The notes below the pieces were generated by a model. That model searched no databases, was not told where the DNA came from, and saw only the letters and a list, made by a program, of their open reading frames with translations. The translations under genes and the position numbers were made by a program. Below, piece by piece: positions 1 to 64,000 of a stretch of DNA of 64,000 nucleotides (position 1 is the stretch's first letter; each line of letters begins with the position of its first letter). Origin of the DNA: Naematelia aurantialba (Eukaryota; Basidiomycota; Tremellomycetes; Tremellales; Naemateliaceae); assembly GCA_021527695.1 (NCBI GenBank), contig JAKFAO010000012.1:990622-1054621 (forward strand). Direction: 5' to 3'.

Positions 1-8
1 TACACAAG

Positions 9-1131
9 ATGCACGTTTCGCGAGGACTAGCACTCTTGGTTATTCTGGCGACGGCCAGTGCCAGGCCCCTCGAAGCTACCAGTTTGTAGGCTGTCTTCTT
101 CTCCCAGCCAGGCCTGACTGATTCCACGCAGCGACGAGCCGGCTATAATCCATGGACTTCGGGCACCGCAGCGTGACAACTCTGTCTACGGGTACGCTGT
201 TCATTCCTGTGAGCCGGATCTTTGCTAAGCCTCTACAGGAAGCGGGAGCCGACTGCAGAACATGAGCACCGGGGGCTTTGGCCGAATTCTGGGTACGCTG
301 GTCCTTCCTGTGACCGGTGCTATTGCTGAAAGTCTACACAGTGCCCAAGACTTGGCTGTGTCTAAAGATGATGAAAGGTCGGAAAACTCGAGAATGTACA
401 TCCCCCCGGGCGGAATTTTTGAGGGGTACGCTGTCCATCTTTGTTAGTCATGGCTTTACTGAGTTCTTGCAGCGACGCGCTGCCCGCCAAGGACGAGGTC
501 TCGGCCTTCACTTCCACGACGGCAGCGTCTCCCACCACGAAGTTTGCTGCTCGCGCCGACGATGTCGGGCCGTCCTCCAACCATCCGTCCAGTTTCTTGG
601 CCACGGCTACCGCTGAACTGTCCGGATCTCCGTCGAATACCTCCGGAGAAACTAAGCAAGCAGCCACTTCCTCCGACGTCTCCGTCAGCTTGCAGACTTT
701 CGTTGAGGCTCTTGGGGGCATCCTCGCTCCTTCAGTCAAAGGTAAGAGATGCTTCGACCCCTGGAATACTCGCATCGCGCTTGCTTTCCCGACGTCGTCT
801 TTGAAGATTTCTCCCTCGACTGCGGCTGACTGTGACGAACAGAAACGAGTAACAACAATTTTTCAGTCGACAATCATTGCTTCCCTAACGGGTTCTGCAT
901 TCCGATTCAGTACGAAAGTCTGAGCGAGGCTCTCAACGCGTCATGCACTATGCAGAGTGAAGCTTGTAAGACCGCTGCAACCCAAAGTGGGGAGCAGGGG
1001 AATCTGACCGTCTCCGCTTGCCAAGCCCAGGTGAGTCACCGACGTCCGATGGCTGAACGTAATGCACCATGCTGACCTCGTGATTTTACCAGCTTGGCGT
1101 GTGCACCAGCACAATCCAGAGCTCAAACTGA
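9..1131 (+). CDS. Small secreted Ser/Thr- and Cys-rich protein, multi-exon
   Basis: I do not recognise the family. Splicing about seven exons gives roughly 250 residues. The start is the ATG at 9, followed by a clear signal peptide (hydrophobic LALLVILATASA, likely cleaved after ASA). The middle (about residues 95-180) is rich in Ser, Thr and Ala, as in O-glycosylated fungal secreted proteins. The C-terminal ~65 residues carry six Cys in a compact module, including HCFPNGFC and later single Cys. Introns of about 45-50 nt lie near 35-80, 180-227, 290-340 and 420-470, with a longer one near 742-866 and a last one near 1031-1092. Exon phases join cleanly across all of them, which supports the model. 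The stop is TGA at 1129-1131. It may be a cell-wall or effector-like protein; this is inference only. Confidence 0.6.
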
Positions 1132-1491
1132 GCTCGACTGACAAGGTGCCTGCAATGGTGCACCGGATGCGCTGTGCATGTCGATAGTCGTGCTTGCTGC
1201 TTGTGATTGCGGAGAGGCAAGTGTCGTGCTTGTTGCTAGCTTGTGGTCGTCCTGTGCCTTACCTGTCGATGTCATTGTAGATGGCTTTTGTGCAGCACTC
1301 TTGTAGACAGAGACTCGCGCATCTGGCTATGCGCGATCTCAGAATGTATGAGGCAATGCGTTCGATGTTCACACGCTAGAAGAGCGAGCTACAGTCTGAG
1401 ATCCGGCAAGGCGATGCGCACTCCATGCATTGTTGAATGACTATCTACAATAGCTCGCTATGCTACGACTAATCTGCTGCTCGACAGCGAC
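1132..1491. other. Intergenic region, nothing recognised
   Basis: Sits between the convergent ends of the secreted protein gene and the NmrA-like gene. No coding exon with plausible splice sites is visible. It presumably carries both 3' UTRs. Confidence 0.5.
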
Positions 1492-2845
1492 CTACTCCTT
1501 ATACGTCCTGACGAGGTCGACGAGCGACTTGGAAGTTACGCCGTCTGGCGTAAACTCGCCGGGATACTCCCACTCTCCTTTGCTCCAGTGGGCTTTGTAC
1601 AGAGTCCCGACAGGGCCGATGGGGTTATCCAGGCCTTTGACGTAGTCGGCATCGGTAAAGTCCACGACGGTGGGCTTGGCGCCATTGACAGTCTCCAAGG
1701 CTGAGATGAGGTCGGCGCCAGTCACGCGGTACTCGACAAGCGAGAACGTCTGGCCCTTGATCTCCGACGGCGAGCGGGTCACAATATGGGCAATCCCTGC
1801 GCCGAGGTACTCGTGGGTTCTATGAGAGCAGTCAGTCGCAGCTCAGTAGCCAGGGGCTTCGACAAGGAGTGGATGGAGAATTTCGACAACAGAAGCGCTC
1901 GGATAGGAGAGCTTGAGTTTTCAAGAAAGCCGAGACAGAGGATAGAAATGTGCTCAACAGGATTGGAAGATGAGAAGCAGACAGATGAACCGAGGCGCGC
2001 AGGGAGTGAAGGTGGTGCAGTGCAAAGAGGGGGTAAATTGAAGAGTTGACCAGAAGAATAGATATAGGGCTCACACGACGGGGAAAGTGTTTTTCAGCAT
2101 CGCAGAGTTGGCCTGAACCGTGTTGCTGTTGACGTTGGTGCCGACAAATGGCTCTGTGCCGAAGCTGAGTTATATCAGCACGTGTAGGCTGACGTCCACG
2201 CCTTGTTGACCATGGGACGAGGCATGAAAGACATACGGGATGGTAAACAGGTACTCTGAGAACAGACCAGAGTGGACAATTGTCACGCCCATTCCTAGCG
2301 CCTTGGCCTTCTCAACTGGCGCGACGAGCAGCGGGTGGAGCGCGCCCATCTGCGGGATCGCGAGATCCGCCGCGCTCCACTTGGCAGCGTAGTAACACGG
2401 GATGAGCGTGACCGCATCAGGCGACTTGGCGAACGCATCAACAAGGTTGACCAAGTCAGCAATGACCGTGAATGCCACTGCTGTTCTGTGCAGTTATCAG
2501 CGGGGACTGCCTTTGACCAACCTGTCGCCACCATGAGGGGAAGAGGAGAGGGAAATCTATGAGAGGGACGCAAAACGGAAGAGGGGCAAGACACGAGGCG
2601 ACGGCAGCATCGAAGCTCGGAAGCACTCACACCAAGGTATGGATGCCTTTGACGGCCTCCGAGTCTACCGGCTTGCTGATGTCGACCACGCGGGTTTCGA
2701 CACCCTCGGGGACGGCCGACAGGTTGGACCCCTCGCGGTGCAGGACGACAATCTTGATCAGCCCCGCATTGAACGGCTTGAGGAGGTGCTTGAGGGTGGG
2801 TGCCCCGACGTTGCCGGTGTGTCCGATGAGGCCAACTGTGTGCAT
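1492..2845 (-). CDS. NmrA-like / isoflavone-reductase-like NAD(P)-binding protein
   Basis: Atypical SDR of the NmrA group: a Rossmann-fold NAD(P)-binding protein that may be a redox sensor or reductase. The N-terminus MHTVGLIGHTGNVGAPTLKH holds the glycine motif (GxxGxxG). The next exon reads through LIPCYYAAKWSAADL, then the stretch VTIVHSGLFSEYLF typical of the family core. Four exons join in frame: about 2845-2632, 2479-2240, 2165-2075 and 1817-1492, giving about 295 residues. The start ATG at 2845 is the first in frame. A TATA-like box lies about 130 bp upstream. The gene is divergent from the dehydrogenase gene at 3730. The substrate cannot be told from the sequence. Confidence 0.8.
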
Positions 2846-2972
2846 TGCGATGTTTGCAGAGCGTCGAGTTGTAGTAGTAGTACGAGTCTTGTTTGAGAGT
2901 CCAAGTTAGACGACAGTCAGTCAAAAAGTGCTGAGTTCAGTTCTGCATTTCGGTTCAGAGAGGCGGCACCCC

Positions 2973-2980
2973 TATTTATA
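2973..2980 (-). promoter_or_regulatory. TATA-like box for the NmrA-like gene
   Basis: TATAAATA on the minus strand about 130 bp upstream of the ATG at 2845. This is a reasonable core-promoter position, but it rests on motif and spacing only. Confidence 0.35.
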
Positions 2981-3729
2981 CCCCTCAACCACTGCTGGAC
3001 AGTGCACTGTTGTTCCATCGTTGTCTTGACAGTCATCACCAATCGCTCGGGCAGTGGGGCAGACTGTGACTCACGTCTTGATAATCTTGCCACTCGAGGA
3101 ATTACCCAAAGCGGCAATTTATGGAAATCTGCATCCGAGGGCCGAAGGGGAGAGCCGCCATCCCCGAGGGCCGACAGTGATCACGTGACCTTTGCCTTAG
3201 CAATCCACGGGAAATCAATGGTAGTCTCCGCTTGGGGGGGGATGACATCCTTTGTTTTACCTTTTGGCATCTCCGCTCCAAAGGCAGACAGGCCCAGGAG
3301 ACAGCAGCTGTGAGACAGCCCGATCGCTGCTCACGGGATGGTATGACCGTGACAAGGAGAGGAAGAAGATGCCCGACAGCGCCTCGGGCGAGGTGACTAC
3401 GTCGGGCAGCTGAACGTCAAGATCAGCGGCAGCATCGTAGCGAATCTTCCGGACAAAGTGAGCGGATACCCTGACCAGGCAGGCGATGATGGTGACAAAC
3501 TGGATATCGCGCGACCTATATGCAGCGGAAAGCAGATTGTCGCAGTAGGTCCTTGATTGTGGAGAGAGAGACGTGGACGAGCGGAACTAAAAATAGAGCC
3601 CCGACTGCGGCTCCGACCAGCGGATTGTCTCTCGTGACCAACGACCAGGACTGGGCAAGATACTTGATGCTTGAGACGTTGTGTCACTCCTAACGAGTAT
3701 CGCTAACCCTCTTTGGCGATCTGCACACC
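2981..3729. other. Divergent intergenic/promoter region
   Basis: Shared upstream region of the NmrA-like gene (minus) and the dehydrogenase gene (plus). Short open frames exist on both strands but none resembles a protein family or splices into a neighbour. A G-run (GGGGGGG) lies near 3234. No further element is recognised. Confidence 0.4.
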
Positions 3730-4905
3730 ATGACTGAATCTTTCAGAATTGGTTATGTCGGCCTGGGCAACATGGGCACGCACATGTGCAACAACCTCGG
3801 CCGGTATGCGTCGCAGCACCAGCTCGCTCCGCTTGCCATCTGGAACCGCAGTGCCGAGAAGTACGCTGGCGTGGCCGAGGATTGCAAGAATGCACACCTT
3901 GCCACGAATGTGGTAGAGGTAGCTGAACGCTGCAATGTGATCTTCACCTGTCTGCTGAACGACGCAGCGGCATCGGACATATACGGCCAAATGCTTCCCG
4001 CCGCAAAGGCAAACACGATATTCGTCGACCAGTCCAGCCTGAACCCAAAGACTGCTCGTATGCAAATCTTACAGACTGAGGAGTTTTCACTCACCCGCGT
4101 CTAGGAAGACTGCAGGAAGATGCGCAAAAGGCGGGGGCCACCTACCTCTCCTGCCCTGTCTTTGGGCCGCCTGCCGTTGCAAAGACCGCGCAGCTGTTGC
4201 TTGTCGTCTCGGGTGCAGCGCAAGGCAGGGAGACAGTCAAGCCACTCCTAGTACCAGCCATTGGGAAGAGTATCATCGATGTAGGCGATGACGCCGGTAA
4301 AGGTGAGTTTAGCCGTCGTTTACACCAGTCAGTAGAATGTCTTGCGCTGGTCTGACAGCATGGCAGCCGCCTCTCTCAAGCTGCTAGGAAACACCTGTAT
4401 TCTTGGTACCATCCAGCTTCTCGCTGAAGCGTACGCTCTGGCCGACTCGATTGACTTTGACCCCGCCGTCTTCCAAGACTTTATCCGTGTGTTTCACTAA
4501 TTGATACCTCCCGACAACGAAGAAACTGACAGCAGCAGAACAATGGTTCCCCGCGCCGTCGTGGATAAACTACGGCGCAAAGATCTCCAAGGGGACGTTT
4601 TCTGGCGGAAACGGCTTCCGCATTGACGGCGGCCTGAAGGGTCAGTCTGTCTGCTCGTTCTCTCCTGTCTGCCGCAATGATTCTTAGGCTGAGTTTTGGT
4701 CTGCACAGACGCCAAGCATATCCTCTCCCTCGGTGAGGACATGGGCCACCCTTGCCCCGTACCAACTGTCGAGAGGGCCGTCAAGAACCTGGAAAGAGCG
4801 AAAGATATCGGTGGGCCAGGTATGGACTGGTCTTCGTTGGCTATTGCACAGCGAGAAGCGGCGGGTCTGGAGCCATTCCGATCTGGCAGCGATCAAGGCA
4901 AGTGA
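3730..4905 (+). CDS. 3-hydroxyisobutyrate-dehydrogenase-like (beta-hydroxyacid dehydrogenase) oxidoreductase
   Basis: NAD(P)-dependent beta-hydroxyacid dehydrogenase, oxidising a 3-hydroxy acid to its semialdehyde or keto acid. The N-terminal motif RIGYVGLGNMGTHM (about residues 6-19) is the GxGxxG dinucleotide-binding loop. CPVFGPPAVA is the usual substrate-binding loop. SLKLLGNT in the helical C-terminal domain provides the family's catalytic Lys (KxxxN spacing). Six exons join in frame, with introns near 4058-4104, 4303-4359, 4487-4540, 4640-4708 and possibly others. About 310 residues, normal for the family. The protein ends SGSDQGK at TGA-type stop 4903-4905. The physiological substrate is unknown. 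Confidence 0.85.
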
Positions 4906-4998
4906 TAGCACCTCAGTCCTATCGTACAACATGCATGCCGATTGAATCAGACACGATGAAACCTACGATATCTGTCCAAGTCGACCTGTTCTCACTCC

Positions 4999-6080
4999 TC
5001 ATTCTAACAACGGGTGAAAGACGCTCTCCCACAGAACAAAAATCGCGCCTTCCTCTTGATCCGTCTCTAGAAAGGCGGGTGAAGACAACATCAGGGCAGT
5101 GTCGCCCGCGTCATACAGCGTGACCGAGGCCTTGACCCTACCGACTCGTTAGGATAACTGTCACGACGTCTGCAGGCATGACAAACTTGTTGGAATTAAG
5201 CAATTTGGCCCATCTGGTTGCATCTTCCACAGAGGGATCGCCTTTCGACGCATACACAGCTGCTGGAGGCAGTCTGCGAAGATCTGAGGATGTGGCGCAT
5301 AGGGGAGAGACCAATGGTGACAATGCGTCGACGATACCAAGGAATTCTGCAGAACGCATAGGTCAGCTTCCAGTCAAAGTGGACTTTTCAGCACGAAAGG
5401 ATAGTAAACGTACTACAAGCCTTGGCTGCTTGTGCCGCTGATGGGTCGCCATCCTGGCACCCCGACTCTGCGGTGCGCAGCAGGGGAGCGTGCAGCATCA
5501 TCCCTTTGAGCCGACCAGGTTTGTTCGGTGCTCCTGGGTACCTTGAAGGGTCGTCAGACGAATCGAAGAGGCAGAGGCTGGCTGCCAATGAGCATGACAG
5601 TCCCGTGGCTGCGATGAAGATCTTGTGTCTATCTGCCCTGAACCTTGGGGCAGACTTCAATATCTGGGAGAGACTCGTCAGCGAGCAATGTCATGTTCCA
5701 TCGTATCCTCAAAACATAAGCTCACCCAGGCGAAGGCTGTCTTTACGTCGGACAAGGCTGCATCCCAGCTCGTCTGGCGAAAGTGCACGACGACGACTAG
5801 TGCATTCGCCTTGACTCGCAGGTTATCAATGGCTGCTCGCTCATATTTGCTCGACTGGTACGTCGTCGTCTCAGGCGGCCAGAAGGATGGCAAGCTGGAT
5901 ATGTCAGCCGTGCATCGAAAGAAGCAAACGCACAAGGCAAGCTTACTACAGGCATACGGGCACTAAGACAGACTGAGGGGGCTCATGGATTTCCACCTCA
6001 AAGGTCTCTGCATCGCCAAGATCGACGGGGTGGTCCCAAGGTGATCGCTCATGGCAGGGAATCGTTTCTATGCAAGTCAT
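4999..6080 (-). CDS. Alpha/beta hydrolase fold-3 like protein with degenerate active site
   Basis: Belongs by pattern to the HSL/alpha-beta hydrolase-3 group of esterases and lipases. Recognisable segments are ALVVVVHF..SWDAALSDVKTAFAW (the strand and helix after the oxyanion loop) and LRRLPPAAVYASKGDPSVED (the region of the catalytic Asp). However, the usual HGGG oxyanion motif is not visible; the corresponding exon reads LPSFWPPETTTYQ. The nucleophile elbow GxSxG reads GLSCS, keeping Ser but losing the last Gly. Chosen start: ATG at 6080, the first after an in-frame stop. The exons join through introns near 5945-5898, 5680-5660, 5414-5343 and 5200-5152 (the last with a GTTTGT donor). The last exon ends at TGA 4999-5001. 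About 300 residues. It may be a pseudo-enzyme. Confidence 0.65.
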
Positions 6081-6423
6081 GACAGCCTTGGAAATGCCTC
6101 AACAGCCTGTCGGCTCGTTCATATTGGTCGTCTCCCAAATTCAACGTACTGCTGCATAGAACAAGCTCTAGGAAATCGCTGCCAGCCACACACGCGGCTG
6201 GGCCGTCGGTCACCTGAGCTGCGGGTCTCCCCCCGGGTCTCGGAATAGCTCTTCCTGACCCGTTCACGGAGAGCCGCTGGGCTCCAAGTGAATAGCCGTC
6301 CCGTCTGTCTGGCTCCAGGCCGGGGGAGAGGACAGAACATACGGGACTGTCTGGCCTAGTCGTGCTGTTTGTTAAAAGGTGAAGAGTAAACTTGTGTAGA
6401 GCATGTTCAGTTCTCCAGCCAGG
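6081..6423. other. Divergent intergenic region, nothing recognised
   Basis: Upstream of both the hydrolase (minus) and the Dabb gene (plus). A 130-residue open frame on the minus strand here does not resemble any family and lacks splice continuity. Confidence 0.4.
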
Positions 6424-6867
6424 ATGGTCGTTTATCACATAGGTATGGACCTGGATTCATTGGCAGAGGGTGTTGACTTCCCCCATAGTCCTGTTGAAGC
6501 TCAAGCAGCCCGTGCCAGAAGAATTAGTCCGTCACTTTTCCGAGACGGCACGGGCCATGGTCGGGCAGGTTCCAGGCTTGATCAGTGTCGACTCGGGGCC
6601 CGGGCTCGCCTCGACGCTCTTCCGGGGCAAAGGCTACGACTTTGGTGTCGTGGCGGTCCTGGAGAAGGGAGAGGACGTGGCGGTCTATGCTGCGCACCCA
6701 TCGCACCTCAAGTACGTGAGCCTGTTTGATGTGCACTCCATCAGCTCACCGATACCAGGACCACCGCCGCCAGGCTGGAGATCAGCGACGGTGAGTGCCG
6801 CTACAGAGGATTGCTGCCAACACGTGTAACAGATTTTCTTGCGTTTGACCTCGTATCCTCTGCTTAA
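6424..6867 (+). CDS. Stress-responsive A/B-barrel (Dabb) domain protein
   Basis: A single Dabb (dimeric alpha-beta barrel) domain of about 102 residues, the usual size for free-standing members. Splicing gives MVVYHI joined to VLLKLKQPVPEE, the family's opening strand HIVLLKLK. This is followed by VGQVPGLISVDSG, the strand YDFGVVAVL, the conserved AAHPSHLK and a last exon DFLAFDLVSSA. Introns lie at about 6443-6488, 6713-6757 and 6790-6831. Each corrects the frame, which supports the model. Dabb proteins dimerise; some bind small hydrophobic ligands or act as cyclases. The role here is unknown. It lies head-to-tail before the amidohydrolase gene. Confidence 0.85.
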
Positions 6868-7127
6868 AGCTTCGCCATGCATATCCGTGCTCGGTTGTGC
6901 TACCAATGGCAAGCAAGTGTCCAAGTCAGTTGGAAGCGGATCATCTGACTATCGTATCATGTGATGTCCCCGACCAACGGAAAGTTGGCTGGGTGCATTC
7001 CGCTTCATGTGACTGGCCAGAATGTCGTAGCACGATGCATGGGCGTTGTTATAAAGTAGCCGTGGCCCACAGACACTGCTGCCAGGTAGCAGACGGGCCA
7101 AGATCCTACGCTGACGCTAACACTGAC

Positions 7128-8836
7128 ATGCCTGACCTGAAGTTTCGGCGAGTCATCCCTTGCGCTCGACACCAGAGAGCCCATACTGACATCGTCTAAA
7201 GCAAGCCTGTGGCCGCCAACGTCGAGCTGCAAAACCGCAATGAAGGCATCGACCCGCAGTTCGTCATCTTTAAAGAGGCGCACATACTCGACTCGACCGG
7301 CAAAGAGCCATACGTCGGTGATGTGCTAGTTGACGGCGAGCGGTTTGCCCAGGTCAGTCGTTACAATATGTGAAAGATAAAGCTGAGTCCAACAAGGTGG
7401 GTGGACAAGTGGATCCGTCCCAGTACCCCGAGGACAACACTCTTGTCGTGAATGCCAAGGGCAAGACTCTGCTGAGCGGATTGTGCGATGCACACACCCA
7501 TTTGTAAGCTGTGAGAGCCATTCAACGCCGACGTGTTCGTTGACATGTGCGCAGGACATGGAACGACGCGCCGACACTGGACGGGCTGTGTGATTTGCAG
7601 ACGGAAGAACACATGATTCACACGGTGGTGTCGGCGAAATGTTATCTCGACCACGGCTACACCATGTGCTTTGGCGCCGCCTCGGCCAAGAAGCGCCTCG
7701 ACGTCGCCTGCCGCGACTTTATCAAGGCCGGCAAGATCCCGGGTCCAAGGTACCTCGCCAACGGGCCAGAAATCTCCACGACAGGGGGCGCCATCGTACC
7801 TGGCATCACGCAGTTTGCGGATGGCCCGGAAGAGATGCGAAAGGTCGTCAGGGAGATGATGACGATCGGCGTTGACAACATCAAACTGTCCATGACTGGT
7901 AGGCCCTCGAGACGGATGCCCGAGGGCTCCAGCTCATCTCGGATACAGGTGACTATGTTCATCCAACAATGGGTTCAACAGAGACGTACTTCACTCAAGA
8001 AGAGGTCGATGTGGCTGTCGAAGAAGCTCACCGCCATGGCAAGAGGTATGCACTCACTCGACGACCTGTGGGGATACTGACGGAGAGGCAGAGTCGCCGC
8101 TCACGCCCGTGCGGCCGACTCGGTCGTCATGTGCTGCAAAGCTGGTGTGGACGTCATCTACCACGCTTCGTATTGCGACGACGAAGGTATGAAGTTACTG
8201 GAGCAGCAGAAAGATCGTGTATTTGTTGCGCCTGCCATCAACTTTCCGCTGCTCAGCACGACATCCGCTGCGTCGTATGGCCTGACACCCGAGATGGCCA
8301 AGAAGCGCGGCCTGGTTCACGAAGTCGAGGCGGCCAGTAAAGCAATGAATACCATGTACAAGAAGGGCATCCGTGTCCTCCCCGGAGGCGATTATGGTTT
8401 CGCCTGGGCGCCGCACGGCACCTACGCGCGCGACATTGACCACTTTGTGCGTCTGTTCGGGTACACACCCATGGACGCTATCCTGGCTGCTACCGCCTTG
8501 GGTGGGGAGATCATGGGCCACCCGGAGGAGCTCGGTAAAGTCCAGCCAGGATACTACGCCGACTGCATTCTGGTCGACACGCCTGACCTCCTCGCCGATG
8601 TCCGTATCCTGCAAGACACATCTAAAATTCACGGCATCTTCATCAATGGCCACAAGCATAAGCTAGCAGAAACCCCCGCACCAAGCTACAAAACCCATCG
8701 AGTCACCCAGAAGAACGGTGTCAATCAGCCCGCCACGGGCGCCAACGGCCACACCAACGGCGTCAACGGATCATCACAAGGGACTACAGACGTAACGAAC
8801 GATAGTCAGGCGAGGCTTGACAAGGAAATGCCATAA
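7128..8836 (+). CDS. Metal-dependent amidohydrolase (imidazolonepropionase/Xaa-Pro dipeptidase-like)
   Basis: Member of the amidohydrolase superfamily: a TIM barrel with one or two metals that hydrolyses amide or related bonds. Metal-site residues are visible in order: LCDAHTHL (HxH), NIKLSMTG (bridging Lys), VAAHARAADSV (His), VDVIYHASY (His) and PGGDYGFAWAPHG (Asp). FKEAHILDSTGKEPYVGDVL is the N-terminal beta-sandwich. VQPGYYADCILVDTPDLL near the end is the usual second sandwich part. The Asn/Gly-rich tail (NGVNQPATGANGHTNGV) is probably disordered. About 490 residues. The first exon is uncertain: I place the start at ATG 7128 with a GTTTCG donor, because the reading frame is closed by a TAA just upstream of the long exon. 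Confidence 0.8.
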
Positions 8837-9415
8837 CTTGGGTCTTCTCACGATCAAACCTGCATCCTTTTGTATGCTCGGTTGCTCCCAATTCTATATA
8901 GTGGCGTCCATATCGCGATCTGGCGCTCATCCACACCACATGTAGGGGCCATGTACGTTACGAGTTCAACATATGCACTTGGCGTTAAGAAGCTACGGCT
9001 CATATTCCGCTCCCGTCCGCCTTCACTCTCTGAGCTCTTGATCACCCAGGCTACCTAGCACGTCTCGGAGCAACTTGCATGGGCGAGTCTGTTGCACTGT
9101 TGGCCCGCTTCGACAGCGCTCAATGAGTGGCAAAATTCTACGGTCTGGTTCGATATTTTTATCTTGCTTGGTGCAATGCAACCACGACCCTGCAGATGGC
9201 TGGTATGCATGGACTGGGAGAGCCATGGGCCTTATCCCACCAATAGTCATGTAGGGAGATTAGAGTACACGAGGGGATGCGAGCGGATAATTGCCTTGAT
9301 TATGCCCTACAGGAGCCGCCCTGTTGCGTGGCAACTGTGTGGCTCGTAACGAAGATGGCATGTACCCAGTCTGATTGGATTTCTAAGATAGTTCTATCAT
9401 AATTCTACACTAACT
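8837..9415. other. Convergent intergenic region, nothing recognised
   Basis: Lies between the 3' ends of the amidohydrolase and the FAD oxidase genes. An AT-rich stretch near 9370-9420 contains repeated CTAT/TAGTTCTA words and could hold polyadenylation signals. No gene is seen. Confidence 0.4.
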
Positions 9416-11015
9416 CTATACTAGTACCTCGCTACTTGACTCACCATGCCGCCAGCCGGGCACTTGCGACAGATCCTTTGGCGGTGGTCCGCCTCGACCG
9501 GTTCCAAGGGGATCGCCCACTCCAGGCCGCCATCTCCACAAGTGTTTTCGCTCGTCCGAGAGCTGCGTTGCATCAGCAGTTCCTCGATTAGGTACGCGAG
9601 CGGTGCTCACCTTGCCCTCGATGAGGTCAGCTACTTGCGCGCCTACGACCGGGAGCATCTTGAAGGTGTGTCCTGAATCGCCTGTTGCCAGGACAAGCCC
9701 CTGCCACCGGGGATCTTCGCACAGCAGCCACTGTCCGTCGTCGGTATCTGTGCACCAGCACATGGCTTGGTTGATCAGTGGTCGACCGGCCAGGTGTGGC
9801 AGACACTTGGACACGAGGACCTTGATGTCGTCCAGTGATTCGGTGGGCATCGTATCCGTCGGATTCGCAGCGTGAGATCGTGGGACAGACATGGTGATGG
9901 GTTTGTCACAGCCAAAGGGCTGTGCCGTTTGGAGGTTTGTGTAGCCGGGAAACTCGTTGCAAAGTTTGAGGAGGTTCAGCGTCGCATGCGGTTCCATGAA
10001 GAATCCCTGTGTCCCGTAAGCAACACTGCGGACTGGAAAGGAGAGACCACGCACATAAGTGTCATTATACATGGTCGGCACGCCTCGCAACGCATCCGCT
10101 TCTTCTTGTGTGAGCTGGATATGCGCGTATACCCAGCACTGCCATGTCAGCGTCGACTAGTCGCTGTAAAATACCTTTGAAACGCATTGTCCTTGCAGGT
10201 CCACCAAGACAGGCGACCACGCTCCGGCAGCCAGAACCACCAGATCCGCCGTCCACTCTGTCCCGTCGATGCTTCTGACTCCAATACATCGCCTTCCATC
10301 ATCCGACAGCATGAGCTCTTTAAACGTTCCCGCAGTGCCAAAAGCAGTCTTGACGCCTAACCGCTTCAATTCGCGTCCGACGGCATTGAGCGCATCGCGT
10401 GCCGCGACCCACCCGCCTACGCCGCAATATAGACCACACCATCCAGCAATGTCGGCGTGCGCGAGGTGTGGTGCCCGGCGGCGGATGTCGTGTTCGTCTG
10501 CCAGCCACTCGACATCGGTCCGTCCCAGGGCAATCAGCTTGTCGTACTTGTCTCGCAGTCGTTTCTCTCGTGCCGAACCGACAGACGTCAGGTCAAGCTG
10601 ATGAACATCAATACGCTGTCCCATGATGCACAGACAGTTGACTCACCTTGCCGGGACTATGCCCATAGGGCTTGAACACGGGATCAGACGCCCAGGCATC
10701 CCATGCATCGTCACTGGCACCGCCAAAGAGTCCCACAGCATCCGCACCTGCAATCTGCCGGCATTCAGCCTTCGCGAGACGCACAGCGCTGGAAACCCCT
10801 ACCTTGTTCAGATCATTTCCTGCAGAGTTCTGAGATGGATTCTCATACACATCTAAAACGCGAATGTCTGTGAACCCTCTGCGAGCTAGGTGAAGTGCGG
10901 TGGATGAGCCCATCGTTCCACCGCCTCCGACGACCAGGATCCGAGAGTCTTTGGTGGCGAGCGGCCCATCCTTGGCAGTTTGTGCTGTGACGGTGGAGGA
11001 TTTCTGGCCCATCAT
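9416..11015 (-). CDS. Fructosyl amino acid oxidase (amadoriase) / sarcosine-oxidase family FAD oxidase
   Basis: Oxidative deglycation of fructosyl amino acids, releasing glucosone, free amino acid and H2O2, is the known fungal role of this family. RILVVGGGGTMGSSTALHLA is the FAD-binding Rossmann motif. WVYAHIQLTQEEADALR and PTMYND match the substrate domain. CWCTDTDDGQW..CEDPRW and LATGDSGHTFKMLPVVG are hallmarks of fungal amadoriases; the Cys in the first is the usual covalent flavin site. WRWRPGVGDP and KDLSQVPGW near the end fit too. Exons join via introns at about 10649-10601 and 10191-10156 (36 nt, containing an in-frame stop). The start is one of two adjacent ATGs at 11015/11012. About 480 residues. 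No C-terminal peroxisomal SKL is present; it ends SSSEVLV. Confidence 0.85.
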
Positions 11016-11541
11016 GAGCAAGCAGCTCGTTTAGTGTGTCGAAACGCAGCTGTGAACTCTTTCAGAGGCGCCCGAGTCCCGATCCGCCTCGTCGGACATG
11101 AGCGGCCAACTGCAATGGAGATTATGAGGGATTCCGAAGCATCCGGAGGGCTTCCTCGCCGAGGCATGCTACGTACATAAATGTGCTGCCGACTGGGGCC
11201 CGCACGTTTGTCCTTGCTGTATACACCCTGACCCGGCGTTGCGGCGTCCCATAGTACGGGCTAAACTCCATCGTGATCTGTGGCTGATCTTTTTTTTTTT
11301 TTGCTGATTAATTCTTACGCTGGAATATTCTTTTCGACTCGGGAACACATGCAACGAGTCGGCAGAGTCTGCGGGGTATAGAAAGCACTCGCGCTGAGCT
11401 ATTCGTGTCTGATCACACACGCAGCGCGAGCCAAGATTGAACTCCAGGCGATCAGACCAAAGCTACTGCTGACTGGATCCCGCGGAAGCCAACAGACCCC
11501 TCCTACATTGTCGATTTCTCGACGAGTACGCTGGCTACAGA
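11016..11541. other. Divergent promoter region of the FAD oxidase and arrestin-like genes
   Basis: Contains a poly-T run of about 13 at 11290-11302, of the nucleosome-depleting type common in fungal promoters. No gene is seen. Confidence 0.4.
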
Positions 11542-13536
11542 ATGAGTGTGCTGCGTTTTCTATCACCCGCCCGTTCGGCTGGGTCGCGCTCTTCGTCTCC
11601 TTCAAGCAGGCGCAATGAGCTTCGCGTCAAGCTCCACGTCCCGAGGTAGGGCGTCGCTACTCTTCGTGGAAGTGAATAGGTTGGCTCATTCCACAGCTAT
11701 GGCACCGTCTTCATGCCTTATCCTGCGATATTGCCCGACGAGCCACGCACAGACCATGAGTTCCGCGGAGACCTCGAAATTGAAGTCCCGCGTGGGTGGG
11801 GTCGCCTCAAGTGCCGAGCGATCCGTGTAGGTCTGAAGACGCTGTCCATCCTAGATATGGGTATTGGTAGGGGAGTCGAAGAAGACGTGATCTTTGAGCG
11901 AAAAGTCGAGATCCGCGGCGGCACCGTGGACGGCATCGTGCTGGAGGAAGGACTCCAACGGTACATTGACCCTTGTTCTGCCTGGTGTGACGCTGGTGGC
12001 TGATGATGAGCCCAGTTTTGACTGGACTCTCATCCTGCCTGCGACGCTCGCACCTCATGATTGGCACCCGGGTGCACGTGTAAAGCACATTCTCTATGGA
12101 GAGGTAGAAGGTATCCCAGATGTGTCGTTTGCGTCGAATTTCCTCAGGCGCACGTCGATGGCGTCGTCGTCATCGGCAGGACCATCCAGTCGCTCGCGAT
12201 CCAACTCGCCGCCTCTGTTCGCCCCTGGAGCGTCCATGTCCATCCTGAGGCAGGACACTGCGATGCCGCATCCACCGACATACAACTTTAGCGAGTATGG
12301 CACGGACGATGTCGACTGGCTGCGTGGGACAGCCTACGGAGAGCGGACTATTATGCTCCTTTTCAACCCAGACCCAGCAGGAGGTGTATCGTGCTTGGAT
12401 ATGCGCATCAACGACGGCGCCGACGGGATCGGCCCCTTTGACATACGGTTGCTGTCGGATATAGTTAGTGGCCCGAACGCCGACTGAAGCGCCTATGCTA
12501 ACCCTGCGCTCCCAGTGGACAGTGTGTGCCCCGCTTCACACGCGAATCACTTTGGCGTCTCCGTCCCCCGGGGCAGCTGTCTACCACATCCGGGTCGGGC
12601 TGGTACAAAAGGCAAAAATCACCTCCCCTCGAGACAACCCCGCGACGGCCAGGCCCATCGTCATCGAGCGGTACTTTTCGGTCATGAAGCATGGCGATAC
12701 CCCTCCACCTGGTCGCTCCACGGGCGAGGGGATGACACCGATCTGGACATCAGGTCAGGGGAGTAATGAGATGCTCTTCAATGGGCATGGCAGATTGCCC
12801 GACGACACTCTCGGCCGCCCTTCCACTCTGGAAGGGTAAGTGGACTGCTCCTCTCGCGAAAGAACCGGCTGATGCCTGCAGAAACGAGACTCCAATCCAA
12901 GTGTCTCACCGGCTCGTCACAGATATCTGGTTTGCAGTGTACGGAGAAGATCAATTCGGTAAACCATTGCCACAGCCTGGCCCAGGCGAATTGAGGATCC
13001 TCAAGGTGGACAAGCCTGTCATTGTCCCGACTGTAGGTTCCAAGACGTCGAACGCGATCGGACACGAGCGCTGATGATTAAAGTGCTTCTTGATCCCTGA
13101 TATTTTGCACCTTCCTAGCTGTGAGCGATTTTTCCACTGCTCAACCTTACGTGTACTCACATACCTACCAGACGACCCCAAGGACGCCCGTGCGATGGAC
13201 AAGACACATGTGATTTGCCCGCTGTGCAAGACACACATCTCCGAACAGTGGTGCAAGACGTGCCCATTCACGGGCATCCCTCATCCCCGCCACGACCACG
13301 ATGTCAAGCTCGTCGGCAACGCGAATGGGGTCTGCCCATTGTGCGCGCAACGATGCATACCGAGTGACGAGCCGAACCAACAACAATGTGCTTGTGGGCT
13401 TAATATTCTGGAACAAGAAGCACGAATGAAGCGGCTTGCTATGGAGGAGGACGGGCGCGAGGGTGATGAAGGAAGACATCAGCGAGAGCAAGAGAAAGAG
13501 GAAGGCGAGCGGGGCCGGGCGAGGTCGAGGGCTTGA
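11542..13536 (+). CDS. Arrestin-like protein with C-terminal two-site Cys-rich zinc tail (paralogue A)
   Basis: Begins MSVLRFLSPARSAGSRSS. The first domain reads FRGDLEIEVPRGWGRLKCRA then IRVGLKTLSILDMGIGRGVE, a beta-sandwich resembling arrestin N domains. A second domain starts around HDWHPGARVKHILYGE. The C-terminus has CPLCKTHISEQWCKTC (CxxC-x8-CxxC), a His-rich linker HPRHDHD, then CPLC and CACG 14 residues apart, consistent with two zinc sites. An acidic, Glu/Arg-rich tail follows. Introns lie near 11646-11698, 11961-12013, 12464-12515, 12836-12882, 13030-13081 and 13121-13171. About 500 residues. Exon edges were cross-checked against the paralogue at 26401-28337. Arrestin-like adaptors often guide ubiquitin ligases to transporters; that role here is inference. 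Confidence 0.7.
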
Positions 13537-13859
13537 TCTTGGGATGCTGCTGCTATGGTCGCTGTTATTGTCACTGCTCTGGTCGCTGCTATTGTCGCTG
13601 TTGTTTCGAGGTTGCGGGGTCGCAAGTGCCAGCTGTTGTCTGCTGTGTGGTTAACTCTAATCGTTGCTATCGGTGTACGTGTACAAGATACATTGTCATG
13701 CATACTCTCCATTCGGTCCAACCCCCCGGCGCAATGTGCCAAGGTGGGTCAGGTGGGGGAACGCGGCGCATACGCCGATGCTGTAACGGGATGGCTCTAA
13801 ACTGCATAGAGCCGTATGGGATGCTCGGAATACGCTCCTCTCTCTCCCTATCACCCAGG
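13537..13859 (+). repeat. Intergenic stretch with CTG/TTGTC low-complexity run
   Basis: About 13548-13612 is a degenerate tandem of GGTCGCTG/CTATTGTC words. The frame of the downstream M81 gene is open through here but codes for repetitive Cys-rich residues unlike any family, so I do not extend the gene into it. Confidence 0.45.
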
Positions 13860-15401
13860 ATGACCTTCACCAAGCCTGTCATCGCTATCGCTGGGCTTGC
13901 ATGTGAAACGTCAACATTCACTCCAAGCCGGACGTTGGCTCCCTTCTTCCACCCGCAACGCGATGCCGAGTGTGTCGCTGTTTACCCGTTCCTCCACTCG
14001 TCAGCACCTCTAGGTCGCGCCGCTGACTGGCGCGGCGCTCTGATTGGTCATGCCTTGCCCGGAGGGATCGTCACTCGAGAGGCATTTGAGGAGCTGTCGG
14101 GGGAGATTATCTCGCGCTTGACTGGGATTGTCACGGCGAATGGTGGCGGCATCGATGGGCTGTGGTACGACATTCATGGCGCCATGGTGGTGGACGGCAT
14201 GGACGACTGCGAGGCCGTTCTGCTGGAGCGGATCCGGACTGTGATTGGGGCCGAAACGATCGTCAGTGCAAGTATGGATCTGCACGGCAACGTGAGTAGA
14301 CGGCTGGCGCACCAGACCGATCTCATTACTTGTTATCGTATGGCACCGCACGAGGACACACTCGACACCAAGGAGCGTGCGTGTCGCAACCTCGTCGACG
14401 TGCTGACTACACGCGCTCGTGGGGCTCGTCGACCGTTCAAAGCCTGGCTGCCGCTCCCAATCCTGCTGCCAGGAGAACAAACAAGCACGCGCATGGAACC
14501 TGCCAAGCATATCTACGCAGCTGTACCTGAGGTGGAAGCCATGGCAGGCGTGCTGGACGCAGCCATATGGGTGGGATACGCATGGGCCGACGAGCGCAGG
14601 AACCACGCCATCGTGCTGGTCACTGGCTGGGACGAGGCGTCGTGCAAGGCCGGTGCCGAGCGTCTCGGGCACCTCTTCTGGGACGCACACGCCGACTTTG
14701 AGTTTGTCGCGCCCACCGGCACTCTGGCAGAATGTCTCGACGCCGCTGCCCAGTCGACACCAGCCGAACGACCCTACTTTGTGTCCGACTCGGGCGATAA
14801 CCCTACCGCAGGGGGCTCAGGCGACGTCACATGGGGCCTCACGCAGCTCGTCGCCCGTCCAGAGTTCAAGGATCCTGGGCTCACCGTCATATACGCCAGT
14901 GTCCCGGGCCCCGAAGCTGTCCATGCCGCCGTCAAAGCCGGTATCGGCGCGATCGTCACTGTCACAGCGGGTGCGATGGTCGATAACGTCCATGCTGGAC
15001 CTATCACTCTCACAGGTCGTGTCCACTCGATTAAGCACGGTGACCCGCACGCACGCATCGAAGTCGTCCTCCAAGTGGGGAGTGTGTATGCCATCCTCAC
15101 CGAGCTGAGGAAGCCATATCACAAGGAAGCCGACTTTACCGACCTGAATCTGCGACCACGGGAAGCCGATATCGTCGTGGTCAAGATTGGATACCTCGAA
15201 CCACAACTGTACGACATGGCAAGAGGCTGGATGCTCGCACTCACACCAGGCGGAGTCGATCAGGACCTCGAGCGATTGGGCCACAAGCGCATCAAACGCC
15301 CCATGTGGCCCTTTGACAAGGTGTTCGACTCTGACCCGGACCTCAGTGCGCGATGGATACCGGCTTCCAACGAGCCATTACCGCCATCCGCCGACGACTA
15401 G
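13860..15401 (+). CDS. M81-family (microcystinase C / MlrC-like) metallopeptidase
   Basis: Intronless gene of 513 residues. The start ATG at 13860 gives MTFTKPVIAIAGLACETSTF, the usual N-terminal strand with the conserved GLxxETNTF-like motif. Other hallmarks are GLWYDIHGAMVVDGMDD, SMDLHGNVSRR (metal-binding Asp and His, about residues 139-149), APHEDTLDTKERA (metal-ligand His) and VSDSGDNPTAGGSGD at the start of the C-terminal domain. In bacteria MlrC cleaves linear microcystin or peptides. Most relatives are of unknown substrate, so the reaction here is not established. It is a single long exon among intron-rich neighbours. It lies tail-to-tail with the GFA gene, 180 bp away. Confidence 0.85.
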   Translation: MTFTKPVIAIAGLACETSTFTPSRTLAPFFHPQRDAECVAVYPFLHSSAPLGRAADWRGALIGHALPGGIVTREAFEELSGEIISRLTGIVTANGGGIDGLWYDIHGAMVVDGMDDCEAVLLERIRTVIGAETIVSASMDLHGNVSRRLAHQTDLITCYRMAPHEDTLDTKERACRNLVDVLTTRARGARRPFKAWLPLPILLPGEQTSTRMEPAKHIYAAVPEVEAMAGVLDAAIWVGYAWADERRNHAIVLVTGWDEASCKAGAERLGHLFWDAHADFEFVAPTGTLAECLDAAAQSTPAERPYFVSDSGDNPTAGGSGDVTWGLTQLVARPEFKDPGLTVIYASVPGPEAVHAAVKAGIGAIVTVTAGAMVDNVHAGPITLTGRVHSIKHGDPHARIEVVLQVGSVYAILTELRKPYHKEADFTDLNLRPREADIVVVKIGYLEPQLYDMARGWMLALTPGGVDQDLERLGHKRIKRPMWPFDKVFDSDPDLSARWIPASNEPLPPSADD

Positions 15402-15581
15402 GAGGCATGGAAGGATTCACTGGAATAGACTGATGGGCATGGCATGTAACTTGCATGTACTAGACTAGACCCCAGCGAGCGAAGGTCTGTCGGCAGACCC
15501 GCCCCATGGGAGTCCCCTTGAGCATTCATACTTCTGGATTACCTCCCAGTCAGACATCTCCGAGAGTCATGGGTCGCAGAG

Positions 15582-16601
15582 CTAAGACCGGGCCGTGTTC
15601 CATGCGGCGACCCCGTTCTTCACCTCTCGAGCAATCTCCTCGCTCCATGCTTCAGCATCGGGGATAAAGTCAACCTCTCTGCCCCAATCCAGCCAGTCCA
15701 ACGCCAGTACACCGTCCGGCGCGTTCGCTAGACCAGCAACGATCGAGACCTCGTTTGGGTGTTCGGCCGTGTGGTAGATAACCGACGCGCCGCACGTCTT
15801 GCAAAAGTAGCGGTTGACTCGGCCAGGGGTCGACTCGTATCGTGACAGGCCCGTCCTGTTGACCAGTGTCGCAAGATCGCAGGCGGAGGTGTCAGAGCGC
15901 TCTGACGGGTCATCCAGGGTGACGATGCTCAGGGGAACGAAGATGAACGGGACCGCAGGAAGACAGCTGCCCGTCACCAGTCTGCATGTGTCGCACCCGC
16001 AAAATAGAGTCTTGAGGCGTGCTTTGGGCGGCGAGTCACTCGCGTTTGGCGCCTTCAAGTACGCCTGGAACGCCGAGCAGGCGCACCGCACCTGAAGCGC
16101 AGACTTCTGCCCAGAGCTCGTCGGGCTGTGGGCTACCGGGGCTTCCCACAAATCCCCGTCTTCGCCAACGTACTTTGGCAATGTCGGCCACAGCATCCGA
16201 CTAAGCCCTCCGTCTGTCGTGTCGCCGACAAATGAATGGCCTCGCACATCCACCAGGCCGTGGGGATCGTTGATCACACCTAGACTGAGCGCCCATTGTA
16301 TCTGGCCTTGGGAGCTGGTGGTCTGGGTGAACAGGCTGCAGCCGCAAGTCGAGCACCAGTACGACATGACCGGGTTGATGCCTGTCGATGTCGTGTAGCT
16401 GGAGAGTGGGGCAAGATCCTGTACGGTAGGTGAATACGCGGGCAGGTTAACCGGAAGTACCGCCAGCAGTCCGGTGCGGCGCCGGCAAGAGGTGCAATGA
16501 CAGAGTGTATGCGGCTGGGGAAGCGTAGATGCGTCCAGCTCGTGAGTGAGCTTGAACGCACCGCAGCGGCAGCTGGCGGTGATTACCCGAGTGTCAGCCA
16601 T
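15582..16601 (-). CDS. Double GFA/CENP-V domain protein (glutathione-dependent formaldehyde-activating enzyme-like)
   Basis: Intronless, 339 residues. Contains two tandem zinc-binding GFA domains. Domain 1: ASCRCGAFKL, then LCHCTSCRRRTG, then YWCSTCGCSLF. Domain 2: VRCACSAFQAYL, then LFCGCDTCRLVTGS, then YFCKTCGASVIYH. The Cys pairs match the two zinc sites of each domain. The founding enzyme condenses glutathione with formaldehyde, but most family members have unproven roles. Fungi often carry this two-domain form. It starts at ATG 16601 and shares the minus strand with the next two genes downstream. Confidence 0.9.
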   Translation of the reverse strand: MADTRVITASCRCGAFKLTHELDASTLPQPHTLCHCTSCRRRTGLLAVLPVNLPAYSPTVQDLAPLSSYTTSTGINPVMSYWCSTCGCSLFTQTTSSQGQIQWALSLGVINDPHGLVDVRGHSFVGDTTDGGLSRMLWPTLPKYVGEDGDLWEAPVAHSPTSSGQKSALQVRCACSAFQAYLKAPNASDSPPKARLKTLFCGCDTCRLVTGSCLPAVPFIFVPLSIVTLDDPSERSDTSACDLATLVNRTGLSRYESTPGRVNRYFCKTCGASVIYHTAEHPNEVSIVAGLANAPDGVLALDWLDWGREVDFIPDAEAWSEEIAREVKNGVAAWNTARS

Positions 16602-16935
16602 GGCTGCCTACCCGAGAGAAGGGAGGCCAATCTCGCAACCAAAGAGTCGGCCAATGGTGAACAAGATCACACGTCATCCAAGTCTCACGGGACAAGGCAT
16701 TATCTTCCGCGACACATGGATAAGCATTTTGTCTACCGTATGGTCAAGTGAAGTCCATATCAGACAGATTCATGGGGCCATAGTTGTTTACCATGAGGTA
16801 TGCTACAAACACGAGGCAAACAGGATGGAGTCTCTCTCCAGCACTCTATCCATACGGTCAAGTATCTCAGCAGGTGTCTATACCCCGACTCCGACAACCT
16901 TGTCATTTACAAAGCAGCCCATTCACCGAGCTGGC
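16602..16935. other. Intergenic region, nothing recognised
   Basis: Upstream of the double GFA gene and downstream of the esterase gene, both on the minus strand. No motif or exon is recognised. Confidence 0.4.
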
Positions 16936-18020
16936 TCATAAATACTCTACCGGCAGTTGATGGGATGTGAAGAACTGCACCAAGTGCTGACTTGTAAAGT
17001 TGAAGTCTGCTATATGATTTGGGTATCCGGCCGGATCCAGCCCCGCCGTTGTCGGCCAGGCATGACCCAGGTAATCGATGGTCATGGCTCTGACCTCTGC
17101 GCCTGGGCATTCCCATACCTCCTCGGTAGCATTAGGATGGGGATGCAGCACCGTCGTGGGCTCTGGCAGCGCTCCGTCTTCGCCCTTGCACCCGTTTCGC
17201 TCGGCCCACTGCCGGCGCCAGACGCGCACGTCGGGCTCGGGGCCGTAGCCCGGTTCCAGCGGTCCCCGGCCGTAGAACAGCGTGTCGTCGTCTAGGATGC
17301 CGTGACTGTGGAAGATGGGCACAGGACGCCCAGGGTCGCAGTGCGAAAAGGCAAAGGTGCCAGGGTAGAGCGCCGGAGAGACCGGCGCAAAGGCCGCAAA
17401 GAGCGCGCTCGTATCGCGTCGGCATGCCAGCAGCGCGGTGAACCCCCCGCCATTCGACTTGCCAGACACATAGCGTCGAGTCGGGTCAACGGAGAAATTG
17501 GCAGCGACATCGGCTATCATGTCCTTGACAAACTGAATCTGTTCCCCGGTCAACGTCCCGACAGCCAGAAGACACGGTCGCGGGTCCACTCACATCGTCG
17601 ACCGAGTCATTGGCATACGGGGCGCCTTTCCAGATATGAGTGACGTTCCAGTCGGTGTTGTTGACGCCTTGGGGATACACCGATAAGAAGGGTAGTCCAG
17701 CTATCCGCAGCTCAGGATCCGACAGCTGGCAGCGAGCCTCTTGCGTGAGAGAGTTCCCGCCGGCTACATGGTCAACATGGTGCTGCATTTCGGACCTCAC
17801 CTCCATGGAAGCTGAAGACCAGCGGGTGCGCCACTGACGCGTCATAAGACGGAGGTACGTTGAGCAGAAACGTCCGGCCAGAGGAAAGCTCCCGAAAGAT
17901 CCGTTGGGCAGCAGCCGGAGCTGGCTTGGATAAGACAGCTTGCGGGGGAGGAGGTGCGGCGAGGGCGAGCGAGGACCCGATCAACAGCGTGACGAGCTGC
18001 ACAAGCATGTTGCTTTGCAT
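16936..18020 (-). CDS. Secreted PHB-depolymerase-like / feruloyl esterase (CE1-type)
   Basis: Secreted alpha/beta hydrolase. The N-terminus (MQSNMLVQLVTLLIGSSLAL, cleavage near ALA-APPPP) is a signal peptide. The mature part has FLLNVPPSYD, then HPLVFSFHGG (oxyanion region), LPFLSVYPQG and the nucleophile elbow GKSNGGGF. A late Asp region (FHSHGILDDDT) and YLGHAWP supply the acid and catalytic His. This order matches the LpqC/PHB-depolymerase and fungal feruloyl esterase families. Four exons; introns lie around 17795-17750 and 17594-17550 and near the HGG junction. About 335 residues. There are two possible start ATGs, 18020 and 18008. Likely acts on plant cell-wall esters or short polyesters outside the cell; which one cannot be told. 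Confidence 0.8.
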
Positions 18021-18356
18021 AACAAGCACAGTTCAGGCCTTCATGACAAAGTACTACTTTGTTTGCTCGTCTTGTCAGAGTAGAAAGTCGCCATGATGAT
18101 AGCATCACGGTCATCACCGAAAAGGTCATCGCCATATCTTTGCATTATGCTTGCAATCCACTTGCTTCCAAGAGGTGGAGTATTCTGGATTCCCTGCCTC
18201 TAGCCCAAAAGCCATGATGCACCACATTGGTGAACCTTGAGCGGCTTGACTGGCTCGAGCCTTCCAAAGCGATTGCATATCACATCCTTCACGCCACTCT
18301 ATACGCATCATGGACAAAGTAAGTAAAAATATCATGATTTCCGTGTGTTCTCGCCT
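18021..18356. other. Intergenic region, nothing recognised
   Basis: Between the esterase start and the 3' end of phosphoketolase. No exon or motif is recognised. Confidence 0.4.
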
Positions 18357-21004
18357 CTACTCGCTGGTCCCGACGACCGAGGCAGCCTGTGTCTCGTTGC
18401 CGCCCAACCCAAGCTTGCTCGAAACAGATCCGATGACGCCCTCCTTGGGGCCGTACGGCCACACCCAGTCTCGCCACTTGGGATCGTCGATACCGTGCTC
18501 GAAGGCTTGGGTCTTGGCCGAGATCTGCAGCTCGAGCAGCTTCTCTCTGATCATGCTGCCCCGGTTTTTTAGGTTCGGCAGGCGGTCCAGTGCCTCTATG
18601 GCGAGACTGAAGCGGTCTGCCTGGTTACGAATGGCCAATTCCAGCGGCGTGTCAATGTTGCCCTTCTCCCGGTAACCTCGCACGTGGATGTTGTGCGACC
18701 CAGTCCGTTTGTAGACCAGTCGGTGGATGAGCCATGGGTACGAGTGGAAGTTGAAGATGACAGGCGTGTCGTTGGTGAAGATGGCGTCAAACGCCTTGTC
18801 CGTCAAGCCGTGCGGGTGGTCCTCGTTCGAGATGAGCTTGAAGAGGTCAACGACGTTGACAAACCGGATCTTCAGGTCAGGCAGGTGCTCGCGGAGCAGT
18901 GCAGTCGCTGCGAGCGACTCCATTGTAGGCACATCACCACATGACGCCATGACCACGTCCGGGTTCTCGTCAACGTACGTCGACGCCCACTCCCAGATTC
19001 CCAAACCCTTCGAGCAGTGAGCAATAGCTGCGTCCATGTCGAGATACTGCAAGTGATCCTGCTTGTCTGCAACAATAACGTTGACGTAGTTTTTGCTGTC
19101 GAGACAGTGGTTCATCACTGACAATAGAGTGTTTCCGTCGGGAGGGAGGTAGATTCGGACGACTTCGGGACTCTTGTTGGCGACAACATCCAGGAAGCCC
19201 GGGTCTTGGTGAGTGAAACCGTTGTGGTCTTGCCTCCACACGGTAGCAGTGAGAAGAATGTTGAGCGACGAGACCTTGGCACGCCATTCGACTTCGAGAC
19301 ACTTTTCGATCCACTTGCAGTGTTGATTGACCATCGAGTCGATGATGTGAATGAATGGCTCGTAGCTGTTAAGAAGACCGTGTCGTCCGGACAGCACATA
19401 GCCTTCCAGCCAACCTTCCACAGTGTGCTCCGAGAGCATCTCCATCACTCGACCTTCGAAAGCCAGGTTGCCTCCATCCTCATCCTCGGGCAAGTACTCG
19501 CCCATCCAGACCTTCTTGCCGGCACTGTACACACCACCAAGCTTGTTGGACTCGGTCTCGTCAGGCCCGAACAGTCGGAAGTTTTTCATGTTTTGCGCCA
19601 CGACATCGCGCAACCATTCGGCCATGTTGCTCATGCTGCCTTTGCTCGTGATGCCCGGGTTGACCGCGAGGGCGTACTTGCGGAAGTCGGGAAGATGTAG
19701 GGCTTTACGGACGACACCGCCGTTGGCGACCGGGTTGGCGGACATCCTCAGATTACCTTTTGGCGCGAGAGCCGCTAGCTCGGGAATGAGCTTGCCGTTT
19801 TTGTCAAACAGCTCTTCCGGCTTGTATGACCGCATCCAGGATTCGAGAAGCTCGAGATGGGCCTTGTTCTTGGCGACATCGGGGAGAGGGATCTGGTGTG
19901 CTCGCCAGTATCCCTCGAGGTGATGTCCATCGACGTCCCTAGGCCCCGTCCAGCCCTTGGGACTCCTAAGGACGATCATGGGCCATCGAGGTCGGAAAGC
20001 TTTGCCCGATTCTCGCGCTTGCTTTTGGTAGCCCTTGATCTCCTTGACACAGTGTTCGAGTGTGGCCGCCATTGCCTGATGCATCGACTCCAAGTCGGAA
20101 CCTTCGACAAAGTAGGGAGTCCAGCCGTAGCCGACGAACAGAGCCTCGAGCTCAGTGTGGGAGATTCGAGCAAGAACGGTGGGGTTGTTGATCTTGTAGC
20201 TATATACCGTTAGCAGACCGCTGCATCGCGACGCCAGTCTTCACTCACCCATTGAGGTGCAGAACAGGGAGGACGGCTCCGTCGGTGATGGGGTTTAGGA
20301 ATTTGGTGCTGTGCCACGAGGTCGCGAGCGGCCCAGTCTCGCTCTCACCGTCACCGACCATGGTCAATGTGATGAGATTAGGGTGGTCAAAGACGGTGCC
20401 AAAGGCGTGGGAGATCGAGTAACCGAGTTCTCCACCTTCGTGAAGGGAGCCTGGGGTCTCCGGCGTTGCATGAGAGCCGACACCGCCTGGGAACGAGAAC
20501 TGTTTGAAGAAGCGGCGCATGCCCTCTTCGTCTTCGGACATCTCGGGGTAGACCTCGCTGTAGACGCCTTCGAGATACGACTGGGAGAGGACCGCAGGAG
20601 CGCCATGGCCTGTGCGCCGTGTCAGCGTCGAGATCAAGAACGTTTTGAGCAGCTTGGGAAGACTCACCGGGACCCGAGACGAAGATGGCGTCCAGGTCGT
20701 ACTGCTTGATGAGCCGATTAAAGTGGATGTAGGTGAAGAGCTGGCCGGCATCGGAACCCCAGTGGCCGAGCAAGCGAGCCTTGAGATGCTCGAGCTTGAG
20801 CGGCTCTTTGAGGAGTGGGTTCTTTTGCAAGTAGAGCATGCCGAGACAGAGGTAGAGCGAGGCTCGCATGTACGCATCTGTCTTGCGGAGCTCATCTTGG
20901 GTGAGAGGGGTTCCTTGGATGGTGGAGCGGGCAGCGCCAAAGGGGGAAAGGGACACCTGGTCAGGCTTGGTGCTGACCACGGGCGCGGTGCTTGCGGCCG
21001 CCAT
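18357..21004 (-). CDS. Phosphoketolase (xylulose-5-P / fructose-6-P)
   Basis: Thiamine-diphosphate enzyme that splits xylulose-5-phosphate or fructose-6-phosphate with phosphate, giving acetyl phosphate plus glyceraldehyde-3-phosphate or erythrose-4-phosphate. The TPP motif is [20 protein letters not shown] in the N-terminal domain. [34 protein letters not shown] and [16 protein letters not shown] are near-invariant family segments. RVYLPPD-type and [12 protein letters not shown] motifs follow. Three exons: an intron at the GPG/HGAP junction (about 20666-20610) and one at about 20247-20199. About 830 residues, full length. It ends [14 protein letters not shown]. No acetate kinase is in this window, so the fate of acetyl phosphate cannot be judged locally. 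Confidence 0.95.
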
Positions 21005-21470
21005 TGTGAATGTGGCCGCTTTGATTGATAGGAGTGTATGGATAGAGAAAGGAAAGTAGTGGGATGGGGATGATGGAGAGAAGAGAGAGAGGGAGAGAGA
21101 GAAGATACGTATGTATTTGAATGGGCACTAAGGGGCGGATCGGCTGTTATCGCCCAATTGTCACCTCGGGAAAAGAGCGGGCCTCGGGGGGGGCAGCACG
21201 AGAGAGAGAGACACAGTAGAGAGAGAGAGAGCCCAGGGTTCTTTGTGCAGCAGAATGCGGTAATAACGCCAAGTGGCAGCGGCTGAGAACGCACAAGTAA
21301 CAAACCTTCGGGCAGATGAGGAGAACAGGAGACGGCAAGGGACAAGGGGGGGGGGTGGTGTGCGGATGCCGATGCGGATGCGGGATGGGAGCATGACATG
21401 CTACCATTATCTCATTGCATAACGAAGTCTCCCGGGGGGGGGGGGGTATCTCTGGGAATGCCGGCACTCG
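21005..21470 (-). promoter_or_regulatory. Purine/pyrimidine-skewed promoter with GA repeats and long G runs
   Basis: Upstream of phosphoketolase. GAGA-type tracts lie at about 21076-21106 and 21206-21228, and uninterrupted G runs (9 or more) near 21346-21355 and 21433-21446. Strand asymmetry is strong. Such DNA can bind GAGA-type factors or form non-B structure; function is inference. Confidence 0.4.
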
Positions 21471-22580
21471 GGGTATTAACAAGGCTCTCAGCATGCATGT
21501 CTCGCAGAGATAGAGTGATGGGTCGACACCCGATAAAAGGTGCTCAGTCTACAGCGTCTTCCACACTCGATTCACTTTCCCCCAGCTGCGGCCACTTGCC
21601 CTCAACGTGTGTGACCGTCTCATCCCAACCCATGGGAACAAAGAGACAACCCATCGCACGTGCTCAATCTTCCGCGGCATTTTAATGGACCACATTGTGA
21701 CGGGGATAGGCAGCAACAGTGACAAACCGCAGAGCAAATGTACTCCTGCCCGACCTGCTCCGAGATACGACTCCCTTGGTCAACAGCTCGTCTATCCGAG
21801 TCTTACCGCCGCCGTCGAGTCACCGTCTGTCCCGTTTCCACACCCTTTGGTTCTGGAAGGTTCTTCAACACGGAGACCCGCTTGACAATATGCTAGGTAT
21901 CGGTAGCCATGCGGAAATGACTGGAGCTTTGTGTCGTCGAGCTGTGGCTGTCTTCAGGTGACAAACACACAGGAGCTCCGGCGAGATCGACGTACCTTTG
22001 ACACCCGCCTGGGAGAGCCTACGAGTGCTTCGCTTGCTTCACTTGTTCATTTGACGTCAAGGATACTGCACTCCGTCGCCGCAATGCGTTAGAAATGGCA
22101 TCGGGCGGTTTGAGGCCAAAGCAAGGGTTCGTACAGTGGACATTGCCGAGCCACGATTCCCGCGGCCGGAGGGGCGCTGCCTTTTGCTATTCTTGCTTAT
22201 CTGGACGCTGCAGATGCCGCTCGGCTGCAGCAGCGCAGCGCGGCTTGGGCAGGAGACACCGGCGGCATGAGTCGGTGCTTTTGCCCTGACAGATAATTGC
22301 CGCCAACGTCGTGTCGGGAAGAGTCGCAGAGGTACTCACCTCAGCCGGGAATGGCCAGTCCCTCAACGAGGCTCGAACGCCTTGGAAGCAATCACAATAG
22401 TGTCCATGCGATTACCACGTCGTTGAGCCAAACAGCAGACTCCGCTCTAACCATTGTCTGCGAAACGCAGACCACTCGTTTGAGTATATGCACAGATGCC
22501 TAGGCAGCTCGGGATACATCTCTTGCATCGGAATCCTCTGTGTCACTTTAGCGTGGGCGTTTCCCGCCACTCCCCGCAAA
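21471..22580. other. Intergenic region, no gene recognised
   Basis: About 1.1 kb between the phosphoketolase promoter and the SDR stop. Only short, non-family open frames occur on either strand, and I found no splice path linking them. Confidence 0.4.
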
Positions 22581-23396
22581 CTATAGACCAAACATCGTCC
22601 TCATGCGGGCGAAGAGGGTCGCGTCGTCCGTCGACCTGCGCTGTGCCAAGAATTGTACGGCATCAGGCGTTGCCTCGTAACGAAGCTGGTCAGTGCCATC
22701 CGTCACCGAAGTGTAGACCACCTCGGCGACGGACTCTGGCTCTGCTCCCTGCTCCAGCGCTGGTCCCATGATAGCCCTCAAACTTTCAACGAGCGGCTGA
22801 TATTCGACAATGGTCGGATCGTTGACATCGTCTATCGACCGGCTGACGAAATCAGTCTTGATGCCTCCAGGCTCGATCAGCTTGACTCGAACGCCTATGA
22901 GAGCGAGCTCGTATTGAAGGGACTCGGAGATGCCCTCGACAGCAAACTTGGTGCCGTTGTAGAGGGTTGAGAGAGGGAAACCAATCCGGCCACCCGTGGA
23001 GGAGATGTTGACAATCGTACCCGACTTGTTGAGGCGGAAGTGGGGGACAAGGGCTTGAATGACAGCGAGGAGCCCCAAGACATTGACATCAAACTGGCGT
23101 CGAATGGACTCGAAGGGCCGGACTTCAATCGGACCCATCGCGCCATATCCGGCGTTGTTGACTACAGCATCGATACGCCCAAACTTGTCGATGCCAGCGG
23201 CGACGGCAGACTTGATCGAATCGAGGTCCTGGACGTCGAGACGGGTGACGAGGGTGTTGGGCAACACTGACAGCTCGGTCTCGTGTGTCGGATCCCGCAT
23301 AGTCGCCACTACATTCCAGCCCTTGGCCTGGAAGACCTTGGCGCAGGCCCTGCCCAAGCCGGTCGACGAACCAGTGATCAAAATGGTCTGTACCAT
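22581..23396 (-). CDS. Short-chain dehydrogenase/reductase (classical SDR)
   Basis: Intronless, 271 residues, the typical classical-SDR length. TILITGSSTGLGRACAKVF carries the TGxxxGxG cofactor loop. RLDVQD gives the Asp that holds the adenine. VVNNAGYGAMGP is the NNAG motif, and IVNISSTGGRIG with STLYNGTKFAVEG gives catalytic Ser and YxxxK. After the catalytic region, IEPGGIKTDF is the usual PG motif. An Arg after the cofactor strand (TMRDPTHE) hints at NADP preference. Substrate unknown. The start is ATG 23396; upstream in-frame residues lack SDR character. Divergent from the BBE-like gene. Confidence 0.9.
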   Translation of the reverse strand: MVQTILITGSSTGLGRACAKVFQAKGWNVVATMRDPTHETELSVLPNTLVTRLDVQDLDSIKSAVAAGIDKFGRIDAVVNNAGYGAMGPIEVRPFESIRRQFDVNVLGLLAVIQALVPHFRLNKSGTIVNISSTGGRIGFPLSTLYNGTKFAVEGISESLQYELALIGVRVKLIEPGGIKTDFVSRSIDDVNDPTIVEYQPLVESLRAIMGPALEQGAEPESVAEVVYTSVTDGTDQLRYEATPDAVQFLAQRRSTDDATLFARMRTMFGL

Positions 23397-23495
23397 GTCG
23401 TTTATGGAGCTGCAGATGTGGTGTCTCGCAGGAGTGGGAACGGAGATGAGTTGGGAGATTGACTTGGGCGGCCATGTCCATGTTGGCCACGGCTG

Positions 23496-23503
23496 GTATA
23501 TAC
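23496..23503 (-). promoter_or_regulatory. TATA-like box for the SDR gene
   Basis: GTATATAC, about 100 bp upstream of the SDR ATG. Motif and position only. Confidence 0.3.
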
Positions 23504-24184
23504 GATACAGCACAGATATGGCTGACCGTCGGTCATGCCATGAGCGGACAAGGCCCCGCGCAAGGATCCTCTAGGGCCGAATCCACGAAGTTGCCTGCCC
23601 GAGGCTGAAAGCGGCGCGTCACACCCCTGTCTATGATCAACCTGGATGAGAGCATTGGAGAAAATAATCGTGTTGGCCACAGTGGAGACTCATGACCGAC
23701 GGCCGTCCCGGGCTCGAGCTTTGTTTTTGGCAATCGCAACCGATGACCGTCGGTCTGTCTGTATATCAGCATATTAGTAGCATATCAGTGACTGTGATCT
23801 GCTCATGACCATGTCGGTCCCGGAGCCCTGCTCACCCAGCAAGGGGCTAAGGGAGAGGGGAAGAGCAGCATGGGGCGGCAGCGATGGGGTCGGCCATCGG
23901 CCCGGTAGGGGTTGGGGGGGAGATATCACCCGTCAACGTGGACGGACTTTGGTAATCGACAGCATGTCAAGTGGATACTCCCACTGAGACGCGGCGGCCG
24001 GCTGCAGTAGGCGGGGATGTAGTGGGACTGTCCGTCCCAATGGGATGCATGAGGCTGGGAGACTGGCTCCCGAAATGGCTCACTGCGCGCTGCCGAGTTT
24101 TCCGGGAAATCCGATGCCTCGCGTTTTCCCGCGTTTCCCGGCTCGTCGTCTTGGCCATAAACCCCTCTTGGTCCAACGCCAGCG
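23504..24184. other. Divergent intergenic region
   Basis: Upstream of the SDR (minus) and BBE-like (plus) genes. A GC-rich stretch with a G run lies near 23904-23920. No coding exon is recognised. Confidence 0.4.
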
Positions 24185-26233
24185 ATGCAAGCCCAGCTGA
24201 CAGCCTGTCTAGAGGAAGCACTCGAATCCAGCGCCGGGTCTCGTGCTTTCCGCGTCGTTCATGAAGGCACGCAGCAGGATGTCTGGATCGAGGCGACGAG
24301 ACCATTCAATGCCAGACTGCAAGGTCCGGATCGGCCGCGACCGCTCGTCATTGTGTATCGTGCGTGGCTGCTTGGCCTTGCTTGCCATGGATGGGTACGG
24401 GGACTGACTTTGTGATCAGCCGAATCGTCGTCAGAGATTTCTGCATGTATGCAATGTGCCAAAAAGGCTCGAGTGCCGGTCGTGACGCGATCCACCCGAC
24501 GCGTCAGTGGGACATTCGACCTGGTCGGCGTGACGCCGGTTGCTGGACCGTCGCGTCCATATCCCATCGTGAAGGGTGGGCAGAATGTGGATCGCCCCTT
24601 GGTCATCGACCTGGCGAGCTTTGACGCGGTTTCCTACGACGAAGAGGATGGCACAGTCACGGTTGGCGCGGGGACGACCTTGGATCGTCTCGGCAGGGTC
24701 TTGGACGAGCGCGGGTTGATGCTGCCGGGCGGAGAGGACGAGACGGTTTCAGTCGGAGAGCATGCGCTCACCGCCGCCTTCTCTCCAACGACCAGGTGCG
24801 TCGACAGCCCCGCGTCACAGCGCTGAGAGCAGGACGCATGGCTTGCTCATGGATCACTTGGTCTCCGTCCAAGCCATCCTCGCCGATGGACAAGAGGTCG
24901 AGGTCACCAAGGACATTTCTTCCGATCTCTTTTGGGTACGTCTCTGCCGCTTGACACGGCTTTGTGACGACTGAGCCGACCCATCCAGGCGATACGAGGG
25001 GCCTCACACTCGTTTGCGGTGGTGCCGACTCTCACCTTTCGGCCGTTCGACGCCCCCCCTCTCTACGATTATGACATTGTGTTTCTCCCGCATCCAGCCA
25101 CGAATGTTCCCGAAGTGCTCAAAGCGGCGCTCGAGTGCTTTCTCATGTTTCAGGATTTCGGCGATCAAGAAGCCTCGCACGAAGAGTTCAGCCAAACGTT
25201 CTCCATATCACCGGAGAAGAGTGATGATGGTTGGGGTTTGAGAATACACATCCATGGCCGAGTGACTGCGAATGGAGCCTTGACCCAGGCGGCCTTGATT
25301 CGACTGGAAGCCCAGTTGAGTGACCTAGGCGTCAAGAACTTTTCCAGGGTGTCGGGCGAATGTGAGTGCTACCCAGCGAGAGCCGAAGGTTAACTCGCCA
25401 GATCAGCGCTCGTCGACAGAACACCTCATTTCAGATCCTCCCAGTTTACTGGAATCCAAGCGGGAAATCTACAGACACGAGACCCAGGCCAACTTTTATA
25501 AAAAGGCATGTCCATAGAGCTAGGAACGGTGCTGACGAGCGCAGAGTCTAGTATGTACGGCCGATGTGACGCGTTCGACGGTAGAGGCGCTCCTCCAGCA
25601 CCTCTTCAAGCTTGCCGAGCAATATAATCCAGACGGCAACATTGACTGGGCAGTCGACGCTCCATACATCGGCGGACTCGTCTCGCAACTAAAGCGCCAT
25701 CGCGGCACGTCATTTGCATACCGCGGCACACAAATCGTCTGGCAGATCACAACGCGACTCGTGGACAATGCAGTCTCGCAGGGTCAGGATGTGGATCTCG
25801 TCGCCGTGGCGAATGGTATCGCCGCCATGATCAAACCCGTTGCAGGCACTTGTGAGTCCACTGACCACCTGACACACCCCGCTCACTCGTTCAAGATCCA
25901 TCCATGCCCGATACCGAACACTCGGCAGACGAGTATCCAAAGAAGCTCTGGGCGCAGAACTATGCACGGTTGCAAGATATCAAAGCCAAATACGACCCAG
26001 ACGACGTTTTCCGTTTCGCTCAATCGGTCAGACTCCCTTCCAAGGTCGACATCAAATCGGAGGCGAAACCAAGCCCACCGGCACCTTCGCAGCTTCACCA
26101 CACCGACCGGCCTCCATCTCCTTCACCAAGCTCTCTTTGGCTAGCCTGCGTCCTTTTGGCTTCGATCCTAGCTTTGGGCCTCGTTTGGTGGATGAAGCGG
26201 CCTCGACAGAGAGTCAAACTCAGGGACGATTGA
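24185..26233 (+). CDS. FAD-binding (BBE-like/PCMH) oxidoreductase with C-terminal membrane anchor
   Basis: FAD-linked oxidase of the berberine-bridge-enzyme type. The FAD domain shows RPLVIDLASFDAVSYDEEDG then VTVGAGTTLDRLGRVLDERG, LLMDHLVSVQAILADGQEVE and AIRGASHSFAVV. The BBE-terminal motif is KKLWAQNYARLQDIKAKYDP. After a Pro/Ser-rich spacer, LWLACVLLASILALGLVWWM forms a single membrane span followed by basic KRPRQRVK. There is no signal peptide, so it looks tail-anchored. Oddities: the place where the covalent flavin His normally sits (RSGGH) reads TRSTRRVSG, and the Cys of the second link is also absent (GEDETVSVG). Five or six short introns. About 545 residues. Start ATG 24185. Confidence 0.75.
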
Positions 26234-26400
26234 AGGTGCCCATTCCATGACCGTACGCAGTGAGGAAAAGGCCTCCGTGGAACTCCTTGTAATAACAGCC
26301 TGAAGGCTTTGGAAGTAGTCTCCCAAGCCAATCTGCAGATGCATCTGGATTCAAGGGTGCCGACCGTTTACCGGTGTTGCAGGCTAACTGTATGCAATGA

Positions 26401-28337
26401 TCAACGCCGCCTGCCCCTCTCCTCTTCCTCCAACTTCACACTGAAAGGCTCAGCGCTTGGAGTCTCATCCAAAGCAGTCTGCTTCATTCGCTCCTCCATG
26501 TCTTCTAGACTCAGACCGCATGCACAGTCTTTCCACTGGGCAAGTCAGTTTGATGGGGACGATGACCTTAGATCACTCAACTCACCTCGGCTGATCCAGA
26601 GGGGATGGTCCGTGCTTCGCACAGGGGGCAGATCCCTTTGGGGTTGCCTACAACCTTTGGATCATTGTCGTGCCGAGCATGTGGAAGCGTTGTACGAGGG
26701 CAATCCCGGCAGAGTTGATCCGACAAGGGTCGACGACAAAGCCCGCAGGGCGTATCTTGTAGAAATGCGATACCCGTTTCAGATCTTCCTTCATCTGACG
26801 AATAAGCCCGGGAAGCTGGGTCGGGAGAGGACTATACTCACAACTTGGAAGGCGGAGAACTTCAGGAATGAAAGCGCATGAAGGGACAACTACCGGCTTT
26901 TCAATCTTGAGGACGCGTAGTTTGCCTTGTCCCGGCTGGGGTAATGGATTGCCATACTGGTCCTCCCCGTACACCGAGAACCAGACTTCCACGAACAGAG
27001 TGTGTGAGACGCGTATCGGAGTCGATAGCCTCGAAAAGTCAGCTCAGCTGACCGATGGCGAGAAAGCTACTCACTCGGGTAACGTCGAGGGCCGGCCCAC
27101 ACTATCGTCTGGCAACCGTCCTCTCGTCTCCACCACCAGTGGCCCTGCACTTTCGCCGCCGGCTTCTGGTCCCTGCCAGATGGATGGTGTCTCTTTGCTC
27201 GGTCGGATGTGTGCGTGAGGACGAATGCCTGTAGCACTTACCGTGAACTGTCGAGTCAAGACCATAGGCGGCGTGGTGTTCGGGTCATCGCGAGGGGATA
27301 TGATGGAAGTCATCTGGGTGAGGGCTGTGCGGACGAAATAGACGGTAGCCGCTGGTGAAGGCTCGGGTAGGGTCAATTGGGTTCTTAACAGACCGCATAC
27401 AGTCCACTGGACGTTTCAACAGGAGATGCAGACCGAAGAGGGGCTACTTACAACTTCGCTTGCCCAACGCATGCTGAAAGGTCCAAGCCCCGGCGCGTCT
27501 CCCTCCTTCCCTTCGTCCAATGTGGTGACCTCACCGTGTGGATCAGGATTATAGAGGAGCATGATGGTTCTCTGAGCTTTCAGTGTCCCTTTAACCCATT
27601 CAACAGTGCTCGGTGTACTCGGTCCCGCTTGTGGGCTTTGCGGGTTCCGCCAAGTGATCTTCATAGACGTCGCGATCGGCGCGGAGGGTGGTAGAGGGGC
27701 CTCGCTAAAGTATGTCGGATTGGGAGGCAGTCTGGGACTCGGGGGTCCAGTGGTCGTATGCGAGAACCAGCCTGATGATGTTGAATCGGTGGGTTCGCCT
27801 TCGAGTTCGGTTGTGAGCTGGTGGCTCACTCGCCCGGTAGGATGCCAGTCATGAGGTGCCAACAAGTGGGGTAGGACCAACACAAAGTCAAAACTAGGAT
27901 CGTCAGTGCCCCGCCTACCGAGTCCACTGAGCTTGTGGGCTGACAACCTACCGCTGTGAGCCTTCGAGGAGGATGATTCCCTCTTCATCACCGCACAGCT
28001 CCACCACACGATGAAAGATGATATCCTCCTCCCAGCCGCGCCCAGACCCCATGTCAAGACTGCTGACCGTCTTGAGGCCCACGCGGATTGCCTTGTAACG
28101 ACGAGGTCCCCATCCTTCCGGCACGATGATCTCCAACTCGCCGTTTAGCTCACAGCCCTCGCGAGGTCGCTCGTTCTCTGGCCGAGGAGGTGAAAGGATG
28201 ATGCTGCCATATGACGGCACGTGTTGTATGATGCGGATGTCAGGCTGGACACGGGCCTTTCTCGAGCTCGAGCGAGGGGATGAGCGGTTTGCTGGAGATC
28301 GCGACCGTGAACCGCTGGGTGAAAGAAAGCGAAGCAT
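26401..28337 (-). CDS. Arrestin-like protein with C-terminal two-site Cys-rich zinc tail (paralogue B)
   Basis: Clear paralogue of the gene at 11542-13536. It begins MLRFLSPSGSRSRSPANRSS. The sandwich reads LNGELEIIVPEGWGPRRYKA then IRVGLKTVSSLDMGSGRGWE (A has KTLSILDMGIGRGVE). LLAPHDWHPTGRV and RTIMLLYNPDP match A as well. The tail, read in the spliced frame, is CGLCRRPLSDQLCRDC, then HARHDND, then CPLC and CACG 14 residues apart: the same ligand spacing as A. It ends KLEEEERGRRR. Several introns; the C-terminal ones lie near 26862-26817 and 26584-26535. About 540 residues. Tail-to-tail with the FAD gene, 167 bp apart. Possible Zn-binding arrestin-type adaptor. Confidence 0.75.
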
Positions 28338-29370
28338 GTCGGGCTCAAGGCGGGAGTAGGGAGTGGAGCGTTGAGCTGGTGTCGCCTATGTCGAGCAATT
28401 GCTGCACGGCTTCCCCAAGCAGCAATGGTCTAGTATGTATCACAACTCGACGACTGACCAACAAGCGCGAAGAGCCATGCATGACCAAACGACATGGTGG
28501 AGAAAAAAATACGGTAAATGTCCCGGTCCCCCCGCTCTTGGTCGCTACGAATGCTCAGTGACAGCCGTGACTTGCGTGCAGTCGCTGCAGCATGGACGTC
28601 AGTGAATGCGTCTTTGGCAGCCTTGGCAACTGTGCAGGAGTTACTGATCGTCGCCAGACATTCTTGACGGTGTAGTGTTGGGACCTCGAGGTGCTCGAGA
28701 GCGAGCCATGGCGAGCCATGGCGAGCGATCAGCAGTTGCAGAGTATGGATGTGCATCTGTCGGCACTGCGCGCTATGCCTGAACAGTCGAGCACAGAACT
28801 TAGCGACGATGTCAAGCGCTCGGTTCCATCGCGACGTGGACATGCGAGAATCCCTCGTGAGGAGGAGAACGGCCGACCATATTACGCCAAGCGCCCGCTC
28901 TCCGCTCTTCACTCTTCCACTCTTTCGCTAACCGCCTCTCACGGAAGGCTTGGCAGGGTGCGTCCATACCATAGAGGCACCTTCAGTCGGTCTAAACCCA
29001 TGCAAATTTCCTCAAGGTTCACGCCTGTTAGATAAGAAATATTCCTCTCGCCCCTGTTGCCCACTCCCGTCTTCTTGGCGCTTCTTCCCTTGTGCCGGCA
29101 GCTGACAGGGCACAGCGAAGTTCTTAATCAGATACCCAACAATGGAAACGCTCTCTGTTGGAGCACGCTATGCTATCAAGCGCTGTGGGCGGTTAGTTAC
29201 CGCCAGCGCAGTAGACATGACTTGGCATCCCGCTCTTTGCAGCGACATCCAAGACCCGAAAGTCGAGCGACTCAATTTAGCAGCGCATGGGAGAGATGCG
29301 TATATAGGGGCTCCCAGGTGACTTTGGCAGCCGCTCCTTTACGCCATCGATCTTGGGAGCAGGAATCACG
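28338..29370. other. Divergent intergenic region, ~1 kb
   Basis: Between arrestin-like B (minus) and the siderophore transporter (plus). A 160-codon minus-strand open frame near 28430-28912 looks non-coding. A direct duplication CGAGCCATGG lies at 28701-28724. A WGATAR-type site (AGATAA, 29030-29035) is of the kind GATA iron regulators bind in fungi; it is a single short match. Confidence 0.35.
29301..29307 (+). promoter_or_regulatory. TATA-like box for the siderophore transporter
   Basis: TATATAG 64-70 bp upstream of the ATG at 29371, with good core-promoter spacing. Confidence 0.4.
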
Positions 29371-31326
29371 ATGCACCTCGACCAAGCGACAGCCATTGTC
29401 CCGCAACACTACGAAGCGCACGAGCACAGTGATGATGCGGGCCAGTTGGCCACCACTGGGGACAGCCTACACAAGGAGAAGACTTTCGGCGATTCCCATG
29501 ATGCTGTACCCGAATTGCCAGGAGATTTGAAGGCTGAAGAAGACTTGGTGACCGGCGACGAGAATCAGGCCGGTGTCAGACAGGCGGAAGCCATCACCTT
29601 GACATGGAGCAGAACCTCGCTGCGCGTCGTATACCTCTTGTGAGTAGTCCTGTGGGTATCGCAGCAGCCAGAAACATCGCTGATAAGCTCAGTATGTGGC
29701 TCACGTACGCTGTCAACGCCTTCCAATCTTCCATCACGGGCAACTTGACTGCCTATGTGACTTCGGGCTTTGAGGAACACTCTCTCATCCCTGTGATCTC
29801 AATCGTCTCGAATGTCATGAGCGCCGTGGCGTACATGGTTCTTGCCAGGATCCTCAACCTGTGGGACCGAAGCTATGGATATCTCGCCATGTCCGTGATC
29901 GCCACGCTGGGCCTCATCTTGAGCGCTGCTTGTACCGAGATCTATACATACTGTGCTGCCCAAGTGAGCTTTGGGTCTCGCTGGGACTTTTCAAGGCGGC
30001 AGCTGACAATACCAGTGCTTCTACTCTGTTGGCTTCATCGGCATGATATTTACAGTCGACGTGATTACTGCCGACACCTCGCATCTCAAGGACCGAGGTC
30101 TGGCATACGCGTTCACTGCCTCACCCTACATCATCACCGCTTATGCCGGTCCCACCATCTCTGAAAAGTTCTACGACTACAACTGGCGATGGGCGTTTGG
30201 GGCATTTACCATAATTCTCCCCTTTGTCGCTCTACCTCTCTTCGCCATCATGCAGTGGAACAAGCGCAAAGCAAACAAGCTAGGGATAATACAGCAGCCG
30301 GAAACAGGCAGGACTGTGTGGGAGACGACCTGGCATTATATCATCGAGTTCGATGGTGAGGCGGCCGGTAACTCGTTCTGTGCTGACCAGGTAGTCCTTG
30401 GCGTGTTTCTCGTATCCGCTGGAATGGTCCTCTTTTTGGTCCCCTTCTCTATCGCGACGTCGACCGCCGATGAGTGGAGATCGGCATCTGTCATCGTCAT
30501 GCTCGTCCTTGGTATCGTCTGCCTGGGGGCGTTTGCCGTCGTCGAGCGGTACATTTCGCCTAAACCATTCGTCCCTTACGAGATGCTCGCTTCACGAACT
30601 ATTCTAGGCGCCTGTATGCTCTGCTTTACATGGCAGATCGCCTATTACTGCTGGGCAAGCTACTTTACCTCATACCTCCAAGTGGTATACCACTTGTCAA
30701 TCTCCACCGCGGGTTACATTGCCTCGATTTACGATGTGATTGCTGGGCTTTGGATGTTCCCCGTTGGCTATCTCATCCGGCGCACTGGCTATTACAAGTG
30801 GCTCCTCTATATCGGCGTACCCATGTACACCCTCGGAGAAGGTCTGATGATCTACTTTCGCAAGCCGGGCCACTCTGTTGGGTGGATCGTCTTCACGCAA
30901 GTCCTCATCGCGATCGGCGGCTCGTCTTTCACCACGGTCGAGCAAGTGGCCGTTCTCGCTGCTTCGTCGCACGACAATGCCGCCGCTGCTCTTGCATTGC
31001 TGGGCCTGTTTGGCTACTTTGGCGGTGCAGTCGGCAACTCGATTTCGGGGGCTGTTTGGACCAACACGCTTCCTGGAGCTCTCCAGCGCTTGTTGCCCGC
31101 CGATGTCGCTGCCGACTGGGAGGACATTTACAACTCGCTGGACGAACAGCTCAGCTACCCTGTTGGCTCGGAGACCCGGACTGCCATCTCGCTCGCCTAT
31201 GCCGAAGCGCAGAGTCGCATGCTGATCGCTGGGACTGCCGTCATGGGACTCGCCCTCTTGTTTACCGTTATGATTCGCAACATCAAGGTATCAGAGATTG
31301 AGCAAGTTCGTGGTGTGCTTTTCTGA
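29371..31326 (+). CDS. Siderophore-iron transporter (SIT-type MFS)
   Basis: Major facilitator of the fungal siderophore-iron/H+ symporter group, about 590 residues with some 12-14 hydrophobic segments. The N-terminal ~75 residues are acidic and cytosolic. TYAVNAFQSSITGNLTAYVT, SLIPVISIVSNVMSAVAYMV and DVITADTSHLKDRGLAYAFT match SIT proteins closely. The last is the loop with R/K-DRGLAYAFTASP. Later segments GYLIRRTGYYKWLLYIGVPM and SVGWIVFTQVLIAIGG, and an extracellular loop before the last helix (ALQRLLPADVAADWEDIYNS), also fit. Introns lie near 29640-29691, 29963-30015 and 30355-30390. It would import ferric siderophores, possibly from other microbes. The gene next door is a SidJ-like esterase. 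Confidence 0.9.
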
Positions 31327-31536
31327 GAGCTGGTGTGCAGCAGAGTCCATATACATAGACAGGAGGCAGATTTATATGCATGTGCTTTATATTCGTTGTC
31401 AAATGGACGTCTACGCGAGGGCCAATGGGCGCCAAATGGCAGCTGGCGTTTTCGGCCGGAATCGTGTCTGCGTCTAAGACTCTGTCGTCTTGGAACATCT
31501 GTCATCGTTACTCGGGTGGACGTCGAAATCCATCTC

Positions 31537-31542
31537 AGATAA
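31537..31542 (+). promoter_or_regulatory. GATA-type motif just upstream of the SidJ-like gene
   Basis: AGATAA five bases before the ATG at 31548. A matching site lies upstream of the transporter. Weak, since the motif is short. Confidence 0.2.
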
Positions 31543-31547
31543 CGAGC

Positions 31548-32574
31548 ATGGCCCCGGTGTTGTCAGGCGAGCTGTCGACGTATGCCACCGGCAGTCGCCA
31601 TTATCCCTTCTTCACGTCGGGCGACCTGCAATCGTCTAAAGCGATCGTCTTTATCGGCGGTCTATATTGCGGCCTGTTGGAGCCAGGATACCTAGTCAAG
31701 CTCTCAGAGGCTTTAGGAGCCAGCGGATGGAAGCTGTGAGTGAGCTTGCTGGATCCAAGCTAGGCAGGGCGCTCAACCCAAGGAGAATCCAGATGCACTG
31801 GAGCGGGGCATACGATGGGTTCGGTACTGGGTCTCTGGATCGTGATCGACAGGAGATGTCGGATCTCGTCACCCATCTCCGTTCGACTGGTCTGTCCATC
31901 ACGGCGTATCTCTGGCTTTGGCACTGACAAGACTAGGCCTACAAAAGGTTGTGATCATGGGTCACTCGACCGGCTCGCAAGACGTGATTCACTATCTCTC
32001 TTCCCAAAGCCCGGTTGCCCCCGTCGAAGGCGGCATAATGCAAGCCCCCGCTAGCGATCGCGAATTCTTTGCGTCCGAGACGGAAGACACACAGGGCTGG
32101 AGAGAGCAGCTACGGATCGCCGAGGGACTGCTCAAGGAGGGCAAGGGGGACGAGCTCCTGGACAAGGCGTTCTGCAAAGCCATCGGCAGTAGAATGACGG
32201 CCTACCGCATACACAGCTTGGTGGGCATCGGGTACGTTGGTAGTCTCTCGGGAGGACGAGAGCTCATGAGTCATAGTGGGGATGACGATTACTTCTCCTC
32301 AAACATCCCTCAGGAAGACGACGGAGTGCACGCTCACCCCCTGTCTTCATCCTTCGGAAGACTCTCGTCCCCCGCTTTGGTGCTCTATGGTGAGAAAGAT
32401 GAATACGGACGGTTACAAGACATGGCGGCGACCTTGCAAGGGTGGGAACAGGCTGCTCATGGCAAGCTGGTCGCCAAGATCGTCAAAGGGGCCAACCATG
32501 CCGTGGACGGCGAGCAGGAAAGGGAGACTCTCTGTGGGGAGGTGACGAGGTGGTTGAAGGAGACGGTTGAGTGA
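31548..32574 (+). CDS. DUF1749 alpha/beta hydrolase, SidJ-like siderophore esterase candidate
   Basis: About 300 residues of the DUF1749 group. Visible: AIVFIGGLYCGLLEPGYLVK, MHWSGAYDGFGTGSLDRDRQ (typical SSYxGxGxxSLDxD), the elbow VVIMGHSTGSQD with nucleophile Ser, ALVLYGEKDEYG with the acid, and VKGANHAVDGE with catalytic His. Two introns: a 32-nt one at 31736-31767 and one at about 31891-31935, each needed to keep frame. SidJ of Aspergillus fumigatus, a DUF1749 protein, hydrolyses fusarinine-type siderophores inside the cell to release iron. Sitting 220 bp downstream of a siderophore transporter on the same strand, this protein is a good candidate for the same job; substrate is inference. 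Confidence 0.8.
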
Positions 32575-32712
32575 CTGAGCCGGTTTCTAGGAGGGAACGA
32601 ACCAAAGAGCCGATACAATGTGCACACGCATGGCAAGCAAGCTCCGAGCCCGCCACGGACGATGACAGGCAAGGTCTGTCGGGTACATGCATCAATGTGG
32701 TGATCATAACGA

Positions 32713-35283
32713 TCAAATCAACAGGAGGCCTTCCTTGTTCAGGTCGAACATCACAGATCTCCAGTGCACCTCGTACTCCTTTGTTGACGAAGCCGCCCTT
32801 CGTTTCCAAACCTCCTTCATGAGGAGAAGAGCATTTCGAGTATTGCCAAACGTAGCTGCGTCATCTCCGAGCTTCTCGAAACGGTCTTCGAAAACCTTTT
32901 GCAGTGCTGGCAGTTCCGCATGACAGCCTGCGATAACGATTGGCAAGATGAGGACTCGGTCCGTTTCCGCCGCATCGGACCGGTCGAGCGCCATGAGAGC
33001 ATCGGCAGTGGCTTGAACGGCAGATGCTACGTCGGGAACTAGACAATGGTCAGCACTGGATTCCGACCAAGATCACTTTCCATGATCTGAGATGAAGGGA
33101 ACATAGAGGAACGACTCCTCGAAAAGACTCACCACTGGGGAAAGCTCCATCCACTGTCGTTGCCAGAAGGACCTTGACACCATTGTAGAAAACGTCGCTA
33201 ACCAACCTTCTGTGGTACGTGGCCTGGTCGGTACTATCAAAGAGATGCGCCTCCCTCCACCATCTCTCTTCCAAGAGTCTCTCGACGGCACTTGCTCGTT
33301 GAACAAGATCGCGGGCGGACAGGCAGCCAGCTCGAACCATTTTTGTCCTCCACTCCGACAACTGAATGGTTTCTGCCAACGCAAGCCGCTATCAGTGACG
33401 AATCAGCCCACGCCGCCTTGCAGAATTCAGGAGAGTCGACGAACCGTCGTGCTGTCACAACCCATGACGGTCTCTCTCAGAAGCTTTCCTGTCTCGCTAT
33501 CCGCAAGCGCGTCGGGAAGTAACAGACGGTACAACGGAAGGAGCGCCGAAGCCTTGTTCTCAGTCACCGATGTGAGTATATCGATCCACATGAGCGGACT
33601 AATGAGGTGGCCGAGACGTTTCAGAAGGGAAGATACGCTAGATGAGAGGCTAAGCCAATCAGCCTCATCGTCGAATCAGTCCGGCGGAGACAACAGAGGC
33701 TCGCAACCCCCTCCAATTGAACATTGTGCCTCACCCTTTAATACCATGGCCGAGCCAAATGCTTTCTCCTCCCAATACTGCCACTAGACATCTTCGACAC
33801 AGATTTGCTGCCTCTTGCCAGCCTTTGCGATTTCCTCCATCGTACAAGTGAAAGCTCAGCGCCGACATCGCTGTCGTGATCACTTCATCCGAACCAAATT
33901 CGGACGAGGGTGTCATCTTCAGCCGTTGTATCGTTTGCTCGATTTCGGATCGCGCGAAGATAAGATCTGGGTCGGACGCCATACGGATGCTCGGTATGCC
34001 ACCAAGTGCCGAGGTTGACTCACGAACCCGGTCGGGTGCAAGATAAGACAGGGACTGTCTAGGCCGACGATGGCGCTGTGCGGCCATATGCAACGCTGCA
34101 AGAGAAGCCAGGCTTCTAGACACATTAGTGTGGGTAAGAGCTAAGCGGCCGACAAGATTCGAGATCGGCTGGTTGTCGAATCTGTACTGCATCGGCAATA
34201 TAATGTTGAGGTAATGGTGAACATATCGCAGGTCGGGTGTTTGGATCGTTGGGTCCGACATTGGATGGGGAATCGCGGGTGTCGAATACATACCGCTCCC
34301 AGGCAAGTCGTCGAACGGTGACATGGGTTGTGTGTAATTGGGAGTATGCCGAGTGAAGGATGAATGAGGGGACAGGCCGAGGAGCGAAATGACCTCGGGA
34401 TCCAAGGACAGCAGGGTTGAGTGAATGGAGGCCGCATGGTCGAGGGACAGCAGAGGCTCGTGAGTAGAATGAGAGAGGGATGAAACCTCGATTACGGTAT
34501 CCCCAGTGCTGTCGTCTTGATCGAAAGCATAGTTGCGATTATGCGTGAATGGTTGCAGTCTGATACCAGCACTGGTTGTTTCGTGCGATGCCAGGGGTGA
34601 CTGACTGAACAACGCATCCGGTGCCAACTCGCCGGACGTCCCCACTCTTGGGCCCGTACGAGGTGTCGACTGCTGCGCCTCATAGTTTGATGGGTCTTCT
34701 TGATCTGGCGGAGACTTCTGCGTAGGGTCTTGGTCTATGTCCTTCTGGTCCGAGTCACTTGCTGCCTGACTACTGGCCGAGTTGTCCGACTTTTCATCGT
34801 GAACGGTCCTGGCCACCTTGGAGGCATCTGCGGACCAGCGTTGCCGCAGTTTCCTGGCTTTGCTCTGAGCCATGGTGTGCTTTCTGGTTCGAGGTCAGCT
34901 GCATTACCTTTGGAGCACGCACAGCTTCTCCATGGCGTTGTCGACCCGATCCTTTTGACTCATCCACTCGGGCCGTCTGGAGCCGTATCCCATGCACTCT
35001 AATCCCAAGCGAGTACATGTCGCACACTCTGGCTTCTGCTCGTCACAGCGCTGGACAAATGACCTGCGTCAGCCATCGATGGCATCTGGAGCAGGGAGAA
35101 ATGCCGTCGCACCTTTTTCCGCAACCGACAAGTCATGCAACCCGACTTTCTGCGCGTGCGCCGTACAACCGGTGAGAGAGATCCAGATGCTGAATGAGGT
35201 GGTGTAGAGGTATATGAGAACTGATCCAGAAAAGAGCGGACCGAGTCATCCTGTACGTCGGAAGTTTGGCCTGCTCCCCGCAT
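32713..35283 (-). CDS. Zn2Cys6 transcription factor (fungal-specific TF domain 2 type)
   Basis: DNA-binding binuclear zinc cluster near the N-terminus. Joined across an intron it reads SGCMTCRLRKK + RCDEQKPECATCTRLGLEC: C-x2-C-x6-C-x6-C-x2-C-x6-C. Pro/Ser/Asp-rich middle (SDQKDIDQDPTQKSPPDQED). The regulatory domain contains RYVHHYLNIILPMQYRFDNQ, LASLAALHMAAQR and LGHLISPLMWIDILTSVTEN. C-terminus ends FDLNKEGLLLI. Introns lie near 35122-35053 and 34911-34862; others lie between 33730 and 33060. About 730 residues. Start ATG 35283, eleven codons before the acidic stretch. Convergent with the SidJ-like gene and divergent from the GH31 gene, so it could regulate either; no direct evidence. Confidence 0.8.
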
Positions 35284-35872
35284 GTTGCTGGTGTCCGAGG
35301 CTGCTCGAGGAGATGTAGAGAGATGTGGAGTAAAGGCTATGCGATATCGCAAGAGTAACAGACTGAACCACGTGGTCGAGAGCAGCCAAGACGAGCAAAC
35401 AGGGTCGGCCGATAGAGATAACGGGGGGAGACTGAGAGCTGCGGGTAGCCCGTCTTACGGACAGCGACAGCCAGCATGCACAGTGTCTCTGCCAACCCCT
35501 ACAAGCGATCATGCATGCTATACATATACATACATATAGAGAGAGAGCTTGCCTCTGAGGGAATAACATGATTCCAAGATTTACGACGTTGTGTCGTGTT
35601 GGATTGGCGGCACACGATATTCTCCATGCACTGATGTCCCCGTGTTCTGGATCCACGTCAAGCCATCTACACCTCATCAATCCCACCATACCACCGGCCA
35701 AAGTCATCATCGATCCAGTGCTTGGATGTAAGTAGTGGATATTTACGGCGGGTCCCGGCAGTCTCACCGAGGTCCGAGGTGGCCACGGCCGGGGTCAAGC
35801 TAGTGGACTGAGCGGGGAGCCTTTCACATCCCAACCAGAGGTACGTCTTTTTCAGCTCGACTGTGTCACATC
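35284..35872. other. Divergent promoter region of the Zn2Cys6 regulator and GH31 gene
   Basis: Contains a TATACATATACATACATATA-like AT tract near 35518-35537 followed by GAGAGAGAG. CGG/CCG triplets occur but no clean inverted pair was found. No gene is recognised. Confidence 0.4.
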
Positions 35873-38646
35873 ATGTCTGCGTCCAATATTGACCCACGGA
35901 CGCCGGTCAGCTCAACGATAATCACTCAGTGTCAGCGCATCTCTGTCCTTGCCGATGGATTACTTCGCTTCGAGAGCTCGGACGATGGCAGCTTTGAGGA
36001 GCGCGCCTCGACTTTTGCCCAGCATCGAGCGCTCCCTACGCCTGATTTCAAGGTCCTGGTCGCGAAGGATGGAAGCCGTCAGATCGTGACGAATCGAGTT
36101 CACGTCTGCTGGGATGGCAAGCCATTTTCAGCTTCTGGGCTGTCGGTACTTTTGCGCGAGAAGAGTGGGTCTCCTGTGGCACACGGCAGCTGAGCATCTC
36201 AGACAGAGGATGGTCGCGTATCTGGCGTTACGGCGAGCGGGACGAAAAATTGACCAATCTTGGTGGAACCACGCGGACACTGGACAATGTGAACGGCAGG
36301 TGTGAGCTGGACGATGGGATTCTCTCACAGGTCAGTCGAGATCTTCGAGGCGTTTCTTCAATACGGGACAGACGCACTCATGACAAACGCGTAGTATGGC
36401 TTCGCGATCATTGATGACTCGACCTCTATGCTATTCGATGCATCTGGCTGGGTGGCGCCGCGCCGACCAGGTAGAACTGATCTCTACGTCTTCGCCTATG
36501 GAACAGATTACCGATCTGCACTTCAAGCTTTCCACCAAATGTCTGGACGGGTGCCGCTTGTACCGCGCTGGTCTTTGGGCAACTGGTGGTCTCGATACTG
36601 TGCGTCTCACTTGCCTCATCGAAGAATGCGGAACGTGATGACTCGACTCACGCGATGATGCTTAGACCGTTACTCTGCCCAAGAATACTTAGACTTGATG
36701 GACCGTTTCAAACTCGAACAGGTCCCCATGTCGGTAGCGGTCTTGGACATTGACTGGTCAGAATGTTCCTTCATCAGAATTAGAGGAATACTAATCTGAC
36801 AGGCATCTCATCGATGTTCCGGGCGGCTTTGGGACTGGGTGGACAGGCTACACGTGATTAGATGACCGCTCTAACTCGCTGAAGTCCTGCAGGTGGAATG
36901 AGGAGCTCTTCCCCGATCCGCCGGCCTTTTTGAAAGCGCTTCATGAGCGCGACCTCAAGGTCACGCTTAACCTGCACCCTGCCGATGGTGTACGACCATA
37001 CGAAAAGCCATACGCACAGATGTGTGCAGCCCTCGACCAGAATCCTAAGGATGGCCTTGTCAGTTTATGCTTGGGAATTTCAGGAGAGGTCTACGTGTTT
37101 ACCTAGACTAGCCTGTCGCCTTTGATTGCACTGACAAACGATTTTTGGATGCCTACTTCAAGATTTTACATCATCCACTTGAAGATGAGGGCGTCGACTT
37201 TTGGTGGATGGACTGGCAGCAGGGTAAAATTTCACGTATCCACGGTATCGATCCACTCTGGGTACTAAACCACTTTCACTACCTTGATTCGGGTCGCAGG
37301 GGCGATCGTCGTATAACATTCTCGCGCTATGCTGGCCCGGGTTCGCATCGGTACCCCATAGGCTTTTCTGGGGTAAGCATGGATGGTCGTTCATGGACAC
37401 GTCGCGCTGACGTCGCTTCAGGACACCATCATAACCTGGGACAGTCTCGCATTCCAACCGGAGTTTACCGCTACAGCATCGAATATCGGTTATGGTTGGT
37501 GGTCGCATGACATCGGCGGCCACTTCAAGGGCATCAAGGTATGAAACTTGGTCAGCGAGACCTGACCAACCATAGGACGACGAGCTGTACGCTCGATGGG
37601 TGCAGCTCGGTGTCTTCTCCCCACTGCTCCGCCTGCACTGTTCCGAAAGCATGTTCAACACACGCGAGCCGTGGGCATTCGGCGACGAGGCAAGGCAGGT
37701 GGCCACTGCCAGTCTGCAGTTTCGCCACCGCTTGGTGCCGTATCTGTACACGGCAGCTGTGCAAGCAGCGCTGGAAAACAAACACATTGTGGAGCCTGTA
37801 TACTACGAGTATCCCGACACGCCCGAAGCATATCGCTATAAGAATCAATTTTTCTTCGGAGGGCAGCTGCTCGTCTTTCCCATTGTCTCACCGCGCATCA
37901 CATCGATAAATATGGCGCGCACGCAAGGCTGGCTGCCGCCTGGTCGCTGGATTGACATCTTCACAGGAATAGTGTACGATGGCGATCGCGTTATTCAGCT
38001 CCATCGCTCGATTCAACTTTATCCTGTACTTGCGAAACAAGGCGCAATCATTCCGCTCGACGTAGCGACCGGTAATTCACTGAAGAATGGCTGTCCGGTA
38101 CCTGCTGGTCTCGAAATCTTGCTTGTAGTGGGAAGTGATGGCGTCTTCGACCTTGTCGAAGACGATGGCCATGGTGCCACGATCGACGATGTCAAGCTTA
38201 GCACCACCTCCATCCTCTGGTCACAAGCTCGAGGAACATTGACAATAGGGCCAATCACGAATGCTCTGTTGAGCAAGAGATCATGGAGCATCCGTCTACT
38301 TGGAAGCTCAGCTGTGCCAAAGTCAATCGAGGTCGACGGGCAACTGCTCAACCTGCCGATACAGAGCGCGGGGCAATCTGTCGACTTGGGCTCGTACCCT
38401 TCTACCACCAAGCTCGTGGCGCATTTTCCTCCAAACCCTCAGTTGGAGTTTTCGGATCCCAAGAAGGCAATTTTCGAGTTGCTGGACTCGTTCCAGTCTC
38501 CGTTGCTGGAGAAAGATGCGTTGTGGGCTGCGGTCGACTCCCCAGGGAGCTCCATGTTGTCTCAAACACTGAGTCGCGTTAAGGCAGCATCCGATAATGT
38601 TGACATCGTCGGGGTGTTTGAGGAACTGTTACTGTCAGGTGGTTGA
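35873..38646 (+). CDS. GH31 family alpha-glucosidase/alpha-xylosidase-like glycosidase
   Basis: Retaining alpha-glycosidase of family GH31. Catalytic nucleophile region: DFWWMDWQQGKISR (Asp). Acid/base region: GYGWWSHDIGGHFKGI (Asp). QVPMSVAVLDIDWH, RDLKVTLNLHPADGVRP and LYARWVQLGVFSPLLRLHCS are standard barrel segments. LVFPIVSPRITS and GWLPPGRWIDIFTG follow in the C-terminal sandwich. About nine exons with 45-55 nt introns (near 36170, 36330-36395, 36600-36665, 36760-36802, 36845-36892, 37060-37113, 37372-37422 and 37538-37574). About 830 residues. No signal peptide is seen after the ATG at 35873, so it is probably cytosolic. The protein begins MSASNIDPRTPVSS. The substrate (maltose-like or xylosyl) cannot be assigned. 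Confidence 0.9.
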
Positions 38647-38930
38647 TGGGATATGGCAATGTCAGATATCGGCTGTCATCAGGGAGCGTGTTCAAAGGAC
38701 AGGACAGAATATAGAAGACGAGCAAGATGTTTGGTTGATGCCTAATCAGGACAGTGGCTTACGATTTTTCTCCTGGCATTGCCCTCTGTCCAAATGATCG
38801 GAGCAGGCTCCGGGCAATGGACAGATGACGAGCCAAATGACCACACCAAGATGCTTTCAGGCAATATATGCATGGTCTAGGTATCATCTGGGATAATTAA
38901 AGTACACACGGAGAGCAGATGGTGGCCATC

Positions 38931-39978
38931 TCAGAACGGGTGCAACACCTCACCATTCTTGCCATCCTTCGTAAGCGTCTGGATTGTCCAGTTCCACAGC
39001 TCGTCCTGCTTCGACGTATCGTAGGAATCCACGCTCGACGGCCGCTCGTTGTGTAGGAGTATGTATTTTCCGGTCACGCCAGTGTACTCGTCAGAAAGCA
39101 CAAGCTTGGCCATCGCCTTGCCGGATACCGGGGGGCTGGAGGTGACAGTGCCCCCCAAGCGGAAGATCCACAGCAAGCGAGGAAGGATGTGACTTTCAAC
39201 AAAGTGAAAGCCCGAGGGAGCCTCTACACGTCGTCAGCTGATAGTCTACTCGACTGTGGGTTGCTGCTATGGCGATGTAGTATCAAGCCTCACCTCGACC
39301 GAGGCGGGAGCCTCGTCCCGGAGTGAAGCCCGGCTCGAAAGCCAGCACGGTCCACCCCTTTCCACTTTCCTTGATGCGTCGATTCAGAGCATAGGCGAAG
39401 AGAATGACTTCCAGCTTGCTGTTGGCGTAGCGTACCATGGGCGGCGCGAGTTTTGGATGTTTGGCTTCGGCCATGCCGTCGGGTCCCAGCCAATACGGCG
39501 CCGCAGGAGCTAGAGGGGCTTTTGGGTCGTGCACCGCCGAAGTGACCAAGACGATCTTGCAATCAGGTTCGAGAAGGTTGTGCTCTTTGAGGAGAAAGAA
39601 GAGAAGAGCATGATTCAGATGATTGACAGCGATGGTGAGCTCGACTCCCTCGGGGGTGTACTTGGGCGGTCCACCTCCTGGAAACATGCCAGCGTTACAG
39701 ATGAGCGCAGAGATGCGTCCGTGAGACCATGATTCCACTAGTGTCCTGACCGATGCCCCGGACGCGAGATCCAGCTTCTCATATACGACATTCGATGGAA
39801 GCGAAGGAGGCGGAGGAGTCTGCCAGATCAGCACTGTCGAACGGGTTCTAACACCAAACGGAGAGCTCACTCGATTAGCTACGACAACCTTGGGTTTCGA
39901 AGCCGATTGTGATAGTTCCCGCACAGCGCAGAGGCCGATCCCGCTGCTGCCGCCCGTAATCAGTACTGTTCCCAACAT
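38931..39978 (-). CDS. SDR-family oxidoreductase (retinol-dehydrogenase/WWOX-like)
   Basis: Starts MLGTVLITGGSSGIGLCAVR with the cofactor loop TGGSSGIG. EKLDLASGASVRTLV supplies the acidic residue, ALICNAGMFPGGG is the NAG motif, KIVLVTSAVHDP has the catalytic Ser strand, and VRYANSKLEVILFAYALNRR carries the YxxSK active site. FEPGFTPGRGSRLGR is the PG motif. A second exon adds FHFVESHILPRLLWIF to the end (HPF, stop at 38931). One intron near 39292-39222 is required; a short one near the adenine loop may exist. About 315 residues. Retinol-dehydrogenase-like SDRs reduce varied carbonyls; substrate unknown. Confidence 0.85.
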
Positions 39979-40644
39979 GTAAGGCGAAATGTGTTGCTAG
40001 TATCGTCGACTCGGATCGGTCAGGCATTCGAGGTCTCTTATACCACCGTCCCCCGGGCTACATGTTCGACAAAGCAGTCGCCTCGGCTAGACCACTAGTC
40101 GACGCTTCGGAGGCCGAACCTCGGAAGAGAGACCAGACCGCCTTGATCTTGGCAAGCTGTATGCAACTTCCAGACCAGGCCAACTACACCGAGTACCAAG
40201 GACTATTGTGCAGATTGACTCGGAAGCTTCACGATCCGGTCTTCAGCTATGGAAGACGATGGCAACTGTCATGAACCAGTTTGAACACCACCCATCATCA
40301 AGTATCCCATACAACGCAATACAATGCCGATCGCAAGATTCGCCGATCTTACTCGAAGTTGCCACGAGTACGGTTGTGGGTCTCGCCGATGAGTCCTTCG
40401 TTCTGAGTACCAATCAAGGCATCACGCAAAGGGGGATCCTCGAGCCGGGCTCACAACTCGATAGGGATGTGGGCCGAACACCAGGCAGTCATGGACCCAG
40501 AAACCCGAGGCTGACATCGCTGCTCAAGGACGAAGAGGCCGAAGCAAGCCAAGCACGACGAAACATGGCAGGATATTATCGAGGGTCGGCGGAAGATAGA
40601 GTTTACATCGGGGATGACATCGGCGGAAGTCACGCCTTGAAAAG
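39979..40644. other. Intergenic region, no supported gene
   Basis: Upstream of the SDR gene and before the repeat block. An open frame from about 40208 to 40780 has no family resemblance and runs into the inverted repeat. Confidence 0.35.
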
Positions 40645-40831
40645 TGTCATGACCCGACTCACCTCGATTTACCTCAAATACTCTCGACTTACTTTTCAAC
40701 CTTTTCAACCTCTCGATCTATCTCAATTATTACTTGAACCACCTCGACACTCTTTTTGTCACTCATTCAAATCTCGATAACTTACTTCGTCGCTCGTTTA
40801 CTCTCGATTCCTCAATTCAACCTCCTCGAAA
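40645..40831 (+). repeat. Left arm of a ~190-bp inverted repeat (TGTCATGACCC terminus)
   Basis: Starts TGTCATGACCCGACTCACC and runs through poly-pyrimidine text to CGAAAAC. It matches, in reverse complement and with scattered differences, the right arm at 42399-42588. The arms could be terminal repeats of a DNA element or two oppositely oriented solo LTRs. No target-site duplication is visible outside the arms. Confidence 0.65.
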
Positions 40832-41637
40832 ACCTCGAATTGATGCTTAGTTATAATATTGGAAATAGGTGATTCTATTGGCAACAACAGCATTGGAAAT
40901 AGATAAGATGCTGCAATATATAAGTAGATCGATCTGCCTTGATCCCCCCGGGGATCAAAACTCGTATGTTACTCTCGATATCATTTCGATCTCCTTGATT
41001 GTTACGCCTGGTAAACTAGAGAGTGACGAACCCTAGTCTCAGGGGACGATGGCGACTGGCGAAGAAAGCAAGCTGGAGACGAATGGACGATGGATGGCAA
41101 GTGTCACTTTTAGACGAGTAACTTACGATATTTCATCGACAGAGAAGAAAGGAAAGTGTTATCTAACTCATGTCTTATATACCTTGAGCATATACCGGGG
41201 ATTAGGGCTTTGCTGAATAAGCGCTTACTAAGCTACTTATCAATCAGCCGGTTCCTACGGTCCTTGCTTATAAATCTGCGAGAAAGATTACTAATGTGTG
41301 GGAAAGATTACTAATCTGAATATACCTGTCATGACGGAGACGTCGTCGAGTCGTCACGTGACTATCCACGCGACCGGGATGGCGGCATGGCTGTCACGTG
41401 GGGCTTGAGGAACTCGTCTAGGTTGAGCGAGTATCTACTCGTCTCGACGAGAGTATATAGAATTTACCGGATTGTAGTGAGGTTCCTCAGCGATCCTCGA
41501 TTGAGTCCCATAGTCCAAGACCCAACGATCTCGCTCTAACTTCGACGGGTCTACAACCACTCATCTGAGTTCTTCTAGATCGCCCAGGTCTCAGTCCACG
41601 TCCCCCGAACTCCACGTCCCAGTCCCAAGTCAAGGCT
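40832..41637. other. Interior of the repeat block, no gene
   Basis: AT-richer than the neighbours. Short direct duplications (AAGATTACTAAT at 41284-41323, TTGGAAATAG at 40858-40902). No coding potential is seen. Probably decayed transposon DNA. Confidence 0.4.
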
Positions 41638-41739
41638 TTCCTCATTCTCTCAACGAGTTCGCGCGGAACTCGTCCACTTCCAAGCCAGTCGTTGTGCAGC
41701 GGTCCCAGGTCGCCGAAGTTAGACCGGAGCATCGTGACA
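41638..41739 (+). repeat. 102-bp direct repeat, copy 1
   Basis: Begins TTCCTCATTCTCTCAACGAG and ends ACCGGAGCATCGTGACA. The same 102 bp recur at 42297-42398 with few changes. The reverse complement begins TGTCACGATGC, again a TG...-type terminus. Confidence 0.75.
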
Positions 41740-41826
41740 ATACCACTGGGTTACGGGACGTAACATCGATTCACCTTGATTGTCGATAGTTTGACAAATC
41801 TTCAGCCGAAAGCCTTCCGCTTCCAG

Positions 41827-42294
41827 TGTTATGACCCGGTCATAACCCTTATAGAGAGACATATCGGAGTTATCAGAGAGACATATCGGAGAGACTCTCT
41901 AGAAGAGTCTCAAGAGGTGTCCCGTGAGAGTCTCAAGAGCTGTCTCTAGAAACAGTCTCTAGAGCTCTGCTCTAGAGACGTCTCTAGAAGGGCTCGGATA
42001 CCTCGCGGGATGAGACACCCACAAGGTATATAAGTTGCACCTTGGGGAGGGAGTCTGACTTCTTCCCTAAGGATCAAAATATCATAAGTTACATTGCTAG
42101 ACCTCATCGCTGCCCAAGCACTCTAGTCACATCTTCACTTCCCCCTTGAGCTTGCTGGATCCTTCCTAGCTCATTACGTCTACCCTATTGTCGACCAAGT
42201 CACAAGAACCCGAGCACTTAGCTCACCCCTTGTAAACGACAGCTTTCCACACATCTTTGATTAGCTTGAGGTCAATCAAGGACGGGTCGTAACA
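41827..42294. mobile_element. Putative solo LTR, 468 bp
   Basis: Bounded by TGTTATGACCCGG and CGGGTCGTAACA, i.e. short inverted termini in TG...CA form. Inside are a TATA box (TATATAAG, 42027-42034), a stretch of AGAGTCTC/GAGACTCT palindromic words at about 41868-41990, and a repeat of GAGAGACATATCGGAG. These fit the U3/R structure of an LTR. Flanking 5-mers (TCCAG, CATTC) do not match, so no target duplication survives. No retrotransposon coding sequence is nearby. Confidence 0.5.
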
Positions 42295-42296
42295 CA

Positions 42297-42398
42297 TTCC
42301 TCATTCTCTCAACGAGTTCTCCCGGAACTCGTCCAAGTCCAAGTCAGTGGTTGTGCAGTGGGCCCAGGTCGCCGAAGTTAGACCGGAGCATCGTGACA
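42297..42398 (+). repeat. 102-bp direct repeat, copy 2
   Basis: Abuts the putative LTR on one side and the right inverted arm on the other. About 90% like the copy at 41638-41739 by eye. Confidence 0.75.
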
Positions 42399-42588
42399 GT
42401 TTTCCAGAAGGTTGAATTGAGGAAGTGAGAGTAAACGAGTGACAAAGTAAGTTATCGAGATTTGAATGAGTGGCAAAAAGATTGTCAAGGTGATTCAAGT
42501 AATAATTGAGATAGATAGAGAGGTTGAAAAGGGTTGAAAAGTAAATTGAGAGTATTCGAGGTAAATCAAGATGAGTCGGGTCATGACA
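42399..42588 (-). repeat. Right arm of the ~190-bp inverted repeat
   Basis: Ends GAGTCGGGTCATGACA, the mirror of the left arm start. Internal text (GAATGAGTGGCAAAAAG, GATAGATAGAGAGG) mirrors the left arm. Confidence 0.65.
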
Positions 42589-42825
42589 TGCTCGTCACCT
42601 GTTGACTCGACGACTGTCTCAGGCATGACGTACTTTGACCGCAAGCCAACTAACCTCGCCGAGGCTCGCCGAAGGACCTGATTCTGTCACTTGGAAGCAA
42701 TACACGCAAAGCTGACGGAGATATGCATGTTTAGTTATGAATGTCCGAAACAGTTGACAGTCGAACAAGAATCTACTCTACTTTGTGCGCGATGAGTACA
42801 ACATCGCGGAATAAGTACGACCTCG

Positions 42826-43928
42826 TCATTCCACTGCTTCCTGCACAGTGCCATCATCCTCTGTCATCTCCCCATAGATCTCTAGCATGTCTTCAGTGTC
42901 GCTCAGCGTGTCGTCCGGCTGCTCGGCGGGGAGGGCCTCGATACGACGCTGTACCTCTTCTCTAGGGTCTAGTCTGCGTCAGCTTTGGCTACAAGCGTTG
43001 CGCACACCTCTCGCCGCCACCCAACCAGGGGGATAACCCCACTTCAGCATGGAGTACAGCCACGGCCATCGTCCGAGTTTCCTATCCCACTTGGCGGCTG
43101 AAATGGTGTTCCCGATTTCGGACACGTTCAAGCCTATATCGTCTTCCATGTAGAATACAGCCCCAGCCAGCTCATCACTAATAATGCCTGGCTCGAAGCT
43201 GCGGACAAGCTTCAGGCGTCGGAGCCGTTCGCATTGGTCGAAGACATACTCCGAAAGGTAGGCGAGATGGGCAGGTGGAGGTAAGTCGCGAGCTCCTTCG
43301 AAGACCATTTGTGACAGAGCGATCTGCAGGCGATCCCGAGGCTGCGGACACTCGCGCAGTGTATGACCGGGTTGGCCACAGTTCCAGCATACCACTCTAC
43401 GCTTTCAGCAACTCTCAGGTGGACTAGCTCACCTCGTTGAGATAACAGATGAGAGGTTTGTCCTCCCTGCAGTGTAAATGACCTCTTTGACGCCCTCGAT
43501 CACACCTTGCACTGGGTTGTCGTCAATCATCCACGCCTCTTCTCCTTCACGCTCCACCAAATCTTCCACGACATTGACATCACTTCCCACTCGGATTTCA
43601 CTGAATCCAGCAAAGCTCTGCCCGACAAGGTTGGAATATCCGTCTGCGACTCTGTGAGCAATATCCTCACCATATAACCTGGAGAACTCCGAGTTCAGCA
43701 GGAAGAGGCCGACCCGACGGGGCGGCGCCAAGGTGGGAGTGAAGCTTGCTTCCGCTCAGATCCGGGCGCCTCTCTCACTTGCAGATCTAGCTCCTCGTCG
43801 ACACGCCCACTCTGGCTTGTGGCCAGGGTGGTGTTTAGCACTGATTGGTACGGGGTAAAGTCGACGCTTCTACCATTGATCCTGAGATCTTCTTCTCCTG
43901 CACTGCATCCTGTTGGCACATGCTCCAT
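42826..43928 (-). CDS. CCHC zinc-knuckle protein with PSP domain (ZCCHC8-like)
   Basis: CCHC knuckle VCWNCGQPGHTLRECPQPRD followed by a PSP-type region: FEPGIISDELAGAV, then LYSMLKWGYPPGWVAARD. This pair of domains is typical of ZCCHC8/NEXT-type RNA-surveillance and spliceosome-associated proteins; that role is inferred. Splicing: a 32-nt intron at 43718-43687, one before the knuckle (about 43430-43395) and one near 43009-42970, after which the protein continues DPREEVQRRIEALPAEQPDD and ends EAVE at TGA 42826-42828. About 330 residues. The chosen ATG (43928) lies inside the 3' end of the glutaredoxin-like gene, in another frame, so the N-terminus is less sure than the rest. Confidence 0.7.
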
Positions 43929-44300
43929 TCCTCGATGGTCTTTTGCAACGACACTTTGTCAATCCGATGCTTTTGAATCTGACGGCCTTCAAAATGAAGT
44001 ACGGGCTAGCGCTTCAATAGCAGCACGTCTCAGTGATAGGGACTACTGACTATGTCGTATTGATATAATCTGCGCCACTTCTTGGCTTCTTTCTCGTGTG
44101 TACCAATCGGCGGCTCGCGGATGTTCCAGTGTTCGATAACAAAGGGGCTCTCACGACGCAGCGCTGCCAGCTCTTGCTTAGCTACCTGAAATCGTCAGCA
44201 AATGGCTGGGCGATGATCTAAGTGGACAGACCTCGCAGAGAGAGCATTCTTTGCCGCCTGTGAAGAGAGTCAGACGGGGCAAAGCGAATTTAGGCGGCAT
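43835..44300 (-). CDS. Glutaredoxin-like protein (DUF836 family)
   Basis: Small thioredoxin-fold protein of about 125 residues assembled from three exons. MPPKFALPRLTLFTGGKECS then LCEVAKQELAALRR gives the CSLC redox motif. PFVIEHWNIREPPIGTHEKE follows, then LYQYDIPVLHFEGRQIQKHR with the cis-Pro strand (IPVLH). It ends after a Glu-Lys-rich helix at TAA 43835-43837. Introns at about 44247-44202 and 44046-44003 are in phase 0. Relatives are mitochondrial or bacterial glutaredoxin-like proteins of uncertain role. The gene is too fragmented to show as one open frame, but the spliced motif order is convincing. Confidence 0.85.
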
Positions 44301-44544
44301 GTACTGTGCAAACGAAGCTTCCAGCCGTGTCGCACAGAGCGCATACAGAAGTTGTCACCTCGAGTTCTGTTGTTCTTTGGCAGCAGCCAGGGGGGGGGTT
44401 GTACTGCTGACGTAAGCAAGTTATCTGTTAACATCCTTTGTGTCCGACCAACTCTCCTTCTCTGTTTCTACATGCTTGACTCGTGAGCCTACAGCCAAGG
44501 GAAGAGCCGGCCACTGTCCACTCTTGCCTACGATTGACAACGAC
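44301..44544. other. Divergent promoter of the glutaredoxin-like and Rad60-like genes
   Basis: Short region with a G run (GGGGGGGGG) at 44391-44399. Presumably a bidirectional promoter. Confidence 0.4.
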
Positions 44545-45750
44545 ATGTCTGAAGCAGTCCCAACAGATACTGTCCAGGTCGACTCGGATGAAGAGTTCTT
44601 CACCATCCAGACGCGGGTTTCAAGAAATCCTCATTGTGATTCACATATGAACCTAGTTTGGTGTTCCTGCCTGACCTCGTAGCTGCTATCGCTCCACGTT
44701 CTTCAGCTCCAAGGCGTCAGCGTAAACGTCTGGGCGAAGGCGGGCGTCTGAACGATTACGATGGGGATCGGGACAGGCAAGTGGAAGAGGAAGAGGAAGA
44801 GGATGAGGATGAAGACCGCGTAGAGTCTGGAGCGACCTCGCGGCAGGCAACTCGTCTCGGTGCCAAATTTCGACCTCTTCCTGCATGGGTCAGCGAGCCT
44901 CCCGGCGGTCTCAGGACGACGAAACGGTACAAGGGTGACAGCGAGGGACATAACGTCATGTGGGTTGCATGTGCTTTTCGATTTGCTGAGCATTTCAGAG
45001 GATTGGGCACTTCTGCCGACGAGGAAGATACAATCTGCGCCCGCAAGACCAGAGAGCGCATAACGTTGACTCCTCCTCCGCCTCTGCCAGAGGCCAAGAA
45101 ACTAGAGATTGCTAGGCTACGCGAGTCAGTCTTTCATCCAACCATGCCTACAACGCTCACCGGTCCTGAAGACAATTCTTTCCTTCTTCACAGGGGGACC
45201 GTACGAGATCATTATCGCCTCCACCGCGCTCTGTATCTCCAGCCCCACCCCCCATCTCGCTCAAGACCGTCCTCATCCATGTCAAGATGGTCGCGGATCC
45301 TGAGAAAATGGTGAAGGGTGCAAGCGCTGCGGCGATTCGGCAGTATGAGCGGCTCAGGACATTTACGATCGGTCTAGTGAGTCTCCTGGGGGCTCGACAG
45401 CGACTGATTTGCAGGACGATAAATTGGACATCGTTGTAGCTGCACTGGCGAAGCGAATACAAAAGCCTCCTCAGGATATTGCCCTCATTTTCCGCAATCA
45501 CAAGCTGTATACCGGTATGACTCCAGCGAAATTGCAGATTGATACTTCTGCCGACATGCGTGAGCGAACTGAGCCCACAAAGCTGACATCAGAGGGATAT
45601 GAAACGCATGTGTGGGAGAAGCTCAAGGAGGAACGCAGACAACGCGGAGATCGTGTGACGCGTCCTTGCACACGAGCTCAGCCTGATGATGGCGGCGTAC
45701 TCGAGCTTGACATCAAACCCGATATAGCTATGCTGCAACATGACCCCTGA
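44545..45750 (+). CDS. Rad60/Esc2/NIP45-like protein with C-terminal SUMO-like domain
   Basis: The N-terminal half is charged and disordered: MSEAVPTDTVQVDSDEEFFT (acidic, SUMO-interaction-like), RRQRKRLGEGGR, then VEEEEEEDEDEDR. A SUMO-like domain follows: ISLKTVLIHVKMVADPEKM, DKLDIVVAALAKRI, IALIFRNHKLYTGMTPAKLQ. The last segment is the strand-turn-TPxxLxI pattern of Rad60-SLD domains. Such proteins work in DNA repair and genome stability with the SUMO pathway. Introns lie at about 44639-44685, 45134-45195 and 45373-45414; one around 44955-44990 is optional since 36 nt keeps frame. About 330 residues. Moderately sure of the family, less of each exon edge. Confidence 0.65.
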
Positions 45751-46409
45751 AGTGGCCCCGTGCAGAGTCCATTGCAAGATCTAGCTCGCCTAGAGGACTT
45801 GTATAGGCGGCAAGTCACTAGTCTCCCAGGGACAAACACGTCAACTTTGTCAGATATTCCAGCACAAGTATCAAATGAAAGTTTAAATGGGCATACAGGG
45901 TCGGAGCCAACGGACACGTTGCTGCGATGAGCAAAGGAAGTCGACACGGACCCGACCCTATCACCGAGGGCGATGCAAGTAGGAAGTGCAAGACTGCCCC
46001 GATGGATTTGCCGCAAACTTGCGTGGCATATATGCCCCTCACAATAGGGTCGGCCGTCGCAGCACACTAGGCGAGCGGAGAGACACACACACTTGGGGGG
46101 CGTCAATCATTCAACAAACTAGGTCGCGGGCTCCGGGCACCCAGATACACAGGAGTGTTTGGGCTGATGTTCAGAGGTAACCGAAAGTTAGGGAGGTAAG
46201 GGGCTATGAGTTATAGTCACATTGTGAGAACACTCTGCCTCGCTACCTCTTACTGTACTCGATATTCCCTCGCCTCAAGTAATTTTTAGCCAACCACTAG
46301 CTGCTACAAGTGAAACTGCACCCATTTAAGAAGTCGCTCGCATCCCGAATTTAATGCAGTATGATGGAAGAGATTGTGAGGGCTTAGATCCCTAACAGTG
46401 CGCCAAATC
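45751..46409. other. Convergent intergenic region, nothing recognised
   Basis: 3' flanks of the Rad60-like and IMPase genes. No supported exon. Confidence 0.4.
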
Positions 46410-47962
46410 CTAAGGTTCAATGTCTTCAGTAGTATCGTAGAACTCTCTTGCCAGGCGACGTTGAGTTTCCAAGGTTGTTTCACCCTACGTAGATTATGAG
46501 GTACGTGCTGGACGAGGTACCTACATTCTCAGGCGCGATGGCGCGCACGAAGAGGTATTTGCGACCAGCTGAAGAGTCAGCTCCAGACGTCGAGCTCGTT
46601 AAGTTTTGCCACTAACTGAGCAACTGGACGTCCACTTTGCCCGAGAGCGAGGTATGTTTGCCCCCGAAGGCAACACCACCGGCCTCGGCGAGAATGCATA
46701 ATCCGGCCTGGCGCATCAGCCACCTTTACCTTACAGTCCCAGAGGTAACAACGACCCCAGAGATTGACACTCACACAAACATCCCAAGGCCAGCACTGAA
46801 TGATTAGCATCACTCTGACAATGGCGCTCAACTCACGCCAATCTCCCAGTGCCTGCCAACATCAACTTTTCCGTCTCACTCGAGCATGCTCTAAGGTGAG
46901 AAAGCACCCACATGTCTTGGCCTCCACTTGCAACTAGGCATAGATTAATGGAAGCACATCCAATGCTGCGTAGGGAGTGAACCATCTTGCCTCCTTGCTC
47001 AGGCTGCCCGGCGAGTTTGCGGAAGGTCTTGAGTCTCGAGCGAAGGACGTCTGCCGTCCGAGAGCCTCCGATGTCAACGTGGATTCTAGCAATCAGCTGA
47101 CGATATCATGAGAGAACTGGATTGTGTGCGTACAGCGCTTCATGAAGGGAAGCCAGAGGTCTGGGCTTCCCCGTGATTGGCAGGCGAGTTTTGCCGTTCA
47201 GATACGCCCCGTGCCCTTGGGCAGCCGAGTACTATCCGTCAGTTAATCTTACTTGGGAGTCCGCATTTCGTACGAGTATGTCAAGGAAGGGGTTGTAGAC
47301 CACACCAACGACGGGAGTACCGCCGACTGCCAACCCAATGGAGGTTGCCACCATCGGGTAGCCATGGATCTGCAAGCATATGGGTAAGCTTTGGAAGATA
47401 TCCATGCTAAGCTACTCACGAAGTTGGTAGTCCCATCAATAGGACTACGTTCAGCGTGTCTTGTCAACATTCGCTTGAATCCACGCAGTTGAGGCTCACT
47501 CAACTGGAGGAGTTACAGTTAGGAGTTGGCTCGTCTGGGCTTCTTAACACTTACCGATCCAGGTTGGGGCATCGGGGATGTTTTGCCCAACATATGTCTC
47601 TTCACCGATACTTCTCTCAGTGGCCGTGCAATACCGAAGACTCACAAGCTGTGATCGGGATACGCCTCTGCAATCCGACGGAAAATGAACGCCTCCACAG
47701 TCTTGTCAACCTCTGTGACAAGCTGAACGAGCCACCTTCAGCTGTGACTTTCCCTGTCCCTTCCATAGACGCACGTCGATGCTGTTGCTTTTGGTGTACT
47801 CGCTGGTTGCAGTTGAAGCAAAGCGTTTGGTCTGACCTACACGAATCATGTCCCCAGCCTGGAGCATCAGCCCGTGTACTGCACCATGAAACGAACTTCA
47901 AGGCCAAGCTTGATAGCAAAAGCTAGAATCTCTTGGACGTCCAGAGTCTTCTGTGAGAACAT
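46410..47962 (-). CDS. Inositol monophosphatase family protein, many exons including a 4-nt micro-exon
   Basis: Mg2+-dependent, Li+-sensitive phosphatase family (IMPase; QutG-like relatives exist). Spliced order: LDVQEILAFAIKLGLE, SNSIDLVTEVDKTVE, PDHSFIGEETYVG (metal site GEE), WIVDPIDGTTNF, IHGYPMVATSIGLAVGG, GHGAYLNGKTRLP, HWEIGCWPWDVCAG (WDxxAG), LCILAEAGGVAFGG, and GRKYLFVRAIAPEN with EFYDTTEDIEP at the end. About 320 residues, normal length. Roughly twelve exons. The metal motif DPIDGTT is only restored if the 4 bases at 47500-47503 are an exon between two introns. Divergent from the Zn2Cys6 gene at 48556. Likely substrate inositol-1-phosphate or another sugar phosphate. Confidence 0.85.
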
Positions 47963-48555
47963 GTTAGTTACTGTGTAGGTTACAGAATGAGCTGCATCGT
48001 TGCACTCCCCGTGGCAGACGACTTGAAACTCACAGCTCAGCTGCACAGACTGGAATACGAGTATGTCCGCCGTTTTGCCGCCACGTCCCTGAGCGGCCGC
48101 TACTAGCCTCCCGACTCCACTCGAGCAGTGAGTTGTTGTCGTCAGACAGACTCATTCTAGTTTGTCCGGCACGGGCTTGGCGAGCGACTTCTAGCTGTAG
48201 TGTCCTCCCTGTTTCTGGTTCGGGTAGCTCAATTATGCGGTGGCCAAGTAGTTGTATGGTGGGCCAATATTCTTAGGATGAAAAGCTGCCTCATGCACGT
48301 TGCTTCGGCAGTAACCAATGGGTGCTAGCGATGATGCCCCCGCATCCCCCTGCTCAAAACCCATCTCGCATGGTTTGACACTGCATGCTGTACTCGACCA
48401 TGACTTGACCAATAATGCCCATGTCCGCTTCCAACAGTACAGCTGTGGTTTCTCGACCCCACTGCTATCTCAACCAATTAACACGAGCGCTGCAAACGAA
48501 CAGTTCCACGACGTGCTTTACGACTGGACGAGATGCTACAGCTTCCTCAAAGAGT
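47963..48555. other. Divergent promoter of the IMPase and Zn2Cys6 regulator genes
   Basis: 593 bp shared by two divergent genes. Several CGG/CCG triplets lie near 48068-48115 but no regular inverted pair. A NotI-like GCGGCCGC occurs at 48094-48101. Confidence 0.45.
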
Positions 48556-50407
48556 ATGAGCCAGCAGTCGTGCGATCAGTGCCATGCGCGTCGTAAAAGG
48601 GTCAGTTCTGGCGGTTTTGCAGAAAAATGGTCTTGATTCTGTCACGTCTAGTCGCTCATGTTAGTAGTGTGATCGCGCCTGGCCTTGTGCGCTCTGCATC
48701 AAATCAGAACTGCGATGCACCTACGCCAAGCGACTAAAAAAACGCGGTCCGAAGGGCAAAGTCATAGAAAGGCTTAGACATGAACAAGCAGAAGTGGAAG
48801 AGGTGGGCGCGGAAGAGGAGCTGGCATTAGCCAGGGAGGTATATGCTGTGAGAATGCCCTCACACCTCGAGCTGTCACTTATAGAAGCTGACTGCCATTG
48901 AAGACTCGGGTTGTGTCATACTCTTCGCCTTCCCGCGACCCTGGAGTGATCAATATGTCCAGCCCGGCAGATCTGGATATCTCTTCTCTGAAAACATCGA
49001 CATCCTCCACCCTCAACCTCGATCTCAGCGCATTATTGCTCCCATTGCCGTCACACTTGCCCCCAAGTTTCGCTGCATATGACAGCACCTTTTTGGGTGG
49101 CCTTTCCGTGGGGAACATCAATGCGCTCGTCGCAAAGTACTTTGATCATATTCACCCCTGCTATCCCCTGGTCGACCGAGAATGGTTTCTCGATCGGCTG
49201 CATTCGGGCGAGCCCTTCCTTGACAGTGACAGCGTGTTTGCTACCATGGTTCTCTCCATTTGCGCCTTGACGATGGCGTTTATTTCGAACGTGCTTTGCT
49301 TGGACAAGAGCGCCGTCTTCAAAGCTAGGCGCGACGCGATCACCTCACAGATCATTCTTCGGCATTACATGCAACCACTGGGAGACGCCACTACGCTCGA
49401 ACAGGTCATCACTACATTCCTTCTGGGTCTCTACTTTTCAATCGTATTTGGCGATCGGGCAGGCCACTTCCGCATTGCGGAAGCTGCACATTTGGCAAAA
49501 TCGCTGGGCTTGCATCGCCGGAGCACTTACACAGGTATGGGCACGGATGAGCGAAGGCGGAGTCTGGCGGTCTTTTCTTGTGTTGTGCCGTCAAACAGGT
49601 TAGTCGCGGACACTCACCCAAAATGCACTCTCTGTGGCAGTGTGCTGATACAGGTAGAGCCTGCGAGCTCCGACTGGGGCTGAGTGAGATTATCCACATC
49701 GGACGAGACTCTTTGCTCGTCGAACTCGGCGACCCAGTCGATCTCGTCGATGCTCCCTGCACACTGTTTGGTTTGAACGAGCGGACAGATGGGGTTCATC
49801 ATCTCGCAAGGATGGTAGCATTGTACGACATTGTGTCACCAAACTTTTCGCGATGTGCGCGAGATCAATGCGACCTCGAAACTTGCCGTCTAGATCCATT
49901 CGTGATAATCAAGTACGCAAACAAGCTGGAGGAAGCGGCGTCGACCATGCCCATATCCATGTTTCGAGCGATGCAGCCCCTTCTCTGCGGGTTGCAGGAA
50001 ATGCGCTGGATCGAATTCTTCATTGCCCATCGATGGCTCGCGGCGCACACATGGCATATTGCTATGCGACACAGCATTGACATGGCCAAGCTGGAAGGTG
50101 GACGGTATCAGCAATGGCCACTGAACATCGTCAGCGACGCTGCTCAGATTATCACTGCAGCGAACACGCAGTCCATGCACGTGCTAGGGACCGGTTTGGT
50201 AAGTTGTCAAGACTGTATCGCGATTTATTGCTTATAAATCCTCCACAGGTCCACCGACTGTCCTACATCAGCGCATGCGGCGTCACCTATCTTCAAACCA
50301 ATCCGGCCGACATGCACACAGTTTCACGCGCGAGCGCAGATCTGCAAATCATCTCCGATGCTGTCAGAGACTGGGACTCAAAGTGCTGGACGCGATGCCT
50401 GTTTTAG
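48556..50407 (+). CDS. Zn2Cys6 transcription factor (Fungal_trans type)
   Basis: Binuclear cluster at the very N-terminus, MSQQSCDQCHARRKR + CDRAWPCALCIKSELRC across an intron: C-x2-C-x6-C-x5-C-x2-C-x6-C. Basic linker KRLKKRGPKGK, then a Glu-rich coiled-coil-like helix. The regulatory domain contains INALVAKYFDHIHPCYPLVD, then FLDRLHSGEPFLDSD and GDRAGHFRIAEAAHLAKSLG, with the ERRRSLAVF-like motif of the xylanolytic-activator group. Introns near 48601-48667, 48841-48905, 49602-49665 and 50201-50249. About 555 residues. It shares a promoter with the IMPase gene and faces the sugar-type transporter, so it may be a pathway-specific regulator of this block. Confidence 0.85.
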
Positions 50408-50707
50408 AGCACCATTCATCTGGAAGAAGATAGGCAGGATAGTGTGCAGTCCTGGCGTTGTGTAGTAGGCATCCGGAACAGCGCTCTGGCGTCGTCGTCG
50501 CAGGACGGGACGCATTGTGTACATGGGGACGACAAGCGTTTCACCACTGCAGTCAAACAGTCATTTTGTATCAGCCAAATCGGATCACCGATTCAAACAT
50601 TCGAAACCTGCATTCGGATGTCGGCATTATCCAGGACCATGAATCTAAGGAAGGGATGAGCTACTAAAGTGGCGACCCATTTGCGGTAGCCAAGGTTGAC
50701 AGAGAAC
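50408..50707. other. Convergent intergenic region
   Basis: 300 bp between the 3' ends of the Zn2Cys6 gene and the transporter gene. Nothing recognised. Confidence 0.4.
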
Positions 50708-52725
50708 TTAGTGCTTCTTGGCACCAGTCCTTTCGACCTCGGTGACGTAGGTCCTCATCTTGCGCGGCAGTACTTTAGCTTCGAACATCTCGTCCAGTTC
50801 AGCAAAGCTGCGGCCTCGGACCTGGGGAACGTGTCAGCATCTCCAGTTCGAATCATGACGGATCGTTTGCCTCACTTCGGGCAGAGTAAAGAAGTTGACG
50901 ACAAGTCCAATACCTCCCGTGCAGGCAAACAAGTACAGCGTCTTGACCCCCCAGTTGCGCGCGCCAGTGCCTGTGGAGGCAAGCATGAGCGGCACCTGAG
51001 TGAACTATCAGCGACCAGCCGATCGCCAAAACACTCCAACACACTGTGTAACCGAACATGATGCTGAAGCACTGAGACCCATTGATGACGACACCCGCTG
51101 TGCGGGCGCGTAATCTAGGCGTGGATATCTCTGTGGTGAGACCCCAGCCAACTCCCGCCAAGCAACCGGCGTAGAACACGACCCAAACACAGATGACGCC
51201 AAGGGTAGCCTTCAAAACGACATCGGTCCGCTTGACGACGCCGAGAGTGCCCAAGATCAAATTGCAGACAAAGCAGCCGGTGCCGCCCGTAAGGATAAGG
51301 ACGCGGCGTCCAAATCGCTCCGTCAAGTAGAAGGATACAATCACCATGAATGCCAGTAGTCCACTTCCCTGCATCAGCCGAAGTCATAATGCGCCGTAGC
51401 TTCTCACTATACGATGCACGTGGCTTGGAATGGCTGCTTGATACCAGCCTGTTGCAAGAAGTCTACAGACATGAGCGACACTCGACATATGTGATAGGCT
51501 TTTCCAATTTACAGGTAGCATAGGAGAAGACGACCGATGCACCGGACCACTGGAGCATGATGACCCCGAAGAAGCTCGCAAGCGTCCGCCGCAAATTCGG
51601 TCCTTTGAATATCTCCTTGAAGGTTGACTCCTTTTGACTGCGCAGAGCTGCCCGCTCCTTCTCGAGCTCAACCTGCATGACTCGATACTCGTGTTCAACG
51701 TCGTAGCCTTCGACTCCCCGGTTGATCTTGCCCAAGGTAACCATGGCCAGGCTATCAAGGCCCTTGCGAGCATAATACCAAGGTGACTCTTGGACCCACG
51801 GGAGACACAATAACCAGAGTCCGACCATGACCCACTCTGAATAGACCCCACGCCTCCAGCTGTACTTGTCGGTGACGTTGACAATTTGAAGCGCGATGGC
51901 TGAGCATAGTTGGCCCAAGGCAAGAAAGAGGCCGTAGCTGGTAGCGTTAGGAGAATACGTTCAGGAATGTGCGATGTACCAGCAGAGCAGCGCGCCGCGA
52001 GTTTGCACAGGCGCAACTTCCGAGATATACTACGATAGTCAGAACGTCGAGCAACGCAATAGATCGCACGTACAAGTAGAGACGTGGCCTGGCCCATGCC
52101 TGCTGCAAAGCCAGCAACGATCTTGGCACCGAGCCAACCACCGATTGTGGTAACAAATTGCTCCAGAAAGACACCCTAGGGATTTAGCCAGTCGATCAAA
52201 ATGAAACTATGCAGTATGTACCGCGATGATCAAGATGGTCGCTATGTAGAAAGACGTTCTCCGCCCGAATCTGTCAGCTATCAATGTGCTGACTTGCTGG
52301 CCGAACAGTTGAAAGGCACCGCTCTAATATACAGGTCAGTGGCAGGGCAGAACGATGCACAAATGAAACCAGTGGCTCACAGTACCGCTCCAGGCGGACA
52401 CATACTCCGCATCAAGTGCCTTCGTTCCGGTGGACTGGACGATGGAGCCGAACTGTTCGATGAAACCGGCGTTGCTCACAATGCTGCCGGTCACAGTGCC
52501 TTGATAGCCTTCCATCAGGACGCAGACACCACCGAAAAAGCAGAGCATCGTTGCGCGCCAAAAGGTTGTTGTGGCCTGCCACTTCGTGAGGCCGGCAAAG
52601 GCGCTCGCTATTCCGCTGTCTTCGGGCAGGAGCTCTGTATCCTTGTCATCCATCATCTCGCCAGCCTCCATGGCACCACCATCGACAATGGCAGGCTCAA
52701 GTGGCAATGTGTTGATGGGTGTCAT
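50708..52725 (-). CDS. MFS sugar-type transporter
   Basis: Major facilitator of the sugar-porter family, about 540 residues with about 12 hydrophobic segments. The N-terminal cytosolic part is acidic (MEAGEMMDDKDTELLPEDSG). MLCFFGGVCVLMEGYQGTVT is TM1 with GYQGT. DRFGRRTSF is the loop-2 GRR motif, PWVQESPWYYARKG matches the PESPRW motif after TM6, and ERFGRRVLILTGG is the second GRR loop. The end reads RGRSFAELDEMFEAKVLPRK, typical of the family. Several introns. Homologues carry hexoses, maltose, inositol or quinate. Divergent from the GDPD gene by 515 bp, hence possibly co-regulated. Ligand not determinable. Confidence 0.85.
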
Positions 52726-52794
52726 CGCGAGCAGGAGATTTGATCAGAACCCAACGGACGTTGTAGAGACTGCCTGCTCCTTGGGTGTGCTTGC

Positions 52795-52802
52795 TATATA
52801 GC
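52795..52802 (-). promoter_or_regulatory. TATA-like box for the transporter
   Basis: CTATATAG about 70 bp upstream of the ATG at 52725. Confidence 0.35.
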
Positions 52803-52987
52803 CAGTCTCGAAAGTCTGCACGTGAACAAGCATTGCACGTTGGTAGACGGTGAAAGCGATCAAGTTAGGCCAGCTCGTCAGCAAGGCGGTCCATTCGCGC
52901 TGTTTCTTGTCCTACATCCAGCGAGGCCTCGAGACATTCGCAGCAGGACATAGAGGGATTCGTCTAATCGGAACAAACGCGGTTTCC

Positions 52988-53002
52988 CGGAAATATGATC
53001 CG
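52988..53002. promoter_or_regulatory. CGG-N9-CCG inverted triplet in the shared promoter
   Basis: CGG at 52988-52990 and CCG at 53000-53002 separated by nine bases. Zn2Cys6 proteins bind such paired triplets. Found in the divergent promoter of the transporter and GDPD genes. A chance match is possible. Confidence 0.3.
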
Positions 53003-53240
53003 AGAAACGTGCGCTACAGACCTTTTGCCGTCTCACAATCGACAGCGGGACAATGGCGGTACAGACGGGGCAATGCCTTCGTCTGTACCAGGCGCCTGGA
53101 GAAGGCAGGAGATGTAACACGAGCAGCCCGTGGACCATCAAATGCGGCCTTAGCAGGTACAAGCAAGTACTCTCCTCGATCTCCTCTGTTTCAGCCAGCA
53201 ACCTATTGAGCTTGCTCATCCGTTTCCACAACAAGCATCA

Positions 53241-54467
53241 ATGTCACCCCTACATGTCGGTCCCTACCCAAACTACGACGTCCGAAAGATCTTGGATGCT
53301 TGGAAGTATCCGAAGGGAGATCTCGTGAGCCTCTGCGCCCATCGCGGAGCTTCCCACGATGGCGGTACCGAAAACAGCTATTCGTCCGTTGAAAGGGCCG
53401 CCAAAGCAGGATGGGAGTCGATCGAGATCGATTTGCGCCTAACTAAGGACGGTAAAGTGGTTGTGTTTCACGATGAGGGCCTTGGCCGCTTGACAGATGT
53501 TCCAACGCCATCCAACCAGGAGCCTTACAACCCGTTCACGGGCAAGGGCTTCAACCCACTTGTCAAAGACGTGTACTGGGCGGGCGAAATGGAGCATCTC
53601 TCACTTCGAAACGGCTACGGTTGGGTCACGTCAGTGGAATGAAGCACTCGAGTCTTTGGCGATGCTAACGTTTTCCTTAGCTCTGAGCACCCCATCCTCC
53701 TGGAAGAGCTGTTGGTCATGCTGACTCGATTGGTCACCCACCGAATGCTGAATATCACTTAGGCTTACCTTTATCCGGGACCACCACATCAACATGTTGG
53801 TGCAGTTTGACCTCAAGGAGCTTGCAGTTGTGGGACCCTCTTTTGACATCATCTGGGATTTTGCCAACGCAGATGGCGTACCAGCTTCGGGTATGCGAGT
53901 CTTTCATGCTGGCGACAACTTCTGCTAACGAGATAGAGTGGTGCGTCTTCAAGCTGCGTACGGAATGGTTCCCGACACCGGAGGTCTGGGAAAATCAAAG
54001 CTATGTGCAGGGAGCAATAGCTGCCGGTAGACGATTGCCGCCAATCACCCCGCTGTATGAGGTGGACAAGGGCCAGAGTACGCTTCGAGTACAGTGCCCA
54101 ACTGGGTTTTTGGGCTCATTCATCTACAGCAACAGAGACCATGGCGGCATGGGCGGAGAGGGACTACTTCATCGCGTACGAGATCGCCCTCAAGCATGTG
54201 AATGGGACTTTCCAAGAAGCCGTCGACTTTGTAAAGTCCGACCGCAGCAAGTGTAAAGGCCACGGCGGTTGGTTCATCGGCAGCGACTTGCCCCGGGGCT
54301 ACTATGAGGGTGTCACTACGAGGTGGGGTTTCCCGGACATTCCTTATCACCTCTAGCGGAAGGTGTTTGGGTAGATCGCCGCTTATGACAGTTGGGACGA
54401 CACCAGCGTGCGCGCCGACATAGTGGCCGAAGGGCCGGAGGTCCCTTGCCAATTTCATGAATGGTAA
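53241..54467 (+). CDS. Glycerophosphodiester phosphodiesterase (GDPD)
   Basis: Hydrolyses glycerophosphodiesters to glycerol-3-phosphate plus an alcohol, or similar diesters. LVSLCAHRGASHDGGTENSY holds the catalytic HRG and E-N motif. WESIEIDLRLTKDGKVVVFH carries the metal Asp/Glu and the second catalytic His (FHDEGLGRLTDV). HPILLEELL is the PxLEE motif; LVQFDLKELA gives the late Lys. The last exons read WFIGSDLPRGYYEG then IAAYDSWDDTSVRADIVAEG, with stop TAA at 54465-54467. No signal peptide, so probably intracellular. About 345 residues. Introns near 53632-53679, 53720-53761, 53899-53935, 54127-54135 and 54312-54374; one donor is GTTGGT. Start ATG 53241. Confidence 0.85.
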
Positions 54468-55054
54468 CGATCCCCATGCAGAATCAAGCATGCGTTAATG
54501 CTCCTTAGGGTCGGTGCTCGCACGCCGGACGGGATGTTTGGTAGTGTCAGCGCGCTTCCAGACGAGCGCATTCGTCTTTCATGGGCCCTCAAGGTTGGCA
54601 ACAACTATCTCATCAGTGAGCATTGCCTTGCCCGATTGGTGTTGGGATTACTCATGTACCTCCGTAGCCGACACGCACACTGACGTGCATGGAGACCTGG
54701 ATAGGCTGGGGAAACGCAATCTACAGTGGATCATGCAGGACTCTAATTAATTCCATGCATTTTTGCAATTGTGACCACCCCCACAATTGTCTACGCCATC
54801 TAGTGAACTGGCAAGCAGTAAGGCATGGCCGATCGTTCCCCTAAAATGGTCTAGCGACAGCCGTGGGCTATTGGGCCTCATCACTTCAGTATCCTCACGG
54901 ACTGTGGGGCGGGACCGGACTGGTCTCACCGTCTTATCACCCGCCCTGCAAACTTCTGGATCGACATGGTATGCATACCAACAAGGAACGCTACAGGTGC
55001 GGCGTGCGGGGAACAGAGCATACTTGCGAAGAGGGATCCTCAGTACACTGCATA
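54468..55054. other. Convergent intergenic region, no gene recognised
   Basis: 587 bp after the GDPD stop and before the NmrA-like stop. Short open frames on both strands do not match any family. Confidence 0.4.
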
Positions 55055-56207
55055 TCATCCCACGAATCTGGCGTGATTCGTAACCTTGTGCCGTAGCAAG
55101 AAGGTCCGCAAATCCTCCAGGTCCGGGAAATCCTGCCTGAGTGCAGCAATGTCGATGTCCCAACCGTGCTCGTCATAAAACTGACCATCAATTCAGCTTA
55201 TTCCGAAGGGTTGACCCACCTGTGACATCTGTCGCAGGGGTTTGACGAACACCTTGAGGAACGGCACGAGTAGACTATAAGTCTCATTGATAGGCTGACC
55301 CCACGCCTGCATTGTTAGTTGCAGCAAACTCCCACAGACCTACGTCTCGATAGATGGCCTCGAGCTGTGGCATGGTGAACTCATCGCCCGCGAGCCTCAT
55401 CGCTCTTCCACCCCATTTCTCAGGATCCTCAAAAGCTTTTGCCGCGGCTCGTCCGATGTCTCTGCCAGATATCATCTGGTGCTTCCTCTCCGGATGGACA
55501 TAAAATGTTCTCCGAAGCAGCATGGTCCGAACAAGCTTGAACATAAAAGGTTGGGAGGGCAAAAGGTTGTCCATAAATTGCACAGGTCGGAGCATAGTAT
55601 AGCCCTTCGGGGGAAACAGTGTCTTGATGTACTCCTCGACCTTGACCTTGACGTCGAACCTATCTGATATCAGATATTGCCATGGAGAATCGTATAATCA
55701 AACCTCACAGGGTGCCTTCGGTACTCTTCAGATCCCCGCAATCCACCGACGACTATACAATGTGCTTGACGCCAAGTTCATGGGCGGCGTTTGCAATGGA
55801 TCTGCCTGAGAAGTGATACAGTCGGTGGATCATAGAAATTCATATCGCCTACCTTGACTCAACATCGCTTCATCGCTAACATACCCCTGCACACTGAAGA
55901 CGCCGAAGACATCTCCCTTCTTCAGTCCCATCAACGCGAATGTCTTCCCCGGGTCGTCCATCACATTCACCGGGACCTTGACCACGGTCACACCGGGCAG
56001 AGTCGCAAGGTGGGTTGCAGTAGGAGCAGAAGGGGTGCGAGAGAGTGCAAGGATGGTGTATTTTGGTCCCTGATGACCAGAGGTATCATTGTGCTGCGCA
56101 AGAGACTTATGGCGGGAGTAAGCTTTGAAGCATTTATGAAATACCTCGATGAGAGCCGTTCCTTGCACTCCGGTGGCACCGAACACCACAATGGTCTTGG
56201 TCTCCAT
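55055..56207 (-). CDS. NmrA-like family protein (HSCARG-like)
   Basis: Rossmann-fold NAD(P)-binding protein. METKTIVVFGATGVQGTALI has the GATGxQG signature of NmrA/HSCARG. The next exon reads KYTILALSRTPSAPTATHLA, then GVTVVKVPVNVMDDPG and KKGDVFGVFSVQGYVSDE, the family's usual order. C-terminal parts LRPVQFMDNLLPSQ and HQMISGRDIGRAAAKAFEDP, then FYDEHGWDIDIAALRQDFPD, match as well. An intron of about 76 nt lies after ALIE; others lie near 55815-55600 and 55300-55170. About 320 residues. It ends ARFVG. Different in sequence from the NmrA-like gene at 1492-2845. NmrA proteins may sense the NADP/NADPH ratio; role here unknown. Confidence 0.8.
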
Positions 56208-56885
56208 GGTAGATCTGTTGCGCTTCGGGTATCTGATCAGTCTAGAGACGGAATGGCCGCGATCCTCAAGCAGCCGCATTTTAGTTGAAACGCACCCCGG
56301 CAAGACAACACAGCCCCGATCGATATGCTGAGGGGCCGCCATTATGGTGATGATTCAGCTGTCCAAGGATCGGGCAAGGGACCACCTGAGGTATGCCCGA
56401 GGAGACGACCTGGCGGTCTGCGGTCCTTGGCTGGTTAGCAGCTCTTCATGACACCGGTCACTTGCTGGCCGAGAGAGACAACGGACTAGAGGGATCGCAC
56501 ACACGAAGAGGTCTGCTTCCGGGCAAGCCGAGCCCGGTTGAGAGTTGCCCACTCGGCGTCGTCAGCCCTTCAGTGACCGTCCATTCGACCAGCTCGACGT
56601 TTGCCCAAGCCCCTTAAGGACCTTTCAAAATCTCGTGAATGCTTCCGGCAGGACCATCAGATGACTCTTCTATTGGTATACTGCGTACACTGCGACATGG
56701 TAAGGATAGAGGCATTGGCTGGTGAAATGCACACTCTAATCATGAAACGCTTGGGCTGAAATGGCTCATTCTGTATCTCGGCTGTAAGTGAGTTTAGTCC
56801 GTCATGACGTATGGTGGGTCCCTGTCTGTCTTGCAGCTAGCACTGAGCATCATGTAGATCAATGAAAAGCACCCAGATAGGCTCT
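56208..56885. other. Intergenic region, no gene recognised
   Basis: Upstream of the NmrA-like gene and downstream of the PhyH gene. No supported exon; presumably promoter and 3' flank. Confidence 0.4.
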
Positions 56886-57995
56886 CTACCAACAATCGGC
56901 TGCCGTACGAAAGGGCGAGCGGAAGTCGCCTTCAAACTTGGATCCGAGAAAGTCAAAGTCCTCTTCAACGAATTGGCCGGCAATCAAGGTCCCATTCTCC
57001 TTGCCCAGTTCTTGGACGATTGGCTCCAGCGACTTGGGCCAAGGTGGCAAGAGGTGGTTCTTGTACCAGCTAAGAGACATTAATGCGTCTCTGACGCAAC
57101 TGTCAGAGAATACAGAGAATACTCACCCAGCCGTGTATACAAAGGCGAGCATGACACGGGTTTCTCCGGTCCGGTTGCTCATGCCCGCATGCCTATACCT
57201 TCTCAGAGGGCTCATCCACGTCTCTACTTACCATAGACGCAGGTCACGCAGAACAAGACTACCCTTGGGGATAAAGGGGTAGACTGGCGGACGAACTTGC
57301 TTCCTCGCTTCCAAAGACTCGTCTTTGACCCAACCCAACTTCAAATTCGGGTCCTCGTAGTCGTCGTATGTGGCAGAGTTGTGCGTCCCCAAATAAAGCT
57401 CTGTCACGCCGTTGTCAGGCGAAGCGTCGACGAGGGTGACATTCAGTGCGACGGCACATGGGTGCGATAGATGATGGCCTTTGAGGTCCTTGTGAACCCT
57501 CTGTCGGACGGGGGTGTTGGGAAGAAGGGTGTTTGAACGGACGTAGCGGAGTTCTGGGTCGGGACCCAAGATGTTGCACAGGACGGCACCGGCCGGTTTG
57601 TTGGCGTATATTTCAGGGAGAATATACTCTTCGCAACGTCGGCTGACGCGACAAAAGTGGACACACCTTTCTCCATGGGCGGGACCTGGGAGACATTGCC
57701 CTTCTCTCGACCGTGACTATGGACGTTAACTTCAGTGTACAGGTGCCAGATTGAATAGGACCCACTTCCAGTGGATACCAGGAATTTTGCCCGCCATAAT
57801 GTTGCGAGTGTCGACCAGCATTCTCTCGCTGAGTTTGTCGATGACAGGAATGGGAATGGCATTTTGAAGCACAACAACACCGTCGCGAAAGTAACCAGTG
57901 ACAGCATCAAACATGTGAATGTCCGACAGAACACCAGAGTCTCGCTCCTCATCGGAGAGGACAACCACAGGAGGGCTGTCCGGTTTTGTGGGCAT
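56886..57995 (-). CDS. PhyH-family (phytanoyl-CoA dioxygenase-like) Fe(II)/2-oxoglutarate oxygenase
   Basis: Double-stranded beta-helix oxygenase. N-terminal: FRDGVVVLQNAIPIPVIDKL, the usual PhyH opening. Iron site: RVHKDLKGHH (HxD) in the middle and a distal His in the strand read as RLWHAGMSNRTGETR, with Arg for 2-oxoglutarate. AVALNVTLVDASPDNGVTEL and PFIPKGSLVLRDLRLW are also typical. The C-terminal exon SWYKNHLLPPWPKSLEPIV ends ADCW. Introns near 57744-57675, 57640-57600 and 57234-57125. About 320 residues; start ATG 57995. Substrate unknown; fungal members act on diverse hydrophobic or secondary metabolites. This is the last intact recognisable gene before the subtelomeric repeats. Confidence 0.8.
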
Positions 57996-58081
57996 TGTAA
58001 GGCGTGCAACCTTGTGCGGTCCGAGCGGTCCGGTCGTAACGGTGCTGAGGGACGGTTGATCTGAGAGGACCGGACTACTTG

Positions 58082-58087
58082 TATATA
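58082..58087 (-). promoter_or_regulatory. TATA-like box for the PhyH gene
   Basis: TATATA about 90 bp upstream of the PhyH ATG. Confidence 0.3.
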
Positions 58088-58149
58088 GGTAACAAGAGCA
58101 GACGTCGCCGAAAATGCACAAAGGGTATACTACCTTACCACACCTTCAC

Positions 58150-59140
58150 CACCTGACTGCCGGATGAGTGTAGAATGGTCAAAGTGAGACGTTTACGTCT
58201 CAAGAGAGTCGATATACGCCATATATGGGATACATCAACAGGTGGAGTTGGGTTAGGCGTGCGATTAGGTGACGAAGTTGCGGGAAGCCTTTCCATGTAC
58301 CTTCGAGATAAGACGTCCTAACCCACTGAGCCAAACTGAATGCTGCATTCACACTTGGGCATTTGCGAAGCAAATGCTGGGAAGCCCCGCAGCAGCCAAA
58401 CACGGCATTCACCTTCTTACGGAATCCCAGCTCGTAACCCGAAACCAGATACGTCATTCACTATTGTCAAGAATCCAGCCAAAAAACCAGCATCACCTCC
58501 TTGTTACCACCACCTTTCTACTCCAAATGCTGGGATTCCTCATGAATTGTCATTACGCCATTCAAACTTTGCACTTTTAGTCGATATATCCTTCTTACGT
58601 CATTCAAACTTGGCATAATTATCCCATATAAACCCATACCATAGCAGTTCATATGGCGATACTCTTGAAATTCATGAGTGGCAAATTCACCATCCATTAC
58701 GGCTCTTTGCACGGACCTCCGAAGCGGTGATTGAGGCCGAAAACTTCAAATCGGAATCCCTATAGGGCTGGGCCCGCCAAATTCTGCCCGAATCAGCCAA
58801 TTACGGAAAATATCCCGAATCCTGCCACCTTATGTGGCATTCCGATGCTTGGCTATAGTACACTATGCTTCCTAATCAAACAGACGTACCTAGTATGTGA
58901 GGAGGAACTGGCATACACGCATTAATTTTATTGACAGCTTCCGTGATGGCAGAATCTCTAAAGAACACGTCAGTGCAGGGATCCCGACATCGCTTGAACA
59001 CCTATGCTTACCGGTTTCCGGTTCTACTTTGAGAGCTCAGTATAATACGCACTATTTATGCGTGCATAATCCTAGCCCTAGATAACGGGATACATGCCCA
59101 GGAATGGTCTGCCGGCTGTCCTGGTAGGGCGTCGCTATAA
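58150..59140. other. Subtelomeric unique/decayed DNA
   Basis: AT-richer than the gene region. Short repeated words such as CATTCAAACTTTGCA (58557-58615) and GGAATCCC. No coding exon with family features. Confidence 0.45.
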
Positions 59141-59144
59141 TCCA

Positions 59145-59228
59145 TGCATGAGCCTCAAATACCGAGAGTATAATACCTGTTAAATTTATTATAATGCATG
59201 CATGCATAAGCCTCAAATACCGAGAGTC
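59145..59228 (+). repeat. Short direct duplication (~25 bp, 57-bp period)
   Basis: GCATGAGCCTCAAATACCGA at about 59146 and GCATAAGCCTCAAATACCGA at about 59203, separated by AT-rich DNA and CATGCATG words. Confidence 0.6.
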
Positions 59229-59283
59229 CATTACCGGTTAAAAGGGACATTTACCGTGACGCATTACCGGCTAAACTTTGCCA

Positions 59284-59620
59284 TTTTACCGGATCCCGAT
59301 TCATTGGAGAAGAGAAGAGCACGTGGAAAACATGGGGATCCCGATATGGGCGAGAGAGAGACTTTTAACCGATTAGAATTTGGCTTTTTACCGGATCCCG
59401 GTTCGGGCGGGAAAGGAAAGAGCACGTGGCAAACTTGGGGATCCCGATATGGGCGCGAGAGAGACTTTTCACCGGCTAAAATTTGGCTTTTTACCGGATC
59501 CCGTTATCGGGAGGGGAGACGTCAAGCACGTGGAAAACTCGGGGATTCCGATATGGGGGCGAGAGAGACCTTTCAACGACTAATTACAGGGATTTATCGG
59601 ATCCCGTTTTCACTGGAGGG
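59284..59620 (+). repeat. ~103-bp tandem repeat, three copies plus a partial
   Basis: Marker GGATCCCG occurs at about 59291, 59393, 59496 and 59599. Each unit reads TTTTACCGGATCCCG, then GAG..AGCACGTGG, then GATCCCGATATGGGCGAGAG, then GACTTTT. An E-box-like CACGTG palindrome is kept in all three full copies. An open frame through the array is a by-product of the repeat. Confidence 0.85.
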
Positions 59621-59889
59621 AGGAAATATCGGTTACAAGCCACTCTGTCGTCCCCGCATGTCGGAATCCGTTATTTGTTCTGATTTCAAGACGGATCTAA
59701 TGGGCATCTGCGCTGCCTAGAGAGGCTAATTGCCCGTACTTGAGCGTCCCCGTACCAAGCCCTGCCACACACGGTTTGAGCTCCACGTGACCATCCTTTA
59801 TGGGCCAAATCTTCGAGAAATGGTCGAGCCGGGGTAGCACAGCGAGTACGTACGGGTCATGGTCGATGCCCAGAGCTATAGGGGGAGCC

Positions 59890-60920
59890 GGGCGAGTCTC
59901 TCTCTCTCCCGTCATATCGGAACCCGTTTTGGCTGTAGAATACGGGATATTTGATGGATCGCCCTACTGTGGCTTATCAGATTCGAGCTATCGGGCTGCT
60001 CACCATGGTATACGCCCCCAACTAGCAGTCCCTCCACCCCTTCATGTCGGGACCCGTTTTGGCTGCAGAATATGAGGTATTTGACTGCTCGCCCTGCTGT
60101 GGCTCATCAGATTCCAGTTCTTGGGGCTGCTCACCTTGGTAGACCGTCTCATCTGGCAGTCCTTCTCCCCTCACATGTCGGAACCCGATTTGGCTGAAGA
60201 ATATGAGGTATTTGACGGCTCGCCCTGCTGTGGCTCATCAGATTCCAGCTATGGGGCTGCTCACCATGGTAGACCGTCTCATCTGGCAGTCTCTCCCCCA
60301 TAACGGTCCCCGACTCCACCGTGGTAGACGGTCCCAGCTAGCAGTCCTTCCCCCCCACATGTCGGGACCCGACTTGGCCATAGAGTACGAGATATTTGAC
60401 GGCTCGCCCTGCTGTGGCTCATCAGATTCCAGCTATTTGGGCTGCTTACCATGGTAGTCGGTCCCAGCTGGCAGTCCCTCTTCCCCCACATGTCGGAACC
60501 CGTTTTGGCGATAGGATACGGGACATTTGATGTAACCATCCACTGTGGCTCATCAATTCCAGCCATGGGGCTGCTCACCATGTAGACGGTCCCATCTGGC
60601 AGTCTCTCTCCCCCTGTATGTCGGGACCCGTTTTGGCTGTAGAATATGAGATATTCGATGTAACCATCCACCGTAGCTCATCAGATTCCAGCTATCTGGC
60701 TGCTCACCAAGGTAGACGGTCCCATCTGGCAGTGCCCCCAGCCGGCAGCCTCATCCAGCTTGCAGTCCTTCTCCCCCACATGTCGGGTCCCGTTTCGGCG
60801 ATAGAATACTCGGCTCGCCCTGCTGTGGCTATCAGATTTAGGTCATCGGGCAAGCTCACGATGGTAGACGCTACCAGCTCAGCTGGGAGCCCCTCTCCCA
60901 TAACGGCTTCCGATTGCACC
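59890..60920 (+). repeat. ~130-bp subtelomeric tandem repeat, about seven copies
   Basis: Marker CATGTCGGGACCCG (variants CATATCGG, TATGTCGG) starts at 59913, 60043, 60174, 60358, 60489, 60617 and 60779: spacings 130, 131, 184, 131, 128, 162. The longer gaps contain extra partial units. Other conserved words: GGCTCGCCCTGCTGTGGCTC, CAGATTCCAGCTAT, GGCTGCTCACCATGGTAGAC and CATCTGGCAGTC. Confidence 0.9.
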
Positions 60921-61023
60921 ATGCTATAAAGAGAGTCAGCCCTGCCTTCTCAGGTCCGTCTAGTAACTAACATGCCGTCTGATCCCCTCTTCCTCCCCAC
61001 GAATCGGCTTCCGTTTCGTGCAC

Positions 61024-61077
61024 GATATCAGAGCCCTGTCGGATATCAGAGCCCTGTCGGATATCAGAGCCCTGTCG
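61024..61077 (+). repeat. 18-bp perfect tandem repeat x3
   Basis: GATATCAGAGCCCTGTCG three times in a row, exact. Confidence 0.95.
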
Positions 61078-62657
61078 GGATTCCGTACGCCTAAGCCGGA
61101 ATCAGTCTTGTGGCCAGCTAAAACAGGTGTAGCCTGTCGGTGCGCTGTGGCCAGTCGGCCAGAAGGCACTCACCTCACTCCATACCCTCTTCCCCTCCCC
61201 AAAACGGGTCCCGTCTTTTACCCAGACGTTGAGTCGTTCAGTTGACGACCGCATGGCCCCCTCGCTCGCCACGAAGCGTGTGTCTTCCTAGGAACCGTTG
61301 TCGGAGAGGCATAGCGACGCACTCTATAGGCTTGCTACCGATGCGGGCCAACAGCTGACTTGCCATCAGTCCATCATCGGGGACATACAGCGCAACCCAC
61401 GATGCTCTGTGATACTTGGTGACCCATCCACCCCCCAGTTGGATCCCTCCTCCCCCTCCCCATAACGGAAGCCGATAGAAGAGCGTCTGAGGACATGAGA
61501 CGTAGATAGATGCGTAGCAGACGTACGGAGACTTACCCGTCTCCCGTTGACTGATCTCGTTGGCTGACGAGAAAGAAAACATACACGTCCGTCGCGTTTT
61601 CTCGATTGAGGCCGAGCAGACACGTCCATTGTCCGTGTCAAGGCATCCCGGGCATGGCTAGGGTCACAGGGCTGCGGCGATTCAAAGCCTGTGAACGGTC
61701 GGTATCCAAGTAACTTGACAGGAAGGCAGCGTACCGTGCATCCTTAGTACGCCTCGATCCCACGCTCAGTCCCACCTTTGACCCCAGTAGCCTCCTTCTC
61801 CCCCCATATCGGACTCCGTTTATCGTTGTCGTTGGACAGCAAGTCAGGATTGCAGTTGTAGAAGAGCGATAGAAGAGCGATAGAAAGCAAGAGACATGTT
61901 TGCGAGTTGAGAAACTGTTGCGTTGAGCGATGTCGACTTCCAGTCGCCACGCCTATTACCCAATGCGGCAACCCCCCTTTGACGTGGGGTATTGTTTCGG
62001 GACCTTTCGGAGCGAGTCCTTTTGCTCTCCACGCACTAACGGATTTTCTCCACTGGCACTAACGGATTTTCAGTCGCGTATCTCTGACGTATCGCCACAT
62101 GGTCTGCTTGACATTGTCACGACCTTGCAGGCGGATGTATTCAATCTACCCCAACACCGATAGAAGAGGGACGTCATTGACGGCCGTGGCTTCAGCTAGG
62201 CGGGTCCTTTCGGCGAGCTATCGCTTATACCTCGGGAGCATCGGCTACACAGAATGATCGTCGTCTCGCTTCGACCACGGCGTCTGTTCGCCAGGTCCTT
62301 TGTTTGGTGCTCAAGCGTTCTCCACGCTTGGTCAGCGTGTTGCCCTCTATACTGACACCCGAGTGGCTGTCTTTGTGCAGCGTACTGTACTGACCCTACT
62401 GATTCAGTTTACGCTCATGGTCATCTTACCGCGTATGGCGTCCCTTGCATCGCTAGTGGAGCAGATCCAATCACCGAAAGGATGCCTTGGTCGCCGTCCA
62501 ATCTTGGGGCGTCAATCCATCAATCAATCTCTCAAAGGACATCCCTCGGAATGTCTTGCAGAGAATCCTGTTTCTTGTACTTATATTCCACCTCTCTGGC
62601 GTCTTCTTTCTCTTCTCGTTGCTTTCCTCTGCTCACCACGGCATCGTCGACATTGAA
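61078..62657. other. Subtelomeric DNA with scattered repeat cores
   Basis: Isolated copies of the core seen in the 130-bp array recur: CCAAAACGGGTCCCGTC (about 61198), CCCATAACGGAAGCCGAT (about 61459) and CCCATATCGGACTCCG (about 61805). GATAGAAGAGCG words occur near 61470 and 61860-61880, and CACTAACGGATTTTC is duplicated at 62034 and 62056. No supported gene. Confidence 0.5.
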
Positions 62658-62701
62658 CCAGCAGCACCAGCAGCACCAGCAGCACCAGCAACACCAGCAG
62701 C
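62658..62701 (+). repeat. CAGCACCAG microsatellite
   Basis: About five units of CAGCACCAG-type triplets. Encodes Pro-Ala or Gln/His runs depending on frame; no confident gene surrounds it. Confidence 0.85.
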
Positions 62702-62958
62702 GTCTCCGCTTGTCGCGCCTCAGAAACCTTCGCGTCTGTCTCGGTCTCTTCTCTCCTGGCGAGAAAGAAACTATACGCCTCCCAATCTCTGTGTAAGTCG
62801 CCTTCCTGCTATATGAGAATGTCCCGCTGAGGCGCTCAAAGTCTGTCTTCAGCTTCTTCGGCCAAACCATCAAGAATTTTCGTCAAAAAAACCAGCAGTA
62901 CGTCCAATCTCGCGATGCCTACAAACGGCTTACCCTTCGCCTGTAGAATTCCAAAAAA

Positions 62959-63914
62959 ATGTCAGACCCAAGCGAGTATGTCCTTTCATTGCGCATGGTT
63001 AGCGAGCTCATGCCAGCAGCCATCCCTCGGAGCAGCAGCCGACGTCTTCGGTCCATCTAACCCACACCGGCAGAAGCCACGAGTCTCACGGCCTTGAGCC
63101 ACTCCCTCAGTCTTTCGGCCTTGGGCCCCTACCTAGGTCGCTGCTTTCGTGAGTAACCGGTACCTAAGCCACCGAGTCTAACTTGACTAGGTCCGAAAAA
63201 CATTCATCTTTGTCGTCCACTCTAGACGCCGGCGCAGTCGATGACACGTTAGCCACCCCTTACACTTCACGTCCCTTGTCTGATGGATTCAGGTCGGCGC
63301 CGGTAACTCCTCTCGGTGGCCAGCCCGCAGCCACACACGTTCAAGACACGCCCTTTTACAACCTACGCCGACTTCGTTCTGCTTCGAGAGCCGCGGCGGG
63401 CTCCTCTACGGCTTCAGTGCCCTTGCAGGGTGAGACTACGGCTCCCATTCTACCGCCTCAAGTCCCCAGTCCGAACCAAGAATCCCGAGAGAGTACCCCG
63501 TTATCCTCGACCGACCCGGGTACCCCTCCGACTAGTCCGTCGATGCCAAGGTCTGTTAGGCAATCGGCACGTCGTATCGCCCCACGCAAACAAACGGCTC
63601 TGTCGTCGGTTGTTGAGCAAGACGAACCACAGACATCAAACAGAACGCGTAAGGGGCAGAAGCAACACGACGACGAGCACCAAAGCCACAATAGTGATGA
63701 GGGCGACGAGGAGGATGACGAGGACACAGGCGAACAACAGATTAGGTCGGATGAGAGCGATCAGGACGAGCGGGCCCCGGGGGACGATGCTTCTGCCGAG
63801 TCCGACCTTGAAGATCAACCTGGCTTTCAGGTTTCATCTCTCTCGGACGAGGTCAAGACCAAGATTCGGAATGAGCGCATCACCCTCTTAGGGGTTAGGG
63901 GGTTAGGGGGTTAG
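62959..63914 (+). pseudogene. Telomere-truncated gene, Ser/acidic-rich N-terminal fragment
   Basis: I do not recognise the family. ATG 62959 begins MSDPSE, and an intron (donor GTATGT at 62976, acceptor before 63191) joins in phase to SEKHSSLSSTLDAGAVDD. The rest is low-complexity: Pro/Ser/Thr (PPQVPSPNQESRESTPLSST), basic SVRQSARRIAPRKQ, then a long acidic stretch (DEGDEEDDEDTGEQQ). It ends VKTKIRNERITL, after which codons are telomere repeat (L-G-V-R-G) until a TAG at 63912-63914. Real sequence ends at 63887. The intron (215 nt) is long for this genome, so further 5' exons may exist. Candidates: a subtelomeric helicase-type or retroelement gene, unproven. Confidence 0.5.
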
Positions 63915-64000
63915 GGGGTTTAGGGTTAGGGGGTTAGGGGGTTAGGGGGTTAGGGGGTTAGGGGGTTAGGGGGTTAGGGGGTTAGGGGGTTAGGGGGTTA
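63888..64000 (+). repeat. Telomere, TTAGGGGG repeats
   Basis: About 14 units, mostly the 8-mer TTAGGGGG, with a 7-mer TTAGGGG first and one TTTAGGG variant near 63911. G-rich strand runs 5'->3' to the window end, as expected for a right chromosome end. The unit matches that known from Cryptococcus-type fungi. Confidence 0.97.

What the first reader, a model, noticed from the sequence alone, without database searches (positions are those of the whole stretch)
47389..47600. A 4-nt micro-exon inside the IMPase active-site motif
On the minus strand, GGATCG|gtaag...cctccag|TTGA|gtgag...cgtag|TCCTATTGATGG joins to give WIVDPIDGTTNF. Without the TTGA piece (47500-47503) neither the frame nor the metal-binding DP of DPIDGTT is produced. 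Both flanking introns have good donors, acceptors and CTAAC/TTGAC-like branch sites. Four-base exons are very rare, and here one carries part of the codons of a catalytic Asp motif, so its inclusion would switch the enzyme on or off.
Basis: seen in the sequence. Interest (0 to 1): 0.75.

Follow-up and report, generated by a model that had tools for sequence, protein, structure and literature searches.

The report
Four-base exon in an enzyme's active site
A fungal inositol monophosphatase gene very probably carries a four-base exon that completes the code for a catalytic aspartate; it looks like a fixed part of the gene that public gene models of related yeasts often get wrong, and nothing shows it to be an on/off switch.

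Summary
The 4-nt exon TTGA (47503-47500, minus strand) is very probably real. The gene parses as 14 exons and 13 introns, 308 aa; the 266 aa scanned match inositol monophosphatase, PF00459, at E 5.6e-69. Of 176 GT-AG parses of the local segment, 30 are in frame and stop-free; 6 keep DPIDGT, all 6 use the donor that ends TTGA, and only the proposed one gives PTWIVDPIDGTTNF. A paralogue in the same genome has the same exon lengths from exon 3 on, with one uncut 60-nt exon where this gene has 56+4 nt. Among the proteins listed by two capped searches, 21 of 36 named Tremellomycete models are garbled at this motif, against 1 of 127 others; 14 of the 21 have residues compatible with a 5' splice site read as exon. 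Five of 5 unnamed, cDNA-like relatives are intact. So the micro-exon is probably old, conserved and often missed. The 'switch' has no support: 4 nt is not a multiple of three, and the skipped, retained and shifted forms I read break the frame or lose the Asp. No transcript of this gene could be examined, and the last acceptor is weak. A good new member of a known kind.

The parts
47897..47962 (-). exon 1 (66 nt), start codon ATG at 47962
   Evidence: manual parse; 57 nt in the C9 paralogue
47775..47858 (-). exon 2 (84 nt)
   Evidence: 81 nt in the paralogue
47646..47722 (-). exon 3 (77 nt)
   Evidence: same length in the paralogue
47555..47610 (-). exon 4 (56 nt), ends ...TGG ATC G
   Evidence: with exon 5 equals the paralogue's 60-nt exon 4
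47504..47554 (-). intron 4 (51 nt), GTAAGT...CTCCAG, CTAAC branch-like site; the intron that the paralogue lacks
47500..47503 (-). exon 5, the 4-nt micro-exon TTGA: last two bases of a Val codon and first two of the Asp90-equivalent codon
47445..47499 (-). intron 5 (55 nt), GTGAGC...CGTAG; same codon position (GA|Y) as the paralogue's intron 4
47420..47444 (-). exon 6 (25 nt), rest of DPIDGTTNF
   Evidence: same length in the paralogue
47486..47506 (-). perfect 8-bp hairpin (5-nt loop) CAGTTGAG-TGAGC-CTCAACTG holding the acceptor CAG, the micro-exon and the first base of the next donor
   Evidence: 94 of 20,000 flank shuffles make a stem of this kind; noticed after the fact
47274..47369 (-). 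exon 7 (96 nt)
   Evidence: same length in the paralogue
47134..47231 (-). exon 8 (98 nt)
   Evidence: same length in the paralogue
46912..47085 (-). exon 9 (174 nt)
   Evidence: same length in the paralogue
46837..46852 (-). exon 10 (16 nt)
   Evidence: 16 nt in the paralogue too
46775..46795 (-). exon 11 (21 nt), encodes CWPWDVC with the second conserved Asp motif (WDV)
   Evidence: 21 nt in the paralogue; the matching residues are missing from 4 of 36 Tremellomycete models (rows printed)
46617..46707 (-). exon 12 (91 nt)
   Evidence: same length in the paralogue
46525..46568 (-). exon 13 (44 nt)
   Evidence: same length in the paralogue
46410..46484 (-). exon 14 (75 nt with stop)

Best explanation
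TTGA at 47503-47500 is a genuine, constitutively required 4-nt exon of an inositol monophosphatase gene. One intron splits the Asp90-equivalent codon (GA|Y) and is shared with the paralogue; a second intron, 4 nt upstream, splits the preceding Val codon (G|TY) and so leaves TTGA stranded. Shown by sequence: the local parse, the intact protein, the paralogue with only the first of these introns. Inferred: the two short introns are recognised across the intron and removed one after the other, because with 4 nt between them U2AF/U2 at one site and U1 at the next would hinder each other; whichever goes first makes the micro-exon the end of a normal exon. Inferred from gene models of relatives: the two-intron state is old in Tremellomycetes, and the C9-type paralogue lost the upstream intron.
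For: 308-aa protein from 14 exons, 13 GT-AG introns of 35-67 nt; 266 aa of it match PF00459 at 233.1 bits. No 1-intron parse gives DPIDGT; the 6 DPIDGT parses among 30 viable (176 tried) all use the donor at 47499, and only one keeps PTWIVDPIDGTTNF. Paralogue exons 3-12 match the window's exons 3-13 in length, with 60 = 56+4. Motif intact in 15 of 36 named Tremellomycete models, 126 of 127 others and 5 of 5 unnamed cDNA-like rows (the rows are the best 120 of each of two searches). Fourteen of 21 garbled models have G plus residues compatible with a 5' splice site directly after W-I; the window's own nearest one-intron product, WIGNPIDG, arises in that way and is what two models of Cryptococcus depauperatus show (P0026, P0028). 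P0019 has 20 extra residues between WI and VD, compatible with a retained 60-nt intron GTGAGT...YTAG ahead of the 4 nt. Close models differ at this spot: P0034 v P0015, 291 of 300 aligned residues identical, WIVDP v WIGDP. Garbled models lie in several starred clades of the tree.
Against: No RNA read of this gene was available. The final acceptor scores weakly and a parse with the acceptor at 47460 scores higher. Some inner exon restoring DP[IV]DG arises in 16,590 of 100,000 shuffles, so the weight lies on the 4-nt length, the Val, the donor and the paralogue. Garbled models are indirect evidence; no genomic DNA of those species was at hand, and codon choices read back from protein are only compatible, not proven. 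Seven of the 21 garbled models are garbled in ways that do not show a donor. The five cDNA-like contigs are unnamed and may come from genes with one intron or none here. The 15 intact Tremellomycete models may include species with only one of the two introns.
Confidence: 0.92

Rival explanations
1. Tandem donor: a single 106-nt intron starts 4 nt inside the donor (GTAA|GTG, first base 47550) and ends at 47445, giving in-frame WIGNPIDGTTNF with no micro-exon and an inactive or altered enzyme.
For: It is in frame and stop-free. WIGxP is what 10 of 36 Tremellomycete models show.
Against: Its donor scores 0.6 against 6.9 for the normal one. It replaces the metal-binding Asp by Asn; a D90N change in human IMPase is reported to suppress activity (PMC2834668, passage). 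The x residue differs between models (D 6, N 2, I 1, A 1) as donor letters would, which suits an artefact better than a conserved protein. Unnamed cDNA-like rows read WIVDP[IV]DGT, 5 of 5. In six of the ten models x is Asp, so in those species the tandem form would keep the Asp: there the rival is weaker to dismiss.
Confidence: 0.03
2. Regulated switch: the micro-exon is included only under some conditions, so that splicing turns the enzyme on and off (non-productive splicing otherwise). The hairpin over its splice sites could be the control.
For: A perfect 8-bp stem covers the acceptor CAG, the micro-exon and the first base of the next donor; 94 of 20,000 flank shuffles make such a stem. The 191-nt segment folds better than shuffles, z -2.59, 1 of 200 as good. 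The final acceptor is weak. A 20-nt micro-exon with glucose-dependent use is reported in Trichoderma (PMC11121469, abstract and passages).
Against: Length is not a multiple of three; skipping gives a frameshift, and keeping intron 4 or intron 5 gives a stop (read from sequence). The hairpin was noticed after the fact, stems of this size begin at 25 positions of the window's minus strand, and its conservation is untested. No expression data.
Confidence: 0.06
3. Spliceosomal twin intron (stwintron): after the first excision a donor GTTGAG forms across the joint and nothing between the two introns is kept.
For: After removal of intron 4 the joint reads G|TTGAG, a possible GT donor (read from sequence).
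Against: The product reads TGG ATC TCC TAT TGA, a stop within the motif (read from sequence). This nested form was not among the parses, which only scored the GTTGAG at 47504 in its unspliced context (-4.5), a different place.
Confidence: 0.01
4. Pseudogene or assembly error: the gene is broken or misread here and the micro-exon is a coincidence of reading.
For: The finding rests on one assembly; no reads were available.
Against: The rest of the gene is intact over 14 exons; Val-Asp is restored with the family's residues; the paralogue has one of the two introns at the same codon; models of relatives fail at the same place.
Confidence: 0.02

Closest known systems
1-nt exon of Fusarium CYP621A (PMC12940212; abstract and discussion read)
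   Same: Ultra-short exon inside a conserved motif, found because exon phases do not join; a relative without introns guides the parse.
   Different: 1 nt against 4 nt; there transcript reads confirm it, here the evidence is indirect; another gene and another class of fungi.
9-bp DPN mini-exon of plant invertases and fructosyltransferases (PMC3340406; abstract and passages)
   Same: Mini-exon encodes part of a conserved motif with an Asp-Pro.
   Different: 9 nt, a multiple of three; [quoted passage not shown]
Micro-exons of basidiomycetous yeast bglA genes (PMC9142197; passages)
   Same: Intron-dense basidiomycete genes with exons down to 5 bp (Sirobasidium magnum) and 6 bp (Rhodotorula minuta), from comparison with cDNA.
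   Different: Other gene; the passages seen do not say that an exon carries a catalytic codon.
Micro-exons of Phanerochaete P450 genes (PMC1184071; passages)
   Same: Shortest exon 6 bp, many exons of 29 bp or less, small introns.
   Different: Other gene family; exons given as 2-10 aa.
Misannotated conserved micro-exons of plants (PMC8831610; search listing and start of abstract only)
   Same: Exons of 15 nt or less, often missed or wrong in annotation.
   Different: Plants, with RNA-seq for 2,398 exons.
20-nt switch micro-exon of Trichoderma Xlr2 (PMC11121469; abstract and passages)
   Same: Fungal micro-exon missed by a gene model.
   Different: Inclusion depends on glucose; here there is no sign of regulation.

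Membership tests
Inositol monophosphatase family (PF00459) | Match above the curated Pfam score | tested here: met
   233.1 bits against a cut-off of 27, for the 266 aa scanned
Inositol monophosphatase family (PF00459) | Conserved motifs GEE, DPIDGT and WDV in register with solved mammalian IMPase | tested here: met
   alignment to 1ima over query residues 6-249; the first Asp of DPIDGT is chain residue 90 by my count. That these motifs hold metal ligands is from PMC2834668 (passages) and recall
Obligate ultra-short exon (constitutive micro-exon) | Flanked by two introns with canonical GT-AG ends | tested here: met
   GTAAGT..CAG and GTGAGC..TAG; the last acceptor is weak
Obligate ultra-short exon (constitutive micro-exon) | Needed for frame and for a conserved motif | tested here: met
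   only 1 of 30 viable parses gives PTWIVDPIDGTTNF
Obligate ultra-short exon (constitutive micro-exon) | Same exon in relatives | tested here: inconclusive
   inferred from garbled gene models, 21 of 36 Tremellomycete rows; no genomic DNA of relatives; the one paralogue read at DNA level lacks the upstream intron
Obligate ultra-short exon (constitutive micro-exon) | Present in mature transcripts of this gene | not testable with these tools
   no RNA reads; only cDNA-like contigs of unnamed relatives, 5 of 5 intact
Switch-like micro-exon | Length usually a multiple of three, so that both forms stay in frame | tested here: not met
   4 nt; the 'usually' is from PMC11121469 (passage), whose own 20-nt exon is an exception
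Switch-like micro-exon | Inclusion varies with condition or tissue | not testable with these tools
   no expression data
Stwintron | An internal intron interrupts a splice element of an external intron, and no exon remains between them | tested here: not met
   the nested product has a stop in the motif (read from sequence); DPIDGT is kept only by parses that end an exon with TTGA

The most novel reading that the evidence does not exclude
The 4-nt exon has been kept at a catalytic Asp codon since the ancestor of Tremellales and Trichosporonales, and in this gene a hairpin over its splice sites makes productive splicing conditional, so that the amount of active phosphatase, from a gene that lies near a transcription factor, a sugar-type transporter and a glycerophosphodiesterase, is set by splicing.
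Probability: 0.06. Interest if true: 0.65.

Novelty: new member of a known kind. Interest (0 to 1): 0.42.

Why it matters
It is a clean test case for how small an exon the fungal spliceosome handles. It also suggests that one missed 4-nt exon has corrupted the active-site motif in 21 of the 36 public Tremellomycete models listed here, a class that includes human pathogens (recalled). Anyone using those models could wrongly call the enzyme mutated or express a dead protein. The paralogue, with one of the two introns, gives a natural comparison for how a micro-exon arises or vanishes.

Tried and rejected
Single-intron, tandem-donor, stwintron and retention readings of the segment: rejected as main products (and sequence reading).

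Viral contigs were scanned for DNA encoding a close relative, in the hope of genomic DNA of other fungi: 2 stretches matched a pattern, none encodes a relative. The own genome shows two such genes at the sensitivity used, C4 (this one) and C9. No bacterial, plasmid, phage or E. coli collection was searched.

My first motif filter demanded W before the motif and so marked many sound F/Y/C-type proteins as bad; the wider filter was written after seeing that, and its counts are the ones used. A second filter (WD after residue 180) was too loose to show loss of the 21-nt exon; that statement rests on the rows printed (P0009, P0025, P0034, P0036). In one search the list of donors was mine; GTATGC and GTATGA, the only ones that fit P0036, are not among the 25 introns I parsed in the two genes.

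The 36 Tremellomycete rows come from capped lists (best 120 of 6,369 and of 6,881 matches) and are not independent: three are from Cryptococcus depauperatus (P0026, P0028, P0039) and two are near-identical Cutaneotrichosporon cavernicola rows (P0035, P0042). Class membership was looked up for Naematelia aurantialba and Phaffia rhodozyma only; for the other genera it is recalled. Close models can differ elsewhere too: P0034 also lacks the 21-nt exon's residues and P0037 a further stretch.

This micro-exon was not seen in the listings of the searches that bear on it (lists capped, open-licence papers only); some searches were about other matters.

Full report
What is there. On the minus strand, 47962-46410 encodes a 308-aa protein in 14 exons with 13 GT-AG introns of 35-67 nt. 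A 266-aa part of the conceptual protein matches Pfam PF00459, inositol monophosphatase, at E 5.6e-69 and aligns over residues 6-249 with solved mammalian IMPase. In that alignment the first Asp of DPIDGTTNF falls on residue 90 of the 1ima chain (my count). The genome has 20,997,016 bases in 15 contigs, which fits Naematelia aurantialba NX-20 (20,998,359 bp, 15 contigs; PMC8777972, passages); the identification is inferred. The best protein match is from Saitozyma sp. JCM 24511, 81% identity.

The micro-exon. Exon 4 ends TGG ATC G; intron 4 is 47554-47504; TTGA is 47503-47500; intron 5 is 47499-47445; exon 6 begins TCCTATTGATGG. Together: TGG ATC G|TT GA|T CCT ATT GAT GGG, W-I-V-D-P-I-D-G. I listed every GT-AG parse with one or two introns of at least 30 nt between the start of exon 4 and the end of exon 6: 176 parses, 30 in frame and stop-free, 6 with DPIDGT. 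All 6 use the donor at 47499, that is, they end an exon with TTGA, and only the proposed parse keeps PTWIVDPIDGTTNF. No one-intron parse gives DPIDGT. The nearest one-intron product is WIGNPIDGTTNF, from a donor shifted by 4 nt. Against the reading: the acceptor at 47445 scores -0.0 on a model trained on 23 other introns (11 here, 12 in the paralogue), just under the weakest training acceptor (0.1), and the parse ending at 47460 scores higher in total (19.3 v 17.7); that parse also includes the micro-exon but replaces the Asp.

Chance. In 100,000 shuffles of the 110 nt, an in-frame, stop-free inner exon of 1-30 nt arises in 62,865, one that restores DP[IV]DG in 16,590, a 4-nt one that restores DP[IV]DG in 2,080, a 4-nt one that gives W[IV][VIL]DPIDG in 487, and that with a good donor in 32. 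So restoring the motif by some inner exon is not rare; the exact length, the Val and the donor are. The motif was chosen after it was seen.

The paralogue. The same genome has one other detected copy, on C9 (locus L009). Its parse gives a 304-aa protein. Exons 1 and 2 differ in length (57 and 81 nt there, 66 and 84 here); its exons 3 to 12 are 77, 60, 25, 96, 98, 174, 16, 21, 91 and 44 nt, and the window's exons 3 to 13 are 77, 56, 4, 25, 96, 98, 174, 16, 21, 91 and 44 nt. So the structure agrees except that the 60-nt exon is cut by intron 4. The paralogue's intron splits the same Asp codon (GTCGA|GTAAGT..TAG|CCCC) as intron 5 here. The micro-exon is what lies between an intron that both copies have and one that only this copy has.

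Relatives. Two searches listed their best 120 of 6,369 and of 6,881 matches, 168 different proteins. Of these, 36 are named Tremellomycete rows (class mostly recalled); 15 of 36 are intact at the motif, against 126 of 127 others; the exception, P0070, has lost one residue in DPIDG. Five unnamed rows that resemble Tremellomycete proteins come from contigs of 972-1,372 nt, too short for the usual introns and so cDNA-like (inference); all 5 are intact. Of the 21 garbled models, 10 read W-I-G-x-P with x = D (6), N (2), I (1), A (1), which is what results when the first four bases of a GTGAGT, GTAAGT, GTATGT or GTGCGT donor are taken as exon in place of the missing four; 4 more begin W-I-G and continue with residues compatible with GTGAGY, GTAAGT, GTGAGW or GTATGM. 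These are compatibilities read back from protein, not DNA. The other 7 of 21 show no donor. P0019 has 20 extra residues between WI and VD, as a retained 60-nt intron GTGAGT...YTAG would give (reading). Close models differ at this spot: P0034 and P0015 agree at 291 of 300 aligned residues yet read WIVDP and WIGDP; they also differ in the 21-nt exon. On a tree of 47 rows the garbled models fall in several starred clades (Vanrija, in this gene's own six-row clade; Kwoniella; Cryptococcus; Cutaneotrichosporon), while the C9 copy pairs with Naematelia encephala, whose model is intact. The simplest account is one old micro-exon, missed again and again by gene finders, with loss of the upstream intron in the C9-type copy. 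Gain in this copy and several relatives is not excluded. I had no DNA of those species.

How it works. Both introns are short and would be recognised across the intron; they are probably removed in sequence, since 4 nt is too little room for both sites to be occupied at once (general splicing knowledge, recalled; inference here). Skipping the exon gives a frameshift. Keeping intron 4 leads into a stop (..GGT AAG TGT TAA), and so does keeping intron 5 alone (..GTT GAG TGA) (read from sequence). The Asp to Asn product of the shifted donor should be inactive by analogy with human D90N (PMC2834668, passage). So the exon is required, and nothing shows that it is a control point. A perfect 8-bp hairpin, 47506-47486, does cover the acceptor CAG, the micro-exon and the first base of the next donor (94 of 20,000 flank shuffles make such a stem; stems of this size begin at 25 positions of the minus strand of the window); it was seen after the fact and, with the weak last acceptor, is the only hint toward regulation.

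What is known. Micro-exons of a few bases are a known kind: 1 nt in Fusarium CYP621A (PMC12940212), 5-6 bp in basidiomycetous yeast bglA genes by cDNA (PMC9142197), 6 bp and up in Phanerochaete P450 genes (PMC1184071, passages), the 9-bp DPN exon of plant invertases (PMC3340406). Misannotation of conserved micro-exons is reported for plants (PMC8831610, listing and start of abstract). This case is a new member of a known kind, notable for its size, its place in a catalytic codon and its apparent conservation.

Verdict.

Noticed in passing
46852-46837 and 46795-46775 (minus strand): Two further very short exons, 16 and 21 nt, in the same gene; the 21-nt one encodes CWPWDVC with the second conserved Asp motif, and 4 of 36 Tremellomycete models lack the matching residues (P0009, P0025, P0034, P0036; rows printed).
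   Followed up: partly
47506-47486 (minus strand): Perfect 8-bp hairpin with a 5-nt loop whose stem contains the acceptor CAG, the micro-exon and the first base of the following donor.
   Followed up: partly
48898-49680 (+), 50856-51374 and 51466-51918 (-), 53241-53639 (+): ORF pieces near the gene match Fungal_trans (PF04082), Sugar_tr (PF00083, two pieces) and GDPD (PF03009) (the GDPD piece also matches solved phosphodiesterases; one transporter piece matched no solved structure). With the phosphatase this could be a cluster for using glycerophosphoinositol or inositol phosphate; function inferred, not tested.
   Followed up: partly
42982-43395 (minus strand): ORF piece with a CCHC zinc knuckle and part of a PSP domain, as in SF3b2- or ZCCHC8-type RNA-processing proteins (recalled).
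   Followed up: no
protein rows P0001-P0042: Public models of this enzyme in Cryptococcus, Kwoniella, Vanrija, Cutaneotrichosporon and other genera are garbled at the active-site motif in 21 of 36 named Tremellomycete rows; a correction target for databases.
   Followed up: yes
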